Shown: one piece after another, positions 1-64,000 of the stretch | How positions within the stretch are numbered: the first letter of the stretch is position 1 | Layout of the letters: each line of letters begins with the position of its first letter | Source of the DNA: Acetonema longum DSM 6540 | Lineage (GTDB): Bacteria > Bacillota > Negativicutes > Sporomusales > Acetonemataceae | Length of the DNA stretch: 64,000 nt | Direction of reading: 5' to 3' | Assembly (NCBI RefSeq): GCF_000219125.1 | Contig: NZ_AFGF01000049.1 | Span: 1 to 64,000, forward strand | Position numbers and translations under genes: made by a program | The notes under the pieces: model-generated | Told to the model about the DNA's origin: nothing | The model's input: only the letters and a program-made list of their open reading frames with translations | Database searches by the model: none

Positions 1-39
1 AGCAATTCGACCGCTTTGTTGTCAAATTGCTCTAAACGA

Positions 40-74
40 CAAAAAAGGCTTTGCGAAATCACTCGCAAAGCCTT
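40..74 (-). terminator. Rho-independent terminator after the VOC gene
   Basis: A 10-bp stem GGCTTTGCGA/TCGCAAAGCC is followed on the minus strand by a T run. It lies about 115 bases downstream of the VOC gene stop. The hairpin and its flank closely resemble the terminator after the tRNA-Arg gene at 2.1 kb, so the two probably arose by duplication. Nothing else is visible between 75 and 189. Confidence 0.75.
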
Positions 75-189
75 GATATATCTATGTAAAAATGGTGAAA
101 AAAAGTTTTTGCAGATACCGTAAATTATCTTACCAATTAAACTCGTATTCACAGGAATATCGTTAATTTCCTCTCAATATTGTGATTTT

Positions 190-615
190 TTATAGCAATG
201 CAAAATGGGCACTCTCGATAATTGATTTCATTTGACATAAGCAAAAAGGATGTCCGGCGGGATCAAGCATAACTCTCCAATTATTAGAAAATTGCTCATC
301 TGCGATGGTTGCTCCACAATGGATTGCATATTGAACTGCTTTTTCTAAATCATTAACCGCGAAGTCTATATGTGCCATTTGCTGTTGAGCTTCAGGTTCT
401 GCCGGCCACACAGGCGGTTTATACTCAGGATTCCGTTGAAACAATATCCCGGGATATGTTCCCTGATTGGTTCCCGGAGCGTATACACATGCCCAATCTT
501 CATCGATAAACATTACTTCCCACTTGAGCAACGCCGCATAAAATTTTGCTAATTTATGCGGGTCTTTGCAATCCACTGTAAATGAGTACATTTTTATTTT
601 CAATTCATCATCCAT
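190..615 (-). CDS. VOC (glyoxalase/bleomycin-resistance fold) family protein
   Basis: A 141-residue single-domain protein of the vicinal-oxygen-chelate superfamily. Family features seen are the N-terminal strand YSFTVDCKDPHKLAKFY, a central stretch with HIDFAVNDLEKAV and the C-terminal motif MLDPAGHPFCLC. Proteins of this size and pattern are usually annotated as VOC or glyoxalase-like, often of unknown substrate. The ATG at 615 is chosen because GGGAGG lies about 9 bases upstream; an in-frame TTG six codons earlier overlaps that site. It stands alone between its terminator and a gene-poor stretch. Whether it acts on methylglyoxal, an antibiotic or another small molecule cannot be read from the sequence. 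Confidence 0.85.
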   Translation of the reverse strand: MDDELKIKMYSFTVDCKDPHKLAKFYAALLKWEVMFIDEDWACVYAPGTNQGTYPGILFQRNPEYKPPVWPAEPEAQQQMAHIDFAVNDLEKAVQYAIHCGATIADEQFSNNWRVMLDPAGHPFCLCQMKSIIESAHFALL

Positions 616-952
616 AATGCTAATCCCTCCCAATATAAATAATCTACACTACAACTGCCTGTTTAGCGCCGTGATGCAATAATATCTTTAAACCCATACT
701 TTTATTATTTAACCGATCTATTGCTTAATCCATTTCAGAGTGAATAATATACTGTTTTAGAGTCTCTAGCCCCATTCTCAATTCATCCAAGTGCCTGTAG
801 ATGAAAGAGCAATACGCAGGCACTGGCTGGAAGATGCTTTCCCGCTAAGGAACCGATCGAAATGAAAATGCAAGCTTTATGGTCTCTCTGTTTTGCACTT
901 ATGGGAGCATTATAGACCGGTGTGATACCATGACAAACGGCGGCGGGGCATT
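616..952. other. Gene-poor stretch
   Basis: No convincing gene in 337 bases. It contains an inverted repeat AGTGCCTG/CAGGCACT with a 19-base loop at 790-824 and otherwise AT-rich sequence. The promoter of the VOC gene should lie here but no clear -35/-10 pair stands out. Confidence 0.4.
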
Positions 953-1174
953 TCAGCGGACAGACCCCGCCTTTTCCTTTTCGATCATTGCATTGGTCGC
1001 AGCTTTTATGAGCAAAACCCCGCTGTGTTCTTCGACCACCACTTTATTACCGCTTTGAAAGCCAAGATCCTCAAGCCATTTTCCCTGCAGCCGGATAAGC
1101 GGCCGCTGACCTCTACCACCCGGGTATGTGTAATAGACTGTTAAAACACGCGGATTCTCTGCTTCGCCGGACAA
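953..1174 (-). CDS. SymE-like toxin (SpoVT/AbrB-type fold)
   Basis: A 73-residue protein whose core, RPLIRLQGKWLEDLGFQ followed by SGNKVVVEEHSGVLLIK, matches the SymE-toxin domain pattern: a basic strand, a W-L-x-x-x-G-F helix, G-x-x-V, then a closing beta hairpin. E. coli SymE is an SOS-induced toxin of a type I toxin-antitoxin pair, repressed by the antisense RNA SymR. Here the start is read as TTG at 1174, preceded by AGGGGG about 8 bases upstream. Such homologues are common as stand-alone genes in Firmicutes. No antisense RNA is evident by eye at its 5' end, so the type I assignment is by homology only. A MazE-like DNA-binding role is the alternative. Confidence 0.75.
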   Translation of the reverse strand: MSGEAENPRVLTVYYTYPGGRGQRPLIRLQGKWLEDLGFQSGNKVVVEEHSGVLLIKAATNAMIEKEKAGSVR

Positions 1175-1261
1175 ACTATATACCCCCTATCCTAAGCAGC
1201 TGCAGCAAAGCCTTCTATCCTGGCCAAGCACTTGTGGGCAGCTTTTATATAGGGGGAAATT

Positions 1262-1301
1262 AAAGCGCATGCGAGGTTCTTATACCCTACACATGCGCTT
1301 T
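1262..1301 (-). terminator. Inverted repeat, possible terminator
   Basis: AAAGCGCATG and CATGCGCTTT form a perfect 10-bp stem around a 20-base loop. The T tract on either side is short, so termination is uncertain. It lies just downstream of the doubtful small ORF at 1346-1573. Confidence 0.4.
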
Positions 1302-1345
1302 ACATCGTCGTATGCTAAATCCCCATACCAATGAGCCAGGACTAC

Positions 1346-1573
1346 CTAGCCCTCAACAGAAAAGCGGTCAGAAAATATGTAAGCGAATCGCCCTTCCGTT
1401 GACAGTGTATCGGGAATAGGCTTCATCTTCTGCTGCATGCAGTCGCACAGCCCGCTCCCGCCTGCCGGCACCTCCATTACACGCAGCGCCTCGCTTGTAT
1501 TCAAGCGGGCGACATTGTATAATAAAAATGTCGTCGTGGACAGCTTGACTGTTACGTGTAAGTGCTTAACCAC
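1346..1573 (-). CDS. Doubtful small ORF
   Basis: An open frame of 75 codons from a GTG, with no recognisable domain and no well-spaced ribosome site. The 1175-1700 interval otherwise holds only the inverted repeat at 1262-1301. An opposite-strand frame (1437-1634) overlaps it and is no better. I list it because it could be a small unknown protein, but non-coding sequence is at least as likely. Confidence 0.2.
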   Translation of the reverse strand: MVKHLHVTVKLSTTTFLLYNVARLNTSEALRVMEVPAGGSGLCDCMQQKMKPIPDTLSTEGRFAYIFSDRFSVEG

Positions 1574-1707
1574 CTGCGCGGGCCTGGAAGTGTTCCTGCA
1601 CTTTCAGGTCACGGTGACTTTAATTTCCACCTAATGTTAATTATAGCTCATTTCAAACGAATTGCAAGTAAACTACGCCCCACAGGCAGGGATTTTTCCC
1701 CGACTGA

Positions 1708-1736
1708 TTGCATATTTTCCTGTCTCTGGGTATAAT
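1708..1736 (+). promoter_or_regulatory. Sigma-A-type promoter of the antisense RNA
   Basis: TTGCAT, 17-base spacer and a perfect TATAAT. The predicted start is near 1743 and points toward the 3' end of the small toxin gene on the opposite strand. Confidence 0.75.
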
Positions 1737-1775
1737 ATAAGAAAAGGACTGACGTGCGCTAACACGCCAGCCCCC
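1737..1775 (-). terminator. Terminator of the small-toxin mRNA
   Basis: On the minus strand CTGGCGTG pairs with CACGTCAG (one G-U) inside a longer GC-rich stem, followed by TTTTCTTAT. It lies about 80 bases past the toxin stop, so the toxin mRNA 3' UTR covers nearly all of the antisense RNA. Confidence 0.6.
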
Positions 1776-1864
1776 ACAGGCTGTCTAACCGGAAAACGGT
1801 TAGCCCAAGTTGACGTTATTTAAGAAATAGTCGCCATCTGAGCAGGGGCGGCTATTTCTTTTTG
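1743..1864 (+). ncRNA. Predicted antisense antitoxin RNA
   Basis: About 120 nt, running from the TTGCAT-17-TATAAT promoter to an intrinsic terminator (GAAATAGTCGCC/GGCGGCTATTTC plus T5, 1824-1863). The RNA is fully complementary to the 3' UTR and last codons of the toxin at 1852-1929. This convergent layout is that of TxpA/RatA-type type I modules, where the antisense RNA promotes decay or blocks translation of the toxin mRNA. The RNA is predicted only from promoter and terminator signals. Confidence 0.65.
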
Positions 1865-1929
1865 GTCGTGATCAATACCATGAGAGTGGCAAATGCAACC
1901 GCAAATGTCAATGCCTCATAGATACTCAT
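1852..1929 (-). CDS. Very small hydrophobic type I toxin (holin-like/TxpA-like)
   Basis: A 25-residue peptide starting MSIYEALTFAVAFATLMVL and ending in a Lys tail (TTKKK). It has one membrane helix with a charged C-terminus, the hallmark of the putative holin-like/TxpA/Fst toxin families. A strong GGAAGGGGG ribosome site lies about 8 bases before the ATG. That site is paired in the 5' UTR: CCTTCC (minus strand) folds back on GGAAGG with a 6-base loop, as in structured leaders of known type I toxins. The gene has an extended -10 promoter upstream (TGCTATACT, 1990-1998), its own terminator, and a convergent antisense RNA overlapping its 3' end. The expected action is inner-membrane depolarisation when unrepressed, by family analogy. 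Confidence 0.75.
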   Translation of the reverse strand: MSIYEALTFAVAFATLMVLITTKKK

Positions 1930-1989
1930 CCTACCACCCCCTTCCTAGAAAGGAAGGAGCTAACCGTCCCCCGAGCAGCCTGTGTTTTT

Positions 1990-1998
1990 AGTATAGCA
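1990..1998 (-). promoter_or_regulatory. Extended -10 promoter of the small toxin
   Basis: TGC followed by TATACT on the minus strand, with no good -35, fits an extended -10 promoter. Transcription would start near 1983, giving a 5' UTR of about 54 bases that contains the ribosome-site hairpin at 1940-1957. Confidence 0.55.
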
Positions 1999-2093
1999 TA
2001 ATTTTCCTGGAGATAAAAAGAAAATTTCCACTTCTTGTTTGCTGTAAAATCGTGCCTCCTTCACTAAATGAAGCGGCCTTTTATTGCGTAAAC

Positions 2094-2126
2094 AAAAAAG
2101 GCTTTACGAAATCCTCGTAAAGCCCT
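2094..2126 (-). terminator. Terminator of tRNA-Arg
   Basis: Stem GGCTTTACGA/TCGTAAAGCC with a 5-base loop and a T6 tract on the minus strand, 14 bases past the CCA end of the tRNA. Confidence 0.85.
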
Positions 2127-2137
2127 TGATATACCTA

Positions 2138-2214
2138 TGGCGACCCCGGCAGGATTCGAACCTGCGACCTTTTGATTCGTAGTCAAACGCTCTATCCAGC
2201 TGAGCTACGGAGTC
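2138..2214 (-). tRNA. tRNA-Arg (anticodon ACG)
   Basis: The minus strand folds as a standard cloverleaf. The acceptor is GACTCCG/CGGGGTC with one G-U, the D arm contains AGCTGGATAGAGC, and the anticodon stem TTTGA/TCAAA encloses loop CTACGAA with anticodon ACG. The T arm contains GGTTCGAATCC. The 3' CCA is encoded. It is a free-standing transcription unit with its own promoter and terminator. Confidence 0.97.
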
Positions 2215-2235
2215 TTGTAAATTGATTACTTATAT

Positions 2236-2264
2236 AGTATATCGAGATCAGTACAGGTTGTCAA
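2236..2264 (-). promoter_or_regulatory. Promoter of tRNA-Arg
   Basis: TTGACA, 17-base spacer, TATACT on the minus strand, with the start predicted about 15 bases before the mature tRNA. It sits directly after the larA-like gene, which has no clear terminator, so readthrough into the tRNA is possible. Confidence 0.8.
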
Positions 2265-2271
2265 TGTTTTT

Positions 2272-3570
2272 TTAACCTTTATAAAGCGGTACGGTATTCG
2301 CCGCGTGTCCCATGACAGTAATAGTATAGTCCTCCCGACCGAGTTTTTCTTTGGCGATGGCCAGGGCTTCTTCGGCGCTGGTAGCGGGAATCATGCCGGT
2401 TTTCTTGATAAAATCGACATTCTCCGGTTTGGTGACAACAATCAGAGGATTTTCCCGGGCGATCACAGCGCATTTGAAAGCCACGAAACCGGGGATGGTG
2501 AAATTCTTCCGCACAGCCTTCTCAAAATCCAGCAGGGTCGGGTGTTTGAACCAGTCGCTGAATTCAGGCGGCTCGGCGATGTCACGGCATTCCATGAAGC
2601 AGATGATCACGCCGTTGGGTTTGGCGGCCATGTAGGCATTATCAATAGTCTTGGATCCCTGATACAGATTGATGTCTTTCGGGAATCCGCCGGAGGAGGC
2701 AACCACCAGGTCGGCCTTTTCGGCAATGGGAATACCGTAGATCCGTTCCACTTCCCGGCAGCCTTCTTCCCAGGCAGTTTTCCAATGGCCGGCCACAAAG
2801 CGGGCAAACTGGCCTTCCGGCGTGTATACGCTGTTTACTAAGAATGTCGGTTTGGCCAGGGCGGCGATTTCCAGCATGTCTTCGTACATGGGATTGCCTT
2901 CTTTCAGACTGGACCCGACTTCCGAGCTGATTCCTTTGCCTACTTCCTTGTGCATGCACAGCAGGTGATTGCCCTGGATGCTTGTATAGGCGCTGATTCC
3001 CGGCATGATGGACTTGCGGCCGCCGCCAAAACCGGCCATCAGATGGTAGACGATGCCGCCGGTCAGAATCACCTTATCGGCCTCAGCCACCCTCTTATTA
3101 ATATAGGCTTCCACACCCCGGCTGGTTTTGCCGATATAGGAAAGGCTGTTTTTGTCAAAAGCGTCATGCTGGTAAATCTTAACCCGGCGGCAGACTTCCT
3201 TGCCGTATACCGCTTCATCTTCCTGAGGCGTATGGGCCCGGTGCCCGCCTAAGCCTACGACGATAAACATATCCGAATCCGGTACGCCGGCGCTGTTCAG
3301 TTCATCCAGCAAGGCGGGCAGGAATTGTTCGTACTTGATCCAGGCGCGGGTAATATCGCTGCCGATAATGGCGACTTTATCGCCCTTGGCTACCAACTTC
3401 TTCAATGGCGGCGAATCAATCGGATTGCTCAGAGCTTGCCGTAAAGCGGCAGGTACGTCTGTAATCGGCTGCGCCGGCTGCCCTTCGATTTCGTTTATTA
3501 TTTTTTCCGCCGGTAAGGCGAATTTCACGGTTTGACTGCCAAAGCCAAATTCAACAATTTTATCAGCCAT
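2272..3570 (-). CDS. larA: LarA-like nickel-dependent lactate racemase family protein
   Basis: A 432-residue protein of the LarA (DUF2088) family. L. plantarum LarA racemises lactate using a nickel-pincer nucleotide bound to Lys184, with His108, His174 and His200. The matching residues here fall close by: GHRAHT near residue 108, YHLMAGFGGGRKS with His near 175 and Lys near 186, and GNH near 201, so the enzyme looks active. LarA homologues act on varied 2-hydroxyacids, so lactate is not assured. ATG at 3570 is preferred over one two codons earlier because the GGAGG site is then 6 bases away. It is the second gene of a riboswitch-led operon after an MFS carrier, which probably imports its substrate. 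LarE for cofactor synthesis is encoded at 34.6 kb; no LarB or LarC is in the window. Confidence 0.88.
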   Translation of the reverse strand: MADKIVEFGFGSQTVKFALPAEKIINEIEGQPAQPITDVPAALRQALSNPIDSPPLKKLVAKGDKVAIIGSDITRAWIKYEQFLPALLDELNSAGVPDSDMFIVVGLGGHRAHTPQEDEAVYGKEVCRRVKIYQHDAFDKNSLSYIGKTSRGVEAYINKRVAEADKVILTGGIVYHLMAGFGGGRKSIMPGISAYTSIQGNHLLCMHKEVGKGISSEVGSSLKEGNPMYEDMLEIAALAKPTFLVNSVYTPEGQFARFVAGHWKTAWEEGCREVERIYGIPIAEKADLVVASSGGFPKDINLYQGSKTIDNAYMAAKPNGVIICFMECRDIAEPPEFSDWFKHPTLLDFEKAVRKNFTIPGFVAFKCAVIARENPLIVVTKPENVDFIKKTGMIPATSAEEALAIAKEKLGREDYTITVMGHAANTVPLYKG

Positions 3571-3658
3571 GTTCATCCTCCTTTATAGTGACACCTGACC
3601 GAATCATTGCGGCTTACTAAAATAGATTGCCCGCCGCTCATTTTCCCGACTAATTGGC

Positions 3659-4948
3659 TTAGTATTTTTGCCAGCTCAACACCAGCATTGCCAACCCGGC
3701 TAACACAGCCAGGCTCACCAGGAATAACAGACCTCCGAAATAGGAACCGGACAAGCTGATGAACCATCCGATTAAAACCGGCGAAAAGGCTGAACCGCCG
3801 TTGGACAGGCCGTTCATCATACCGGCGCCGGCGCCGACGGCCTTACCGGGAACAATCAGCTGCAGCAGCGACCAGGAAGGAGGCAGAGCTCCGCCGATCA
3901 GGGCGATTCCCAGTGACAGATAAATGGCGCTGGTCCAATTGTCAGCGGCAACGGCGCCAAGATAAATAAATACGGCTGCGCCAAAATGGCCAATAGCCAT
4001 AAAGGGCGCTTTCCGGCCCAGCCGGTCAGACAAGTGGCCCACCAGGAGAACGCTCAGAGTTCCCATGACATACGGCAGAGCCGACAGGGCGCCCATCTGG
4101 GACCAGGAGAACCCCCGGGCAACCTTGAGGTAGGAAGGAAGCCAGGCCATCATACCCCACCAAATACAGGCAATGACGAAATAATTAAATGTCACCAGCC
4201 AGAAACGGTAGTTGTAAATGAAGGATTTTAGCCGTTCCGCCAAACTGGTCACCGGTGCGGCGGCTTCGGCCTCAGCCTCGGCTTTAAGAGCTGTCTCAAT
4301 ATAGTCCAGTTCAGCCTGATTGACCATCTTGCTGTCGCGAGGACGATCAGCGGTGAAATACCAAATCAAAAGCAGTGGAACCATGCCGAGAGCACCCAGC
4401 ATATAGAAGCTAAATCGCCAGCCCGTCTCAGCCACGATAGCAGCCAGTACCGGCATAGCCACAGCCGGGCCTACCATCAGACCCAAGAGCCAGACTGAAT
4501 TAGCTTTGCCCCGTTCGGCGGGAGGAAACCAGCTTTTTACAAAAGAACTCTGCATGGGCCAGTGCATGCCTTCGCCAATGCCCAAAACCACCCTGGCTGC
4601 CAGCATAACGGCGAAACTGGTGGCCATACCGCCCAATAATACCGCGACCGCCCACAATAAGATGGACAGGGCCATGGCTTTACGGGGTCCCATGTAATCA
4701 CCCAGAGGACCGGTCACTACATTGGCCACGCCATAGGCGATCAAAAAGAGGGTCATTAATAATCCCATTCTGACCGGTTGGTCTTTAATCCCCATATCAC
4801 CCAGAAACGTGGGATCGGCTACCAGTACCGACACATTGACTCGATCCAGATAAGCCACCATCAGGGTAAAAAAGAGAATTAGGACTAACATAACACGTCC
4901 TTTGGTGGGTTGAATCGGATTCACGCCGGGAGTGGTTTGTGTGCTCAT
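3659..4948 (-). CDS. MFS transporter, anion:cation symporter (ACS) type
   Basis: About 430 residues with 12 predicted membrane helices in two halves, joined by a charged loop near residue 210. The MFS motif between helices 2 and 3 appears as GPLGDYMGPRKAM, and its second-half counterpart is GHLSDRLGRKAPFM. The N-terminal YLDRVNVSVL pattern is typical of ACS-family carriers of hexuronate, galactonate, tartrate and related organic acids. It precedes the LarA-like gene by 88 bases in one operon, so a 2-hydroxyacid is the likely cargo (inference). ATG at 4948 is chosen because the GGAGG site is then 7 bases upstream. The operon leader carries a ykkC-type riboswitch and terminator. Confidence 0.88.
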   Translation of the reverse strand: MSTQTTPGVNPIQPTKGRVMLVLILFFTLMVAYLDRVNVSVLVADPTFLGDMGIKDQPVRMGLLMTLFLIAYGVANVVTGPLGDYMGPRKAMALSILLWAVAVLLGGMATSFAVMLAARVVLGIGEGMHWPMQSSFVKSWFPPAERGKANSVWLLGLMVGPAVAMPVLAAIVAETGWRFSFYMLGALGMVPLLLIWYFTADRPRDSKMVNQAELDYIETALKAEAEAEAAAPVTSLAERLKSFIYNYRFWLVTFNYFVIACIWWGMMAWLPSYLKVARGFSWSQMGALSALPYVMGTLSVLLVGHLSDRLGRKAPFMAIGHFGAAVFIYLGAVAADNWTSAIYLSLGIALIGGALPPSWSLLQLIVPGKAVGAGAGMMNGLSNGGSAFSPVLIGWFISLSGSYFGGLLFLVSLAVLAGLAMLVLSWQKY

Positions 4949-4998
4949 GTTCATGCCTCCTTATTCTTTCTAAAAATATGTCCGGTATAACTATTCAG

Positions 4999-5048
4999 AA
5001 AAAAGATAACCCCAGCGGAAAGTCGTACAATACGACCTTCCGCTGGGG
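4999..5048 (-). terminator. Leader terminator of the MFS-larA operon
   Basis: A 17-bp stem beginning CCCCAGCGGAA and closing with TTCCGCTGGGG (one mismatch), with a 5-base loop and TTATCTTTTTTC on the minus strand. Its first strand overlaps the 3' end of the riboswitch aptamer, so the two folds exclude each other. This predicts that ligand binding turns the operon on. Confidence 0.8.
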
Positions 5049-5137
5049 TCTTTTATACCCACGGTGTAGCGCTTCGCTGCGCCTGTGCCGCTCGGTTCGC
5101 CGGCTTTACGCCGCGGATCCCTAGGCACACTCGTCTG
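5040..5137 (-). ncRNA. ykkC-family riboswitch (subtype 2-like)
   Basis: On the minus strand the leader shows the ykkC signature blocks in order: GTGTGCCTAGGGATCCG, a hairpin CGGCGTAAAGCCG, ACCGAGCGGCACAG, a hairpin GGCGCAGCGAAGCGC, then ACACCGTGGGTATAAAAGACCCC. GTGTGCC pairs with GGCACAG. From memory of the family, ACACCGTGGG...ATAAAAGACCC and CTAGGGATCC resemble the ppGpp and PRPP variants more than the guanidine-I class, but I cannot fix the ligand. It lies between a consensus promoter and an intrinsic terminator, upstream of an MFS carrier and a LarA-like enzyme. Confidence 0.78.
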
Positions 5138-5149
5138 GATTATCATCTT

Positions 5150-5164
5150 TGTATACCGTATACA
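5150..5164. promoter_or_regulatory. Palindromic operator at the start of transcription
   Basis: TGTATACCGTATACA is a perfect palindrome with one central base. It spans the predicted +1 of the MFS-larA promoter. The shape resembles GntR-family operators, so a repressor site is likely; the repressor is not in the window by any visible evidence. Confidence 0.55.
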
Positions 5165-5168
5165 TTTT

Positions 5169-5198
5169 ATTATATGCCGGCCATTTATTGTTTGTCAA
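5169..5198 (-). promoter_or_regulatory. Consensus promoter of the MFS-larA operon
   Basis: TTGACA, 18-base spacer, TATAAT on the minus strand. The predicted start is near 5162, leaving a leader of about 210 bases that carries the riboswitch and terminator. Confidence 0.85.
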
Positions 5199-5239
5199 GC
5201 AGCTTTTGCCCGCCCGACCTGCCGGGTGCGGCCCCAGGC

Positions 5240-5252
5240 AGGAATCATTCCT
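5240..5252. promoter_or_regulatory. Palindrome upstream of the anion-transporter operon
   Basis: AGGAATCATTCCT, a perfect 13-base palindrome, lies about 20 bases before a TATAAT at 5274-5279 that points into the transporter operon. It may be an operator; the -35 is poor, which would suit an activator. Confidence 0.35.
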
Positions 5253-5329
5253 CCTGCAGCGAATACTTTAGACTATAATTTGCTCTCGGTTTAAACAGCT
5301 TGAAATGCAGCAAAGAGAAGGGGTTACCC

Positions 5330-6556
5330 ATGCAGCCAATGATCTTCCTCGCCGCCGTCATCCTGACCGGCACTTTTGTCGTCTTTGCCCTGGGCAAAAG
5401 CCCTTTCTTCCGCGTAGACCGCGCCGGAGCGGCGATTATCGGCGCAGCGCTTACCATTGCCAGCGGTATTCTGACCTTTGACCAGGCCACACAATTCATT
5501 GACTTTCGCACGATTGCCCTGCTGTTCTCGATGATGATTCTGACTGCCTACCTGAAATTGTCCGGTTTTTTTCAGTGGGTAGGCAATCTCATGCTGACGC
5601 GGCTCCGAACAAAAAATCAGCTTCTGGGGGCTGTAGTTGCCGCAAGCGGGATGCTTTCGGCGCTTTTTGTCAATGATATCATTTGTCTGTTGTTTACCCC
5701 TATCGTTTTGATTATCTGCCAAAGAGCCCAGCTGCCGCCGGTCCCCTACCTGATCGGCGTAGCCACCGCCTCCAATGTGGGCAGCGCCGCCACTTTGATC
5801 GGCAACCCGCAGAACATGCTGATCGGCAGCTTATCCCGCCTGTCTTTTGTTCAGTACCTGATCGTCGCTGCTCCTCTGGCCTTAGTCGGTCTGGCAATCA
5901 ACTACTATCTCATCCGCTTCTTTTACCGGGATGCACTGACCGGTCCCTTAACGGCCGGACAACTGACAGGTGTGGTCTATCACCGGCATCTGGTGAGGAA
6001 AAGCCTCTGGGTCACCGCCTTTATCCTGACCGGCTTTGTCACCGGCTGCGAGCCGGTGGTCGTAGCCGGTCTGGGAGCCGCTTATCTCCTGATTACCCGC
6101 CGCCTCAAACCGAATAAGGTTTATGCCAGCATTGATTTTAACCTTCTGGTTATCTTTACCGGCCTGTTCATCGTCATCGGCGGAGTGGAAAAAAGCGGTC
6201 TCATGGGTTGGCTGATGGAGCGGCTGTCCTTTATCGATTTTTCGATTTTCCCCTTGTTTGCGGTCCTGACCCTTGTTCTTTCCAATATCTTCAGCAATGT
6301 ACCGGCTGTGCTGCTGCTGAAGTTTTTCATTCCGGCAACCGATATTAGTGGCGTCTGGTGGTCTGGCATGGCGATATTCAGTACCTTCGCCGGCAATCTG
6401 ACCATTACCGGCTCCATCGCCAATCTGATTGTGGTGGAAATCGCCAAACGGGAACACGTCTCCATCGGTTTTGTTGAATATATGCGCATCGGTCTGCCCT
6501 TGACGCTTTTAATCAGCGCCATTGGCTTGGTTTACTTCCAGCTGTTTTATCTATAA
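5330..6556 (+). CDS. ArsB/NhaD-superfamily anion transporter (YbiR-like)
   Basis: 408 residues with about 11 membrane helices and the ion-transporter-superfamily layout of two inverted halves. The loop NVGSAATLIGNPQNMLIG in the first half and TFAGNLTITGSIANLIV in the second match the conserved substrate-loop motifs of ArsB, SLC13 and CitM-type carriers. E. coli YbiR is a comparable uncharacterised member. Arsenite, citrate and other anions are all possible cargoes. ATG at 5330 is used because GAAGGGG lies about 8 bases upstream; an in-frame TTG ten codons earlier has no site. It is followed after 21 bases by the XPB helicase gene, so these probably form one transcription unit. Confidence 0.8.
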   Translation: MQPMIFLAAVILTGTFVVFALGKSPFFRVDRAGAAIIGAALTIASGILTFDQATQFIDFRTIALLFSMMILTAYLKLSGFFQWVGNLMLTRLRTKNQLLGAVVAASGMLSALFVNDIICLLFTPIVLIICQRAQLPPVPYLIGVATASNVGSAATLIGNPQNMLIGSLSRLSFVQYLIVAAPLALVGLAINYYLIRFFYRDALTGPLTAGQLTGVVYHRHLVRKSLWVTAFILTGFVTGCEPVVVAGLGAAYLLITRRLKPNKVYASIDFNLLVIFTGLFIVIGGVEKSGLMGWLMERLSFIDFSIFPLFAVLTLVLSNIFSNVPAVLLLKFFIPATDISGVWWSGMAIFSTFAGNLTITGSIANLIVVEIAKREHVSIGFVEYMRIGLPLTLLISAIGLVYFQLFYL

Positions 6557-6577
6557 TCTTTCCAGGAGGACACCCTA

Positions 6578-8287
6578 GTGTATAATCCTGCAAATCCCCT
6601 CATTATCCAAAGTGATTTTTCCGTTTTGGCAGAGGTCCATCATCCGGAATTTGAGACCGTCCGGGTTGACCTGGCAGTGTTTGCCGACCTGGAAAAAAGC
6701 CCGGAGCATATTCATACCTATCGCATTACCCCTCTGTCACTTTGGAACGCAGCCTGCGCCGGCCGTAAGCCGGAGGCGATCATAACCTTTCTGGAACAGA
6801 ACGCCAAGTTTCCTTTACCGGACAACATCCGCCGGGAAATCGGCCATTACATGGCCCGGTATGGGCTGGTCAAGCTCCTGGCCCAGGCGCCGGATATTTC
6901 CGCTGCCGGGCTGGGCTTTGACCTGCCGACAGACGAATATCTATTTTTATATTCCCATGACAGTCCTACGATTACAGCCATTGACAGACAAAAAGATATC
7001 CGGAAGCATCTGGCCGGAAGGCTGAATGAAAACACCCTGTTAGTGCCGGCCGGCAAGCGGGGCATCATTAAGCAGGCACTGATCCGCATCGGCTATCCGG
7101 TGGAAGATCTGGCCGGCTACATCGAAGGCGAACCCCTGGCGATCCACTTGCGGGAAACCACCGCTGCCGGTCAGTCCTTCGGCCTCAGACCCTACCAGAA
7201 CGAGGCGGTCAATATTTTTCACGCCAACGGCCTGGCCACCGGCGGTTCCGGCGTGCTGGTCCTTCCCTGCGGCGCCGGCAAAACCGTCATCGGCCTGGGG
7301 GTTATGGCTCAGGTCCAGACCAATACGCTGATTCTGACCACTTCTACTACGGCGGTGCGGCAATGGATCCGGGAACTGCTGGATAAAACCTCTTTGACGC
7401 CTGATGAGGTGGGTGAATACTCCGCCGACCGGAAAGATGTCCGGCCGATAACGGTAACCACCTACCAGATGATTACCTACCGCCCGGAAAAAGACGGTCC
7501 TTTTCCCCATTTTCAGCTGTTCAACAGCCGGCCCTGGGGCTTCATCATTTATGATGAGGTGCACACCCTGCCGGCGCCGGTCTTTCAGGTTACCGCCGAA
7601 CTCCAGGCCAGGCGCCGCTTAGGACTGACCGCCACTCTCATCCGGGAGGACGGGCGGGAGACGGATGTGTTCACCCTGATCGGGCCGAAAAAAGTGGATA
7701 TCCCCTGGCGGGAGCTGGAGCGGGACGGCTGGATCGCACCTACTGTCTGCAGCGAGCTCCGCGTTCCTATGAGCCTGGACCTGAGACTGGAATGCGCCCA
7801 GTCAGGCGATAAAATCGCTTATCGCCTGGAAGCCGAAAATCCCGCCAAACTGGCGGTGGTCAAGGACTTGATCGCCAATCATCAGGGAGAAAGCATCCTG
7901 GTCATTGGCCAATATATCAAACAACTGGAAATTCTGGCGGCAGAGTTGAACGCGCCGCTGATCACCGGCAAGACTGCTTCGGCCAAACGGGATGAACTAT
8001 ATGAGGACTTTCGTCAGGGCCGGATTCCGTTGTTGGTGGTATCCAAAGTGGCCAATTTTGCCATTGATCTGCCGGATGCCTCGGTAGCCATCCAGGTTTC
8101 AGGAGCCTTTGGCTCCCGTCAGGAAGAAGCCCAGCGCCTGGGCCGCATCCTGCGCCCCAAGGCCGATGGCCGCGGCGCTTATTTCTATACCGTGGTTTCC
8201 AAGGACTCCCGGGAGCAGGAGTTTTCCCACCATCGGCAGTTATTTCTGACAGAACAGGGGTATCAATATATTATTCGCGATGTCTGA
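6578..8287 (+). CDS. XPB-family DNA repair helicase
   Basis: 569 residues, a superfamily 2 helicase of the XPB/Rad25 class. After an N-terminal XPB-type domain (about 1-200) come Walker A CGAGKT near residue 231, the DEVH box near 325 and the XPB-specific RED motif in LTATLIREDGRE near 356. The C-terminal RecA domain carries QEEAQRLGRILRP. Eukaryotic and archaeal XPB unwind damaged DNA in excision repair and work with partner proteins; bacterial forms are sporadic. GTG start at 6578 with AGGAGG 9 bases upstream. It is followed after 35 bases by a protein with an XPB/Ssl2 N-terminal-like domain, the usual bacterial partner. Confidence 0.88.
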   Translation: MYNPANPLIIQSDFSVLAEVHHPEFETVRVDLAVFADLEKSPEHIHTYRITPLSLWNAACAGRKPEAIITFLEQNAKFPLPDNIRREIGHYMARYGLVKLLAQAPDISAAGLGFDLPTDEYLFLYSHDSPTITAIDRQKDIRKHLAGRLNENTLLVPAGKRGIIKQALIRIGYPVEDLAGYIEGEPLAIHLRETTAAGQSFGLRPYQNEAVNIFHANGLATGGSGVLVLPCGAGKTVIGLGVMAQVQTNTLILTTSTTAVRQWIRELLDKTSLTPDEVGEYSADRKDVRPITVTTYQMITYRPEKDGPFPHFQLFNSRPWGFIIYDEVHTLPAPVFQVTAELQARRRLGLTATLIREDGRETDVFTLIGPKKVDIPWRELERDGWIAPTVCSELRVPMSLDLRLECAQSGDKIAYRLEAENPAKLAVVKDLIANHQGESILVIGQYIKQLEILAAELNAPLITGKTASAKRDELYEDFRQGRIPLLVVSKVANFAIDLPDASVAIQVSGAFGSRQEEAQRLGRILRPKADGRGAYFYTVVSKDSREQEFSHHRQLFLTEQGYQYIIRDV

Positions 8288-8322
8288 TAGGATTCGCTGA
8301 TTCGCTAAAGGAGGGTGGAATC

Positions 8323-10077
8323 TTGGGCGCAAAAACAATATCTTTGACAGCTGACAAATTGTATACGCTAGAGGATCTTTACGCCTTGCAACCCGGCATG
8401 TTGGAGCCCCTGCTGCGCCTGTTTCAGATCCCCTACTGGCCCCAGCAGGATATTGTCAAACGGCTGCGTCAGAGCATGATGAACCTGGTCAGGCTGTCGG
8501 CCTTCTTTCTCAGGCTGACGCCAGATGAGCAGCAGGTATTAAGATTTTTGACCGGTCATCCCGGCAAAACGATGGAAATCGGCGTTTTGCAGCAGCAATT
8601 TGCCAAACCGGTTCTGCCCATTCTGGGCCAGCTGCAAAAAGCAGGATGGGTGATCGTAGCCGCTCCGTCTCTGGCTCTGCTGCCGGAAGAACTGGCGGCC
8701 GGCATACCATATATTGACTCGCTGCGCCGCTTCATCATGGCTGAAATTGAGCCTTCCCGGCCGGCCACTGCCCCGGAGGGTCAGTGGCTCCATGATTTGT
8801 ATGAGTTGGCCGCCTATATTTATGTAGAAAGACCCAAACTCACCGCCCGTCGGATCATCACCAAAACAGCTCTGCGGCAAATTGTGGCCCGTTTAAGTCC
8901 CGGCATAGCTGCCGATTGGGAAAAGGCTCCTGCCAATCAATATCCGCCGCGGCTGGAACTGCTGCTGGACTTTTTGGAACAGTCCGGCATCATCTCCCCC
9001 CAGGCCGATGAAGACGATACGCAGCGGCTGCTGCTGCATGAAGCCAAATGGCGGCAATACCTGGTCCTTCCTTATTCGAGAAAACTGCTGTGGCTGTGGC
9101 GCCACTGGCTAAAAGCCCTGGCCTACTCCACGCATGAACATCTGGATTATGTCCAGAGCCTGCTGAGCGCCGGCCTGGAGCAGCGGCGGCAATGGCGCAC
9201 AGGCGCAGCTTTGTTCCTGCCGATGATGGCGGCTAAAAGGCGTCAATATCTGGATGCCTTTGACACGGAATGCTCTTACTACACGCTGCTGTTTGAGGCT
9301 CTGCACTACCTGGGATTCTTTGAAAAAACCACAGCTGAGCAGCATACTCCCTGGTCCCAGCAAAACTCCCGGCAAAGCCGCCCTTTCTGGCGCCTGAGCC
9401 CGGTGGGCGAATCCCTGGCCCGGTGGTGGCCTCATCATGCCGGCCGCAAACAGATGGAAATTCACCGCCTGATTCATACGGCAGGACAAACGGAAAAAAT
9501 TCTGCCGGAGGTTGAGAACCTGCTTGCCGCCTGGGACTCGGCAGCGAATCAGGGAACAATTGGCCGGGACCTGATCATCCAGCCCGATCTCTCTTTTTTC
9601 CTGCCCCGGGCTGCCGATCCGGAATTATTATGGCTGTTAGCCGTGTTTACCGCCGGCCAGGTCCAAGATTACCTCTACCAGGGAAGATTCTCCCGTGACC
9701 GGCTGATTGCGGCGCAAAAAGCCGGCGGCAGCATTGACCAACTGTTGGCTAAGCTGGAAGAGTTCAGCAAATCCCCCATCCCGGATAATGTCCGGCAGAT
9801 GATCCTCACCTGGGGGGCGGCCTTTGACCGGACTCTTTTGGCCCGCTGCCTGATCCTGGCCTGCGAATCTGAGATCATGGCGCAAGAACTGCTGGCCCAG
9901 TCTAAACTAGCCAACGCGGTCATTGGCCGGGCTGGCCCCCAGGTCCTCCTGATCCGACCGGAATCAGAGGCCGCGGTGCGCCATTGGCTGGACAAAAAAG
10001 GCTGGGTGCCGCGCCACGGCGTCCATGATGGGCAGGAGTTAGTCAGCTGGCTAACTCGAAAAGGAGGGGACCGTTGA
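8323..10077 (+). CDS. XPB-associated protein (helicase XPB/Ssl2 N-terminal-domain type)
   Basis: 584 residues without ATPase motifs. The C-terminal third, with LIIQPDLSFFLP, LLAVFTAGQVQDYLYQGRFSRD and LEEFSKSPIPDNVRQMI, matches the XPB/Ssl2-N-terminal 'helicase-associated' domain found in proteins encoded beside bacterial XPB. The N-terminal part is a chain of winged-helix-like segments. It probably binds DNA or the helicase and guides its loading (inference). The start is TTG at 8323 with GGAGGG about 7 bases upstream. The last codons, GGG GAC CGT TGA, read into the edge of a genomic repeat (GGGACCGTTGAAAAGGG), so the natural C-terminus may have been altered. Confidence 0.78.
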   Translation: MGAKTISLTADKLYTLEDLYALQPGMLEPLLRLFQIPYWPQQDIVKRLRQSMMNLVRLSAFFLRLTPDEQQVLRFLTGHPGKTMEIGVLQQQFAKPVLPILGQLQKAGWVIVAAPSLALLPEELAAGIPYIDSLRRFIMAEIEPSRPATAPEGQWLHDLYELAAYIYVERPKLTARRIITKTALRQIVARLSPGIAADWEKAPANQYPPRLELLLDFLEQSGIISPQADEDDTQRLLLHEAKWRQYLVLPYSRKLLWLWRHWLKALAYSTHEHLDYVQSLLSAGLEQRRQWRTGAALFLPMMAAKRRQYLDAFDTECSYYTLLFEALHYLGFFEKTTAEQHTPWSQQNSRQSRPFWRLSPVGESLARWWPHHAGRKQMEIHRLIHTAGQTEKILPEVENLLAAWDSAANQGTIGRDLIIQPDLSFFLPRAADPELLWLLAVFTAGQVQDYLYQGRFSRDRLIAAQKAGGSIDQLLAKLEEFSKSPIPDNVRQMILTWGAAFDRTLLARCLILACESEIMAQELLAQSKLANAVIGRAGPQVLLIRPESEAAVRHWLDKKGWVPRHGVHDGQELVSWLTRKGGDR

Positions 10078-10114
10078 AAAGGGCCCTGGTTCGAGGCCGC
10101 AGATAGTTTGAGAC
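10067..10114. repeat. Partial copy of the ACCGTT palindromic element
   Basis: GGGGACCGTTGAAAAGGG followed by a piece TTCGAGGCCGCAGAT, both of which recur at the other element copies in the window. It is a short or decayed copy and supplies the stop codon of the gene before it. Confidence 0.5.
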
Positions 10115-10122
10115 ATTTTATA

Positions 10123-10166
10123 ATAATGAAGCCGCGATTCCGTCTTGGGATCGCGGCTTTATTATT
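10123..10166. terminator. Bidirectional terminator
   Basis: AAGCCGCGAT/ATCGCGGCTT stem with an 11-base loop, flanked by AATAAT on the left and ATTATT on the right. It separates two convergent genes and can serve both. Confidence 0.85.
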
Positions 10167-10176
10167 ATAATCACTA

Positions 10177-11241
10177 TCATATTGCGTTATGAGAGGAATT
10201 ACGCTGACGAAATCCGTGAGTCGTCGCGACTGGGCGGCCGATGGCTGCGATTTTACCGGTAATGCAGGAGCGGCAGTGGGCCGGCGTATCATTGACGCAA
10301 ATTTTGCCGGGATATAGCTGATACCATTGCCGGTATTCGCCTTCGGTCACGTTAGGCATAACCACATTGGCGCCGCTCTGGAGAGCCAGTATCCGGCCGT
10401 TAGGGTGCAGGGTCTCCATCGCCGTTGTGGCCGGGATATTGCTGTAAGGCAGCAGCAGGCGAATCAGGGCCATAACCTTCATACTCAGAATTACATCGCC
10501 GCCTTTTGCCGCTGCCAAAGGCGTGTCGGGATGGGGAATGAACGGTCCGATCCCGATCATATCCGCGTCAAGAGCCCGAAAATACAGGATATCGTCAGCC
10601 AGGGAAGCCATGGTCTGTCCCGGCAGTCCTACCAGACAGCCGGTCCCCACTTCATAACCCAGGGTGCGCAAATCGTCCAGGCACCGCACCCGGTTGGCCA
10701 GCTCCATGCCGGGATCCAGGTCTTCGTACAGCTGCCGGTCGGTCGTTTCAATCCGCAGGAGATAACGGTCGGCGCCGGCTTCCCGGTAGGCTTGATATTC
10801 GGCGAAGGATTTCTCGCCAATACTCAGAGTAATCGCCAGACCGAACTCCTTGATCCGGCGGACCACCGAGCAGATTCGCTCCACAGTAAAATATTCGTCT
10901 TCTCCCGACTGCAAAACCACGGTCCTATAGCCATAAGAAGCAGCTTTGGCTGCGAAGTCCACAATCGTATCTTCCGCCAGCCGGTAGCGGCGCACATGGG
11001 GGTTATCCCGCCGCAAGCCGCAATAGCAGCAGTTTTGCCTGCAGATATTCGAAAACTCGATCAACCCCCGCAAATGCACCTCATCGCCCACATACTGCCG
11101 ACGCACCTTATCGGCAGCCCGGAACAAGGCATCGTTGCAGCCGTCATCATTCAGGATCAATTCCAGCTCATCACGGGTCAAATAATGGGCTGCCGCTGCC
11201 TTGTGAATCAGAGGCGCCATGTTCGTCGTGGCTATACTCAT
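10177..11241 (-). CDS. hydE: [FeFe]-hydrogenase maturation radical SAM protein HydE
   Basis: 354 residues. The radical SAM cluster motif is CRQNCCYC (CxxxCxxC), preceded by GLIEFSNI as in HydE. A C-terminal cysteine set CVNDTPAHCRSC matches the second, non-essential cluster site known in Thermotoga HydE. HydE acts with HydF and HydG in building the H-cluster of [FeFe] hydrogenase; the others are not in this window. ATG at 11241 is chosen because AGGTGAG lies about 6 bases upstream; the frame is open further but without a site. PylB and BioB are related families, but the flanking sequence fits HydE better. Confidence 0.88.
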   Translation of the reverse strand: MSIATTNMAPLIHKAAAAHYLTRDELELILNDDGCNDALFRAADKVRRQYVGDEVHLRGLIEFSNICRQNCCYCGLRRDNPHVRRYRLAEDTIVDFAAKAASYGYRTVVLQSGEDEYFTVERICSVVRRIKEFGLAITLSIGEKSFAEYQAYREAGADRYLLRIETTDRQLYEDLDPGMELANRVRCLDDLRTLGYEVGTGCLVGLPGQTMASLADDILYFRALDADMIGIGPFIPHPDTPLAAAKGGDVILSMKVMALIRLLLPYSNIPATTAMETLHPNGRILALQSGANVVMPNVTEGEYRQWYQLYPGKICVNDTPAHCRSCITGKIAAIGRPVATTHGFRQRNSSHNAI

Positions 11242-11322
11242 ATATCTCACCTGCCTATTTTTTATTATATTCTTTGCCGCTCTAATCTTTTCCTCTCCTG
11301 CCATCCTGGCAATTTTTTTACA

Positions 11323-11351
11323 TTGTCGAATTTCACCTGATATGATATGAT
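11323..11351 (+). promoter_or_regulatory. Promoter of the NlpC/P60 gene
   Basis: TTGTCG, 17-base spacer, TATGAT. The predicted start near 11358 is about 34 bases before the ATG. Confidence 0.6.
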
Positions 11352-11391
11352 AAACACATTATGTAAACTAATGAAACAGGAGGCTCGACGA

Positions 11392-12036
11392 ATGCACAAA
11401 TGCAAATTACCGATTACTTTCGTGCTGCTATTCAGTCTGAGCGTCGCCCTGCTCGTGCCGGCTACACCTGCCTACGCCTTTTCGATCAGCGATCTTTTGG
11501 GACAAACATCAAAGACTCAGGCTTCTTCCGGCTCGGGCGGAAGCATAATTGATGTTTTGCTGGGCCTGTTAATTGGCTCCTTATTCAACAATCTGAGCCA
11601 ATCGGATGACAAACCGGTTCGGGCCAATGACACTTTAGGCGCGACAACGAATTCCAAAGGCGCCGCTAAGACCGGCCTGGCCATTGTGAATACGGCTCAG
11701 AAATATATGGGCGTCCCCTACGTATGGGGAGGCTCGACTCCGAAAGGGTTTGACTGCTCCGGCTTTACCCAATATGTAATGAAGCAGCATGGTATCACCA
11801 TTCCCCGTACAGCGGCCGAACAGTATAACACCGGCGCCAAGATCAAGGAATCCAACCTGCAGGTCGGTGACCTGGTCTTCTTTACCACCTACAAACCGGG
11901 GGCTTCCCATGTAGGTTTCTATCTGGGAAACCGTAAATTCGTCCACGCCGGTTCCGGCGCAAAACAAGTCACGATTTCCTCTCTGGACGAAAATTATTAC
12001 AAATCAAGATACCTGGGAGCACGCCGGTATATCTGA
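11392..12036 (+). CDS. Secreted NlpC/P60 cell-wall peptidase
   Basis: 214 residues with an N-terminal signal peptide (basic start, LLFSLSVALLVPA, cleavage probably after AYA). A low-complexity Gly/Ser stretch and a hydrophobic patch IIDVLLGLLIGSLF follow, then a C-terminal NlpC/P60 domain. The catalytic Cys is in FDCSGF, the His in SHVGFYLG, and the third polar residue in FVHAGSG. Such enzymes cut gamma-D-Glu to diamino-acid bonds in peptidoglycan stem peptides. ATG at 11392 has CAGGAGG 8 bases upstream. A strong terminator follows, so it is monocistronic. Confidence 0.9.
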   Translation: MHKCKLPITFVLLFSLSVALLVPATPAYAFSISDLLGQTSKTQASSGSGGSIIDVLLGLLIGSLFNNLSQSDDKPVRANDTLGATTNSKGAAKTGLAIVNTAQKYMGVPYVWGGSTPKGFDCSGFTQYVMKQHGITIPRTAAEQYNTGAKIKESNLQVGDLVFFTTYKPGASHVGFYLGNRKFVHAGSGAKQVTISSLDENYYKSRYLGARRYI

Positions 12037-12058
12037 CAACGCGCTCCCTTCTCACAGT

Positions 12059-12102
12059 TAAAAGGCTGCATGCGCTTATTCAAGCGCATGCAGCCTTTTT
12101 TT
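12059..12102 (+). terminator. Terminator of the NlpC/P60 gene
   Basis: A near-perfect long stem AAGGCTGCATGCGCTT/AAGCGCATGCAGCCTT with a 4-base loop, followed by T7. Confidence 0.92.
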
Positions 12103-12175
12103 GTCTGTTACAGCGGGAGCATCTGCCGCATCTTCGTCATATTATCCATTAAAGAGCATTGGGGAGGGACTTCCT

Positions 12176-12421
12176 ATGTCACGTCTTCTGGCGGCTGCAG
12201 CCTTTATTCTCGTCAACAGGATGCGAACCGCCGTCCTTCTTCCGAAGCCGGTTTCAGCCGGAGCGGCCATAGAAACCGGCCAGGATGTATCCCCGGAACA
12301 GCCGGTCAACTTAAACCAGACGTGGGAGAGGTATGGCAGGCCGGTCCGCTATACAATAGAATCCAGCAGCTCGCAGACCGGCTGGCATGTGCTTCTGCCC
12401 CATCAACCGGACCGGCTATAA
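12176..12421 (+). CDS. Small hypothetical protein
   Basis: 81 codons from an ATG with GGGGAGGG about 7 bases upstream. The N-terminus (MSRLLAAAAFILVNRM) could be a weak signal or membrane anchor; the rest is polar with WERYGRPVRYTIESSSSQTG. I do not recognise the family. It sits alone between the NlpC/P60 terminator and the menaquinone operon. The good ribosome site is the main argument that it is real. Confidence 0.45.
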   Translation: MSRLLAAAAFILVNRMRTAVLLPKPVSAGAAIETGQDVSPEQPVNLNQTWERYGRPVRYTIESSSSQTGWHVLLPHQPDRL

Positions 12422-12732
12422 CCGTCATTCATAAATAGTCTTATTCACACGAATCTTCGGGTTTTAGCCGCAGGAGTTCTCCTGGGGTCTGTCAAGAATT
12501 TTGTGCTTTTTCTTTTTCCCGTTAACGCAGATGTGATTTATTCCTTTCCGGGAAGGCAATCAATAGCTGTGGCGTCGGCAGTCTGTGTCTGGGCCGGAAA
12601 CAGTCCGGAAGAGGGCCGCACCAGAAAATATTGGAGGAAAACCTGGTATAAAGGCGAATAAGGTTAGAGGAACAGGAAATTTGTAAATAAATACCTTTCC
12701 GAAAAGAAATTTTCTCGAGGAGATTGGAAACC
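12422..12732. other. Intergenic region before the menaquinone operon
   Basis: About 310 bases without a gene. It holds a 14-base palindrome CAGGAGTTCTCCTG at 12471-12484 and a T-rich stretch after it. The mqn promoter should be here, but no convincing -35/-10 pair was found by eye. Confidence 0.4.
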
Positions 12733-13839
12733 ATGAACCAAGATTTAGCGACAATTGCAGAAAAAGTGGCTCGCGGCGAGCGCCTGACCAAGACGGACGG
12801 CTTGCTGCTGTACGAGAGCCAGGATCTGCTTTGGCTGGGAAAGTTGGCCCGGCAGGTAAAGCAGAGAAAGACAGGAGAGCAGGTATACTTTAATGTGAAC
12901 CGGCATATCAATTTGAGCAATATCTGCATGTCCCGCTGCAAGTTCTGCGCGTTTGGCGTGGACAAGGACGCCCGGGAGGCTTATGTGATGGACCCCGAGC
13001 GGGTTATGGCAATCGCCGGCCAGGCGGCGGCGCTGCCGGATTTGACGGAATTACACATCGTGAGCTCCCTCCATCCGGATTTGCCCTTTGCGTATTACCT
13101 GGATATGATCCGCCGTTTGCATCAGGCCCATCCCCATCTTCACATCCAGGCTTTTACCGCGGTGGAAATCGCTTATTTCGCCAAAATTTCCGGGATGTCC
13201 GTCCAGGCAGTGCTGGCGGCTTTAAAAGAAGCGGGGCTGGGGTCGCTGCCGGGCGGAGGCGCGGAGGTGTTCAGCCCGCGGGTCAGGGCGGAATTATGCG
13301 CCAAAAAGGCCAGCGGCGAGGAATGGCTGGAAGTTATGCGCACCGCCCACCGGCTGGGGCTGAAAACCAACGCCACCATGCTGTATGGCCATATTGAGAC
13401 CGTTGAGGAACGCATCGATCACCTGCTGGCCCTCCGGGCCCTTCAGGACGAGACCGGCGGCTTTCAGTCCTTTATCCCCCTGCCGTTTCACCCGGAAAAT
13501 ACCCGGTTGTCCGAGATCCGGCGGACGACTGCCTGGGAGGATTTAAAAACCATTGCCATCGCCCGCCTGATGCTGGATAATTTTGCGCACATCAAAGCCT
13601 TCTGGATCATGCTGAGCGTGCCTTTGGCCCAGGTATCCCTGACTTTCGGCGTGGACGACCTCGACGGTACGGTGATGGAAGAAAAGATTACCCATGCCGC
13701 CGGGGCCAAGACTGCCCAGGGGATTACCAAAGAGGACTTATTGAAACTGATCCGGGAGGCGGGGTATGTCCCGGCCGAGCGGGATACGGTCTATAATGTG
13801 CTCCGTACCTACGAAGGGAGTGTGGCCGGTGCGTCCTAG
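12733..13839 (+). CDS. mqnE: Aminofutalosine synthase MqnE
   Basis: 368 residues, radical SAM enzyme with CMSRCKFC (CxxxCxxC) near residue 62 followed by AFG. The later motifs SLPGGGAEV and QDETGGFQSFIPLPFHP are shared by MqnE and MqnC. MqnE joins the adenosyl radical of SAM to 3-[(1-carboxyvinyl)oxy]benzoate to give aminofutalosine. The Asp-Ala-Arg-Glu-Ala stretch after the cluster and the downstream mqnA, which makes its substrate, favour MqnE. ATG at 12733 has GGAG 10 bases upstream. The stop overlaps the start of mqnA by 11 bases, so the genes are translationally coupled. Confidence 0.9.
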   Translation: MNQDLATIAEKVARGERLTKTDGLLLYESQDLLWLGKLARQVKQRKTGEQVYFNVNRHINLSNICMSRCKFCAFGVDKDAREAYVMDPERVMAIAGQAAALPDLTELHIVSSLHPDLPFAYYLDMIRRLHQAHPHLHIQAFTAVEIAYFAKISGMSVQAVLAALKEAGLGSLPGGGAEVFSPRVRAELCAKKASGEEWLEVMRTAHRLGLKTNATMLYGHIETVEERIDHLLALRALQDETGGFQSFIPLPFHPENTRLSEIRRTTAWEDLKTIAIARLMLDNFAHIKAFWIMLSVPLAQVSLTFGVDDLDGTVMEEKITHAAGAKTAQGITKEDLLKLIREAGYVPAERDTVYNVLRTYEGSVAGAS

Positions 13840-14656
13840 AGTCGGTCATATCCAGTTTCTCAATTGCTACCCTTTGTATTACGGCTTAGTGAAAAACGAT
13901 GTGCTCCTGGATGTGGAATTGACCAAAGGCACGCCGGCGGAGCTGAACCGCTGGCTGCCGGAAGGGCGGCTGGACATTTCGCCCATTTCCTCTATTGAGT
14001 ACGCCCGCCATCAGGACGATTTGCTGCTGCTGCCCGGCCTGTCTATCAGCTGCAACGGGCCGGTCAAATCCGTTTATCTGGTCAGCCGGCGGCCGATTGC
14101 CGGCCTGGACAAGCAGCCCTTAGCGCTGACCAACACTTCGGCAACCTCCCAGGCCCTCCTGAAGATCATCCTGAGGGACCGCTACCAGCTCGGTCCGGAA
14201 TATTTCACCTGCCCGCCGGAGCTGCCGGACATGCTGCGGGAAGCGGAAGCGGCCCTGCTGATTGGCGACCCTGCACTGCAGGCCGCTTACCGGAAATCCG
14301 AAGATCTGGCCTTGTACGATCTCGGGCAGGAATGGCTGGCGATGACAGGACGGAAAATGGTCTTTGCCGTCTGGGCGGTGCGGCGGGAGTTTGCGCAAAA
14401 TCAGCCGCAGCTTGTGCGGGATGTGTGCCGCTCCCTGCTCGGATCGATGCGCTACAGCCTGGACCGGCTGGGCACGGTGGCCCGGGAGGCGGCGAAGTGG
14501 GAAATCTATGACGCTGCCTTTCTGGAGGACTATTTTCTGAGCCTGGAGTTTGATTTCAGCGGCGAGCAGCAAGCGGGACTGCTGGAATATTATCGGCGGG
14601 CCCATACGCTGGAGGTTTGCCCGCCGGTAACCCGGCTGAATTTTGCGGAGGTATAA
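13829..14656 (+). CDS. mqnA: Chorismate dehydratase MqnA
   Basis: 275 residues, periplasmic-binding-protein-like fold of the MqnA/MqnD family. The N-terminus [17 protein letters not shown] and [11 protein letters not shown] are typical of MqnA, which removes water from chorismate to make 3-[(1-carboxyvinyl)oxy]benzoate, the first step of futalosine-type menaquinone synthesis. The start is GTG at 13829, 9 bases after GAAGGGAG and inside the end of mqnE. It is followed after one base by mqnC. No mqnD is present in the window, so the last known step must be encoded elsewhere. Confidence 0.9.
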
Positions 14657-14657
14657 C

Positions 14658-15733
14658 ATGGACACAAAGGTTGACCTGGCGGCGATTGCAAACGGGCGCC
14701 GCCTGGAACCGCCGGCGGCGGAAGCTCTGTTGAAGTCAGGCGACATTCTGGAACTGGGGGTGGCTGCCGACACAGTGCGGCAGCGCTTTCACCCCGGCGA
14801 TACCGTGACGTTTATTGTTGACCGCAACATCAACTACACCAATATCTGTGAGAGCGAGTGCCGTTTTTGCGCTTTTTCCGGCAGCCCGGACACGCGGCGG
14901 GATATGTGCTGGACCATGAGTCCATCTACGCCAAAATCGCCGAGGCGGTGGCGGCGGGAGCCACGCAGATCATGCTCCAGGGCGGCCTGAATCCTGCCCT
15001 TGGGCTTGACTATTTTACCGGTCTCTTTCACGGCATCAAGGAGCGGTTCCACATTACCGTCCATTCCCTGTCTCCGGCTGAAATCGACGCCATTGCCCGG
15101 CGGGAAGGGCTGAGCCTGAGCCAAACGCTGACCCGGCTTCAGGCTGCCGGACTGGATTCCCTGCCGGGAGGCGGCGCGGAGATCCTGGAGGATGCGGTGC
15201 GCCTGCGGGTCAGTCCCCGCAAAATCAGCGCCAGCCGCTGGCTGGAAGTGATGCGGACGGCGCATCAGTTAGGGATCGCATCAACGGCCACCATGGTCAT
15301 TGGATTGGGCGAGTCTTTGACCCAGCGGGTGGAGCATCTCCGGAAAATCCGGGAGCTTCAGGATGAAACAGGCGGGTTTCGCGCCTTTATCATCTGGTCC
15401 TTTCAGCCCGTAAACACCGCCCTGGGCGGCGAGAAGGCCTCGGCCTGGGAATATCTGCGCACCCTTGCCATGGCACGGCTGTTTTTGGACAATATCCCCC
15501 ACATACAGGGATCATGGCTGACTCAGGGGCAGCAGACCGGGCAGATAACCCTGGCTTTTGGCGCCAATGACCTGGGCAGCATTATGCTGGAGGAAAATGT
15601 GGTGCGGGCGGCAGGAGTCGCTTATGAAATGTCGGTGGCGGCGATGGTCCGGATGATTCGCGCTGCCGGCAAAATCCCGGCGGAACGGGATACCTGCTAC
15701 CGGATCATCCGGTGCTTTGAGGAGGGGAAATAA
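14658..15733 (+). pseudogene. mqnC: Dehypoxanthine futalosine cyclase MqnC, frameshifted
   Basis: MqnC is a radical SAM enzyme that cyclises dehypoxanthine futalosine. The first part (from ATG 14658, GGAGG 6 bases upstream) reads [17 protein letters not shown], with the CxxxCxxC cluster at about residues 64-71. The rest, starting [20 protein letters not shown], continues in the +2 frame to 15733 and contains SLPGGGAEI, QDETGGFRAFI and a normal C-terminus. The break is in the run GCTTTTTCCGGCAG at 14871-14884. Family members have a residue, often Tyr, before R-x-PGH, so one base appears lost there. It is either a true mutation or a base-call error next to a T5 run. Every other residue looks under selection, which favours a very recent change or an error. 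Confidence 0.85.
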
Positions 15734-15735
15734 AT

Positions 15736-16584
15736 ATGAATATGACGGTACCGGCAGCAGCCTACGCCGTGATCGGCGGTTCAGGAACGCTGGGGACGGA
15801 TTTTCCCGGCGCTTTGAACCAGCCGGATGTAACAGTTCTGGAACAAAATCTGGTCTTTGATACCCCGTACGGTACAAGTCCGGCCTTTACCCTGTTTACC
15901 CTGGGGGATAAACGGGTCTTGACCTGCCGGATGCACGGCTGGCGGTCCGGGGTCGGCCGGGCTGACGCCTCCCGTCAGCTTTTCTGGGTGCTGCGAGAAG
16001 CGGGAGTCAAAAAAATCATTGCCGAGGGCGGCGTGGGCAGCATCAACCACCTGTTAGACCTCCGGGATATTGTCGTGCCTACCGATTATATCGATCAGTC
16101 CGTCCGGAAGGATGTGGGGCTGGAAGGCCATTATCTCCTGGTGATGCGGCAGGCAATCTGCCCGGATCTTCACCGCCAGCTGGTGACTGCGGCCGGGAAC
16201 CAGCCCCTGGGGAGAGTGTTCCCCCGCGGGGTATATATGGTTACCGATGGGCGCCATTTTGAGAGCCCGGCGGAAATTGCCATGTACCGCGGCCACGGCG
16301 ACATTGTCGGCCAGAGCCTCTGCCCCGAAGTATACCTGGCCCGGGAGATCGGCGCCTGTTATGCGGGCGTGTACCTGGTAGTCAACTACGGGGAAGGAGT
16401 GGTCAAGGATTGGCGGCATGCCGACCTGGCCGATATTTTCCAGCAGGACGCGCCCCGGATGGGACTCCTCGTGCTGGATGCCCTGCGGGCTGCGGACGCC
16501 ACCCAGACATGCGGCTGCCCGGCATTGCGCAAATCGACCTTATTGAAGAAAGTATACGGCGGCAAAGACAGCAGTTCTGATTAA
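15736..16584 (+). CDS. MTA phosphorylase-family protein in the menaquinone operon
   Basis: 282 residues of the methylthioadenosine/purine nucleoside phosphorylase family. Seen are the N-terminal VIGGSGTLG, a phosphate-site-like HGWRSGVGRA, and the conserved EGGVGSINHLLDLRDIVVPTDYIDQS. In MTAP the loop is normally H-x-R-H; here it is HGWR, so substrate handling differs. Placement right after mqnC (2 bases) suggests that it releases the purine from (amino)futalosine in place of the nucleosidase MqnB; this is an inference from context. The first ATG is used because GAGGGG lies 8 bases upstream. It ends the operon. Confidence 0.8.
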   Translation: MNMTVPAAAYAVIGGSGTLGTDFPGALNQPDVTVLEQNLVFDTPYGTSPAFTLFTLGDKRVLTCRMHGWRSGVGRADASRQLFWVLREAGVKKIIAEGGVGSINHLLDLRDIVVPTDYIDQSVRKDVGLEGHYLLVMRQAICPDLHRQLVTAAGNQPLGRVFPRGVYMVTDGRHFESPAEIAMYRGHGDIVGQSLCPEVYLAREIGACYAGVYLVVNYGEGVVKDWRHADLADIFQQDAPRMGLLVLDALRAADATQTCGCPALRKSTLLKKVYGGKDSSSD

Positions 16585-16625
16585 CTCTCCTTCTTTCGGG
16601 TCCGTCGCTAAATCCAGATGTATCA

Positions 16626-16672
16626 AAAATGACCCCTCGTACCAGAATGATTCTGGATACAAGGGGTCACTT
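16626..16672 (-). terminator. Terminator of the 2-hydroxyacid dehydrogenase gene
   Basis: On the minus strand TGACCCCTTGTA/TACGAGGGGTCA with an inner CCAGAAT/ATTCTGG stem, followed by TTTTTG. The stem can also stop plus-strand transcription from the mqn operon. Confidence 0.85.
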
Positions 16673-16693
16673 TCCTCTAGACCGGTATAGCAG

Positions 16694-17668
16694 TCATTCG
16701 TATATCGTTTTATTCACACAGGTCTTGGGCTTTTCCCCGTTCAGGACGGCGATAATGTTGCCGGCGGCAATCTCGGCCATGGCGTTGCGGGTTTCCACCG
16801 AGGCATTGCCCAGATGGGGGCAAAGGATCACATTATCCAGTTCCTCCAGCCCCTGGGTCACCTTCGGTTCAAATTCGTATACATCCAGAGCGGCGCCGGC
16901 AATCGTTTTGCTGCGCAGAGCCGCAAGCAAAGCTGCCTCATCCACCAGCGGCCCCCTGGCGGCATTGATCAGATAGGCGGACGGTTTCATACCGGCCAGT
17001 TCTTTGGCTCCGATCATATGTTTAAGGGAAGGATGGAAACTCAGATGCAGTGAAAGGAAATCCGCCTGCCGGATCACTTCTTCCAGGGGTTTGTATTCGA
17101 CCCCCAGGGTCTTTTCCTGCTCAGGGTTCAGCCGGGTGCGGTTCCAATAGATAACGGGCATGTCAAAGCCCTTGGCTCGCTTGACCACGGCCTTGCCGAT
17201 ATTTCCCAAGCCGATAATGCCCAGGGTCTTACCCGTGACCTCCACCCCCAGATGATACAGAGGCGCCCAGCCGGTAAACTTACCGCTCCGGGTGGTTTTA
17301 TCCCCCTCCACAATCCGGCGGGCGATGGCGATAAGGAGCCCCATGGTCAGATCAGCCGTGGCTTCGGTGGATACGGCCGGCGTGTTGGTTACCGGAATCT
17401 TGGCGGCAGTAGCCGCGGCTACGTCGATATTATTAAAACCGGCGCCATAGTTAGCGATAATTTTTAAATTCGGATTTGACCGGATGACTTCGGCGTCAAT
17501 GCTGTCGGACAATAGGCAGAGAAGCGCGTCTTTTCCCGCCAATCCGCTGATGATTTCCTGCTTGGTCAATAACCGGGTATCCTGATGCATGGTTACCGTG
17601 AACTGCCGGGACAACAATTCATAGGCCACTTGCGGTATCAGTCCCGTAATAAAAACCGCTGGTTTCAT
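16694..17668 (-). CDS. D-isomer-specific 2-hydroxyacid dehydrogenase
   Basis: 324 residues, NAD(P)-dependent dehydrogenase of the glyoxylate reductase/phosphoglycerate dehydrogenase family. The Rossmann motif GIIGLGNIGKAV lies near residue 150. The catalytic triad is visible: Arg in NAARGPLVDE, Glu in YEFEPKV and His in CPHLGN. It lacks the C-terminal ACT domain of long SerA forms, so glyoxylate, hydroxypyruvate or another 2-keto acid is a more likely substrate than 3-phosphoglycerate. AAGGAG lies about 10 bases before the ATG. It is monocistronic. A link to the LarA-like enzyme through 2-hydroxyacid metabolism is possible but unproven. Confidence 0.88.
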   Translation of the reverse strand: MKPAVFITGLIPQVAYELLSRQFTVTMHQDTRLLTKQEIISGLAGKDALLCLLSDSIDAEVIRSNPNLKIIANYGAGFNNIDVAAATAAKIPVTNTPAVSTEATADLTMGLLIAIARRIVEGDKTTRSGKFTGWAPLYHLGVEVTGKTLGIIGLGNIGKAVVKRAKGFDMPVIYWNRTRLNPEQEKTLGVEYKPLEEVIRQADFLSLHLSFHPSLKHMIGAKELAGMKPSAYLINAARGPLVDEAALLAALRSKTIAGAALDVYEFEPKVTQGLEELDNVILCPHLGNASVETRNAMAEIAAGNIIAVLNGEKPKTCVNKTIYE

Positions 17669-17951
17669 CTTCCGTCACTCCTTATTCTACTGAATCTTTC
17701 AACAGTTGCTTGCTAATCTCTTTCAACGTTGTTTGATCCTAATCCTGCGTAATCATAATTCTCAATAATATTCTAAGACAGAGATAGGACTTAAGGCCCA
17801 TGCCCACTTAGCCTGGGCAGTGTATAATAATTTAAAAAGGCGTAAAATCTGTCGAAGTTTATAAAATGATCGTTTATTCTACAAAAAAGCAGTCTTTTAG
17901 CAAGCTAAAAACTCTTTATTCACTGATAATCGAACTAATGAGGTGTGTGCA

Positions 17952-18287
17952 ATGAAATTAATGAACTGCCCGCTTTGCGGGGTGCTTTATGTCGACAACT
18001 GGAAGGGCATTTGTCCGGACTGCAACAGTCAGCAGGAAAAGGACATTGCCATTATCCACGACTTCATGAACAGGCTGGATCGGGATTCTGCTTCCGTATT
18101 TGAAATCGCCGAAGCAACCGGCCTTAAAGTGAAAACCATCCTGGAATTCAATAAAGCCGGCAAATTATACGGCAGTTTCAGGATCACCTATCCTTGCGAA
18201 AAATGCGGCGACCTGATTTCCCGCGATCGACTTTGCAACAAATGCAAAAGTGATTTGCTGAAACCCAATCCTGATCGCCTGATTTGA
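17952..18287 (+). CDS. YvyF-like zinc-ribbon protein
   Basis: 111 residues. Two cysteine pairs bracket each end (CPLC...CPDC at the N-terminus, CEKC...CNKC at the C-terminus). Between them is a helix-turn-helix-like piece with VFEIAEATGLKVKTILEFNKAGKLYG. This layout matches the YvyF/flagellar-operon-associated family, whose B. subtilis member lies by the anti-sigma factor flgM. No flagellar gene is near here, so the function is open. ATG at 17952 is preferred to a GTG three codons earlier because AGGTG is then properly spaced. The 280 bases upstream contain no gene. Confidence 0.7.
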   Translation: MKLMNCPLCGVLYVDNWKGICPDCNSQQEKDIAIIHDFMNRLDRDSASVFEIAEATGLKVKTILEFNKAGKLYGSFRITYPCEKCGDLISRDRLCNKCKSDLLKPNPDRLI

Positions 18288-18299
18288 TCAGACATCAAA

Positions 18300-18352
18300 A
18301 AAAATTCCGCAGCAACTGCCCGTCTTTGCAGTGACTGCGGGATTTATTTTTA
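18300..18352. terminator. Bidirectional terminator
   Basis: TCCCGCAGTCACTGC pairs with GCAGTTGCTGCGGAA; the minus strand continues with T8 and the plus strand with TTTATTTTTATT. It separates the convergent zinc-ribbon and VTT genes. Confidence 0.8.
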
Positions 18353-18919
18353 TTGGGTCTTCTGCTTCCACTTCTTATAGCCATACATCCCAATCGCCAC
18401 CGCGGCGATCACCAGCGAACCGATCAGGATGTCATCGGACAATTTGGCAATCAATTCGACGGCCTGATTGCCGTAGAGGTAGATCAGGACGCCCTCTATC
18501 ACAAACCTCTTGGCCCGGCCCAGGGCGGAAGCCATCACGAAGACAACGATATTCACCCGGAAAACTCCGGCGCTGATGCTGACAAATTTATAAGGAATGG
18601 GCGCCATTGCCGCCAGGAAAATCGCCCAGCCCCCATAAGTGGTAATCCAGCCGCGAATCGACTCTACCTGAGCCGCCGGCACCATTTTTTTCACCAGAGG
18701 AATGCCAAACCGGGCCCCGATAAAATAACCGACAAAACCGCCCAACACCGAGGCGACAGTGGCGACAACCGAATAAAAAATCGCCTGCTCCGGATTGGCC
18801 AGCGCCATCGGGATCAATACAACATCAGGCAGTATCGGGGATATAAAAGATTCGACAAAAGCTACAATAAACAATCCAACAAGTCCGTAGCTCTGAAAAA
18901 ATTCCGTTAAAAACTCCAC
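18350..18919 (-). CDS. VTT/DedA-like membrane protein (YqaA type)
   Basis: 189 residues with about five hydrophobic segments. The VTT/SNARE-associated signature is present: FVESFISPILPDVVLIPMAL, GGFVGYFIGARFG, and AAMAPIPYKFVSISAGVF with the conserved Pro/Lys re-entrant loop. YqaA-type DedA relatives are thought to move lipids across the inner membrane. GTG at 18919 is chosen because AAAGG lies about 7 bases upstream; a GTG ten codons earlier is possible. The short stretch 18920-18989 separates it from the HsdR-like gene. Confidence 0.8.
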   Translation of the reverse strand: MEFLTEFFQSYGLVGLFIVAFVESFISPILPDVVLIPMALANPEQAIFYSVVATVASVLGGFVGYFIGARFGIPLVKKMVPAAQVESIRGWITTYGGWAIFLAAMAPIPYKFVSISAGVFRVNIVVFVMASALGRAKRFVIEGVLIYLYGNQAVELIAKLSDDILIGSLVIAAVAIGMYGYKKWKQKTQ

Positions 18920-18989
18920 GTACTCACCCTTTCCAAGGTTCCAAGGCACACCTTACATATTGTACCGCATGGGACGCCCCAGTGCAAAC

Positions 18990-21827
18990 CTAATTCCTTC
19001 CAGGGATTTCGGTACGAGGGAGATAAATGACGGTATTCGCCGCATCCACAAACCGATCAGGCCCTACCAGCGGCAAAAGTTCCAGGCATAAGTCAGTGTG
19101 CACCCGGGCAAATTGCCGTGGATTCCATAAATAGTCAGGATTCCGGCGCAGGATGGCATCCAGGCGGGAAACCCGCTTCATATTCAGATCGGAAGTAAAC
19201 GTTTTCAAGGTTTTGTACAGGGTGCAGACATTCGTATCGATACCGGCCTTCCGCCGTAACTGCTCATCAAAGAGATATTGTCCGACCATCTCTGAGAGCG
19301 CCGTTAGAGCCTCCTGAGGATTTTTTTGCCCGGACTGCATGAGCTGAACCAGCCAATCAGTCTGCTCCCTGAGCATGATCTGTTCAGGAGAAATCCGTTT
19401 CGGCTGGATGGTTATGTTTGATATAAATTTCCACATTTGAATCACTTTTATCGTTGCCGGCTCCGGTCCGCTTTTCCACTTATCCAGTTCCGCTTCGTTC
19501 AGTTCAGCCAAAGTTCCCGGCAATTCCTTCATCCATTGTCTGCGGTTTTCAGGGAACAACCCTGCCGTTTTCACGGTAAATTCCGTCCGGGACTCTGTGT
19601 TGTAGGCATTATACACCAGACCATATAATTGAGCCAGCATCTTATACTCCGTTAAATAAGGCATAAGAAGCGCCGACGGATGCAATAAGTCATACCAGGA
19701 CTGCAGTTGACGGAAACAAGCGAAAAATGCCTGACGCCGGGAGTCATCCAGGAAATACTCCACAGCCTGCTCCCGGGATGGCTGCCCGGCTTCCGGTCCG
19801 GCAACCAGATCCGCATATTGGTGGAGACCGATGGTTCTTATGAGATCGCCAAACTGCTGATGAATAGCCTCCAGCGGCTGCAATCCGGGTAGTCCGTCAG
19901 GGAAAATATCCCGGGTCAGTTCGTTTGCAGCATCGAACAGCCCCAGAAGATCCACTACTACCCCGGCTTCTTTATTGCCGGACTGATTGATCCGCGACAA
20001 TACCTGCACCAGGATATGATCTCTCAAGGGCTTATCCAGATAAAGCACGTTGAGATCCGGGCAATGGAATCCAGTCAGCAGCTTATCGGTCAGAATCAGA
20101 ATGTGAGGCGCATCGGTTGTTTGGGCAAAAGCCTTGCGCAGTCTTTGTTCATCATAGGTGGTGCGGTAATACTCTTTCACCGCCAAACTGTCTTTCCTGC
20201 CGGCTGAGTAGATAACCTGGGAGAATCCAGCCGGCAGATGTTTGTCCAGAGCCTTTTTATATAACCCGCAGGCTTCCTTGTCATAGGCCACTAAAATAGC
20301 CTTTCGGCCAAAAGGCTGGACTTTTTCCGTAAAGTGCCGGGCAATATATTCCGCCGCCTGTTCCACCCGTTCCCGGTTTTTCACCGCTGCGGCCAGATGC
20401 CCGGTCATCTCCAGACTGCAATTCAGAGTGCAGATATCGCAGCTTCCCTCAAAAGCAGGGTTTCTAATAAACTCTTTATACAAGGTATCCGGCTGAACCC
20501 GGATAGCCGGTGGCGCCATATCATAGCAAACGGTTGTAAGAATCCTGTCGGTCAGAGCCTGGGCGGCATCGTACAGGGAAACCGCCTGGATTTTGTCTGT
20601 TTTGGCGGAAGGAGATCCGGTACAGCCAATCAGAATGGCATTCGGCAACGCGGCCTCAATTTGGTCGGCAATAGAAGTCGTAAAAATTCGCTGGGCCTCA
20701 TCAACCAAAACTATTACATTCTCGCGCTCATTCGTGCCAGGTGACAGGGCCGTGGCAAATTCCCGGGGAGAGATCAGGAGACCCCGGTAGTCAGAGGCTA
20801 AAACAGCCTGCAGTTCTTTAGCGCTGCCGGCGATTCTGACCGGATAGGGTCCCTCCATGCTTGGCAGCATACCGGTATCAATTTCATTAGGATCGGCGAA
20901 AATCAGGACCGACAGGGCGAGTTTTTCCTCATTCGACAGCAGCCTGGCGGCTGTGGCCATGATCGTAAGGGTTTTACCGCTGCCTTGCGCCAAATAGAAA
21001 AGACCCCGCTGCTTTCTTTCGATCTTGCGCAGCGCCTGTCTCACTCCCTGCAGCGCTTGTTCCACTGCCTCGGCCTGATATTGGCGCAAGGCCAGTTTAG
21101 CCGGCCGGTCATCAGTCTTGATAAACAGGAGATGACGCAGCAGCCCGAGAATGCGCGCAGGGGCGAACATCCCGGACAGCCATTCCGCCGGTTCTTGGCC
21201 GGCTGCCGGTTTCCGCCAGGTCAGGCCTTGCGATTCCAGCTGAAAAGGCAGACCCAGCCATAACCGTTCAGGACTAGGAAACAGAATCAGCTGCAAGACT
21301 TTGAACAAATGGGGCAGCTTGGTTTCCAGGGAAATAAACCGTTCTACCAGCCTCACCCTGCGGTCCGGGTCCTCCGAGGACTGACCTGCGATCAGACTTA
21401 CGGGAATGCCATTTACCAGCAGAACCAGTTCGCTTTTATCCGAGTCAAGGCCGCTGTACTGCCAGTTATTCGTCATATGATATACGTTGTTGTCCGGATG
21501 ATCAAAGTCAATCAGGCGGACCCTGCGGGAAAAATACCGGGCGCCGGTCAATTCCCCTTTTAGCCAGGACAACGCTAAACGACTGCCCTCCAAAGTGGTT
21601 GGCAGTCTGTCAAAGCGGGTAATGATTTCATTGAGCATATCCCGCTGATCCATCGCGCCAGGGTTCAGCTCTTTCAACTTACCCGCCAAAATATCTTTAA
21701 AAAATAGTCCGCCGGGGCCACCCCGCCAAAGCAAGGCCTCTGCCGGCTCTACATAGGTCCAGCTGGCATCGGCTGCCACGCTTAGCCACGGATTTTCTCC
21801 GGCATGCCGTTTATAAAATTGAGACAT
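18990..21827 (-). CDS. Orphan HsdR-like ATPase with a degenerate nuclease site
   Basis: 945 residues with the layout of type I restriction subunit R. The N-terminal nuclease-like domain (about 1-250) keeps the fold motif FDHPDNNVYHMTNNWQ. Where active HsdR has a PD...E-x-K site, usually xPDIVLFVNGxPLxxIExK, this protein reads SELVLLVNGIPVSLIAGQ near 130-148, so the Asp, Glu and Lys are all changed. The motor looks intact: AQGSGKTLT near 280, DEAQR near 373, GCTGSP, and VLSRINQS. No HsdM or HsdS is nearby. It may be a cryptic or repurposed ATP-driven DNA motor. ATG at 21827 has AAAGGAGAG 6 bases upstream; the longer open frame has none. Confidence 0.82.
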   Translation of the reverse strand: MSQFYKRHAGENPWLSVAADASWTYVEPAEALLWRGGPGGLFFKDILAGKLKELNPGAMDQRDMLNEIITRFDRLPTTLEGSRLALSWLKGELTGARYFSRRVRLIDFDHPDNNVYHMTNNWQYSGLDSDKSELVLLVNGIPVSLIAGQSSEDPDRRVRLVERFISLETKLPHLFKVLQLILFPSPERLWLGLPFQLESQGLTWRKPAAGQEPAEWLSGMFAPARILGLLRHLLFIKTDDRPAKLALRQYQAEAVEQALQGVRQALRKIERKQRGLFYLAQGSGKTLTIMATAARLLSNEEKLALSVLIFADPNEIDTGMLPSMEGPYPVRIAGSAKELQAVLASDYRGLLISPREFATALSPGTNERENVIVLVDEAQRIFTTSIADQIEAALPNAILIGCTGSPSAKTDKIQAVSLYDAAQALTDRILTTVCYDMAPPAIRVQPDTLYKEFIRNPAFEGSCDICTLNCSLEMTGHLAAAVKNRERVEQAAEYIARHFTEKVQPFGRKAILVAYDKEACGLYKKALDKHLPAGFSQVIYSAGRKDSLAVKEYYRTTYDEQRLRKAFAQTTDAPHILILTDKLLTGFHCPDLNVLYLDKPLRDHILVQVLSRINQSGNKEAGVVVDLLGLFDAANELTRDIFPDGLPGLQPLEAIHQQFGDLIRTIGLHQYADLVAGPEAGQPSREQAVEYFLDDSRRQAFFACFRQLQSWYDLLHPSALLMPYLTEYKMLAQLYGLVYNAYNTESRTEFTVKTAGLFPENRRQWMKELPGTLAELNEAELDKWKSGPEPATIKVIQMWKFISNITIQPKRISPEQIMLREQTDWLVQLMQSGQKNPQEALTALSEMVGQYLFDEQLRRKAGIDTNVCTLYKTLKTFTSDLNMKRVSRLDAILRRNPDYLWNPRQFARVHTDLCLELLPLVGPDRFVDAANTVIYLPRTEIPGRN

Positions 21828-21986
21828 GGCGACTCTCCTTTCACCTGCCATTGCCTTATTGCAAATCGATATCCTTTTGCAAAATTCGCTGCACTTTTCA
21901 TCTCTCCTGCATGACAAACCCGTTCTACTTCAAAACTGACCTCAGGTCCCACCGACCGGGACTCCGGCATATGCAAAAAGTCCCGG

Positions 21987-23393
21987 CTATTGATCCCGCA
22001 ATAACATTTTCAATTTCGCATGGACTCTCTCAGCCGCAAGATCATTGGCCGGAGCGAAGCGCAAAAAGAGTTTATACGCTTCTACCGCCTCAATCATATG
22101 CCCCTGCTTTTCCAATGCCCGGGCTTTGTTGAAATAGCTGTCGGCATCAGCCGGCGCAAGGGAAATCGCCTTATTATAATCGTTGATTGCCAGTTCCAGT
22201 CGTCCGGCCTGATAGTGCAAGTTGCCCCGGTTATTATGGCTGGTCACATCATCCGGTTCAATGAGGATAGCCTGGTTTAAATCAAGCAGAGCAGACTCCG
22301 GTTGGCCCTGGTTGTCCAGGAGGCGGGCCCGGAGGTTGAGGGCATCCAGATGATATGGATCTCTCGCCAGGACAGAGGTCAAATCCTCCAGCGCTTCCTG
22401 GGTCTGTCCTTTTATTTCCCGCATGAAAGCCCGTTTAATATAAGCGGTTATATAATCCGGTTCCAGTTTCAGCGTCTCTGTGTAATCCTCCATCGCCTGG
22501 GAGTATTGATTCATTTTTTCGTAAATCTCCCCCCGCCGCAAAAAAACTGCCGGTGTCGGATTCTGTTCCAGCATCCCGGTTAATTCTGCAATAGCTTCTG
22601 TCAGTTGGCCTTTCTCATCCAGCAACTCCGCACGGGCCATCCCAACTGCCGTCTGGTCCTCCGTCAGGGCCGCGGCTTTATCCAGATCGCTTTGGGCTTC
22701 ATCAAACAGTTTAAGCCTGATATAGGCCCGGCCGCGTTCAATATATGCCGTCCGGTTTTCTCCATCCAGTTCCAGCATGCGGCTGCAGGCGTTAATCACT
22801 GTTTCCGGCTGTTGTAAATGCCGCAGCCAAAAAATCCGTTCTTCAAATAATAGCTTTTGAAAACTGACTTCATTACTCCGGAATTCTGCAGCCTGCTGCT
22901 CCGATCCGTTCACAGGCGTTTTCTCTTTCCATTTCGCCAATTCCTGCCGGTTTTGTTCGAATTGGCTCTGCAGTGTGTCAAATTCTTGAACAATCAACAG
23001 ATCTTCCGCCAGCCGGATGAGTTTTTGCACTCGCTGCATTGCCGGGATAACCCGCACTTTGAGGCTCATCCGAACGCCGGAAGCAATGGGCTCTTTTCTA
23101 TTCTCCATCACCAAAAACTCGCCGCAGCCGGCGGCGACAAAAGCGATCCTCTCTCCCAGGCTGAGCCGCCGCGGTTCGGTAAGCTGCCGTGAAATCAAGG
23201 AAGCCAGCAGATCATTGCTTTTCTGCCTGGCTTGCCGGCAGCCCCGCTCATAGGCTATATCCGCACTTTCCCCTTCATGCATGATATATTCGACCTGCAG
23301 TAGAATCTCCCGGGCCGGATTTTCCTCAGGCCGGTTGAAAAACCAATAGGCGGCCCCAGCCACCAGTATAACGATTAGGACTATCACTGCCAT
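21987..23393 (-). CDS. Membrane-anchored TPR protein
   Basis: 468 residues. One N-terminal membrane helix (VIVLIVILVAGAAYWFF) is followed by a charged, coiled-coil-like region to about residue 200, then about seven TPR units with the usual W/L-G-Y-A-F-A-P pattern, for example AYIERGRAYIRLKLFDEA and SHNNRGNLHYQAGRLELA. TPRs mediate protein contacts; no enzyme domain is visible. GGGAGG is 8 bases before the ATG. The domain would lie outside the inner membrane if the helix is an uncleaved signal anchor. It lies between the HsdR-like gene and asnB, with no clear operon link. Confidence 0.82.
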   Translation of the reverse strand: MAVIVLIVILVAGAAYWFFNRPEENPAREILLQVEYIMHEGESADIAYERGCRQARQKSNDLLASLISRQLTEPRRLSLGERIAFVAAGCGEFLVMENRKEPIASGVRMSLKVRVIPAMQRVQKLIRLAEDLLIVQEFDTLQSQFEQNRQELAKWKEKTPVNGSEQQAAEFRSNEVSFQKLLFEERIFWLRHLQQPETVINACSRMLELDGENRTAYIERGRAYIRLKLFDEAQSDLDKAAALTEDQTAVGMARAELLDEKGQLTEAIAELTGMLEQNPTPAVFLRRGEIYEKMNQYSQAMEDYTETLKLEPDYITAYIKRAFMREIKGQTQEALEDLTSVLARDPYHLDALNLRARLLDNQGQPESALLDLNQAILIEPDDVTSHNNRGNLHYQAGRLELAINDYNKAISLAPADADSYFNKARALEKQGHMIEAVEAYKLFLRFAPANDLAAERVHAKLKMLLRDQ

Positions 23394-23516
23394 ACAGCCG
23401 TCCTCCCTTCTATGCCCTTACTATTTTCTCTGATAATTCGACAGTTTCCTGCTAGGACTACAGAACTGTTTTAGGACTAAAGAACCATTTTTTCGTCTGA
23501 TGCAGCGCTTCATGCA

Positions 23517-23556
23517 AAAAAGTCAGGAATTCATGGCAGAACCCCTGACTTTAACA
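23517..23556 (-). terminator. Terminator of asnB
   Basis: Minus strand AAAGTCAGG and CCTGACTTT around a 16-base loop, followed by T6, 13 bases past the asnB stop. Confidence 0.8.
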
Positions 23557-23568
23557 TTTTCAAATAGG

Positions 23569-25413
23569 TCAGACCAGCTGCACCCGGTATTCTTTCATCC
23601 AGGCGTCAAGCTGGATGATATAGGCGAATAACTGCGGCCCGCTCATCAGTTGGCCAAACCAGGGTATATTGCTGTTGGCCAGGCCGGACTGGGCAATTTC
23701 TTTTACGCCGTCCAGGTGAATCACCTGGCGGATGGGCGTAGCAGGATCGGATAGAATCGCCAGGGCCCGCCGCTTTACGATATCCAAAAACAAGGGATTA
23801 TGGGTTTTAGGGTAGGGACTCTTTTTGCGCCATAATACATCCTCCGGCAGCAATCCCGTCAGGGCATGGCGCAGCAGTCCTTTTTCCCGGTCCTGATAGT
23901 TCTTCATAGACCAGGGAACATTCCAGACGTATTCTACCAACCGGTGGTCGCAGAACGGCACCCTTAATTCCAAGCCGAAAGCCATGCTCATCCTGTCTTT
24001 GCGATCCAGCAGAGTGGGCATAAACCGGGTCAGACTCAAATAGAAGATCTCCCGCATCCGGGCTGCCACCGGGTCTTCCCCCTCCAGGCGAGACACTTCC
24101 CCCAAGGCCTGCTCATACCGGTCCCTGACATACTCCTCAGCCCGGATATATTTCGCCACTTCCGGCAGAATCCATTTGCGGCGGATAGCCGGCGAGGTTG
24201 CCCAGGGAAAGGTATTGGCCTGAATCATGTCCTGCCGGCGAAACCAGGGGTACCCGCCGAATACCTCATCGGCGCATTCGCCGGATAGACCCACTGTGGC
24301 ATGCTTTTTGATTTCCCGGCTAAACAGATACAAGGATGTATCCACATCAGCCATGCCGGGCAGGTCCCGGGCTATCGCCGCATCCTCAAGAACCTCGGCC
24401 AACTCCGGCGTGTCGATCATAATCTCTGTGTGGTCGGTCTGATAATAGTCTGCCACCTTACGGGCCCAAGGCCGGTCCGCATTAGGCTGAAAACTGTCCG
24501 GCAAAAAATATTGATCATTATCCACATAATCTACCGCAAAGGAATGAATCGGCGCCCTGCCTTCCCGCTTGTAAGCCAGGGCGGCAATGGCCGTAATCGT
24601 GCTGGAATCCAGCCCCCCTGACAACAAGGTGCACAGAGGCACATCGGAAACCAGCTGCCTCTCTACGGCATCCAGGAGGATTTCCCGTATCTTGGCTGTA
24701 GTCGTTTCAAAGCTATCTTCATGGGGCTGGCTCACCAGCTTCCAATATTGCTCGATAAACAGGCCTTCCCGGTTGTATACAAGGGAATGCCCGGGCTTTA
24801 GTTCATATACGTCCCGGAAAATGCCATGTCCCGGTGTGCGGGCCGGCCCGAGCATCAGGACTTCCGCCAGACCTTCCCGATCTATTGCCGGTTTTACCGC
24901 CGGATGAGCCAACAGGGCTTTTAGCTCTGAAGCAAACAGCAACGCCTTGCCCCGCTGGGCATAAAACAATGGCTTTACGCCGATCCGGTCACGGGCCAAA
25001 AATAATGTTTCCTGTTTTTCGTCCCATATCCCGAGGGCATAAATTCCATTCAGCCGCCGGACACAGTCAGGCCCCCATTCAATATAGGACTGCAGCAGCA
25101 CCTCGGTATCGGATGTGGTTGTAAACCGGCAGCCTTTAGCCTCCAATTCCTGGCGCAGCTCCGACGTATTATACAGTTCTCCGTTATAAGTAATAATATA
25201 GGCATGGTTCCCGCGCCACCGGATCATTGGCTGCTTGCCGCCTTCCGGGTCTACCACGCTCAGACGCCGGTGACCAATCGCCGCGCACTGGGAAAAATAC
25301 GTACCGCAGGCATCAGGCCCCCTCCGGGCCAGCGTTGCCACCATGCGATCCAGGATTTGGCGCTGCCCGTTTACCTCTTGTTCCCAATCAATCCATCCCG
25401 CAATTCCGCACAC
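23569..25413 (-). CDS. asnB: Asparagine synthase (glutamine-hydrolysing)
   Basis: 614 residues. Class II glutaminase domain with nucleophile Cys2 (MCGIAGW), RRGPDACG and YNGELYN; synthetase domain with the PP-loop SGGLDSS near residue 266. AsnB amidates aspartate using glutamine and ATP; paralogues amidate peptidoglycan or antibiotics. Length and motifs fit the AsnB family. The start is GTG, 10 bases after a GGGGGG run. A palindromic repeat element lies immediately upstream (25440-25622), so the promoter may lie in or beyond the repeat. Confidence 0.92.
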   Translation of the reverse strand: MCGIAGWIDWEQEVNGQRQILDRMVATLARRGPDACGTYFSQCAAIGHRRLSVVDPEGGKQPMIRWRGNHAYIITYNGELYNTSELRQELEAKGCRFTTTSDTEVLLQSYIEWGPDCVRRLNGIYALGIWDEKQETLFLARDRIGVKPLFYAQRGKALLFASELKALLAHPAVKPAIDREGLAEVLMLGPARTPGHGIFRDVYELKPGHSLVYNREGLFIEQYWKLVSQPHEDSFETTTAKIREILLDAVERQLVSDVPLCTLLSGGLDSSTITAIAALAYKREGRAPIHSFAVDYVDNDQYFLPDSFQPNADRPWARKVADYYQTDHTEIMIDTPELAEVLEDAAIARDLPGMADVDTSLYLFSREIKKHATVGLSGECADEVFGGYPWFRRQDMIQANTFPWATSPAIRRKWILPEVAKYIRAEEYVRDRYEQALGEVSRLEGEDPVAARMREIFYLSLTRFMPTLLDRKDRMSMAFGLELRVPFCDHRLVEYVWNVPWSMKNYQDREKGLLRHALTGLLPEDVLWRKKSPYPKTHNPLFLDIVKRRALAILSDPATPIRQVIHLDGVKEIAQSGLANSNIPWFGQLMSGPQLFAYIIQLDAWMKEYRVQLV

Positions 25414-25439
25414 AGTTATCCATCCCCCCCTCGCTCCTA

Positions 25440-25680
25440 GGGAACCGTTGAAAAAGGCTCATCTGCGCCGTTCGCGCGTCCTCGCCGCGCTGCAATCAGA
25501 ATTCACGACTTTTCAGAGAGTGCTAATAGTAGCTGATCTCTCAAAAGCGAAAGGTCATCTGAGCTGTGCGGAGACGCAGCGCGTCTCTCTTGCCTCGAAT
25601 CTGAACCCTTTTGAACGGTTCCAGATTCGAGGCTGCAGATGGGTTTTGCAACAGGCTCTCAGCAATGTCATGGAATAAGA
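25440..25680. repeat. ACCGTT palindromic element, copy A
   Basis: Left end GGAACCGTTGAAAAAGGCTC and right end CCCTTTTGAACGGTTCC form terminal inverted repeats. The interior holds GAGACGCAGCGCGTCTC, TCAGAATTCACGACTTTTCA and TCATCTGAG blocks also found in copy B at 33.4 kb. A flanking piece GATTCGAGGCTGCAGATG recurs at other copies. No protein is encoded. It fills the asnB-ymaF interval apart from the ymaF terminator. Confidence 0.8.
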
Positions 25681-25721
25681 TATGCAGCGAAAGGCAATTT
25701 GGTTATACTCTGACGTTCCAA

Positions 25722-25752
25722 AACAGGGAGGCTGCCGCCGGCAGCCTCTTAG
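25722..25752 (-). terminator. Terminator of ymaF
   Basis: GAGGCTGCC/GGCAGCCTC hairpin with a 3-4 base loop, followed on the minus strand by CCCTGTTTTGG. The T tract is modest. Confidence 0.6.
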
Positions 25753-25758
25753 GGGCTC

Positions 25759-26151
25759 TTATTCTTCCTCTTCGTCCGGGCGATTGTAGACAGCCGAACA
25801 GATATCCAGATTCGTGGCTAAACCGCTAACGCCGTTGACGGGGTGAGAATGGCCGGCCTGCACGCTGCTGACACCGGCATAATAGTGAGCGTGCTGGGTT
25901 TGAAAATTCGTAGCCGTATCAGTGACCAGATCAAACCAATGCCAATGTCCATCCACAAAGGAAGTCCTGACCCGAATGCGATGGACATGGGATCGCCCTT
26001 CGGCCCGGGCCGGAGCGGTGACACCGGTGATTACATGCTGATGGGAATTGGCAACGCCAGTTTCGGCAGTATAAGTATGCACATGAACGAAATTCCGTTC
26101 ATCGCGATTATCTGGCAGTTCATGATGGCGGTCAGCTTCATTGACAGACAT
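25759..26151 (-). CDS. ymaF: YmaF-family His-rich protein
   Basis: 130 residues with repeated His-x-His pairs (HVHTYT, SHQHVITG, SHVHRI, GHWHWF, QHAHYY, GHSHPVNG) spaced about every 20 residues. The pattern of short beta strands each carrying an H-x-H matches the YmaF family of Bacillus and clostridia, whose function is unknown. Metal binding is a fair guess from the ligand density but not shown. ATG at 26151 is 10 bases after GCAGGAGG; an earlier TTG is too close to the site. The C-terminus is acidic (DEEEE). Confidence 0.82.
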   Translation of the reverse strand: MSVNEADRHHELPDNRDERNFVHVHTYTAETGVANSHQHVITGVTAPARAEGRSHVHRIRVRTSFVDGHWHWFDLVTDTATNFQTQHAHYYAGVSSVQAGHSHPVNGVSGLATNLDICSAVYNRPDEEEE

Positions 26152-26203
26152 GTACAGCAAACCTCCTGCATTTTATTGATGCTATAGCATATGCCGCAAA
26201 ACA

Positions 26204-26248
26204 AAAAAAGGAGACTGTACAAATCAAAATGATTTGTACAGTCTCCCG
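26204..26248 (-). terminator. Terminator of the lipoprotein gene
   Basis: A perfect 18-bp stem starting GGAGACTGTACAAATCA with a short loop and a T7 tail on the minus strand, 5 bases past the stop. Confidence 0.93.
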
Positions 26249-26252
26249 GACC

Positions 26253-26711
26253 TCAGATATTGGCCAGCAATTGGGCAAGTACTCTATATTTAGCATTTTC
26301 CAGGATTTGATCATTGGACACGATATACCATTCATCATTAATTCGCTCCAGACCAACGGCCTGAAAATTCAGCTTGAAACTATCCTCTTGCTGAACCGTC
26401 ACAATCACGGCGGCGAAATCGCCTTGCTGAGCTACTTTTTTCACCGACAGCAAATTGGTGTGTTTGATTTCTTTACCGGACATTCCGGCTAACAAGTTGG
26501 CGACAGACTTGGTACCTGACAGAGAATCCGGCGACACATAGGTAGCGGCTTGTCTAAAGTTCTGTTCCTTCGCATTCTTAAACGCAGTTGAAATTACTCC
26601 TTCCGGAGTTAAGCCCAAAACCCGTTCGCCCTTCTTGCCGCCGCAGCCTCCTAAAACAGCGGACAGGGCAAAAACGGCCAGCATCAGCAGGATCAAATAT
26701 TTCTTATTCAT
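26253..26711 (-). CDS. Lipoprotein with an NTF2-like (DUF4878-type) domain
   Basis: 152 residues. A lipoprotein signal with lipobox LGGC near residue 23 gives a lipidated Cys. The mature part begins GGKKGERVLGLTPEGVISTAFKNA and has the helix-then-sheet pattern of DUF4878/lumazine-binding-like NTF2 folds, ending with the typical RINDEWYIVSN strand. Such proteins are envelope-bound with no known activity. AAAGGA lies about 12 bases before the ATG. It is monocistronic with a strong terminator. Confidence 0.8.
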   Translation of the reverse strand: MNKKYLILLMLAVFALSAVLGGCGGKKGERVLGLTPEGVISTAFKNAKEQNFRQAATYVSPDSLSGTKSVANLLAGMSGKEIKHTNLLSVKKVAQQGDFAAVIVTVQQEDSFKLNFQAVGLERINDEWYIVSNDQILENAKYRVLAQLLANI

Positions 26712-26818
26712 ATATAGTATGTGTTCCTTTCTGTTATTGCAATGTTGTTATGTATACTATATCACACTTCAAATAGTCAGTCATGCTTTTTGCCATTTCA
26801 TTTCCGTGGAATCTTTTT

Positions 26819-27763
26819 CTAGAGTTCTATTCCCTTGCTGTGCTTATCCGTATACATCGCCTGGTCAGCTACGCCGAGCAATTGGTCGGCGCTGGCCCCG
26901 TCGGCAGGGTATACCGCTGTGCCGATGCTGGCGCTGACGTGAAACTGCCTGCCATCAATCCGGATGGGTTGTTCAATCGCCTGCAGAATTTTATCAGCTA
27001 TCTTTTGCAGCGCCTGGCCGCCGGCCACCGATGTCAACAGAATGGTAAACTCGTCTCCTCCCATGCGGGCGACGGCATCGGTCTTGCGGACGCAGGCAGT
27101 GATCCGGTCAGCAATAATTTTTAAGGCTTGATCACCGGCGTTATGTCCGGCGGAATCGTTGATTTGCTTAAAACGGTCTAAATCCAGGTATATGACGCCA
27201 ATTTTGTTGTTCGCTGTTTTTGCCCTGGCAAGGGCAGCATTGATACAGTCCTGAAAGTGCAATCGGTTGCCCAGCCCGGTCAGGAGATCATGATAGGCCA
27301 TATGCTGCATGGATCGCTCCTGCTTTTTCTGTTCGGTGATATCGGTCATTTGACCGATAAAATGCAGGGAATTTCCCTGATGGTCTCCGAGCAGCGCAAT
27401 ATACAGCCGGATAAACAAAAACTGACCGTCTTGCCGGACAAACCGCTTCTCAAGCACCATGCGGGTTTTCTTGCCGCGGGCCAGTTCCCGGGACAGACAC
27501 CGTTCGTCCCAGTCATCCGGGTCAATGATGTCCTGAAGCCGCATGTTTAATAACTCACTCTCGGAGTAGCCGATCAGATCGCACATGGCCGGATTCACCC
27601 GCTCAAACCTGCCGGTAAAGTCGGCGATCAGCATGCCGATGGGCGCATATTCAAAAATCAGGCGAAACCGTTCCTCACTGGCCAAGAGAGCCTCGTTTGT
27701 CTCACGACAGGCCTGTCCTGTATAAAAGGGACTATAGACCCGGTATTGTTCCACCGCTTTCAT
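26819..27763 (-). CDS. PAS-GGDEF diguanylate cyclase
   Basis: 314 residues, cytoplasmic. A PAS domain (about 25-150) begins ERFRLIFEYAPIGMLIADFTG, with a PAC tail HFIGQMTDITEQK. The GGDEF domain (about 155-314) has the intact active site RMGGDEFTIL near 233 and an upstream RKTD inhibitory site for c-di-GMP feedback. It should make cyclic di-GMP in response to a signal on the PAS domain. GAGGAGGG lies about 9 bases before the ATG. An HD-GYP protein that could degrade c-di-GMP is encoded 2 kb away. Confidence 0.92.
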   Translation of the reverse strand: MKAVEQYRVYSPFYTGQACRETNEALLASEERFRLIFEYAPIGMLIADFTGRFERVNPAMCDLIGYSESELLNMRLQDIIDPDDWDERCLSRELARGKKTRMVLEKRFVRQDGQFLFIRLYIALLGDHQGNSLHFIGQMTDITEQKKQERSMQHMAYHDLLTGLGNRLHFQDCINAALARAKTANNKIGVIYLDLDRFKQINDSAGHNAGDQALKIIADRITACVRKTDAVARMGGDEFTILLTSVAGGQALQKIADKILQAIEQPIRIDGRQFHVSASIGTAVYPADGASADQLLGVADQAMYTDKHSKGIEL

Positions 27764-27907
27764 CCTTCTGCACCCTCCTCGCCTGGAAATAACGGCTTAT
27801 CTCCATAATCTCAATCGAACAACTATGGAAATATTCGATAAAATGAAAAATTTTCCTGCTTTAAGAAACTTTTTGAAAAAAAGGTTAATTATTGAAATCG
27901 AAAAATA

Positions 27908-27940
27908 AAAAAACCGTCGTCTACACGGAGGACGGTTTTC
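27908..27940 (-). terminator. Terminator of the pentapeptide-repeat gene
   Basis: AAAACCGTC/GACGGTTTT stem followed on the minus strand by TTTATTTTT, about 30 bases past the stop. Confidence 0.85.
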
Positions 27941-27969
27941 CCGGAAAATTCCGGCCGATTCTACATGAG

Positions 27970-28686
27970 CTATGGATTTGTCAACTGCTTCTCTCCATTC
28001 GTCCAGACAGCGCCTACCAGGTTGGCACTGGTAAAATCCGCGCCGTCGGTGATTGCATGTTCAAGATCCGCGTCCCGCAAATCTGCGTTTTGCAGGTTGG
28101 CTTCCTGCAGGCGGGCATATTTCAACCGGGTGTTTTGCAGGTTGGCCTGGCGCAGATCAGCTTTGATCAGATGGGCGCTTTCCAGGAGCGCCTGATCCAA
28201 TCTGGCCTGCTGCAGATTAGCCTGAGCCAGATTGGCGCCGCAGAGGTCACTGCCGCTTAATACGGCTCCGGCCAGATCGGCTTTGTCCAAGGCGGCATTT
28301 TTCAGGCTGCTATACTGTAAACTGGCGCCTCGCAGGTTAGCTTCAGACAGCTTAGCGCCGCTTAAATCAGCGTTGACCAGTTTTGCTCCGTGCAGGTCAG
28401 CCTGAAGCAAGCTGGCGTACGATAGGTTGGCATCGCGCAAATTCGTGCCGGCCAGATTGGCACGCCGTAATTGAGTGCTATATAAATTGGCGCCTTGGAG
28501 ATTGGCCCCTTCAAGATTGGCTCCTGCTAAGTTCATTCCCTGCAGGTTGGCGCCGGCTAAATTTCCACGGGGACAACTTCCGGTGATGCGCAATTTGTTT
28601 AAATCGTCCGCATTATAGCCATAAACGGTCACGTTCCCAGTCAAAACAATAAGGCATATCAACACTAAAACGAAGATCCGGTTCAT
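27970..28686 (-). CDS. Exported pentapeptide-repeat protein
   Basis: 238 residues. An N-terminal signal peptide (FVLVLICLIVLTGNV, probable cut near VYG) is followed by roughly 35 tandem A(N/D)LxX pentapeptides from about residue 40 to 225, for example GANLQGANL and KADLAGAVL. These fold as a right-handed quadrilateral beta helix. Cytosolic forms (Qnr, MfpA) mimic DNA and protect gyrase, but an exported one must do something else. AAGGAGG lies about 6 bases before the ATG. The gene has its own terminator. Confidence 0.88.
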   Translation of the reverse strand: MNRIFVLVLICLIVLTGNVTVYGYNADDLNKLRITGSCPRGNLAGANLQGMNLAGANLEGANLQGANLYSTQLRRANLAGTNLRDANLSYASLLQADLHGAKLVNADLSGAKLSEANLRGASLQYSSLKNAALDKADLAGAVLSGSDLCGANLAQANLQQARLDQALLESAHLIKADLRQANLQNTRLKYARLQEANLQNADLRDADLEHAITDGADFTSANLVGAVWTNGEKQLTNP

Positions 28687-28822
28687 ATCAACCCTCCTTA
28701 GTATGATGTATTTTCAAGACATCAGTAATAAATTCCTGCCCGCATACAAAAAAAATACCATATTTTTGAAATCTCGTAAAAGGATTCATTGCTTTTGATC
28801 GATAGGTTACGTTACAATACAA

Positions 28823-28870
28823 AAGATTCATTGATGCGATTACTTAAAGATTCATTGATGCGATTACTTA
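28823..28870. repeat. Perfect 24-bp tandem duplication
   Basis: Two exact head-to-tail copies (28823-28846 and 28847-28870), each beginning AAGATTCATTGATGCG and ending ATTACTTA. They lie between a weak promoter (TACAAT at 28813-28818) and the ribosome site of the radical SAM gene. Confidence 0.95.
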
Positions 28871-28887
28871 AGGAAGGCAGACAGCAC

Positions 28888-29811
28888 ATGGCGGAAAAAA
28901 TCCAAAACCTGGGCAACGTATTGGCCCGTTGTCAATTATGTCCCCGTCGCTGCGGCGTGAACCGGTTGGGTGGGCAAACCGGCTTTTGCAGGGCAGGATT
29001 AAGTCCCCGCATAGCCCGGGCCGCGCTGCATTTTTGGGAAGAGCCCTGCATTTCAGGAAAGCGGGGATCGGGTGCCGTCTTTTTTTCTCACTGTAACCTG
29101 CGGTGCGTTTTCTGCCAAAATGCTTGCATTAGTCACCAGGGCTGGGGCAAAGATATTTCTATTGAACGGCTGGCGGAAATTTTTCTGGCCCATGAAGCCA
29201 ACGGCGCTCATAATCTGAACCTGGTCACCCCCACTGTCTGGACGCCCCATATCCTGGACGCGCTCGACCGGGCCAAAGCCGCCGGTTTTTCCCTGCCGGT
29301 GGTTTATAACAGCAGCGGCTATGAGGCTCCCGAAACCATCGAAGCCTTAGCCGGCCAAGTGGACATTTATCTGCCTGATCTGAAATATTACAGCGAACGC
29401 CCTGCCCGGCTCTTTTCCCAGGCAACCGACTACTTTTGGCATGCTTCCCGCGCCATCGAACTGATGGCTGCTCAGATCGGCCAACCGGTCTTCGACGGCA
29501 GCGGTATCATGCGGCGGGGCATGATCGTCCGTCATCTGGCCTTGCCGGGATTACTGGAAGATTCGAAGAATATCATCAGTTATCTGTTTCATACTTACGG
29601 CAATTCGGTTTATCTCAGTCTGATGAACCAATACACGCCCCTGGGGCCGACACTCCCGCCGCCCCTTAACCGCCCGCTGCCGGCCGACGACTATGACCGC
29701 CTGGTTGATTATGCTGCCGCTTTAGGCTGGGAAAACGCCTTTATGCAAGAAGGCAGCGCCACTGTCTCAGAAAGTTTTATTCCGCCTTTCGATCTGACCG
29801 GGGTCGACTGA
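28888..29811 (+). CDS. Radical SAM protein (PflA/PflX-like activating-enzyme type)
   Basis: 307 residues. An N-terminal cysteine region, CQLCPRRCGVNR with a later CRAG, precedes the radical SAM motif CNLRCVFCQN near residue 70. The pattern fits the PflX-like subgroup related to pyruvate formate-lyase activase and AmmeMemoRadiSam proteins. The target is unknown and no glycyl-radical enzyme is adjacent. ATG at 28888 has AAGGAAGG about 9 bases upstream. An open frame continues upstream through the duplication, encoding KDSLMRLL twice, so a longer N-terminus cannot be excluded. Confidence 0.85.
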   Translation: MAEKIQNLGNVLARCQLCPRRCGVNRLGGQTGFCRAGLSPRIARAALHFWEEPCISGKRGSGAVFFSHCNLRCVFCQNACISHQGWGKDISIERLAEIFLAHEANGAHNLNLVTPTVWTPHILDALDRAKAAGFSLPVVYNSSGYEAPETIEALAGQVDIYLPDLKYYSERPARLFSQATDYFWHASRAIELMAAQIGQPVFDGSGIMRRGMIVRHLALPGLLEDSKNIISYLFHTYGNSVYLSLMNQYTPLGPTLPPPLNRPLPADDYDRLVDYAAALGWENAFMQEGSATVSESFIPPFDLTGVD

Positions 29812-29961
29812 GACATTCATCCTAAATTTCGCGGAAAAAGTGCAGGATTTTTTCTTTTCACCGGTGAATTACTGTAAAGTTATACTTCCGACATTAACGA
29901 ATTCAGCGTCAGCAGCGATTGTAGCAAAAAGGGAGGGGAACCTGCTGCATGGCCAAAAAAA

Positions 29962-31080
29962 ATGGCAATCCACGATATTGAACCCGGTATGATGATAGCA
30001 AAACCTGTTGTTAATGCCAATAACAAAGTATTACTTTTTCCCGGAACGAAGTTAACACGCTCTCTCATCGCTTTATTAAGCGGACCTTGGAATATCAGCT
30101 CGGTGACCATCGCCGAACCCGATGATAACATAAAGCCCCTGCCTGTCCAACCGGTCAGACAAAAACAGGAGCCGGAGAAGTTGCCGGCAATCCCCCATAA
30201 AAACATCCCATATAAATCCCTGCAGAAATTATTCTTCAACAATTATTCCAGTACATCTGACCGCGTCAGTCAAATCTTCGAGACCTATCTGAACACAAAA
30301 AAACTGCCTTTTTTAGAATTGAGAGATACATCCACCATGGTTTACCATTCATTGGTAGAAACCAACGGCTCGATGCATTTTCTGCTGTTGCAGGACCACC
30401 ATCAGGGCGATTACCTGGCGCGCCATTCTCTGGCGGTAGCTGTGGTGTCCGGCATCATCGGCAAGTGGCTGGAAATGAATCCGGTTGATATCAAGCAGCT
30501 AGTCTTTGCCGCCTTGCTGCATGATATTGGAAAGACCATGCTGCCTTTATCCCTGCAAAGCGGTCAGAATCTAACGACAGATACCGAAAAGGAATTGTAC
30601 CGGATGCATCCCGGACATGGAGCCGAAATTCTTAGCCCGTTGAAAGGGATTCCCCGGGAGATTGTTCTGGCCGTAGAACAGCACCACGAGTATATGGATG
30701 GTACAGGCTTCCCCAAAAAGCTGCCGGGAAATTCCATTCATCTGTATGCCAGAATCATTGCCCTTGCCGATACCTTTCACACTCTGGGCGGCGACTCGGA
30801 ACATCCCAATCCTTTTGATATCAGCGCCAAACTGCAGCAGGACCTGAACGGAAAGCTGGACCCAGCCCTCTGCGATCTTTTCGCCAGGCGCATGTCCGAC
30901 TATTTATTCAGCAACGATGTGCTTTTAAGCGACGGCAACCAAGCCGAGGTAATCTTCCTGCCCCATACCGAGGCCAACAAGCCGGTGGTCCGTACCAAAA
31001 ATGGCGATTTTATCGACTTAAGACGCCGCCAGGGAATTACGATCACCGGGATTATCAAAAAAAGTCCGGACCTAATTTAA
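29962..31080 (+). CDS. HD-GYP domain protein (c-di-GMP phosphodiesterase type)
   Basis: 372 residues from ATG 29962. An N-terminal region IHDIEPGMMIAKPV, common before HD-GYP domains, is followed by the HD motif LLHDIGK near 185 and the GYP motif as HHEYMDGTGFP near 240 (Phe for Tyr). It likely hydrolyses c-di-GMP. The ribosome site GGGAGGGG lies 23 bases from this ATG but 10 bases from another ATG at 29949. That ATG opens MAKK and is out of frame by one base across an A8 run; seven A residues would restore one frame. The gene may be phase-variable, use slippage, or contain a base error. Confidence 0.85.
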   Translation: MAIHDIEPGMMIAKPVVNANNKVLLFPGTKLTRSLIALLSGPWNISSVTIAEPDDNIKPLPVQPVRQKQEPEKLPAIPHKNIPYKSLQKLFFNNYSSTSDRVSQIFETYLNTKKLPFLELRDTSTMVYHSLVETNGSMHFLLLQDHHQGDYLARHSLAVAVVSGIIGKWLEMNPVDIKQLVFAALLHDIGKTMLPLSLQSGQNLTTDTEKELYRMHPGHGAEILSPLKGIPREIVLAVEQHHEYMDGTGFPKKLPGNSIHLYARIIALADTFHTLGGDSEHPNPFDISAKLQQDLNGKLDPALCDLFARRMSDYLFSNDVLLSDGNQAEVIFLPHTEANKPVVRTKNGDFIDLRRRQGITITGIIKKSPDLI

Positions 31081-31087
31081 AATTTTC

Positions 31088-31140
31088 GCAACGTTTCCGA
31101 AAGGTTCAACTGCCAGACGCAGATGAACCTTTTTCAACAA
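31088..31140. repeat. Short decayed ACCGTT-type element
   Basis: GAAAGGTTCA and TGAACCTTTTTC form an inverted repeat around CAGACGCAGA, matching the end motifs of the larger elements. It can also act as a terminator hairpin after the HD-GYP gene. Confidence 0.5.
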
Positions 31141-31159
31141 TTTTTAAGGAGCATTGCCT

Positions 31160-32380
31160 ATGTCCACGCTAAAGATCTACCATCAGAATGCCTACTGCCG
31201 GGAGTTTACCGCTGAAGTCCTGACGACAACCCTCAGGTCAGACAGTGGCTATGATATTGAGCTTGACCGAACCGTCTTTTACCCGGAAAGCGGCGGGCAG
31301 CCTTATGACACAGGATCCCTGAATGGCATACCGGTCATTGCCATGCGGCAGGAAGGCGACAAAATCATCCATACCACTCCTATGCCTCTGGCAGCCGGGC
31401 CGGTAACCGGAGTCATCGACTGGGGCCGGCGCTACGACCATATGCAGCAGCACAGCGGTGAGCATGTACTGTGCGGAGCAGCCTTCAATCTCTATGGCGC
31501 CAACAATGTCGGTTTTTCCCTGGGACCGGCGGTCAGCCATATCGATCTGGATCTGGAGACCCTGTCGGAAGATCAGGTCAAAGCCCTGGAACAGGCTGCT
31601 AACCAGGCAATCTGTGATTGCCGCCCGGTAAAGGCCCAGATGGTCACCGGCGATGAGTTATCCCGATTTCCGCTGCGCAAGGGATTGTCTAAGTCCTTCT
31701 CCCACATCCGGTTAATCGAAGTACAGGACTTTGACTGCTGTCCCTGTGGCGGCACTCATGTGGCCAATACCGGTGAAATCGGGCTCATTAAAATTCTGAC
31801 CTGGGAAAAGAAAAAGAAGGCTGTCCGGGTCCACTTTGTCTGCGGCAAACGCGCTCTGGATGATTATGCGGTCAAGCATGCCATTCTGCAGCAGCTTGCC
31901 GTCAGCCTCTCAGTCACGCCCTACGAAGTGGGGAAAGCCTATCTTCTCCGCCAGGATAAACAGGAACATCTTCAGCGGGAACTGACGACAGCCAAAAAGA
32001 CGATTGCCCGCTATCTGGCCCGGGAGCTGCATCAGGCGGCCGAGATGATCCATCAGGTTAAAATCGTGACCTTTATCCAGCCAGTTCAGGAGGCTGGAGA
32101 GATTGCCGATCTGACGAACTGCCTGATGGAGTATCCGGATACAATCGCTCTGGTAGCAGGCATCCAGGCCGAGACCAACCGGGCCTTCCTGCAGTTTGCC
32201 GCTGCCTCCGGTATAACCGTTAATATGACTCAGGAACTGAGAAAAATCCTGCCCCAGATTGGCGGCAAAGGCGGCGGCACAGCTTCAGCCGCGCAGGGCG
32301 GCTGCCCGGCTGATCAAGCCATCGGCGAGGCGATAGCTCAGGCCAGGGCCAGCATCTCCGCCTCATTGCCCTTGTCCTGA
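31160..32380 (+). CDS. Alanyl-tRNA editing protein (AlaX/AlaRS-editing type with DHHA1 tail)
   Basis: 406 residues. The editing domain has ELDRTVFYPESGGQPYDTG and the zinc ligands HSGEH near 98-102 and CPCGGTH near 195-200, as in AlaRS and AlaX, which hydrolyse Ser-tRNA(Ala) or Gly-tRNA(Ala). The C-terminal part, ending KILPQIGGKGGGTASAAQGG, is a DHHA1 domain, and a coiled coil joins the two. No aminoacylation domain is present, so this acts only in trans. ATG at 31160 has GGAG 8 bases upstream. The Mn-riboswitch leader of the next gene follows. Confidence 0.88.
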   Translation: MSTLKIYHQNAYCREFTAEVLTTTLRSDSGYDIELDRTVFYPESGGQPYDTGSLNGIPVIAMRQEGDKIIHTTPMPLAAGPVTGVIDWGRRYDHMQQHSGEHVLCGAAFNLYGANNVGFSLGPAVSHIDLDLETLSEDQVKALEQAANQAICDCRPVKAQMVTGDELSRFPLRKGLSKSFSHIRLIEVQDFDCCPCGGTHVANTGEIGLIKILTWEKKKKAVRVHFVCGKRALDDYAVKHAILQQLAVSLSVTPYEVGKAYLLRQDKQEHLQRELTTAKKTIARYLARELHQAAEMIHQVKIVTFIQPVQEAGEIADLTNCLMEYPDTIALVAGIQAETNRAFLQFAAASGITVNMTQELRKILPQIGGKGGGTASAAQGGCPADQAIGEAIAQARASISASLPLS

Positions 32381-32388
32381 GAAAGAAA

Positions 32389-32417
32389 TTGACGCACAAT
32401 TGCAACCATGTTACAAT
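32389..32417 (+). promoter_or_regulatory. Promoter of the TerC leader
   Basis: TTGACG, 17-base spacer, TACAAT. The start is predicted near 32424, so the mRNA has a leader of about 290 bases. Confidence 0.8.
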
Positions 32418-32441
32418 AAAAGACAGAAAAAGCTTTATTTT

Positions 32442-32549
32442 GCTCAAAGGAAACGGCCTTAGAGACGCCCGAAAACAAGGCGATAGCCCAGAAGGTGGTC
32501 GCCTGCTGGCTTTGTTGACGCATCATCGCTAACAAGCAAGACCTTTGTC
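32442..32549 (+). ncRNA. yybP-ykoY-type (Mn2+) riboswitch
   Basis: The 3' half closely follows the family pattern: GGCTTTGTTGACGCATC, a short hairpin, then AACAAGCAAGACCTTTG. The closing helix is CAAAGG at 32445-32450 with CCTTTG at 32542-32547. The 5' loop reads GGAAACGGCCTTAGAGACGC where the usual GGGGAGUAGC would be expected, so this copy is divergent. A terminator immediately follows and shares ACCTTTG with the closing helix, so Mn2+ binding should prevent termination. It precedes a TerC-family gene, the most common target of this riboswitch. Confidence 0.78.
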
Positions 32550-32571
32550 AGGACAAAGGTCTTCTTTTCTA
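32538..32571 (+). terminator. Riboswitch-controlled terminator
   Basis: AAGACCTTTGTC/GACAAAGGTCTT with a short loop and CTTTTCT tail. Its first strand overlaps the aptamer closing helix. The TerC start is 140 bases further on. Confidence 0.85.
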
Positions 32572-32712
32572 CTTGTTGCTTAAGGCCAATCCGAAAGGCG
32601 CAGGACGGTACGTGAATTTTTGCTCAGGGATAGCTGCCTGTCTTTCAGCGGATATGCTAACGTATTGCCGGATTCACTGTCGTCCATACTATTTTTAGGA
32701 GGGATTGGAATT

Positions 32713-33393
32713 ATGGCACCGGAACCCAACTTTTTTACTGCCGTACTTACGATTATAGCAATTGACCTGGTGCTGGCAGGTGATAACGCCGTGGTAATCG
32801 CCCTTGCATCCCGCAACTTGCCGATACACCAGCGAAAAAGGGCTATTTTCTGGGGCACATGCGGCGCGGTTTGTGTCAGAATTTTAATGACTGCCATTGC
32901 GCTTTGGCTGATGCGGATCCCTTTTTTACAAGCTGTCGGCGGACTGGTGCTGATACCGGTAGCTGTCCACCTGCTCACTAAGAAGGATGAAGGACCCTCG
33001 GATATCGAGGCCAGCGACAATCTTTTCGCCGCTATCAAAACCATTATTGTGGCGGATGCCATTATGGGGGTTGACAATGTTTTGGCCATCGCCGGCGCCT
33101 CTCACGGCAATATGCTGCTGGTCATCTTCGGGTTGGCGGTCAGCGTGCCCATCGTGGTTTGGGGCAGCAGCTGGCTGTCGGATTTAATGAATAGATATCC
33201 GGTTCTGGTTTATGGCGGCGCCGGGATACTGGCTTGGACAGCAGGTTCCATGATCGTTCACGACAAACGGATAGGAGCTTTCCTCGAAGCCAGCTGGTCT
33301 CCTCTGCTTTGGCTGATCCCCGTTGTCATTACCGTCTGTGTGCTGGTCATCGGTAAAATGAAAAAAGAACAGTCGGCTATCCAGGAATCTTAA
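32713..33393 (+). CDS. TerC-family membrane protein (YjbE type)
   Basis: 226 residues with about seven membrane helices. The family motif IDLVLAGDNAVVIALASRNLP lies in the first helix, and a matching acidic motif ADAIMGVDNVLAIAGAS in the second half; the Asp residues are thought to bind Mn2+. TerC proteins of B. subtilis (YkoY, YceF) export manganese and metalate secreted enzymes. ATG at 32713 has AGGAGGG 9 bases upstream. Control by the upstream yybP-ykoY leader fits Mn2+ efflux. Confidence 0.9.
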   Translation: MAPEPNFFTAVLTIIAIDLVLAGDNAVVIALASRNLPIHQRKRAIFWGTCGAVCVRILMTAIALWLMRIPFLQAVGGLVLIPVAVHLLTKKDEGPSDIEASDNLFAAIKTIIVADAIMGVDNVLAIAGASHGNMLLVIFGLAVSVPIVVWGSSWLSDLMNRYPVLVYGGAGILAWTAGSMIVHDKRIGAFLEASWSPLLWLIPVVITVCVLVIGKMKKEQSAIQES

Positions 33394-33418
33394 TATTTTT
33401 AACTTCATACTAGAACCC

Positions 33419-33652
33419 GGGACCGTTCAAAAAGGTTCAAATGCAAGGCAAGAGAGACGCTCTGCGTCTCCGTGCTGAAGAATTCAGATGACTTTTCACT
33501 CATAAGCGGTCATTTATTATTACCACTCTCTGAAAAGTCATGAATTCTGATACAGCGCAACGAGGACAGGCGTGAGACTGGTACGTTCGGAGGGTATGTC
33601 AAACGCCCGCACGAGACTGAAGTGGCGCAGATGAGCCTTTTTCAACGGTCCC
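33419..33652. repeat. ACCGTT palindromic element, copy B
   Basis: Left end GGGACCGTTCAAAAAGG, right end CCTTTTTCAACGGTCCC. Inside are GAGACGCTCTGCGTCTC, an inverted pair TTCAGATGACTTTTCA/TGAAAAGTCATGAATTC and GTACGTTCGGAGGGTATG, all shared with other copies. Its right 54 bases are read as the C-terminus of the D,D-carboxypeptidase on the minus strand. Confidence 0.85.
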
Positions 33653-34450
33653 TCTTATATTGAAACCGTATTCCAGTAACCTTGCCGCATCCTGATAACG
33701 GTTTGGACTGTTTAAAATGACGGCGATTAATTCGGTGTCGCCTCTTCTGGCCGTGGCGACCAGACAATACCCTGCGGCTTTGGTATAGCCGGTTTTAACG
33801 CCGTTCACCCCGTAAAATGTATCCAACAGTGCATTGGAATTCTTGACCTGGCGCAGTCCGCCGTTGAGCGAGGCAACCGTTCTCTCTTTTGTGGCTACGA
33901 TGCGGCGAAAATCGGGATAGTTAAGAGCCTCAGCTGTAATCAGCGCCAGGTCAAAGGCCGTTGTATAATGATTAGAGGGATCAGGCAGACCATGAGGATT
34001 GCTGAAACGGGTTCCGTTCACGCCAATCCGCGCTGCTTCTTCGTTCATCCACCGGATAAACTGTGGGCGGTTTCTGCCTACATGTACTGCCACCGCCTCA
34101 GCGGCATCATTGCCGGAAACCAGCATCATCCCGTAGAGTAGTTCTTTCAGCTCCATCTGTTCACCGGCCTGCAGCCCAAGACAGGAGCCCATGCTGGCTG
34201 ATGCTTTCGGGTCTACCGTTACAACGGAATTAGGGTCACCGCGTTTCAACGCTACCAGCAGCGTCATTATTTTAGTCGTACTGGCGGGATACATGCGTTT
34301 ATCCCGCTCTTTTGCATAATATATGTATTGAGAGCGGGCGTCCATCAGAATAGCCGCCTGAGCCCCGATCTCCGGCGGTACGGCCTGCGCTGCGCCAGCC
34401 TGCTGCCAGGACAGAAAAAAAATCGCCAGCCATAAAATAATACGAATCAT
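33599..34450 (-). CDS. D-alanyl-D-alanine carboxypeptidase (PBP5/DacF type)
   Basis: 283 residues. Signal peptide at the N-terminus (IILWLAIFFLSW, cut near AQA). The penicillin-binding active site is complete: STTK near 59, SGN near 112, KTG near 220. These enzymes trim the terminal D-Ala of peptidoglycan stems. It is short: the usual PBP5 C-terminal domain and amphipathic anchor are missing. The last 17 residues (starting GTVEKGSSAPL) and the stop are encoded by repeat copy B, so insertion of the element probably replaced the original 3' end. The protein would then be a soluble periplasmic enzyme. A GGAG site precedes the ATG. Confidence 0.88.
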   Translation of the reverse strand: MIRIILWLAIFFLSWQQAGAAQAVPPEIGAQAAILMDARSQYIYYAKERDKRMYPASTTKIMTLLVALKRGDPNSVVTVDPKASASMGSCLGLQAGEQMELKELLYGMMLVSGNDAAEAVAVHVGRNRPQFIRWMNEEAARIGVNGTRFSNPHGLPDPSNHYTTAFDLALITAEALNYPDFRRIVATKERTVASLNGGLRQVKNSNALLDTFYGVNGVKTGYTKAAGYCLVATARRGDTELIAVILNSPNRYQDAARLLEYGFNIRGTVEKGSSAPLQSRAGV

Positions 34451-34542
34451 GCGTTATTCACTCCAATGTCTGCTGCGTCCTATAGTCCTGCGGGATCAAA
34501 CGGGCATGACCATGCCGCATTTCTTATGTATGTAACGCCAAA

Positions 34543-34563
34543 GCCCGCCAATTGGCGGGCTTT
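34543..34563. terminator. Hairpin after larE
   Basis: A perfect GCCCGCCAATTGGCGGGC palindrome, 25 bases past the larE stop. The T tract is short on the minus strand and longer on the plus strand. Confidence 0.55.
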
Positions 34564-34585
34564 TCGTTTTAAGCTGCCGACAGCC

Positions 34586-35425
34586 CTAGTGGGCGGCGCT
34601 TTGCCGGGCGATACCCGGCAGCAGTTCGTTCATGCTCCCCATGCGATACCCCAGAAGATCCACTGTTACAAAGGTAAAACCCAGTTCTTTTAATTTACAG
34701 CTGATGACAGCAGCATGGTCCGGCTGCAAAAGAGTCGGGATTTCTTGCGCCGAGACTTCTATGCGGGCCAGATCACCGTGATGCCGCACCCGAATCTGGC
34801 CGGAACAATATTGGCGAATCACCGCTTCGGCTTGCTCGATTTGATTCAATTTCCGGGCGGTAATTTTTTGCCCGTAAGCCACCCGGGATGACAGGCAGGC
34901 AGCACTGGGCTTATTCCATGTTTTCAGTCCCCAATCGGCGGACAGATGCCGAATTTCAGTTTTGGTCAAACCGGCCTCCAGCAGAGGGCATTTTACATGA
35001 TCCATCTCACCGATGGCCTTCATGCCAGGCCGATAATCCCCCAGATCATCGGCGTTGGATCCTTCCAGCACCCAAGCGTAACCGCGCTCTGCGGCCCAGT
35101 GCGTCAGAGCCCCAAACCGCTGTTTCTTGCAATGATAGCAACGATCGGCATTATTGGCGACAAAGTCAGGGCTCTCAAGTTCGCTGTTGTGGACTAGGAT
35201 ATGCTGAATCCCGATCTGTTTGGCAGCCGCCTCAGCGTCTTGCTGCTCAGAGGCTGCCAAAGTAGCCGAATAAGCAGTCACGGCCACTGCCTTATCCCCC
35301 AGTGCCCTATAAGCCGCCGCCGCCAGAAAGGTACTGTCTACGCCGCCGGAAAATGCGACCACTACACTGCCCAAATCCTGCAGCAGCCGCATTAAATGTT
35401 CCAGTTTTTCATTAGTAGTCGCCAC
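34586..35425 (-). CDS. larE: LarE, sulfur-donating enzyme for the nickel-pincer cofactor
   Basis: 279 residues. PP-loop ATPase motif AFSGGVDSTFLA near residue 25; CYHCKK; and the sacrificial cysteine in PSAACLSSR at about residue 176, the position known in L. plantarum LarE. LarE activates the dicarboxylated pyridine precursor with ATP and gives up its own cysteine sulfur to it. The product is used by LarA, whose homologue is encoded at 2.3-3.6 kb here. LarB and LarC are not in the window. The gene stands alone and its start ATG is preceded by GGGGAGG. Confidence 0.9.
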   Translation of the reverse strand: MATTNEKLEHLMRLLQDLGSVVVAFSGGVDSTFLAAAAYRALGDKAVAVTAYSATLAASEQQDAEAAAKQIGIQHILVHNSELESPDFVANNADRCYHCKKQRFGALTHWAAERGYAWVLEGSNADDLGDYRPGMKAIGEMDHVKCPLLEAGLTKTEIRHLSADWGLKTWNKPSAACLSSRVAYGQKITARKLNQIEQAEAVIRQYCSGQIRVRHHGDLARIEVSAQEIPTLLQPDHAAVISCKLKELGFTFVTVDLLGYRMGSMNELLPGIARQSAAH

Positions 35426-35526
35426 GCAATTTGCCTCCCCATCTAAGTATCTGTTCTATGTATTCGCGCCATAGCATCATTCCCCTGCTGCCTACTTTTT
35501 GGTATCAGGGGAATGATGCTAGAACA

Positions 35527-36741
35527 TTATTCATAGCGCAGAGCTTCGATAGGATCCAGCAGCGCCGCTTTGCGGGCCGGATAGATGCCGAAAAACAGGC
35601 CGATGGCCACTGAAACTCCGAAGGCCATAATAACGGCGCCCATGGATACAGCGGTATTCCAGCCGGCTACCGCTGAGATCACATAGGCTGCGCCTACTCC
35701 CAGGGCGATCCCCATCAGGCCGCCGGCGACACTGATGACCATGGCTTCAATCAAAAACTGCATCAGAATATTGCCATAGCGAGCCCCTAATGCCTTGCGG
35801 ATTCCGATTTCCCTGGTGCGCTCGGTAACTGACACCAGCATGATATTCATGATGCCGATGCCGCCTACCAGAAGGGAAATGCCGCCAATATTGCCCAGCA
35901 AGAGGGTTATGGTCCCGGTAGTTTCAGCGGCTGTGGCCATAACGCTGACCAGATTACGCACGGTGAAATCATCGGGCTTATCCGCGGTCAGACGATGCCT
36001 GGCCCGCATCAGCGTCCGTATATCCTCCTGCACCTGTTCAATCGTCTCGGTGCTTTCAGCCTGAACACTGATCAGTTGGACGTGAGAGATGCCCATCATC
36101 CGTTCCTGGGCCGTGGTCAAGGGTATGATGACCGTATCGTCCTGGTCAAAACCGCCGGTGGATTGACCCTGGCTCTCCAACACGCCGATAACCCGGAAGG
36201 GAGCCTGATTGATCCGTATAATCTGCCCCACAGGATTGATTTCGCCGAACAGGCTGGTAGCGACAGTCTGGCCGATCACCGCTACCCGCGCTCTGGTGTC
36301 CACGTCCCGGACGGTAAAAAAGCTGCCAATCCCGACTTTTTGGTTGCGCACCTCGAGAAATTCCGGGGTAGTCCCCTGAACGCCGGTGGTCCAGTTCTGA
36401 TTGCCATAGACCAGTTGGTACTGCCGGCTGACGCTGGGAGCTACCAGCTTGGCGCCGGGCACTTCCCGGGCAATGGCCTGAGCGTCTTTATAGGTTAGAG
36501 AGATAGCCGACCCGGCGGCCTGCCGTGCTCCTGACGCCGTAGCGGCGCCGGGAGAAACCATAATCAGGTTACTGCCCAGGCTGGCAATAGAACTCTCTAT
36601 TTTCTCCCTCACCCCCATGCCGATGGAGATCATGGCAATAACTGCACCGACGCCGATGATAATCCCCAGCATAGTCAGAATGGAGCGAAGCTTATTGGCT
36701 CTCAAACCATCCAGGGCAATGGCGATGCTTTCAACCAACAC
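35527..36741 (-). CDS. MacB-type ABC transporter permease
   Basis: 404 residues. An N-terminal helix (SILTMLGIIIGVGAVIAMISIG) is followed by a large periplasmic MacB-PCD domain (about 50-250), then three C-terminal helices including the FtsX motif GGIGIMNIMLVSVTERTREIGIRKALGA. MacB dimers drive mechanotransmission rather than classical transport, passing substrates to MacA and TolC. GTG at 36741 is chosen because GGAGG is 8 bases upstream; a GTG three codons earlier overlaps it. It overlaps the ATPase gene by 11 bases and ends the operon. Confidence 0.88.
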   Translation of the reverse strand: MLVESIAIALDGLRANKLRSILTMLGIIIGVGAVIAMISIGMGVREKIESSIASLGSNLIMVSPGAATASGARQAAGSAISLTYKDAQAIAREVPGAKLVAPSVSRQYQLVYGNQNWTTGVQGTTPEFLEVRNQKVGIGSFFTVRDVDTRARVAVIGQTVATSLFGEINPVGQIIRINQAPFRVIGVLESQGQSTGGFDQDDTVIIPLTTAQERMMGISHVQLISVQAESTETIEQVQEDIRTLMRARHRLTADKPDDFTVRNLVSVMATAAETTGTITLLLGNIGGISLLVGGIGIMNIMLVSVTERTREIGIRKALGARYGNILMQFLIEAMVISVAGGLMGIALGVGAAYVISAVAGWNTAVSMGAVIMAFGVSVAIGLFFGIYPARKAALLDPIEALRYE

Positions 36742-37429
36742 CTGGCCCACCTCCCCTGGTTTCGTCCCGTACCACCAGTCCGTCCCTTACCTGAATGACT
36801 CTCCTGGCAAATTCGGCAATATCCGGCTCATGGGTGACCAGAACCACGGTTCTGCCCTGAGCGTTCAAGTCCTGGAAGATATCCATGATTTCGTTGCTGG
36901 ACTTGGTGTCCAGATTGCCGGTAGGTTCATCGGCCATAATAATGCTGGGGTCATTCACCAGGGCCCTGGCGATGGCTACCCTCTGTCGCTGCCCGCCGGA
37001 CAGCTCATTGGGGCGGTGATCCAGGCGCGATTGGAGGCCTACCATGGCCAGCGCCCTGGCAGCCCGCGCCTGGCGCTCTTTTTTGTCACTGCCGGCATAA
37101 ACCAGGGGCAGGGCCACATTCTGCACTGCCGACATGCGGGGCAACAGGTTAAAGTTCTGAAAGACAAACCCGATTTTTTTATTGCGGGTCACAGCCAGCT
37201 GGTCATCATTTAAGGTTGCCACCTCTTGTCTATCCAGCCGGTAGGATCCGGTTGTGGGCCGATCCAGGCAGCCCAGTATGTTCATCAGGGTAGACTTGCC
37301 CGATCCTGACGGCCCCATAATGGCAGCAAATTCGCCAGCCCGAATGTGAAGCGTTACCCCGGCCAGAGCGGCTACCGTATTATCTCCCATTTGATAAATC
37401 TTTTTCACATCAGTAAGAGCAATGGTCAT
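36731..37429 (-). CDS. MacB/LolD-type ABC transporter ATPase
   Basis: 232 residues. Walker [13 protein letters not shown] near 40, Q-loop FQNFNLLP, signature [15 protein letters not shown], Walker [13 protein letters not shown] and switch His in VLVTHEPD. It pairs with the overlapping MacB-type permease. AAGGAGG precedes the ATG. Together with macA and tolC upstream it forms a tripartite efflux or secretion system. A repeat element separates it from macA. Confidence 0.92.
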
Positions 37430-37488
37430 AAAACGTCCTCCTTCTCGGGTAAAAGCCTGTTGTCAAACTCATCTGCGGCCTCGAAGCA

Positions 37489-37725
37489 GGGACCGTTCAA
37501 AAAGGTCCAGATGCTAGGCGCGACGAGGACGAGCGCGCAGACAGTACGTTTGCAGGGTACGACAACGCTGGAAAGATGCGCAGCATCGTGAAAGCTGGAA
37601 GAAAGCAGTCCCTTTTCGGGTATCAGAACAAAATAAACAATCAGCATAAATCCGAAAAGAGGTGCTTTCTGAACAGCGCGCGCCCGCAGGAGCAACAACG
37701 CAGATGGGCCTTTTTCAACGGTCCC
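37489..37725. repeat. ACCGTT palindromic element, copy C
   Basis: Left end GGGACCGTTCAAAAAGG, right end CCTTTTTCAACGGTCCC. Shared interior blocks include AGGCGCGACGAGGACG and GTACGTTTGCAGGGTACG. It sits inside the macA-macB operon, with its right end touching the macA stop codon. The flank CATCTGCGGCCTCGAA recurs at other copies. Confidence 0.85.
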
Positions 37726-38817
37726 CTACCGCGGCATCCGCATGCCTGGCATCCTCATACTTCCCGCATTGGCGGGCGCCTTAGTCTGGGATACCAGGAC
37801 TTGATCCCCGTCTTCCAGGCCGCTGGTAATCTCAATCTTCTCATCACTCATCAGCCCGGTGGTAACATTGACATTTTGGGGATGACCGTCTTTCAGGACC
37901 TGTACATACTGCTGTCCTTTGCTGGACTTAACGGCAGACAGGGGGACCAGGAGAACATTCGTGCTTTCCCCCACATTGAGGGTCACCCGGGCGGTCATAG
38001 TGGGTTTAAGAACTTGACTGCCCTCGGTATCCACGTCAATGACCACATTATAGTACACGACGTTTTGCTGCACATTGGCCTTTTGCGAGATATTGGACAC
38101 AGTGCCGTTGAAGGTCCGGTCGCTGTAAGCGTCCACGGTAAATGTGACCTTCTGGCCTACCGCCACCTTGCCGATATCGGATTCATCCACCTGAGTGTCA
38201 ATCTGCATTTTGGACATATCGGCGATGGTCATAATCACCATCGGGTTGGATATCCCCGGCGCTACCGTCTGTCCGGCCGGAATGGGCTCACCGATCACAG
38301 TGCCGTTAATCGGCGCCCGGATGACCGTGTCATCCAAATCTGAGGCTACCTCATCATAGGAGGCTTGGGCCAGATTGTACTCCAGGCGGGAGGAATCCAG
38401 CTGCTGTTTGGAAACTGCGCCGATTTTACTTAATCGCTCATTCCGTTCGTTATTGGCCGCAGCATTGGCCAGCCGGGCCCGGGCCTGAGAGAGCTGCGCC
38501 TGCAGGCGGGTGTCATCCAGGACCAGCAGGATCTGGTTGGCGGTAACCTGTTGGTTTTCCGCCACCCGCAGTTCTTTGATCAACCCGGTGATTTTCGAGC
38601 TGACATCTACCATATTTACCGGCTTAAGGGTGCCGGTGGCGGAAACCTGGGCCATAATATCGCCCCGTTCCACCAAAATAGCCGGACCGGCTGCAGCGGG
38701 TTGTTCCTGGGCGCCGGCGTAATAGCGCCAGCCGAATGTCACAGCCGCCGCTGCCACAGCCAATATTATAAGCCATTTCAGATATGGCCGGATTTTCCCC
38801 CAGAGTATCCCTATCAT
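37726..38817 (-). CDS. macA: MacA-type periplasmic adaptor (membrane fusion protein)
   Basis: 363 residues. One N-terminal membrane helix (YLKWLIILAVAAAAVTFGW), then the adaptor layout: lipoyl half-motifs (SATGTLKPVNMVDVSSKITG and DDTVIRAPINGTVIG) around a coiled-coil hairpin, then beta-barrel and membrane-proximal domains. The C-terminus is Met/Arg/Pro-rich (MRMPGMRMPR). MacA links MacB to TolC across the periplasm. ATG at 38817 has GAGGGGG 9 bases upstream. It follows tolC by 22 bases. Confidence 0.9.
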   Translation of the reverse strand: MIGILWGKIRPYLKWLIILAVAAAAVTFGWRYYAGAQEQPAAAGPAILVERGDIMAQVSATGTLKPVNMVDVSSKITGLIKELRVAENQQVTANQILLVLDDTRLQAQLSQARARLANAAANNERNERLSKIGAVSKQQLDSSRLEYNLAQASYDEVASDLDDTVIRAPINGTVIGEPIPAGQTVAPGISNPMVIMTIADMSKMQIDTQVDESDIGKVAVGQKVTFTVDAYSDRTFNGTVSNISQKANVQQNVVYYNVVIDVDTEGSQVLKPTMTARVTLNVGESTNVLLVPLSAVKSSKGQQYVQVLKDGHPQNVNVTTGLMSDEKIEITSGLEDGDQVLVSQTKAPANAGSMRMPGMRMPR

Positions 38818-38839
38818 TCGATATTTCCCCCTCGTTTTG

Positions 38840-40141
38840 TCAGTTGAGGTCGCTGCCGATGGCCTTATCCAGTTTAGCTTTGCTGATATTGTGGTCGTAC
38901 AAAGCCTGGGTATAGTTATTTCTGGACTGAGCCAGGGCCAACTGAGCATCGATCACATCCAGGTTGGTTCCTACCCCGGCGTTATATTGCTCCCGGGCGA
39001 TAAACAAATCTTCTTCGGCTTTGCTGACCGCTACCTGGGTTGTTTCCACCCGCTTTTCGGCTTCCTTCAGGCTCAGATATGCCTGCCGCACTTCCAGTGT
39101 CACGTTGTCACGGACCTGTTGCTCCTGCAGACGGGCCTGCTCTACCGAGTCGCCGGCGCTTTTCACTTTGGCTCTGGTCACGCCTCCATCGAACACATTC
39201 CAATTGGCGGATACAGATACGGTCCAGTTGTCATCCTCTGTATCAGGCAACTCAGCATCCTGCCAGGCAATGCTGCCTCCCGCCGACAGGGTCGGTTTAT
39301 GGCCGCTTTTGGCCGCCTTCACGCCTTGTTGGGCTATGGCCACGCCAATCGACGCCTGGGCAACTTCCGGCCTGGATTTTGCCGCCTGAGCGATGCTGTT
39401 ATCTAACGAGACCTCCTGAGCCTCATATTTCAACTCATCTTTGAGAGTGATTCCTTCATCAACGGATGCTCCAATCAGGTTGGCCAGGCTGGCCACCGAC
39501 AGATCATAGCCGTTTTGGGCTTTTAAGAGGTTTTGCCGGGCATTGGCCAGTTCTACTTCCGAGCGCAGCACATCGGATTTGGCTACGGTACCCACTTCAT
39601 ATTTAGCCTGCACATTCTGCAGATGCTGGGTCATATTATCAACGGTCTCCTGGCTGACCTGAGCCAGGTTTTTCGCCTGCAGCACGTTATAATAGGCGGA
39701 AGTCACATCTAATGTGAGCTGCTGTCTGGTTTGGGCAACATCCAGCTGAGCTTGATCCTCTCCTAACTCTGCTTGTTTAATCAAAGCCTCGGTCCTGCCT
39801 CCTGTATACAAAGGCCAGTTTAACCGCAGGCTGCTGCTGAGATCGCTGCCGCCTGCATCACTGGTGACGCCGGGTTGGTTCTGATCCAGGATATAGGTAC
39901 TGCCCAAAGAAACGGTAGGAAGCTTGCCACCCTTGGCCTCATGTACTCCGGAGGCCGCCTTGGATCGATTTACATCCGCTATCTTAGCAGTAGGATTATT
40001 TTGATAGGCCATCGTCAGGCTGTCCGCCAGGGACAATTCCAAAGGAGCGGCCCAGGATATAGACGCGGGCGTCTGAGCGGCCAGCAGACTGGCGGCTATG
40101 AAAACGCGGAGAGACTTTTTCCAGGATATATTTCTCTTCAC
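38840..40141 (-). CDS. tolC: TolC-family outer-membrane channel protein
   Basis: 433 residues. Signal peptide (FIAASLLAAQTPASISWA) followed by two outer-membrane-efflux-protein repeats, each with long helical coiled coils and a beta segment (SLRLNWPLYTGGRTEA and TVSVSANWNVFDGGVTRA). TolC trimers form the exit duct of tripartite pumps. Its presence shows that the cell has an outer membrane. GTG start at 40141, 9 bases after AAAGGAGG. It is first in the tolC-macA-macB operon, downstream of a TetR-like palindrome. Confidence 0.93.
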   Translation of the reverse strand: MKRNISWKKSLRVFIAASLLAAQTPASISWAAPLELSLADSLTMAYQNNPTAKIADVNRSKAASGVHEAKGGKLPTVSLGSTYILDQNQPGVTSDAGGSDLSSSLRLNWPLYTGGRTEALIKQAELGEDQAQLDVAQTRQQLTLDVTSAYYNVLQAKNLAQVSQETVDNMTQHLQNVQAKYEVGTVAKSDVLRSEVELANARQNLLKAQNGYDLSVASLANLIGASVDEGITLKDELKYEAQEVSLDNSIAQAAKSRPEVAQASIGVAIAQQGVKAAKSGHKPTLSAGGSIAWQDAELPDTEDDNWTVSVSANWNVFDGGVTRAKVKSAGDSVEQARLQEQQVRDNVTLEVRQAYLSLKEAEKRVETTQVAVSKAEEDLFIAREQYNAGVGTNLDVIDAQLALAQSRNNYTQALYDHNISKAKLDKAIGSDLN

Positions 40142-40186
40142 AATCCCAATCCTCCTTTACGGTTGTAGGCGGTGATAGCCATATGT

Positions 40187-40202
40187 GACTGAGCACTCAG
40201 TC
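40187..40202. promoter_or_regulatory. TetR-like operator before tolC
   Basis: GACTGAGCACTCAGTC is a perfect 16-base palindrome 45 bases before the tolC start, just downstream of TATAAT at about 40222-40227. Its form resembles TetR-family sites that control efflux pumps. No tetR gene is adjacent. Confidence 0.55.
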
Positions 40203-40365
40203 TACATTATGTCACCTTATTATTATAACGGCTATAAACCTTTTAGGCACTAAGTATTTTTTTCCGCGAACCGCCTTATGGCAAACCTAGCCGGTGAATT
40301 AGGTTAATTATAAATAGAATGTATGGCTAAAGTATGATGAACTTGTGAAAAATCTGTGAAACGTA

Positions 40366-40492
40366 GGGTATCGTTGAAAAAGGCTCATCTGCGTCGTTGC
40401 TCCTGCGGGCGCGCGTTCGACGTACCCTGCAAACGTACAGCCTCACGCGCGTCCTCGTCGCGCCTAGCATCTGAACCTTTTTGAACGCTACC
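40366..40492. repeat. ACCGTT palindromic element, copy D
   Basis: GGTATCGTTGAAAAAGGCTC at the left and ACCTTTTTGAACGCTACC at the right. The terminal bases differ from other copies (GGTATC rather than GGGACC) but still nearly pair with each other. Interior blocks CGACGTACCCTGCAAACGTA and CGTCCTCGTCGCGCCTAGCA match copy C in inverse orientation. TTTCGAGGCCATAGATGA follows as flank. Confidence 0.8.
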
Positions 40493-40532
40493 TGTTTCGA
40501 GGCCATAGATGAATTCAGCAAGATGCTAAAAG

Positions 40533-40563
40533 AAAAGAACCCGGTCGATTAGGCCGGGTCTTG
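40533..40563 (-). terminator. Terminator of the RND operon
   Basis: GACCCGG/CCGGGTT stem followed on the minus strand by CTTTTCTTTT, 12 bases past the RND pump stop. Confidence 0.85.
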
Positions 40564-40573
40564 GTTCAAATAA

Positions 40574-43500
40574 CTACACCCGCGAAGAAATGCCATAAGG
40601 GCTTTTGCCTTGGGGTTTTTGCTTCCATTTGGTTTGCATCCGGTCGATTAACAGATACACCAGTGGTACGACGATGAGGGTCAGGATGGTGGACGTCACC
40701 AAGCCACCCACCAGTACCACGCCCATGGAGGAGCGCAATTCGGCGCCGGCTCCGATGCCTAGGGCAATAGGCAGCATACCGAAAATCATGGCGGCAGTGG
40801 TCATCAGGATCGGACGGAGACGAACCGCCCCCGCCTCTATCAGGGCGTCGCCCACCGATGCGCCGTTTTCCCGCAGGTGGTTGGTATAGTCAACCAGCAG
40901 GATAGCATTTTTGGTAACCAGACCCATCAGCATGATAACCCCGATCAAAGCCATAATGTTAATGGTCTTGGCGGCAATCAACAGACCCAGGATGGCACCT
41001 ACCAGGGAGAAAGGCAGAGACAGCATAATGGTCAGGGGATGGATAAAACTTTCAAATTGGGCCGCCAGCACCATGTAAATCAGGATGATGGCCAAAACCA
41101 AAGATTTGATGATTTCGGCGAAGGCCTCCTGCATCATCTGGGCCTGGCCGATAAATTTATAGGAATATCCCAGAGGCAGGTTCAGGTCAGGCAGCAGTTG
41201 CTGCGCCTGGCCTACCACATCGCCTACCGACGCGCCTACAGCGTTGGCGTAGACAATGACCTGGCGCTGCCGGCCTTCACGGTCGATCTGGGTAGGCCCC
41301 GAGGACAGATAGACCTCGGCAATGTCCCCTAAGCGCACAAAAGAGCCGGTGTGGGTGGAAACCCGCAGATTGGCTACGTCGTCTAAATTCAGACGGTGAC
41401 TGGACTGGAGCTGGACCCGGATATTATAATCGCTGTCAGCAATGCTGAACCGGTTTCCGGCAGTTTTTCCCAGAAAAGCGGTCTTGACCACATCACCCAC
41501 TGAGGTGGTGTCAACACCCATTTCTCCCATTTTCACGGCATCCATGCGGACCCGGACTTCAGGGCCTGACTGTTCACTGGAAATATCCACGTCGGAAGCC
41601 CCTTTGATCTGACGTATCTGTTCGGCCAATTCCTGGGCATAGTGGTTCAGAACCTCCAGATCAGGCCCCCTCAGAGCCAATTGAATCGGGCGGGAGTCGC
41701 CCCGGCCCATGCCTTGGTTGTTGGAGACAGACACCTTTAAATTCTTGACGCTTTGGAACTTGATCCGCAGTTCATCCATAATCTCGGTCATGGACCGATC
41801 CCTTTGACTGGCCGGAATCAGCCGCACGCCAATCCGGGTCCGGTAAGTCATCCGATTCATGCCCACAATCATAGAGGCGGCCTCCAGTTCCGGAATGGCC
41901 AGGATTTCTCTTTCCAGGGGCTCGGATAATTCCCGCATTTTCTCAACCGGAGTTCCGGCCGGCGCGTTCATGTTCACGCTGAACTCGCCGGAATCATAAG
42001 TAGGCTGGAATTCAGTGCCCATAAACGGCAGAAGAAAAATATTTGCAATCAAAGACAAAACGGCCACAGCCACGATTTTCTTGGGATGGCGCATGGCCCA
42101 GCGCAGGGTCTCCACATACCAGTCCCGCAGCGCCAGAAATCTGTTTTCAAAAGCATCCAGCATTTTCTGCAGCCATAAGGCCGGACCTTGCAAACGCTTG
42201 TTGGCGTCATGATCCATTTTCAGCCAGTAGGCTGATAACATAGGAGTCAGAGTAAAGGCTACAAAGAGGGAAAAGGCTACGGCAAACGCTACAGTCAAAG
42301 CAAAGGGCTTAAAAAACTGTCCGATAATCAAACCCATGCTGCCCACCGGTACAAATACCGCCAGAATGGACAGAGTAGTAGCCATAACCGCCAGATAAAT
42401 TTCGTTGGTGCCCTGTTCGGCGGCCTCCATGGGGGATTTTCCTTCTTCCAGGTGACGGAAGATATTTTCAATAACCACAATGGCGTCGTCGATCAGGATG
42501 CCGACCGAAAGGCTGAGTCCCATCAGGGACATGTTATTCAAGGTGAAATTCATCGACTTCATCAGGAAAAAGGTTGCGATAATCGAGGTAGGAATGGCGA
42601 TGGCGCCAATGATGGTCGCCCGGAAGTTGCGCAGGAACAGGAAGGTGATCACTACAGCCAGAAAACCGCCGAAAATCAAAGATACCATCACGTCTTCCAC
42701 GCTTTCCCGGATGTAGATGGAACTGTCCTGGGTCAGAGTGATGGTCAGGTCGGAAGGCAGGACATTTTCCTCCAGATACTTCATCCGTTCCTTGACCTTG
42801 TCCGCCACATTCACCGTATTGGAGCCGGATTGTTTCTGAACGGCCAGCATAACGCTGGGCACACCGTTGGTACGGGAGTAAACCCGTTCTTCCTCCCAGC
42901 CGTCCTCTACCTCAGCCACATCGGCCAGCCGGATGAGGCGGCCCTGCTGATTGGCCACGACGATATTCTTGATATCTTCCACATTCTCATATTTACCCAG
43001 AGTCCGGACGGTCAATTCCATCCCGCGGTCTTTGATACGCCCGCCGGGAACATTGATATTCTGATTGTTAACGGCTTCAAAAATCTGCTGAAAAGAAATT
43101 CCGTAGGCTTCCAGCTTGTGAGGATCCAAAAGCACCTGGATTTCCCGTTCGCTGGCGCCATATACACTGACCTCAGCCACTCCGTCCATACGCTGCAATT
43201 CGTCTTTCACCACATCGGTGGCGATTTTGCGAATCTCACCCCGGGTCCGGACATCCGAGGCCAGGCTAAAATAGATAATCGCCTGAGCGCTCAGATCCGC
43301 CCTCTGGACAACCGGTTCGTCAATCTCATCCGGCAGCCGGCGGCGAATGCCGGCTACTTTTTCCCGCACTTCATTGGCGGCCAGTTTGGGATCAGTGCCG
43401 AATTCAAACTCAACAATGGTTTGGGAGGAACCCTCCCGGGATACGGAGGACAGGGTCTTAATCCCGGCTACCGAACTGACGGCATCCTCTACCGGCTTGG

Positions 43501-43687
43501 TGATCAAACTCTCTACTTCCGCCGGTGAAGCGCCCTCATAGGTAACGCTGACCGTTACCAGAGGCAGGTCAATATCAGGATTCAGATCAATGCCCAGTCC
43601 CGGGTAGGCGCTGAGGCCAAAGACCACCAGCAGCATAACCAGCATGGTGGTGAAGACCGGACGTTTAATAAATACGCCAATGCCCAT
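40574..43687 (-). CDS. RND-family efflux pump (AcrB/HAE1-like)
   Basis: 1037 residues, full length for RND pumps. N-terminal helix motif FIKRPVFTTMLVMLLVVFGLSAYPGL, two large periplasmic loops and twelve helices. The helix-4 proton relay GLSLSVGILIDDAIVVIENI carries the two Asp residues typical of proton-driven pumps. The C-terminal LMGLVTKNAILLVDYTNHLRENG is conserved. It follows its adaptor gene with no gap. The motif set fits drug/hydrophobe pumps better than CzcA metal pumps. The duct would be TolC, perhaps the one encoded just downstream. Confidence 0.93.
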   Translation of the reverse strand: MGIGVFIKRPVFTTMLVMLLVVFGLSAYPGLGIDLNPDIDLPLVTVSVTYEGASPAEVESLITKPVEDAVSSVAGIKTLSSVSREGSSQTIVEFEFGTDPKLAANEVREKVAGIRRRLPDEIDEPVVQRADLSAQAIIYFSLASDVRTRGEIRKIATDVVKDELQRMDGVAEVSVYGASEREIQVLLDPHKLEAYGISFQQIFEAVNNQNINVPGGRIKDRGMELTVRTLGKYENVEDIKNIVVANQQGRLIRLADVAEVEDGWEEERVYSRTNGVPSVMLAVQKQSGSNTVNVADKVKERMKYLEENVLPSDLTITLTQDSSIYIRESVEDVMVSLIFGGFLAVVITFLFLRNFRATIIGAIAIPTSIIATFFLMKSMNFTLNNMSLMGLSLSVGILIDDAIVVIENIFRHLEEGKSPMEAAEQGTNEIYLAVMATTLSILAVFVPVGSMGLIIGQFFKPFALTVAFAVAFSLFVAFTLTPMLSAYWLKMDHDANKRLQGPALWLQKMLDAFENRFLALRDWYVETLRWAMRHPKKIVAVAVLSLIANIFLLPFMGTEFQPTYDSGEFSVNMNAPAGTPVEKMRELSEPLEREILAIPELEAASMIVGMNRMTYRTRIGVRLIPASQRDRSMTEIMDELRIKFQSVKNLKVSVSNNQGMGRGDSRPIQLALRGPDLEVLNHYAQELAEQIRQIKGASDVDISSEQSGPEVRVRMDAVKMGEMGVDTTSVGDVVKTAFLGKTAGNRFSIADSDYNIRVQLQSSHRLNLDDVANLRVSTHTGSFVRLGDIAEVYLSSGPTQIDREGRQRQVIVYANAVGASVGDVVGQAQQLLPDLNLPLGYSYKFIGQAQMMQEAFAEIIKSLVLAIILIYMVLAAQFESFIHPLTIMLSLPFSLVGAILGLLIAAKTINIMALIGVIMLMGLVTKNAILLVDYTNHLRENGASVGDALIEAGAVRLRPILMTTAAMIFGMLPIALGIGAGAELRSSMGVVLVGGLVTSTILTLIVVPLVYLLIDRMQTKWKQKPQGKSPYGISSRV

Positions 43688-44824
43688 TTACTGTGCCCCT
43701 TCCCTGGGGGCCGACACATTGACCACCGAGCCGTCCTTGAGTTTGTTGTGACCGGCTGTAATGATCATGTCACCTTCGTTGACGCCCTCCAGAACTTCAG
43801 CCCAGCCATTGCCTACATAGCCTAATTTCAGGAGCTGCTGCTGCACTTTATTTTCACTGTTGACCACATAGACGGTCTTTTGATCTTCCCTCAGTACCAA
43901 AGCACCTTCCGGCACCGCCAGCACACCGGTGCGCTGATTGCCTATCAGCTCTACCTTGGCAAACATGCCGGGCTTTAAGACTCCCCGCTCATTGGGAATG
44001 CTGATTTCAGCCGTAAAGGTACGGGCCGGCAAGGCAGCGGCCGGAGAAATCCGGGTGACAGTGCCGGTAAAGGCCTCGTCGGCCAAGGCATTGACCAGGA
44101 CTGTGGCCGGAGCGCCGACCTTGATCTGGGTAATCTGCCCTTCGCCCAAAGTGGCTTTGGCCAAAAGAGTGGAATCGTCAGCAATGCTGACAATCGGCGA
44201 GCCGGCCTTGACGAAAAATCCGGCCTGCAGATGGCGCTTTACCACGGTACCATCGCGGGGAGCAATCACCGTAGCGTTGTCCAGCCTGGTAGCCAGATAG
44301 CTGAGATTGCCTTCGGCGGCTTTGACCTTGCCAATGGACAGGTCCCGTTTGATCCGGGCTGAATCCAGAGCCTGAGCGGCGATGGCGTCTTGTTTGGCCA
44401 GCATTTCAGCCCGCTTCAGATCCATTTCCGCTTGTTCCAGTTCGGCTTTAGCCACTAACAGATTCCCTTCCGCCTGAGTCACCTGGGCGGCTAATTCGTT
44501 AGCCTCCAGGTTGGCGATCACCGTGCCGGCCCGGACCAAGTCTCCTTCATCCACCTGCAGTGTCTCGATCCGCCCGTCTACTTTCGGCGAAATTTCAGCG
44601 GTCCAAACCGCTTCCAGGTTGGCTGAAAGCGTGATCACCGGACTGATATCCCGTCTGGCCACTCTGGCGCCTTCCACTTCAACGATTTTCCCCTGGGAGG
44701 CCCTTTCGGCGCGCAGTTGGTTCGCCTTCAAATTGGAATGGATACGGAAAAAAATGACTCCCGCCAATGCTAGGAACAAAATCGCAGTAATTGTGATGAC
44801 TTTTTTATTAACCAATATCCCCAT
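43688..44824 (-). CDS. RND periplasmic adaptor subunit
   Basis: About 378 residues. N-terminal membrane helix (ITITAILFLALAGVIFF), lipoyl domain halves (LSANLEAVWTAEISPKVDG and NATVIAPRDGTVVKRHLQAG) around a helical hairpin, and beta-barrel and membrane-proximal domains ending EGDMIITAGHNKLKDGSVV. ATG at 44824 lies only one base after GGAGG; TTG at 44815, 10 bases from GGAGG, is an equally good start. It is directly followed by the RND pump gene. Confidence 0.9.
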   Translation of the reverse strand: MGILVNKKVITITAILFLALAGVIFFRIHSNLKANQLRAERASQGKIVEVEGARVARRDISPVITLSANLEAVWTAEISPKVDGRIETLQVDEGDLVRAGTVIANLEANELAAQVTQAEGNLLVAKAELEQAEMDLKRAEMLAKQDAIAAQALDSARIKRDLSIGKVKAAEGNLSYLATRLDNATVIAPRDGTVVKRHLQAGFFVKAGSPIVSIADDSTLLAKATLGEGQITQIKVGAPATVLVNALADEAFTGTVTRISPAAALPARTFTAEISIPNERGVLKPGMFAKVELIGNQRTGVLAVPEGALVLREDQKTVYVVNSENKVQQQLLKLGYVGNGWAEVLEGVNEGDMIITAGHNKLKDGSVVNVSAPREGAQ

Positions 44825-45065
44825 TCCTCCACGTCGAAAATTTCCGAAAACAGAGTCATATTTTCCGCTATACGGAACTGTCGCGGAATATCCGGATAGT
44901 TTTTTGCAAGTACTGTTTTTAATTATAGCAATGAATCTGATTCTTTGAAAAGAAGAAATTGTGTGGACGGAGCAATACTCCACCCATAGGCAACCTTTTT
45001 GTAAGCTTCGCCGCCCATAACAAAAATCCTATCGACTCGCTAAAAACTGACCGAATATCAGTCAA

Positions 45066-45106
45066 AAAAAGAAAAAAGCAATCCCTGCTTCCAGAGATTG
45101 CGAATG
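45066..45106 (-). terminator. Terminator of the RNase J gene
   Basis: GCAATCTC/GGGATTGC stem with inner loop GGAAGCAG, followed on the minus strand by TTTTTTCTTTTTTTG. It lies about 100 bases past the stop because the small repeat intervenes. Confidence 0.8.
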
Positions 45107-45147
45107 AGATATGATTTTTTATAAAATTCACCTGCCGCCTCGAATCC

Positions 45148-45201
45148 GGGACCGTTCAAAAAGGTCCTGGCAACGCAGATGAGCCATTTTCAACGGCCAC
45201 C
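45148..45201. repeat. Minimal ACCGTT element (end repeats only)
   Basis: GGGACCGTTCAAAAAGGTCC joined by 8-12 bases to GCAGATGAGCCATTTTCAAC and GGCC. It appears to be the two ends with the interior deleted, and lies just past the RNase J stop. Confidence 0.75.
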
Positions 45202-45204
45202 TTT

Positions 45205-46878
45205 TTATTCTTTGTCTACTTCCATAATAATCGGGAGTATCACCGGCCGGCGACCGGTCTTTTCGAACAGGTACTTGCCCAGCACATCACGCACCTGGGA
45301 TTTGATGCTGGCCCATTCGGTAATTTTGGCGGTTTCGCAGCGGGCCAGAACATCCGCCACTTTTTCCTTGGCCCGGGCCATCAGTTCCTCTGAATCCCGC
45401 ACGTAAACAAACCCCCGCGACACCAGATCCGGTCCTGCCAGGACACTGCCCTTCTGTTTGTCCAGAGTGACCACGACGATCAAGACTCCGTCCTGGGACA
45501 ACTGGCGGCGGTCCCGGATAACAATATTGCCGATATCGCCTACGCCCAAGCCATCGACAAACACCTTGCCCACAGCCACTTTGCCGGTCATTTTTCCCTC
45601 GTCAGGCGCAAACTCGAATACCTGGCCGTTTTCGCCGACAAAAATATTTTCCCGGGGAATACCCAGTTCTTCCGCCATCTTGGCATGAAGCTTCAGCATG
45701 CGGTGCTCGCCGTGAACCGGAATAAAAAATTTCGGCCGGACCAGGTTCAGGATCAGCTTTAATTCTTCCTGGCTGGCATGACCGGACACATGAATGCCAG
45801 TGTCCCGTTCATAGATAACATGAGCCCCCTGCCGCATTAAGAGGTCAATGGTCCGCCCCACGGATTTCTCGTTGCCCGGTATCGGACTAGCCGAAATAAT
45901 GACCGTGTCGCCGGGACATATCTCAACAACCCGGTGGCTGTTGGTTGCCATACGGGTTAAGGCCGACATGGGCTCACCCTGGCTGCCGGTGGTTAAAATC
46001 AATAACTGATTGCCGGGGTAGCGGTTAATCTCATCAATGTCGATTAAGACCCCTTCCGGTATCTGCAGGTACCCCAGCTCCATAGCAATAGTGGTTACAT
46101 TCACCAGGCTGCGCCCTATAATGGCGACTTTACGGCCATATTTGCAGGCGGAATTGACTGCCTGCTGCAGGCGGGGCACATTCGAAGCAAAGGTAGCTAA
46201 AATGATCCTGTCTCTGGCGGCCCGGAAGGCATCGTCCAGCGCCGCTCCCACCGTGCGTTCCGACTTGGTGAAGCCAGGCCGTTCGGCATTGGTGCTGTCG
46301 GACATCAGCAAAAGCACTCCCTGGTCTCCCAGTTCGGCAAATTTATGGATATCCATGATTTTTCCGTCCACCGGCGTCTGATCAATCTTAAAGTCACCGG
46401 TATGCACGACAGTGCCCACAGGGGTTTTAAAGGAAAGTCCCACTGCATCGGAAATAGAGTGACTGACCCGGATAAACCCTACCTGAACCTGGCCGATCTT
46501 GATCTGATCGCCGGGTTTAACCGGAATCAGGCTGCAGCCCGATACATTATTCTCCTTCAGCCTGGCCTCGACTAAGCCTAAGCTTAAGCGGGTGCCGTAA
46601 ACCGGCACATTGAGCTGCTTCAGCAAATAGGATAAAGAGCCTACATGGTCTTCATGCCCGTGAGTCAGCACCACAGCCCGCACCTTGTCCTTATTTTCCA
46701 CCAAATAGGTCATGTCCGGTATAACCAGGTCAATACCCAGCATATCTTCTTCCGGAAAGGCCAGACCGGCATCAATGACGATGATGTCGTCGCCATAACG
46801 AAATACGGTCATGTTCTTGCCGATTTCACCCAACCCGCCAAGGGGAATAATCATTATTTTATTTTGCTCATTATTCAA
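45205..46878 (-). CDS. rnj: Ribonuclease J
   Basis: 557 residues, metallo-beta-lactamase/beta-CASP nuclease. The Zn motif HGHEDHVG is near residue 74, with later motifs HTGDFKID, MSDSTNAERPG, TTGSQGEP and HVSGHA. The C-terminal domain is complete. RNase J has 5'-3' exonuclease and endonuclease activity in mRNA decay and rRNA processing, and replaces RNase E in Firmicutes. TTG start with a very strong GGAGGTGA site 7 bases upstream. A promoter TTGTAT-17-TATAAT lies about 100 bases before. Its C-terminal end abuts a repeat. Confidence 0.95.
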   Translation of the reverse strand: MNNEQNKIMIIPLGGLGEIGKNMTVFRYGDDIIVIDAGLAFPEEDMLGIDLVIPDMTYLVENKDKVRAVVLTHGHEDHVGSLSYLLKQLNVPVYGTRLSLGLVEARLKENNVSGCSLIPVKPGDQIKIGQVQVGFIRVSHSISDAVGLSFKTPVGTVVHTGDFKIDQTPVDGKIMDIHKFAELGDQGVLLLMSDSTNAERPGFTKSERTVGAALDDAFRAARDRIILATFASNVPRLQQAVNSACKYGRKVAIIGRSLVNVTTIAMELGYLQIPEGVLIDIDEINRYPGNQLLILTTGSQGEPMSALTRMATNSHRVVEICPGDTVIISASPIPGNEKSVGRTIDLLMRQGAHVIYERDTGIHVSGHASQEELKLILNLVRPKFFIPVHGEHRMLKLHAKMAEELGIPRENIFVGENGQVFEFAPDEGKMTGKVAVGKVFVDGLGVGDIGNIVIRDRRQLSQDGVLIVVVTLDKQKGSVLAGPDLVSRGFVYVRDSEELMARAKEKVADVLARCETAKITEWASIKSQVRDVLGKYLFEKTGRRPVILPIIMEVDKE

Positions 46879-47103
46879 ACGTGAGTCACCTCCAAATTTA
46901 AAGCATATACAATCATCCGTTTAGCCGCTCCATCAACTGTTACTATCTCTGGAAAATCTGACCGCACAATGCTTATTTATGTATTATACAAGAAAATACT
47001 TTTCAATACAAGGTATTACAAGTCAATCACTGCACTAAATCGGAGCACATTACATTCTTTCCGCATTGCCGCATCTTTTATTCCTTGCGTATTGAATTAA
47101 AAT

Positions 47104-47134
47104 ATAAAAGACCCCGGCTAAAGCCGAGGCGCTC
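47104..47134 (-). terminator. Terminator of the 3D-domain gene
   Basis: CCTCGGCTTTAGCCGGGG hairpin followed on the minus strand by TCTTTTATATTTT. Confidence 0.85.
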
Positions 47135-47142
47135 TAACTATT

Positions 47143-47556
47143 TCACCAAAACATTACATACTTTTTCTGCGGCGGGACCACGTAGATTTCCATAGTCTGC
47201 ACGCCAAACCGGGTCATTTCCTCTTCTTGCTCCAGACAGATGTCAATGCGGTTCCCCAGAATCAGATTGCCGGTATCATGGGCCAGCATCCATCCATAGC
47301 CGGGAACACGGACACTGGAGCCTAAAGGAATAACTTCCGGGTCCACGGCAATGGTTTGATAGGGCAGAGCCGGCCTCCCGTCATAGGCCAAACCGGTACC
47401 GCTGGTCATACCCTCTTCAAAGGGCGTATAAGCAGTAGCCTGCACGGTCAGGGCAAATCCCTCAGCCCCTGGCCGGGGTTCATAACTGACATCATTCGCG
47501 ATTGCAGGCTGGAACAGCATTGCAGCCAAGGTTAAAACTCCGAATAAACTCCTCAT
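47143..47556 (-). CDS. Secreted 3D-domain protein
   Basis: 137 residues. Signal peptide (LFGVLTLAAMLFQPAIA), then a 3D domain: VQATAYTPFEEGMTSGTGL, IAVDPEVIPLGSSVRVPGYG, AHDTGNLILGNRIDICLE. The three conserved Asp residues that name the domain are present (AVDP, AHDTG, RIDIC). The 3D fold is the double-psi barrel of MltA/Rpf/YocH-type cell-wall enzymes. No LysM or G5 domain is attached. ATG at 47556 has GAGG 6 bases upstream; longer frames start within non-coding sequence. Confidence 0.85.
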   Translation of the reverse strand: MRSLFGVLTLAAMLFQPAIANDVSYEPRPGAEGFALTVQATAYTPFEEGMTSGTGLAYDGRPALPYQTIAVDPEVIPLGSSVRVPGYGWMLAHDTGNLILGNRIDICLEQEEEMTRFGVQTMEIYVVPPQKKYVMFW

Positions 47557-47861
47557 GAACGACCTCGCTTTAACTGGGTATGATTTCGGGCTAAAAGTCC
47601 TAATTCCAGGTCCCGTCCAGGACGATAGATATATATTAACCAAACTATACCTATGTGTCCAACCGTTTCCATACCCTGAAGACCGGATTAACCGGGAATA
47701 GCTTCTGCTTGCGGCCAAAAACGCCCCTATACTGGAAAACCTAATTTTAAAAACGAAACCCCGCAGCTTCTCCCGGATGCCCGAATTGATCCGGGACATC
47801 AGGGAGAATTGCCAGGGCTCCGGTATCAGCAGCATGAAATTTACTTTCGGCCAAACGATAC

Positions 47862-49064
47862 TTATTCATATACCCGTACATGGCGTTCCCGCACATACAA
47901 AGCCAGCACAACCCCCAGGAGCGCAGTAAGTCCGACACCGACCAGCAGCACCACGCCGCTCCAGCCCTGCCATTGCAGGAACTTTCCTCCCGCTGCCCCC
48001 AGCACGCTGGATCCCAGGTAATAAAACAGTAAATACAGGGAAGAAGCCTGTGTCCTATGGCTGGCGGCTGACCGGGCAACCCAACTGCTGGCGACGGAAT
48101 GTCCGCCAAAGAAGCCAAAGGTGCAGAGAGCCAAGCCCAAACCCTTGCTGTAAATCGATACCGCCAGGGTCAATATGACGCCGGCCAGCATCAAAATGAC
48201 TGACAGCCCTAATATCAAACCGCTGCCATGCCTGTCCGCCATTCCCCCCATGAAGGTTGAACTGAAAGTGCCCACCAGATACACCAGAAAAACCAATCCC
48301 AGTGCCGTTTGGCTAAAGTTATAAGGCGGTTCCATTAAAGGGTAACTGATGTAATTATATAAAGCGACGAAAGACCCCATCAGCACGAAGCCGACGATAT
48401 AAAGCTGCAATAACTGCGGATTGCGCAGATGAGTGCTCAGGGAAGCCAGCAGATCTCTCAGAGACTCACTGCTGGGGACAAAATGACGGGAAGGGGGAAG
48501 ATTCGCGGCAAACCACAGACTGATCAACACACCGGCGCAGCCTAGCACTCCCGCTGCCGCCTGCCAGGAAAAAAAATCTGACAGAACACCGGCCAGCATT
48601 CGTCCGGCCAGCCCGCCGATGGAATTTCCGCTGATATAGATTCCCATGACCAGACCCGCATGGCGCGGATCAAATTCCTCGTTAATGTACGTCATGGCAA
48701 TGGCGGGGAATCCGGCCACAAATACGCCGGTAAGTCCCCGGATCAGCAGCATGAGGTGAAAATCCTCGACAAACAGCAGCAAAACAGTACACAGGCTGGA
48801 TCCCAGCAACGCTGCGGTCATGATGCGTTTCCGGCCCTTTTGATCCGACAGCCAGGACATCCACAGCATTGCAAACGCCAAACCGGCGGTTGCATATGAA
48901 ATTGTCAGACTTGCCAGGGACGGCGATACGCCAAAATCCCGCGAAAAAACCGGAATCAGCGGCTGCAGAAAGTACAATAGGGCAAAAGTAACTAAACTGC
49001 CTAAAAACAGCGCCACATTTGCCTTCCAATACTGCGGGCTGTTCATTTCAATATACTGTCTCAT
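47862..49064 (-). CDS. MFS transporter (YnfM-like)
   Basis: 400 residues with 12 membrane helices. The MFS loop motif is SWLSDQKGRKRIMTAALLG, and the second-half counterpart is GGMADRHGSGLILGLS. The N-terminal pattern LLYFLQPLIPVFSRDFGVSPS is typical of the YnfM/arabinose-efflux-like subgroup of drug or metabolite exporters. GGAG precedes the ATG by about 8 bases. It appears monocistronic; the cargo is unknown. Confidence 0.88.
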   Translation of the reverse strand: MRQYIEMNSPQYWKANVALFLGSLVTFALLYFLQPLIPVFSRDFGVSPSLASLTISYATAGLAFAMLWMSWLSDQKGRKRIMTAALLGSSLCTVLLLFVEDFHLMLLIRGLTGVFVAGFPAIAMTYINEEFDPRHAGLVMGIYISGNSIGGLAGRMLAGVLSDFFSWQAAAGVLGCAGVLISLWFAANLPPSRHFVPSSESLRDLLASLSTHLRNPQLLQLYIVGFVLMGSFVALYNYISYPLMEPPYNFSQTALGLVFLVYLVGTFSSTFMGGMADRHGSGLILGLSVILMLAGVILTLAVSIYSKGLGLALCTFGFFGGHSVASSWVARSAASHRTQASSLYLLFYYLGSSVLGAAGGKFLQWQGWSGVVLLVGVGLTALLGVVLALYVRERHVRVYE

Positions 49065-49160
49065 GTAAAATCTCCTAATCCTGCCACAATTGTCTTAATT
49101 ATATTACACACATGCTTTCAACCAGCAGCACCGGACATGTCCGGCAGCAACCGGTGAAAG

Positions 49161-50555
49161 TCACTGACGCCCGGTCGGTGCCTCCGCCGTTTCGAAGCCG
49201 GAAACCGATTCCAGATTCTTATCTTTGGTTTCCGTTCCCAGAACGGCAACAGCCAGTCCGGCCGCAACAAAGCCCATGGCCACCAATGCCAGGGTCAGAT
49301 AAAGTCCAACCAGCGGGAACAGGAATCCGACTACTGCCGGGGCCAGGATACCGCCGATCCGTCCCAGAGAATTAGCGGCTCCGGTGCCCGTGCCTCGCAC
49401 TTCCGTCGGATAGTTTTCCGGCGTATAGGCAAACACGATGGAATAGGCTCCCGCTAAAAACAAAATGGTAACGGCGCCGCAGACTACCATCATTTCCGCC
49501 GGCAGCTTATTGGCAAGAGCCCAGCCGTAGACAACGCTGGTAATGCCGGACAGCAGCAGGTAGACCACCGTCGGTATTTTGCGGCCCACCTTATCGGCCA
49601 GATACGAGCCCAGTATACCGCTGGGGATCCAGACAAGATTCATGACAAACACATAGCCAATGGAAGCATAAATAGAATAACCCGCCTGTTTCAGGAGAGT
49701 CGGCAGCCAGGTATTAAGGCCCCAGTAACCAAACATCAGGGCAAACCACAAAATCCAAAGCATAATCGTCCGTTGGGCAAGACCGCCGCGAAATAAAAGA
49801 AAAAACTTGTTGCCCTTTACAGTGCGAATCCTGGCGACCGGTTCAGCCGGCGGCAAAGCGTTGCCGGTTTCCCGCTCAATGGCTTGTTCCAACAGAACCA
49901 GTTGTCTTTCTGCCTGTACCGCATCCCCTTTTATCATAAACCAGCGGGGAGATTCCGGTATACCCATTCGCATAGCCCAGATCAACAGAGCCGGCGCTAT
50001 TCCCGTAAAGAAAGCGGCCCGCCAGCCAAAATCCGGCACAATGAAAAAGCTGACGCCGGCAGCCAGCAGAACGCCACCGCCCCAGAGGGCTTCGGTAAAT
50101 CCGTTAAGGCGTCCGCGATACTGCTTGGGCATCATTTCACTGACATAAGTGAACACCACCGGCTGCTCGCCGCCCATTCCCAGACCGGTAATAAAACGCA
50201 TAACCAGCAGGGCTTCATAAGACTGAACCAGACCGGTAACGGCCGTGCCAAAGGAAAAAATCAGCAAGGTATATTTAAATACCCGCAGCCTGCCAAAATA
50301 ATCGGCCAACATACCCCCCAGAACCGCTCCGACAAACATGCCTAAAAAAGAAATGCTAAATACAAAACCGATTTGAACGGGAGTCAGAGCCAGATCCCTG
50401 GCCAGATCCGGCATAATGAAACTTAGAAGCAGAATATCATAGGCGTCGAACAGATATCCGGCGGCAATTAAAGTAAAAATCTTTTTGTGCGTCCGGGAAA
50501 ATGGCAGCCTTTCCATTCTGCCGATTAAGTTTTCTATGGTTATAGCAGTGCTCAT
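49161..50555 (-). CDS. MFS transporter, metabolite:H+ symporter type
   Basis: 464 residues. N-terminal FDAYDILLLSFIMPDLARDL and the loop GGMLADYFGRLRVFKYTL are typical of the sugar-porter-like/aromatic-acid symporter branch. Further family motifs are PESPRWFMIKG before the central loop and ENYPTEVRGTGTG near the C-terminus. The substrate is probably an organic acid or aromatic compound (inference). It lies at the edge of the catabolic island but is read away from it. AAGGAAG precedes the ATG. Confidence 0.88.
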   Translation of the reverse strand: MSTAITIENLIGRMERLPFSRTHKKIFTLIAAGYLFDAYDILLLSFIMPDLARDLALTPVQIGFVFSISFLGMFVGAVLGGMLADYFGRLRVFKYTLLIFSFGTAVTGLVQSYEALLVMRFITGLGMGGEQPVVFTYVSEMMPKQYRGRLNGFTEALWGGGVLLAAGVSFFIVPDFGWRAAFFTGIAPALLIWAMRMGIPESPRWFMIKGDAVQAERQLVLLEQAIERETGNALPPAEPVARIRTVKGNKFFLLFRGGLAQRTIMLWILWFALMFGYWGLNTWLPTLLKQAGYSIYASIGYVFVMNLVWIPSGILGSYLADKVGRKIPTVVYLLLSGITSVVYGWALANKLPAEMMVVCGAVTILFLAGAYSIVFAYTPENYPTEVRGTGTGAANSLGRIGGILAPAVVGFLFPLVGLYLTLALVAMGFVAAGLAVAVLGTETKDKNLESVSGFETAEAPTGRQ

Positions 50556-50684
50556 GATCGAACCACTTCCTTCAACAAAGATGTATTATCCATACCTGCC
50601 GGATCATTGCCGTGTATTCAGCTGCAAAATATTGTCTTCATTATATGCCGAAGCATGTCCAAAATACAAGAGGGCATAGAGGTA

Positions 50685-50724
50685 ACAAAAAATCAGCCCT
50701 CTGCTGAAGCAGAGGACTGCTACA
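50685..50724 (-). terminator. Terminator after the tRNA-like sequence
   Basis: CCTCTGCTTCAGCAGAGG hairpin within a longer imperfect stem, followed on the minus strand by ATTTTTTG. Confidence 0.75.
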
Positions 50725-50742
50725 TTATCTTGTGAGCGATTT

Positions 50743-50835
50743 TGATGCGGCCGAGTGGATTTGAACCGCCACGAGGCTGCCCTTGCTAGCTCCTTAGTAC
50801 GGAGCGCCAGTTTAATTCAGCTTCTCCCTGTCTTC
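50743..50835 (-). pseudogene. Decayed tRNA gene (long variable arm, Ser/Leu-like)
   Basis: The 3' half is tRNA-like on the minus strand. It has an anticodon stem GCTCC/GGAGC around loop GTACTAA (reading ACT), a long variable arm GCAAGGGCAGCC, a T arm GTGGCGGTTCAAATCCAC with an extra base, and CGGCCGCATCA at the end. The 5' half cannot pair with the CGGCCGC acceptor strand, the D arm is distorted, and the terminal CCA has become TCA. A terminator follows. It looks like a dead tRNA rather than a functional one. Confidence 0.55.
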
Positions 50836-50847
50836 CCGTCTAAGAAC

Positions 50848-50890
50848 AAAAAAAGCCGGCCAGATAAAAAATCTTTTGCCCGGCTGGCTC
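50848..50890 (-). terminator. Terminator of the LysR gene
   Basis: AGCCAGCCGGGC and GGCCGGCT form the stem around an A/T-rich loop, followed on the minus strand by T7. Confidence 0.8.
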
Positions 50891-50916
50891 CGACCATTGA
50901 AGCATAGTGTGTTTGT

Positions 50917-51789
50917 CTAAAGTATGCTGTCAATCTCTAGCTTTTTCACAAAATGAACAAAAGAACGCACCAGGTTATGTTCAAGCAACTGCTCTTGATA
51001 CAGCAGCCAAGTTTTGCGCAGAATCCGTTGTCCGGTTTTGTCTGTAATGTATAATTTATGGATATCCTTTACATCGTTCAACATAAGACTGGGCAATATC
51101 GCATACCCCAGATCATTAAGAACCATGTCCCGGCAGATATCGACCTGATCAACAACCATTTTGACAAAAGGAGGCTCGGAAAATTTTTCAGACCACCACC
51201 TATTCAACAGAACGGTATTTAAAGGATCACTGCGATAATTGATTCGCGGCAGTTTGGGCAAATCTTTCAGTTCCACTCGATTTTTAGAAGCAATACACAT
51301 CGGTTCTTCAAATAAAAGAACCTTCCCATCCCGCCACCGCTGGTCGCTTCGAACAAAACCTATTTGGCAGTCCTGACTGCGCATAAGGCCAAAGATGTCC
51401 TTGCTTGCCGTAGTCATGACATAGAATTCAATATCGGGATATTTATCTTTAAATACGCGCAGTAAGCGCGGTAAAACATATCTTGTGACATAGATGGACG
51501 CGCCGATACGTAAGGTGCCTTTTAGCTCATTGTCCAAATTAGCTACAGTCTCCCTGATTTGCCGGCTATTCAGCAGCATTTTCTCCGCACATTCGGCCAA
51601 ATATTCTCCCTCGGGAGTAAATTTGACGCCCCGGTTACTGCGATGCAGGATTGTCACTCCCATATCTTCTTCGATTTTGCGCATATGGGCTGTAAGCGTG
51701 GGCTGCGCCATAAACAGATCCTTCGCTGTTTTCGTAATGCTTTTGTTCTTATATAACAGCTTGATAATAAGCCAGTCTTGTTCGTCCAT
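50917..51789 (-). CDS. LysR-family transcriptional regulator
   Basis: 290 residues. Winged HTH at the N-terminus (LLYKNKSITKTAKDLFMAQPTLTAHMRKIEEDMGVTILHRSNRGVKFT, residues about 10-57) and a two-lobed effector domain. It is divergent from the epimerase/dehydrogenase pair starting at 51990, with a LysR-type box between, so it most likely activates those genes in response to a pathway metabolite. ATG at 51789 has GAGGAGG 6 bases upstream. Confidence 0.92.
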   Translation of the reverse strand: MDEQDWLIIKLLYKNKSITKTAKDLFMAQPTLTAHMRKIEEDMGVTILHRSNRGVKFTPEGEYLAECAEKMLLNSRQIRETVANLDNELKGTLRIGASIYVTRYVLPRLLRVFKDKYPDIEFYVMTTASKDIFGLMRSQDCQIGFVRSDQRWRDGKVLLFEEPMCIASKNRVELKDLPKLPRINYRSDPLNTVLLNRWWSEKFSEPPFVKMVVDQVDICRDMVLNDLGYAILPSLMLNDVKDIHKLYITDKTGQRILRKTWLLYQEQLLEHNLVRSFVHFVKKLEIDSIL

Positions 51790-51841
51790 CCTGTGCCTCC
51801 TCAGAAGCCGGCATGTTTCGATATAGAAATATCTGATTGTG

Positions 51842-51862
51842 ATAATTTGCAAAACCTATTAT
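51842..51862. promoter_or_regulatory. LysR-type box in the divergent promoter
   Basis: ATAAT and ATTAT arms separated by exactly 11 bases (TTGCAAAACCT), the T-N11-A layout. It is centred about 44 bases before the start predicted from TATAAT at 51884-51889, whose -35 is poor. That placement fits activation of the rightward genes. Confidence 0.6.
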
Positions 51863-51989
51863 GGGTTATTCGGAAGAATTTGTTATAATAGCGGCGGAAA
51901 CGGAAGACGTTGGAACAAAGGACGTTACTGTACTGACAGCCTTTAATCCAGCATCAGTAAATAACTCAAACAAGTAAGGAGGATGGGAC

Positions 51990-52802
51990 ATGAAGTTAGC
52001 GTATACAGTAGCCACACCGGATACCCGCAAAAAAGCGCTGGCTTACAGTGGTGACTTTAGTGAAATCTGTGCCAAGCTAAAAGATATTGGCTATACCGGT
52101 CTGGAACTCTTTGTGCGTGATCCCTGCGAGCTGGATAAAAATGCGGTAGTAAAAGCGATAGAAAGTCATAACCTGGAAATACCGGTAATCGGTACAGGCC
52201 CGGCAGTCTCCGAGGATAAACTGACCTTTACCGCGGCTGATGAACAGATGAGAGCGGCCGCTATCCGGCGGGCCAAGGAGATGATCGACTTCGCTTCCCT
52301 GTTTAACGCCCAAGTGAACATCGGCAAGTTAAGAGGCGACATCCGTCCGGATAGCGCGGAGCAATCAAGAAAACAGATGAAGCATGCCTTTCAGGAGGTC
52401 TGCAGCTACGCACAAACCAAAAAGATTAACGTTACCATTGAGCCGCAAAACCGTTTTGTGATCAATAATTTGAACACAACCCAGCAAGCGCTGGATTGGC
52501 TGCACGAGTTGCAGATAAGCAATCTTTTTCTGATGCTGGATACCTTTCACATGAATATCGAGGATCAATCCATGGCCGCCAGCATATTGAAAGCCAAAGA
52601 TCATAATATCCACTTTCATTTTGCAGAAAACAACCGCGGCATTCCCGGTACCGGACATATTAATTTCCCCGAACTCATCCGTATCCTCAGGGCAATCCAT
52701 TATGACGGGTACATCTCCCTGGAAATTGACCAGCTGCCTGACAGTTACACCGCGGCGCAGGGGGCATTCGCCTATCTCAATACACTCCGGAAGGAGGATT
52801 AA
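51990..52802 (+). CDS. Sugar-acid epimerase/isomerase, TIM-barrel (IolO-like)
   Basis: 270 residues of the xylose-isomerase-like TIM-barrel family. It follows the Thermotoga 5-keto-L-gluconate epimerase IolO in several blocks: KLAYTVATPD, TGLELFVRDP, IGTGPAVSEDKL, IEPQNR, LDTFHMNIED and GTGHINFPEL. The metal ligands Glu (IEPQ), Asp (LDTFH), His (FHFAEN) and Glu (LEID) are all present. It probably epimerises a keto sugar acid, though the exact substrate is not certain. AAGGAGG lies 7 bases before the ATG. The dehydrogenase gene follows after 3 bases. Confidence 0.85.
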   Translation: MKLAYTVATPDTRKKALAYSGDFSEICAKLKDIGYTGLELFVRDPCELDKNAVVKAIESHNLEIPVIGTGPAVSEDKLTFTAADEQMRAAAIRRAKEMIDFASLFNAQVNIGKLRGDIRPDSAEQSRKQMKHAFQEVCSYAQTKKINVTIEPQNRFVINNLNTTQQALDWLHELQISNLFLMLDTFHMNIEDQSMAASILKAKDHNIHFHFAENNRGIPGTGHINFPELIRILRAIHYDGYISLEIDQLPDSYTAAQGAFAYLNTLRKED

Positions 52803-52805
52803 CTG

Positions 52806-53846
52806 ATGTATAAAATCGGCGTAATAGAAGGAAACGGTATTGGCCCGGAGCAAATGCAGGCCACGAAATATGTGCTGGAGGCAACCGGGCTGCCATTCCA
52901 GTGGGTGGATATCCCGGTCGCCCAAAGTGCGATGGAAAAGTATGGTCATCCACTGCCGCAGGAGTCGGTAAAAAAGCTCAGGGAGCTTAAGGTAAATATC
53001 AAGGGTCCGCTCATGGTTGACAGGATGCTTGGCAGGATCACCTGCGTACACGACGACGGTTCCTCAGAGATATATCCTTCCATTAATAACGCCATCAGGC
53101 GGGAACTGAATTTATTTGTTTCTCCCCGGCCGATTAAGGGATTCCCGGGAATTTCCGGCAAACATGCCGACATGGACGTAGTCATCATGCGGGAAATTAC
53201 CGAAGATATATATATAGGCTGGGAACACCAAATTGGCGATATGGCGGCAGAGGCCATCAAGGTGACAACCCGGGAAGCGGTTACGAGGGTTACAAAATTT
53301 TCTTTTGACTATGCCCGCAAATATAACCGCAAGAAAGTAACTTGTGTTCATAAAGCAAACGCGCTCAGCATTTCGGACGGCTTTTTTCTGAAATGCTTTA
53401 TGGAAGTCGCGGCCAATTATCTGGATATTGAAGCGGATGATTATTTTGTCGATGCAGTTGCCTTTAATCTGGCTAAGTTCCCGAAAAAATATGATGTATT
53501 GGTAGCGTCCAACCAGTATGGCGATATTTTGTCCGATTTAGCCGGCGGTTTGGCAGGCAGCCTTGGACTGGCGCCCGGAGCCAATATCGGGGAAAATGTC
53601 GCGATATTTGAAGCAACCCACGGTGCGGCGCCAGACATTGCCGGCAAGGGGCTTGCCAATCCGATATCGCTTATTCTCTCGGGAGCGGCCATGTTGCGGC
53701 ATATAGGCTGCTGCGAAGAAGCCGACAACGTAGAAAACGCAACGCGAAAGGTTCTGAGCGACGGCAAGGTGCTGACCCCCGATCTGAACGGCACCGCCAA
53801 AACAATGGAACTGGCAGAAGCCATTGCTAAGGCAGTGCATCAGTAA
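52806..53846 (+). CDS. Isocitrate/isopropylmalate dehydrogenase family protein
   Basis: 346 residues of the beta-decarboxylating dehydrogenase family. N-terminal GVIEGNGIGPE; active-site region with the conserved Tyr replaced in context REITEDIYIGWEH; metal-binding ASNQYGDILSDLAGGLAGSLGLAPGAN; C-terminal FEATHGAAPDIAGKG. Members oxidise and decarboxylate 2-hydroxyacids such as isocitrate, isopropylmalate, homoisocitrate and tartrate. The cofactor is probably NAD. In this island it probably serves a catabolic 2-hydroxyacid rather than leucine synthesis (inference). GGAAGGAGG precedes the ATG. It is coupled to the epimerase. Confidence 0.88.
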   Translation: MYKIGVIEGNGIGPEQMQATKYVLEATGLPFQWVDIPVAQSAMEKYGHPLPQESVKKLRELKVNIKGPLMVDRMLGRITCVHDDGSSEIYPSINNAIRRELNLFVSPRPIKGFPGISGKHADMDVVIMREITEDIYIGWEHQIGDMAAEAIKVTTREAVTRVTKFSFDYARKYNRKKVTCVHKANALSISDGFFLKCFMEVAANYLDIEADDYFVDAVAFNLAKFPKKYDVLVASNQYGDILSDLAGGLAGSLGLAPGANIGENVAIFEATHGAAPDIAGKGLANPISLILSGAAMLRHIGCCEEADNVENATRKVLSDGKVLTPDLNGTAKTMELAEAIAKAVHQ

Positions 53847-53868
53847 ACCAGTATAGGCAACGACTGCG

Positions 53869-53925
53869 GAGGGCGGTTATTGACATCACTCATCAGGGGA
53901 TGTCAATACTCCGCCCCTTTATTTA
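53869..53925. terminator. Bidirectional terminator
   Basis: GGGCGGTTATTGACATC and GATGTCAATACTCCGCCC form a long stem with one bulge, followed by CTTTATTT on the plus strand. The last codons of the DUF1537 gene on the minus strand overlap it, so it serves both converging units. Confidence 0.8.
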
Positions 53926-55201
53926 AATTGGAAAGTTCTTTTAAATGCTCTACTGCTTGGAGTAAAAAATGCTCCTTGCCGAAGCTCCCGGATTTTAAGA
54001 CAATCAACAGTTCCCGTCCCATTGCGAGTCCGGATGGCAGCCCGGTCTCAATCTCCCTCAGCACATAATTTCCTTTTATACCGAGTCTGCGGCAAACAGT
54101 GCCTGAGGTATCGCCTCCCGCCACTACTAAACGTTTCAGTCCCGTCTTAGTTACCAATTGCCCGGCGATTTCCGCCAAAGCAGCAGAAACTAATTTACTT
54201 ACGCTAAGGGGGTCCATTTTTAATTCTTCCCCTATTTTTTTTGTTTCAGCAACAACTTTTTCCTGATTATTTGCCATAATCAGCACATCTTGTCCCTGTT
54301 CCAGGATTGCGCCGGCCTCCCTAGTGATTCTCGCAATCTCCTGAACATAAGATTCCTTCACAAAGACCTTGCGGGAATCCAGCACTGCCACAGGCATTCC
54401 GCCGGAAATCAGGTATGCGGTTTGTGCTTTGGTCTGGGGAGTCAGACTGCCGGCTATGACAAGTACGCCTTTGTCATCCGTAATCCTTACGCGTTCCAAG
54501 ATGCCGGGCAATTTTTTCTCATCCAGAAATTTCGGCAGTTCTTCAGCAATGGCGGAACTGCCGCACAGCATCGGGTATTTATGCGCCGCCTCAGCCACAA
54601 CCGTTAAGTCAGCCTGATTTTCCGAGTCTATAATACAATAATTTGATTTTTTCCGCGCTGTCTCAATTTCTTCATATAGTTTTTTAGTCCCTTGCCTTAC
54701 CACATCAAGCTTAATTAACGATACTTTGCGCTTTGTTTGTCTTTGTAAAATAGTTTCCAAATTTGATTCTGCCGTCGGATGCACAGGGTCTTTGGCGAAT
54801 TCCGACTTTTCTAATAAATTTCCATAAACAGTATGAATCCCGTTTACCGTTTTCCGTCCGTTTTTGGGAAAAGCTAAGCTGATAACCGCAAAATTCTCTC
54901 CTAATGCATCCATCATTGCATCAAATTCCCGGCCGATATTGCCGCGAAATACAGAACAGGTTTTTTTATAATATAGGGAGCATCTCAGCTTTTTTAAATA
55001 CTGTGTTGCCCTAAACACTTTGTCATAGCTTACTTCCGGCTTATCCAGACGGCTGTCGGTGTCAATAATCAAAACATTAACATCGCTGGAAAGTTTCATA
55101 TCTTCCTGAAATGTAACAACTTTTACCGAATATTGATTGTTGCTGAACATGATGCCAATGTCATTCGCTCCGGTTGTATCGTCGGCAACAACACCAATCA
55201 T
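53903..55201 (-). CDS. Four-carbon acid sugar kinase family protein (DUF1537)
   Basis: 432 residues. The N-terminal domain begins IGVVADDTTGANDIGIMFS, the family signature. The C-terminal nucleotide-binding domain has VVAGGDTSGTVCRRLGI and ETGLPSGL. Known members (OtnK, DtnK, LtnK, DenK) phosphorylate the C4 hydroxyl of threonate, erythronate or 2-keto-tetronate. Usual partners are a class II aldolase, a dehydrogenase and an isomerase, all found here in some form. It is the last gene of the sigma-54 operon, 23 bases after the racemase-like gene. Confidence 0.88.
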   Translation of the reverse strand: MIGVVADDTTGANDIGIMFSNNQYSVKVVTFQEDMKLSSDVNVLIIDTDSRLDKPEVSYDKVFRATQYLKKLRCSLYYKKTCSVFRGNIGREFDAMMDALGENFAVISLAFPKNGRKTVNGIHTVYGNLLEKSEFAKDPVHPTAESNLETILQRQTKRKVSLIKLDVVRQGTKKLYEEIETARKKSNYCIIDSENQADLTVVAEAAHKYPMLCGSSAIAEELPKFLDEKKLPGILERVRITDDKGVLVIAGSLTPQTKAQTAYLISGGMPVAVLDSRKVFVKESYVQEIARITREAGAILEQGQDVLIMANNQEKVVAETKKIGEELKMDPLSVSKLVSAALAEIAGQLVTKTGLKRLVVAGGDTSGTVCRRLGIKGNYVLREIETGLPSGLAMGRELLIVLKSGSFGKEHFLLQAVEHLKELSNLNKGAEY

Positions 55202-55224
55202 TCGTATCCCCTTCCTTTGCCTAT

Positions 55225-55878
55225 CTATTGCTTTATTTCTGCCAGTATGGCCTTGACGCTTATTTCCGGACTTGTTAACAGCGGCACTCGAAGTGGTCCA
55301 AAATCTTTGACGGCTCTGGTCATTGACATTTGAGCCAATAGGACAATATCCGATTCTGCCGCCAAATCCAAAGCCTTTTGCTGAATCATTTTATTATGCA
55401 GGTTTGCATCGCCATTCTTCAAAGCCGTAAACGCTTCTGTAAGCACATGGGTATGTACCGTGATGTTTTTCTGCTGTCTCTTGGCAATTGCTTTTAACAA
55501 TCCTTCCGAAGTGGGTCCGGCGGTTTCAACGGTTGCGATTACTCCAATCTTCGTCCCCATCTGCACAGCCTTTTCCAGCATAGCCATATCAGCGCTTAAC
55601 ACCGGCGCCGCCATGAATTTCCTAATATCCTCCACATAGGGAGAAAAGACGGAACAGGTCAACAAGATGCCGTCAACTTTCGCTTTTTCCGCATTATCTA
55701 AAAGCGCCAGCAATCTACGAACCATTGTTGGAGTTATGCCGGTATGATGATTGATTTCCTCCATAAGTCCTTCATCTAAGAAATTCAGCACTTTAACTTC
55801 AGGCGCCAGTTCACGAAATGCCTCATTGATCGGCTGCATGGAATTAGCCGTAGTATGAATCAATCCAATTTTAATCAT
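55225..55878 (-). CDS. Asp/Glu racemase-superfamily protein with one catalytic Cys
   Basis: 217 residues with the two-domain alpha/beta fold of Asp/Glu/hydantoin racemases (N-terminal IGLIHTTANSM, middle KIGVIATVETAG). The first active-site Cys is present (LLTCSVFSPY near residue 75). The second position, usually a Cys in a G/A-C-x-x-M context, reads LLAQMSM near 182, so the two-base racemase mechanism is not possible. Single-Cys members include decarboxylases and isomerases. The role may be such a reaction on a dicarboxylic intermediate. It overlaps the aldolase gene by 4 bases (ATGA). Confidence 0.82.
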   Translation of the reverse strand: MIKIGLIHTTANSMQPINEAFRELAPEVKVLNFLDEGLMEEINHHTGITPTMVRRLLALLDNAEKAKVDGILLTCSVFSPYVEDIRKFMAAPVLSADMAMLEKAVQMGTKIGVIATVETAGPTSEGLLKAIAKRQQKNITVHTHVLTEAFTALKNGDANLHNKMIQQKALDLAAESDIVLLAQMSMTRAVKDFGPLRVPLLTSPEISVKAILAEIKQ

Positions 55879-56537
55879 GCTTTCACCTGCTTCGCCGGAG
55901 GTATCTGCCGCGGCCGATATCCGGAATCTTCCAGAAAACTTTTAACGACTGCATCGGAAATGCTATTCAGACGCACCCCGGATGCTTTCGCTTGGAGAAT
56001 CATTCTGCAGGCCATTTCCAATGTTTCCAGGCGAACTATGGCTTCTGAGATGTTCTTATCCAAAATCACCACGCCATGATGGCGCATAATAATAACATTC
56101 GCTGCCTTTGCGCTTTTCATAATCGCATCCGCCAGTTCCTGCGCGCCGGGATGAAAGTAGTCTACATAGGCAATGTTCTCCAAATAGTACATTGTTTCTA
56201 CAAACAACCGTGAATCAATCGGCGTATCGCTGCAGGAAAACAAGGTGGCATAAAACGGGGAGGAATGCAGCACAGCATTTATATCTTCGCGTTCACGGTA
56301 AATACCGATATGCATCGGCGTTTCTTTAGAGGCTTTTTTTGTCCCTGTTACTTTTCCGGTAAAAATCTCACACTCGACAAAGTCATCGCTGTTCAAATTG
56401 CCCATTTGTGTGCCTGAAGCGGTTATAATCATGGTATCCGTGTCAATCCGGGCACTCATATTACCCGAAGTGCCCCAGGCCAATTGGGCAGCCAGCAAAT
56501 GCCGGCCCGTACGGATCAGCTGTTCCTTTTCGTTCAC
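55875..56537 (-). CDS. Class II aldolase/adducin family protein with an altered metal site
   Basis: 220 residues. Family motifs are present: GTSGNMSARI, ITASGTQMG, and the C-terminal RHHGVVILDKNI. The Zn site normally includes H-x-H; here the sequence is VLHSSPFYATLF, so the second His is Ser while the first and the later His remain. Related OtnC/FucA/YgbL enzymes cleave or decarboxylate phosphorylated sugar acids. The GTG start at 56537 has GAAGGAGG 7 bases upstream. It is translationally coupled to the racemase-like gene that follows. Confidence 0.85.
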   Translation of the reverse strand: MNEKEQLIRTGRHLLAAQLAWGTSGNMSARIDTDTMIITASGTQMGNLNSDDFVECEIFTGKVTGTKKASKETPMHIGIYREREDINAVLHSSPFYATLFSCSDTPIDSRLFVETMYYLENIAYVDYFHPGAQELADAIMKSAKAANVIIMRHHGVVILDKNISEAIVRLETLEMACRMILQAKASGVRLNSISDAVVKSFLEDSGYRPRQIPPAKQVKA

Positions 56538-56601
56538 ACCGCTGCCTCCTTCTGCACTAGGTTGGTAATAATTATGAAGAGTATGAATCAACGGTTCTAA
56601 A

Positions 56602-57669
56602 CTAAACCAATACCCCCTGCGGCAATAGAGACTGAAGTTCGAATTCACGGGCCAGCTTTTTCAAATCTGTGATAGTATCGGCGGCTAGCTGCAAGCCGGT
56701 TTCACGGTTTTTCACGTCATTGCGTGCTTCTATTTCGCCAGGAAAGAAGACCTCGCTGCAGTCTTTTGCAAGAGGCGCCGATTTTAGCGACCGGATCATT
56801 TCCTCCATCGTAGAATTAAATTCAGCCAGCGGTCTGAATGCATCAATATTCATGGTAATAATAAAATGCCCGGCGCCACTTTTCTTATCATAATGGTAGG
56901 GTCCATTTACCTTATGGCCCCACGCGCTTCCCGACATAACACCGGCAAGCACATCCATCATAACACCGATTGCATATCCCTTATGCCCGGCCATAGGCAG
57001 AATAATGCCGTTAATAGCTTCCTGCGGATCTATGGTAGGTTCCCCTTCCGCATTGAGAGCCCATCCTAACGGAATGGGTTGATGCCTGTTACGCGCCAGA
57101 TAAATTTTCCCGCGGGCCACGGCAGTATTGGCAATATCCAGCACCATCGGCTCATGTTTTCCTGCCGGGGCGGCAATCGACCACGGGTTTGTGCCAATGG
57201 TCTTCTTCATACCACCCCATGGAGCGATCGCCGGACCGCCGTTAGTGGTTAAAAAACCTATACACCCTTCACGCGCCGCCATCAAAGTATAATACATACA
57301 AGTACCGAAATGATTCGAGTTGCGTACAGCAACTGCAGCAATACCATGTTCTTTGGCCCGTTTAACCGCATCACGCATCGCTGCAGCCGTAATGACCTGT
57401 CCTATGCCTTCCTGGCCGTCTATTACCGCAATGGCGCCTGCATCCATCATATATTTTGTCCTGGTAACCGGCTGCATCACTCCGTGACGTAAGCGTTCAA
57501 CATACCAAGATAAGCGCAATACTCCATGGGACTGGTGTCCCCACAGGTCGGCCTGTACCAAACTATCAGCAATAAGACCGGCATCCTCTTTCGGCACATT
57601 TAACTTTTCGTAAATAGCAGTAACAAAACATCTTAACTCGTCCGAAGAAATGAAAACAGTATTCTCCAT
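56602..57669 (-). CDS. Malate/L-lactate/ureidoglycolate dehydrogenase family protein (Ldh2)
   Basis: 355 residues of the Ldh2 (non-Rossmann) dehydrogenase family. Catalytic and NAD-binding motifs present: DLWGHQSHGVLRL near residue 45, VRNSNHFGTCMYY near 118, TNGGPAIAPWGG, TNPWSIAAP and MAGHKGYAIGVMMDVLAG. Family members oxidise malate, sulfolactate, ureidoglycolate or 2,3-diketo-sugar acids. Here it probably oxidises a hydroxyacid intermediate. It is second in the sigma-54 operon, 54 bases after the aconitase-like gene. Confidence 0.88.
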   Translation of the reverse strand: MENTVFISSDELRCFVTAIYEKLNVPKEDAGLIADSLVQADLWGHQSHGVLRLSWYVERLRHGVMQPVTRTKYMMDAGAIAVIDGQEGIGQVITAAAMRDAVKRAKEHGIAAVAVRNSNHFGTCMYYTLMAAREGCIGFLTTNGGPAIAPWGGMKKTIGTNPWSIAAPAGKHEPMVLDIANTAVARGKIYLARNRHQPIPLGWALNAEGEPTIDPQEAINGIILPMAGHKGYAIGVMMDVLAGVMSGSAWGHKVNGPYHYDKKSGAGHFIITMNIDAFRPLAEFNSTMEEMIRSLKSAPLAKDCSEVFFPGEIEARNDVKNRETGLQLAADTITDLKKLAREFELQSLLPQGVLV

Positions 57670-57723
57670 AATACCCCTCCGTAAATATTAAGGAAGAATT
57701 CTTAGCTAATCAACATAATCACT

Positions 57724-60015
57724 TTATTCTCGGTAATAATTAATCAGACAGCCGGCGGTAATAATATCTTTCTCATCACTAGTAAGATCACCGACAGAAA
57801 GCGATATTTCCTGCACGTTTTCACCGACAATAAATGCCTTGATTTCTTTTCTTCCATCCAGAATGGCAGCTTTTACATCAGGAATAAAGATATATTCGTC
57901 TTTCCGGAATTTCGGTTCACCGTTTACCAAAAATGGAATCATACCCCAGTTGATCAGATTCGAACGATACCGTTTAGTGGCATATTCTCCGGCCAGGTTG
58001 GCCCAGGCGCCAAGCACGCGCTGGCAGGAAGCGGCCTGCTCTCTGGCCGAACCGTCGCCCGGTTTGCTGGCAAAAATCGTGCTGCCGATGCCGGCTTTCT
58101 TAGCATCAAGCCTGGCATAGCCCGGAATAGCTTTAATTTTAGCATAGACTTTTTTCAGTTCCTCAGACAGCAGGCTGGGATCTTCGCCGGTTTCCCGCTT
58201 TAATTCATATTGCTGCACAGCCTTGGCCTTTCCCACATAGGCCGGGTCTTTCCGGCTCAGGGTGAACTCCGCCAGCCGCAGCGGATTGGACCGGAACGCA
58301 GATGTCTCGCCGGAAGGGATAAGTTCGTCGGTAGTCGTCACCGGGTCGGTAATATAGCTGATTACTTTGATCAAGAGATGATCGGTCAGACTGGGAATGA
58401 CCGGCCAGTCTTTTATATTCGGCCCGAACTTCAGCTCGACGGACAAATCGGCTTTGCCAACGCCGTTATATACCCGTTTGTCATAAATACTCCGGTTAAA
58501 GGCATAAGCCGGAGTATGATAGTGAGTATCCAGTTCGGTAGCAGCCGTAAGTTTGCCGCCGTTTCTGGCAGTAGCGGCGATGGAACGGGCGTCCATCAGC
58601 GCCACGCAGGAAATTTGGCCTTCATTCGGCTTCGATCCTTCCCGATTGGGAAAGTTGCGGGTGGTATGGCGAATCGAGAATTCCTGGTTGGCCGGAGTAT
58701 CTCCAGCGCCAAAACACGGTCCGCAGAAAGCTTCACGCACAATCACGCCGGCATCCATCAAGGCAGCAACGGCACCGTTTTTGACCAGTTCGATATAAGC
58801 CGGCTGACTCCCCGGATAGACGCTCATAGTAAACACACCGTTGCCGGTGCTTTGACCGTCGAGGATGTTGGCGGCCGCCACAATATTGTCATAAGTTCCG
58901 CCGGAACATCCGGCCACCAGTCCTTGGTCAACATAAATCTCGCCGTTCCTCACTTTGCTGACAAGATCCAGGGTAATATCCGGATTGTCAATTTGCTGGC
59001 GGGCTTCCGTCTGGACTTTGTGCATAATATCCAATGGATTTGCTTTTAACTCTTCGATGGTATAAATGTTGCTGGGATGGAACGGCATGGCGATGGTCGG
59101 TTTGATTTTGGCCAGGTCTACATAAACCAGGCCATCATAATAGGCAATTTCCGCCGGCTTCAATTCTCTATAATCTTCCGGCCTGCCATGCACTTCATAA
59201 TAGTGGCGGACTTTTTCATCCGTACACCAGATCGAACTCCAGCAGGTAGTCTCCGTCGTCATGACGTCAATGCTGTTGCGGAATTCAACATCCAGATTAT
59301 AAACGCCGTCGCCAATGAATTCCATAACTTTATTTTTAACATAACTATTGTCATAAACTTTGCCGATAATACTCAGGGCAACATCCTGAGGCCCTACACC
59401 AGGCTGAGGTTTTCCAGCCAGATAAACGCCAATAACAGCGGGAGCGGCAAGATCATAGGTCTTTCTCAGCAGCTGTTTGGCCAGTTCGCCGCCGCCTTCG
59501 CCTACCGCCATAGTCCCCAGCGCGCCATAGCGGGTATGGCTGTCCGATCCAAGTATCATCCGCCCGCATTTACTCATCATTTCCCGGTTATAAGAGTGAA
59601 TAACAGCGAGGTTGGCCGGCACATAAACCCCGCCGTATTTTTTGGCAGCCGAAAGGGCAAACATGTGGTCGTCTTCATTGATAGTACCGCCTACCGCGCA
59701 CAGGCTGTTATGACAGTTTGTTAAAACGTATGGCACGGGAAACTCGGTCATACCGCTCGCCCGGGCGGTTTGGATAATACCTACATAGGTTATATCATGC
59801 GAAGTCAAGGCATCAAATTTTAATTGCAGTTTTGCCTCATCGGATGAGGTATTGTGAGCTTTCAATATCGAATAAGCAATGGTTCCTCGTTTGGCCTGTT
59901 CTATTGCAGCTTGCTTGCCTGTCTTATGTTTGATCTGTTCAGCCGCATGCGGATCATCGCATACAATTTCTTTTCCGCTTAATAGGTATACACCGGTATC
60001 GTATAACTTAACCAT
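57724..60015 (-). CDS. Aconitase-family hydratase (YbhJ-like)
   Basis: 763 residues. The [4Fe-4S] ligands are visible as [10 protein letters not shown] near residue 370 and FCGPCFGAG near 437. Further motifs are [33 protein letters not shown], and the swivel-domain [17 protein letters not shown] with [11 protein letters not shown]. Length and motif wording fit the YbhJ branch of uncharacterised hydratases rather than AcnA, AcnB or LeuCD. It should hydrate or dehydrate a hydroxy-tricarboxylic or similar acid. It is first in the operon and preceded by a sigma-54 promoter. Confidence 0.85.
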
Positions 60016-60098
60016 AACCTCAACCTGTCCTTTCCGTTTGTTTCTCTTCTAAAAATTACGCAATTATATACCTTCCCTTTCAACTTGAAAATATATAA

Positions 60099-60114
60099 TG
60101 CAAGAAATATGCCA
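60099..60114 (-). promoter_or_regulatory. Sigma-54 promoter of the hydratase operon
   Basis: TGGCATATTTCTTGCA on the minus strand matches the -24/-12 consensus TGGCAC-N5-TTGCW with only one change and exact spacing. The start is predicted near 60087, about 70 bases before the hydratase ATG. Confidence 0.88.
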
Positions 60115-60229
60115 TCTGTTTGATAACTCCGAAAAGCTACCAATTATACGGTTTTAAACATGCGCCCGAATACACTTTCTTTTGGAAATGAATAGAATCG
60201 CAGACTTTTTTCACCCTACCTCAATAGCA

Positions 60230-60345
60230 GCAACAATAAGAATCCTCCGGATGCAATTTTCCCCGGCAACGTTGCGCCGTTTCACATCATATGTTGCACC
60301 ATCTCGGGTTTCATTGTTGCAGAGGCAAAGTATAAATTCGTTGCA
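60230..60345. promoter_or_regulatory. Cluster of GTTGCA sites (likely activator sites)
   Basis: GTTGCA occurs at 60293, 60316 and 60340 (23-24 base steps). The inverse GCAAC is at 60230, and the palindrome GCAACGTTGC is at 60266-60275. The cluster lies about 140-260 bases upstream of the sigma-54 start, the usual place for enhancer sites of an AAA+ activator. The PrpR-type gene next door is the natural candidate to bind them. Confidence 0.65.
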
Positions 60346-60397
60346 GCTTTTGCGAAAACGCCATCATCATTCATCATTTTACTTGCATATATAATTA

Positions 60398-60440
60398 GGT
60401 CGCCCTGAACGGTTTAAACCTTCCAGGGCGACCTAATACA
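60398..60440 (-). terminator. Terminator of the PrpR-type regulator gene
   Basis: A 13-bp stem TTAGGTCGCCCTG/CAGGGCGACCTAA followed on the minus strand by TTATATAT. It insulates the regulator from the sigma-54 control region. Confidence 0.8.
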
Positions 60441-60444
60441 GGAT

Positions 60445-62313
60445 TTACTTATACTTATTGATTCCCAATTTATTCATTTTGCGCCAGAGCGTGGTCCTGT
60501 TCATTTTAAGCATCTCTGCCGCATCTGCCATAACACCGTTACAAGATTGTAAAGCTTGCAGAATCGTTTTTGCCTCTTCGCTGCTCGTTAAAGTTTCGTC
60601 ATCAATATCATTTTCAAACATTAGAAGCTGAGTTAACAGAGCAGAAGATACGGTTTCATTCTTGGAAACGGCGGCGACTCTTTCCACGACATTTTTTAAC
60701 TGCCTTACGTTACCGGTCCAGGGTTGATTTTCAAGCAATTTCAAGGCCCCACTACTAAATTTCAATTTCGCTCCCGTATCCCGGCACATTTCCTCCAAAA
60801 ATTTTTTTGCATAAAGCGAAATAGCCCGTTTCCGCTTTTTAAGCGGGGGGATGCGAAGATGCAATACGTTTAAACGATAAAATAAATCTTCTCTAAATTT
60901 TCCCTGAGAAACTAAAGCATTCAAATTTTTATTGGTTGCAGCAATAACCCGGACTGAGATTGGAATAATTTTGTCACTGCCCAGACGCAATACGGCCCGT
61001 TCCTGCAAAACCCTTAACAGACGCCCTTGATTGACAAAGTCCATTTCACCTATTTCATCCAAAAAAATCGTGCCTGTATGCGCTACTTCAAACAGGCCGG
61101 CTTTCCCCTCTTTGCTGGCGCCGGTAAAAGCTCCCCGGACATAGCCAAACAATTCGCTTTCTAGCAGTTGAGCCGGCAGTGCAGCGCAATTAACGGCAAC
61201 AAACGGGCCCTGCGACTGTTTACTATAGTTATGAATGCTTTGTGCAAATACCTCTTTGCCTGTACCGGTCTCTCCAGTGATTAACACATTCGAATTGGAT
61301 GCGGCAAAGCATTTAGCCATATCAATACTTGTCTTAATTACCGGATCGGTCCCATAAATATCGTCAAAAGTGTATCGGGCGATATGGCCTTTCGAATATA
61401 TTTCCTTGCGTATACGGGATTCCATCATTTGTATTTTCGTGACATCCTGAAAAGTTGCAACAGCGCCTATCGCTCCTGAACGGTATTTTATGGGAACTTT
61501 ATTACACAAAACTTGTACACCGTTTATTGTAAAGAGATGATTATGTTCTGCCACTCCGGACTTTATAATATCCTTAAGCTTTAATTCCGACCAAACATCA
61601 TCTATATCTGCGCCAATGCCCACAGAGGCCTTTAATATCTTCTTTGCGACAGGATTAACAGCCACTATCCTGCCTTTTTCGTCAACCGACACGATTCCCT
61701 CATAGGAAGAATCAAGTACGGCTCTGATCATTCCGGTTTTCCTTTTTTCTTGTTCCATTGTCACCAGAAGACTTTTCGCGCTGCTAACCGCTTCCATATA
61801 AGCCTGCATCCCGGTGAAAATTTCTACGCATGGCAAATTACGTTGCCTGGCAGCCGATATTGTGGTAAAGCCGCCCAGCAATACATCTGCGCCGTCTTTA
61901 ACTGCTTGATCAATCTCGGCATTGACTTGTCCGCGGGAGGTTAAGTAATATTTCTTAATTTTAACACCAATGGCGGTCTCTAAGCACTCCACCTGCTTAA
62001 TCATTGACGGAAAGGAAACAACGGCAACGTTCTCCCCATATTGGCGCGCTTTTTCCAAGGCCAAAGCTAAGTCAAAACCCGATATAGGAACGTCGATCAC
62101 CGCGATACCGGGATATGCATCTCTGATATTAAAAGCAGTCTCACCGCGGGCAATAATAATCTCCACACCGCATTCGATCAATTGCTTAGCTTTCAATAAA
62201 CCTTCGGACAAAGAACCAACGGCAAATGCAATTTCGTTTTGAGAATCTGCGAATAGAGCTTTCAACTCGATAAGCTTGGTTTCATTTGGCGCAAGCACGG
62301 CTATTTTTTTCAT
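60445..62313 (-). CDS. Sigma-54-dependent activator, PrpR type
   Basis: 622 residues. An N-terminal PrpR_N sensor (about 1-170) with VIDVPISGFDLALAL, then a PAS domain (about 200-310), an AAA+ domain with Walker A GETGTGKEVFAQ near 345, the sigma-54 contact loop GAFTGA near 385 and DEIGEM Walker B, and a Fis-type HTH at the end (ADAAEMLKMNRTTLWRKMNKLG). PrpR of enterobacteria responds to 2-methylcitrate; this sensor family often sits beside sugar-acid or DUF1537 clusters. It should bind the GTTGCA array and activate the hydratase operon. The gene is flanked by terminators on both sides. Confidence 0.93.
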   Translation of the reverse strand: MKKIAVLAPNETKLIELKALFADSQNEIAFAVGSLSEGLLKAKQLIECGVEIIIARGETAFNIRDAYPGIAVIDVPISGFDLALALEKARQYGENVAVVSFPSMIKQVECLETAIGVKIKKYYLTSRGQVNAEIDQAVKDGADVLLGGFTTISAARQRNLPCVEIFTGMQAYMEAVSSAKSLLVTMEQEKRKTGMIRAVLDSSYEGIVSVDEKGRIVAVNPVAKKILKASVGIGADIDDVWSELKLKDIIKSGVAEHNHLFTINGVQVLCNKVPIKYRSGAIGAVATFQDVTKIQMMESRIRKEIYSKGHIARYTFDDIYGTDPVIKTSIDMAKCFAASNSNVLITGETGTGKEVFAQSIHNYSKQSQGPFVAVNCAALPAQLLESELFGYVRGAFTGASKEGKAGLFEVAHTGTIFLDEIGEMDFVNQGRLLRVLQERAVLRLGSDKIIPISVRVIAATNKNLNALVSQGKFREDLFYRLNVLHLRIPPLKKRKRAISLYAKKFLEEMCRDTGAKLKFSSGALKLLENQPWTGNVRQLKNVVERVAAVSKNETVSSALLTQLLMFENDIDDETLTSSEEAKTILQALQSCNGVMADAAEMLKMNRTTLWRKMNKLGINKYK

Positions 62314-62394
62314 TTACTTCACCTAGTTTCGTTTTGCACTTTCATTTTAGCCTGCTGTACACAATTTAGCAAGCCAATTAACAGATGCCTATAT

Positions 62395-62430
62395 TTAAAA
62401 CCGCACCTTTATAATAAGAGGTGCGGTGTC
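62395..62430 (-). terminator. Terminator of the aconitase gene
   Basis: CCGCACCT/AGGTGCGG stem with a 10-base loop, followed on the minus strand by TTTTAAATAT. Confidence 0.8.
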
Positions 62431-62529
62431 AAACTTTATTGATACGGTTTGATAAGCCTGATATCCTAACAGCACCGGAGTGTACGCGCCGCCATAATGG
62501 GTCACCAGAGTTCCCCGGGGTTGTAAAGA

Positions 62530-64000
62530 CTAACCCCCAGACTTAATCCAGTTCAAACGGCCGCCGCTCTTGACAATTTCCAACTCTTCATGAGTTAAAG
62601 GGGTTTTTACCGCAAACTCGAGTTGTTTAGTTTCATTAACAACTGCGGTAGCTTGTGACTCAAAGAGGGGTTTAAATTCCAACTTTAATTGATCCCCTTG
62701 TTCAATGCTGCTATAATCACTTTCATTTTCGAAGACCAAAGGCAATATTCCAAAGTTAACCAGATTGGCAAGATGTATCCGGGCAAAGCTTTTGGCTATT
62801 ATCGCGCTTACTCCCAAATATCGAGGGGCAAGCGCGGCCTGCTCCCGGCTGGAGCCTTGACCGTAGTTGACTCCGGCTACAATAATTCCGCCGCCTTCGG
62901 CTTTCGCTCTTTCAGCAAACGAAGTATCAACAAAATGGAAAGTATATTTCGAGATTTCAGGTGTGTTATTCCTAAGAGGCAGGAAATTTGCCCCGGCGGG
63001 AGTGATATGGTCCGTCGTTATATCCTCGCCCAGTTTAATCAACGTTTTGCCGGAAATGATATCCGGCGCTGCGGCTAATTCCGGAAGCGCGCTGATGTTG
63101 GGACCGCGTCGTATCGAAATATCCGCTCCATTCGCCGGCGGGTAAATAAACATATTGTCCTCGATCAGAAATTGATCAGGCATTTTAAACTCCCCAGGGG
63201 TAATGCCCAGCTCTCTCGGGTCGGTTATAACTCCGGCCATGGCGGCGGCCACGGCAACTTCAGGGCTGACTAAATAGACGTTGCCTGTCGCGTGTCCGCA
63301 TCGTCCCAGGAAGTTTCGGGTGGTCGTCCGAAGCGAAACGCCATTGGTCGGAGGCGCAAATCCCGAGCCGTTACAGGCGCCGCAGCCCGATTCAAAAACG
63401 CGTACCCCCGCCCTGAGAATGTCAGCAAAGATGCCCCGTTCCACACTTTCCAGATAAACTTGCCTGCTGCCGATGTATAATCCGGCATCGACATTTTTAT
63501 GCACCGCTTTGCCTTTCAGCATATCGGCTACCCTTGCGATGTCCGGCAATGAGGAGTTGGCGCAGCTTCCAATCACTACCTGGTCAACCGGTAACCCTTC
63601 TACTTCACGCAGAGGCACTACCTTATCCGGTTGATGCGGCAGCGCAATCAGCGGTTCGATTTCCGCCAAGTTAATGTCAATGACCGCATCATAAACGGCA
63701 TCCGCATCTGCCTCCAACGGTATCCATTGATCTTCCCGCCCTTGCGCCCGCATCCATTGTTGGGTGATTTCATCACTCGGAAAGATCGATGACGTTGCAC
63801 CGGTTTCCGTTCCCATATTGGTGATGATAGACCGTTCTGCGACATTCAGGGTTTTGATGCCGGGTCCGGCATATTCAAAAATTTTATTTACGCCGCCCTT
63901 TACGCTGACGCGTCTCAACAGCTCCAAAACGATATTTTTAGCCGAAACAAGCGGCGGTAAATGTCCGGTTAAATTGACCTTAACAATTTGCGGCATCTTC
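62530..64000 (-). CDS. Aconitate hydratase (5' end beyond the window)
   Basis: At least 490 residues, cut by the window edge; the visible start ATG at 63996 is internal, since the frame stays open to 64000. [4Fe-4S] ligands: GSCANSS and FESGCGACNGSGFAP. The swivel domain has GVNYGQGSSREQAALAPRYLGV and SFARIHLANLVNFGILPLVF. The pattern fits the short aconitase group of clostridia (about 640 residues). It may serve the TCA cycle or the neighbouring pathway. It has its own terminator and is transcribed toward the PrpR-type gene. Confidence 0.9.
   Translation of the reverse strand, partial: KMPQIVKVNLTGHLPPLVSAKNIVLELLRRVSVKGGVNKIFEYAGPGIKTLNVAERSIITNMGTETGATSSIFPSDEITQQWMRAQGREDQWIPLEADADAVYDAVIDINLAEIEPLIALPHQPDKVVPLREVEGLPVDQVVIGSCANSSLPDIARVADMLKGKAVHKNVDAGLYIGSRQVYLESVERGIFADILRAGVRVFESGCGACNGSGFAPPTNGVSLRTTTRNFLGRCGHATGNVYLVSPEVAVAAAMAGVITDPRELGITPGEFKMPDQFLIEDNMFIYPPANGADISIRRGPNISALPELAAAPDIISGKTLIKLGEDITTDHITPAGANFLPLRNNTPEISKYTFHFVDTSFAERAKAEGGGIIVAGVNYGQGSSREQAALAPRYLGVSAIIAKSFARIHLANLVNFGILPLVFENESDYSSIEQGDQLKLEFKPLFESQATAVVNETKQLEFAVKTPLTHEELEIVKSGGRLNWIKSGG

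Follow-up and report, generated by a model that had tools for sequence, protein, structure and literature searches.

Riboswitches of the ykkC family are built on one parent fold, that of the guanidine-I aptamer (subtype 1). In subtypes 2a and 2b, which respond to ppGpp and PRPP respectively, a pyrimidine replaces A46 of guanidine-I and a helix, P0, is added; P0 and most of the pocket bases are common to the two subtypes (PMC6031431). The distinction between 2a and 2b lies mainly in G96: PRPP aptamers carry this base, whereas ppGpp aptamers either lack it or have another base in its place, and ykkC aptamers can change ligand by few changes (PMC6031431). The ligand-contacting bases have been given as A5, G6, G48, A74, C75, A76, C77, G104 and G105 (PMC6031431), and for one natural ppGpp riboswitch the bases that respond to ppGpp have been listed as well (PMC10687018). 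In that RNA the minor groove of helix P1a accepts the purine loop of P3, these helices being called P2b and P4 there (PMC10687018). A second described system that bears on the present locus is LarAH10, a family of hydrophobic 2-hydroxyacid racemases. The Megasphaera enzyme is an inefficient racemase of 16 hydroxyacids, 2-hydroxyisovalerate and 2-hydroxyisocaproate among them; its native substrate is unsettled, and the characterised enzymes of the group favour linear over branched side chains (PMC11770544). Among open-licence papers, we found no report that connects LarA-type genes with a riboswitch of the ykkC or ppGpp kind.

The locus described here lies in a 64-kb window, by which we mean the whole stretch of 64,000 nucleotides analysed. 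Along the minus strand, on which all features below lie unless stated, reading from 5198 to 4954 reveals in order a promoter, a palindrome, a ykkC aptamer, a terminator with its T run and a ribosome binding site, followed by an MFS gene and a LarA-family gene. The promoter (5198-5169) consists of TTGACA at 5198-5193, an 18-nt spacer and TATAAT at 5174-5169, and agrees with the consensus at 12/12 positions; no second promoter-like site was found within 4900-5350. The intrinsic terminator (5050-5008) comprises 20 pairs and the loop UUG, followed by AUCUUUUUU, with a T run that reaches 4999, and its fold energy is -36.8 kcal/mol against a shuffle mean of -11.4. Ten aptamer-paired bases, from the 3' strands of P0 and P3, are included in the terminator 5' arm. 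At or just past the expected transcription start, direct reading gives a perfect 15-nt palindrome, TGTATACGGTATACA (5164-5150), which is possibly a GntR-type operator that would form a second layer of control. Among the upstream regions of 77 ykkC RNAs, similarly placed GTATAC-containing sites occur in many ilv, leu and liv leaders and are rare in glt-type leaders; in the window they stand just 3' of the -10 box, as they do at L009, L010, L043, L050, L057, L062, L082, L083, L088, L091, L095, L108, L109 and L120. Beside the leader, a divergent gene on the plus strand (5330-6556), encoding a CitMHS/ArsB-like ion transporter, points away from the riboswitch.

The first gene of the operon (4954-3659) encodes an MFS carrier of the anion:cation symporter type that is DgoT-like (PF07690, 1.7e-62). 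It scores 210 bits against TIGR00893, under the cut-off of 395, and matches the D-galactonate transporter of PDB entry 6e9n with E=7.6e-37; DgoT-like carriers import organic anions. Because the upstream-most ATG (4954) is only 1 nt from GGAGG, the ATG at 4948 is the likelier start. The second gene (3576-2272) encodes a predicted nickel-pincer 2-hydroxyacid racemase. By its score against NF052525 (668.9 bits, cut-off 540), its intact catalytic motifs HRxHT, HxxAGxGGGxK and NH, and its alignment to the malate racemase 6d6z, it is assigned to LarAH10, and two LarC homologues are present in the genome. Immediately 3' of the LarAH10 gene is a tRNA gene (2214-2141) that has the anticodon ACG and is, by sequence, one for Arg; tRNA genes likewise lie near the LarAH10 loci in L128, L129, L156 and L166.

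The identity of the leader was established with covariance models. The sole Rfam ykkC model to match it, RF00442 (Guanidine-I), spans the full aptamer at a permissive threshold with 35.1 bits (E=7.7e-5 for 361 nt), against a gathering score of 63. The standard Rfam scan of the whole window returned nothing in the leader at the gathering score, because this only matching model describes guanidine-I. Our model R1, and the alignments fitted to it, contain the window sequence, so that their scores are not independent. Model R2, by contrast, is independent, since the 30 ppGpp-type RNAs behind it all come from other genomes and include neither the window sequence nor its variant features. R2 gives a single match in the 64-kb window, at 5138-5029, with 96.2 bits and E=2.8e-26, which rules out chance resemblance. 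Across the whole genome, with gene contexts taken from the ORFs at each locus, R2 scores the glt leader at 114.5, liv at 102.1, the window at 96.2, ilv at 91.1 and leu at 88.7 bits; lower down are purE at 62.1 and three guanidine-I RNAs at 39.0, 35.3 and 31.3 bits. These scores confirm at the sequence level that the leader is a genuine ykkC-family riboswitch. The preliminary description had read a ykkC-type riboswitch at 5010-5198, preceding an MFS carrier and a LarA enzyme, with a consensus promoter and a terminator whose first strand overlaps the aptamer. Its span is correct to within a few bases, each of these elements is borne out, and the significant covariance match that it called for falls below the Rfam cut-off yet is supplied by R2. 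Its further description of the enzyme as lactate-racemase-like holds for the LarA family and is refined here, the LarA homologue being, by family score, a LarAH10 enzyme and not a lactate racemase.

The predicted fold is supported by covariation. In an alignment of eight RNAs, 94% of structure cells are paired and 13 pairs show changes on both sides; 0/500 shuffles equalled either the pairing or the double-change value, and sliding the partners reduced pairing to 33-44%. P0 is 100% paired in the eight RNAs, with both-sided changes in 3/4 of its pairs. In the window, the P0 5' strand ACGA (5134-5131) pairs with the 3' strand UCGU (5035-5032), which lies also within the terminator 5' arm, and A5131-G5130 are the equivalents of A5/G6. 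P1 (5129-5124 with 5089-5084, from alignments A2/A3) surrounds P1a and P1b; within this region, the window has A5118 in place of a canonical U and A5097 in place of a canonical G, and G5091-C5090 are the equivalents of G48-C49. The joining segment ACACC (5067-5063) corresponds to A74-C78, and C5066 is the equivalent of C75, which pairs with the guanine of ppGpp (PMC6031431, PMC10687018). P3 (5064-5036) carries the loop AUAAAAG, and AAGG at 5039-5036 includes A103-G104-G105.

These features place the window aptamer closest to subtype 2a. It has the ykkC core fold (P1, P1a, P1b, P2 and P3) together with P0 joining the two ends, and CCGAGC puts the pyrimidine C5090 (C49) at the guanidine-I A46 position. 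The ACACC segment common to 2a and 2b is retained, as are all ppGpp-contacting bases of the published list, and, as in ppGpp riboswitches, the 3' strands of P0 and P3 overlap the terminator. The P3 bulge C5045-A5044 stands where the PRPP-specific G96 would be; position 96 is thus not G, with the limits that the alignment is ambiguous by one base here and that some canonical glt leaders carry a bulge G. On this match of bases the aptamer resembles subtype 2a, and its ligand is most likely ppGpp. One part of the consensus departs: P1a, which is conserved and does not contact the ligand, reads GGGAUCC/GA in the window rather than GGGUUCC/GG. For this reason the window aptamer is classed as a variant and not as a plain member of subtype 2a.

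The same departure recurs elsewhere. Six intact RNAs share P1a GGGAUCC/GA, namely those of the window, G313 (UBA7701, L043), G070 (L041/L074), G306 (L082), G307 (L083) and G069 (L040/L075), whereas the canonical ppGpp-type RNAs of Negativicutes examined (about 60) have GGGUUCC/GG, bar scattered single exceptions. All six also have P0 ACGA/UCGU, where canonical RNAs mostly have helices like GGGA/UCCC or GAAA/UUUC. The two coupled P1a changes together with a distinct P0 occur in 6/6 intact variants and in no canonical RNA examined; the group is a conserved, distinct aptamer variant of the ppGpp-type ykkC riboswitch. An exact-pattern search of the rest of a 398-genome phylum sample found no variant outside the class, an absence that is weak evidence because the same pattern also missed G306 and G307, which read GAACCAAG. 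Five of the six intact variants (window, G313, G070, G306 and G307) sit upstream of an MFS-LarAH10 pair. The carrier of G070 is about 31% identical to that of the window, which makes LarAH10 the constant element of the pair. The sixth variant, in G069, precedes an operon of genes resembling a homocitrate/Re-citrate synthase of the NifV family, to which Re-citrate synthases are related, an NAD-dependent isocitrate dehydrogenase (IDH) and aconitase. As predicted from these genes, the G069 operon is a natural route to 2-oxoglutarate and glutamate.

In relatives, other RNAs that respond to amino-acid starvation control the same enzyme family. In G317, which belongs to another family, a canonical ppGpp-type leader stands upstream of DctP-LarAH10 genes. 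In G090 (L131/L209) an MFS-LarAH10 operon is preceded by a T-box (RF00230, 93.6 bits, gathering score 93), an RNA that, like the window leader, has a terminator and controls the closest relative of the racemase among those compared, but has an unrelated fold and senses uncharged tRNA-Val. Its specifier loop reads GUC (Val), with a G between this triplet and the lower stem (GUC-G-UCC), and the valS T-box of the same genome reads identically. The specifier was calibrated on other G090 T-boxes of recognisable target (glyQ GGC-A, ileS AUC-A, tyrS UAC-A, pheS UUC-A, leuS CUC-A, leuA CUC-G, serA UCC-G and the trp genes UGG), after which readings of it as CUC or UCU were dropped. The antiterminator bulge, UGGU, fits a discriminator A, as in tRNA-Val. 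In a 16-row LarAH10 tree the window enzyme is sister to the T-box-controlled G090 enzyme (97/90), and both fall inside a 100/100 group with the canonical-ykkC-controlled G317 enzyme; one small LarAH10 clade is thus served by three different amino-acid-starvation RNAs. At least six listed LarAH10 loci have an intact ykkC leader, with coordinates compared by eye and copies related by descent not counting as independent events, and most LarAH10 genes have none. No further T-box was found in 60 upstream regions of other LarAH10 genes, and matches to SAM riboswitches before such genes were rejected because they lie on the opposite strand.

Taken together, the reading that we regard as fairly probable from the sequence evidence is that of a variant ppGpp-type ON switch through which starvation would turn on hydroxyacid uptake and racemisation for amino-acid supply. 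The leader would act as a transcriptional switch on a variant subtype 2a aptamer. With ligand absent, the 20-bp terminator would form, taking up the 3' strands of P3 and P0. On amino-acid starvation, ppGpp would rise and fill the pocket formed by A5/G6, G48/C49, ACACC and AAGG; bound ppGpp would clamp P0 and P3 and block the terminator, and polymerase would continue into the MFS-LarAH10 genes. The carrier would then import 2-hydroxyacids and LarAH10 interconvert their enantiomers, from which the cell's dehydrogenase and aminotransferases would make first the 2-oxo acid and from it the amino acid. The imported substrate is probably 2-hydroxyisovalerate, the likeliest route leading through 2-oxoisovalerate to valine and leucine. 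Since relatives place transporter-racemase genes under other amino-acid-starvation RNAs, the operon probably salvages amino-acid precursors, and uptake and racemisation, under starvation, of the hydroxy analogues of branched-chain amino acids would explain the chemistry as well as both kinds of control, by ppGpp and by the valine T-box. The regulation in the window thus points to amino-acid supply, whereas for the characterised LarAH10 enzymes physiological substrate and regulation are not established. The preliminary description had favoured ppGpp as ligand, which is the choice best supported by the pocket bases and the non-G position 96, and its suggested link to starvation gains from the recurrence of such control in other genomes, valine T-box included. 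Against this reading stands P1a, the receptor of the P3 loop, with two changes absent from the about 60 canonical RNAs. The lack of such a leader before most LarAH10 genes and the preference of characterised LarAH10-group enzymes for linear side chains also weigh against it.

Control by ppGpp could also serve a catabolic operon that imports a sugar acid or a lactate-like carbon source in starvation. This is unlikely, but less so than any other alternative considered here. The carrier is DgoT-like, the Megasphaera LarAH10 epimerises D-gluconate/D-mannonate, and D-gluconate has been proposed as the native substrate of one LarAH10-group enzyme (PMC11770544). What weighs against a carbon source is that a valine-specific T-box controls the operon of the closest relative, although this T-box support for the amino-acid reading comes from one genome (G090), and that the other targets of ppGpp-type leaders in the class (glt, ilv, leu and liv) serve the supply of amino acids.

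Decay of the switch is a further concern. Clearly decayed ykkC leaders stand before the MFS homologue in SKW2 (L032:3780-3888, 23.6-27.3 bits) and before LarAH10 in G292 (L133:3725-3807, 31.5 bits), where the 5' half of P1/P1a is lost and a strong terminator kept, and in G316 (L180:1576-1684, 18.0 bits). Decayed leaders before the same genes make a weakened switch in the window possible, and the window copy itself is without two P1a-region bases that the other variants keep. A ppGpp riboswitch decayed to a relic, whose terminator acts constitutively or is governed only by a DNA-binding repressor at the GTATAC palindrome, would also fit the perfect palindrome at the transcription start. We nevertheless doubt it strongly, given that P0, P1, P1b, P2 and P3 are still paired and covarying, that the pocket bases are all kept, and that promoter and terminator are near perfect.

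Slightly less probable still is a new ykkC specificity class, in which the changes in P1a and the invariant P0 (ACGA/UCGU) would give the pocket a different shape and thereby a different ligand, such as a 2-oxo acid, a 2-hydroxy acid or a phosphorylated metabolite other than ppGpp, and tune it to 2-oxo/2-hydroxyacid metabolism. The restriction of the coupled changes to the six variants, the single gene pair controlled by five of them, and the known switching of ykkC ligands through few changes (PMC6031431) speak for such a class. Every base in contact with ppGpp in the crystal structure is, however, kept, the base-specifying C included, and, P1a being the P3-loop receptor, the variant changes sit in the docking site and not in the pocket. 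Moreover, one variant copy controls the operon predicted to form 2-oxoglutarate rather than hydroxyacid genes, and the G317 enzyme, a member of the same clade, is under a leader of the canonical ppGpp type.

A PRPP riboswitch (2b) would share P0 and most pocket bases with the window aptamer (PMC6031431), but is very improbable: the equivalent of G96 is lacking, the bulge being CA, no purine genes lie downstream, and the same genome's purE leader (L018), which has the 2b pattern, fits R2 far less well (62 vs 96 bits). A guanidine-I riboswitch for a guanidine carrier can be dismissed almost entirely, for although RF00442 is the best-scoring Rfam family, its 35.1 bits fall below 63, C5090 replaces the diagnostic A46 of CCGAGAG that the genome's own SMR-associated guanidine-I RNA (L011) retains, P0 is present, true guanidine-I RNAs reach only 31-39 bits with R2, and the genes are unconnected to guanidine.

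The survey also brought out other ykkC loci. Canonical ppGpp-type leaders precede, as far as the genes can be recognised from sequence, a phenylacetate-CoA-ligase-like gene and then one for an ACT-domain protein at L103, L105, L112 and L113, which suggests that arylacetate salvage may also be starvation-controlled. At L109 and L122 (G293) the genes that follow a canonical ppGpp-type leader are an isocitrate-lyase/PEP-mutase-like gene and those of a TRAP transporter (DctP, DctQ, DctM). At L045 and L207 (G090:C21) a ppGpp-type ykkC RNA and an Ile (AUC) T-box form a tandem before the gene for the binding protein of a branched-chain amino-acid ABC transporter. The ilv cluster at L091 (G069:C41) contains two ppGpp-type leaders separated by about 2.6 kb, and each of them precedes a separate set of acetolactate-synthase-related genes. 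Finally, the ykkC leader at L089 (G001:C27), intermediate in R2 at 79.4 bits and placed before a permease-like gene, may be PRPP-type.

With the favoured reading, a variant ppGpp-type ON switch for hydroxyacid salvage, the ppGpp riboswitches would gain a conserved aptamer variant and a new type of target. Combined with the valine T-box that controls a close relative, the locus would offer a testable answer to the cellular role of LarAH10, whose native substrate is unresolved according to the authors who characterised it. If the reading is true, anaerobic Negativicutes would respond to amino-acid starvation in part through import and racemisation of the hydroxy analogues of amino acids.
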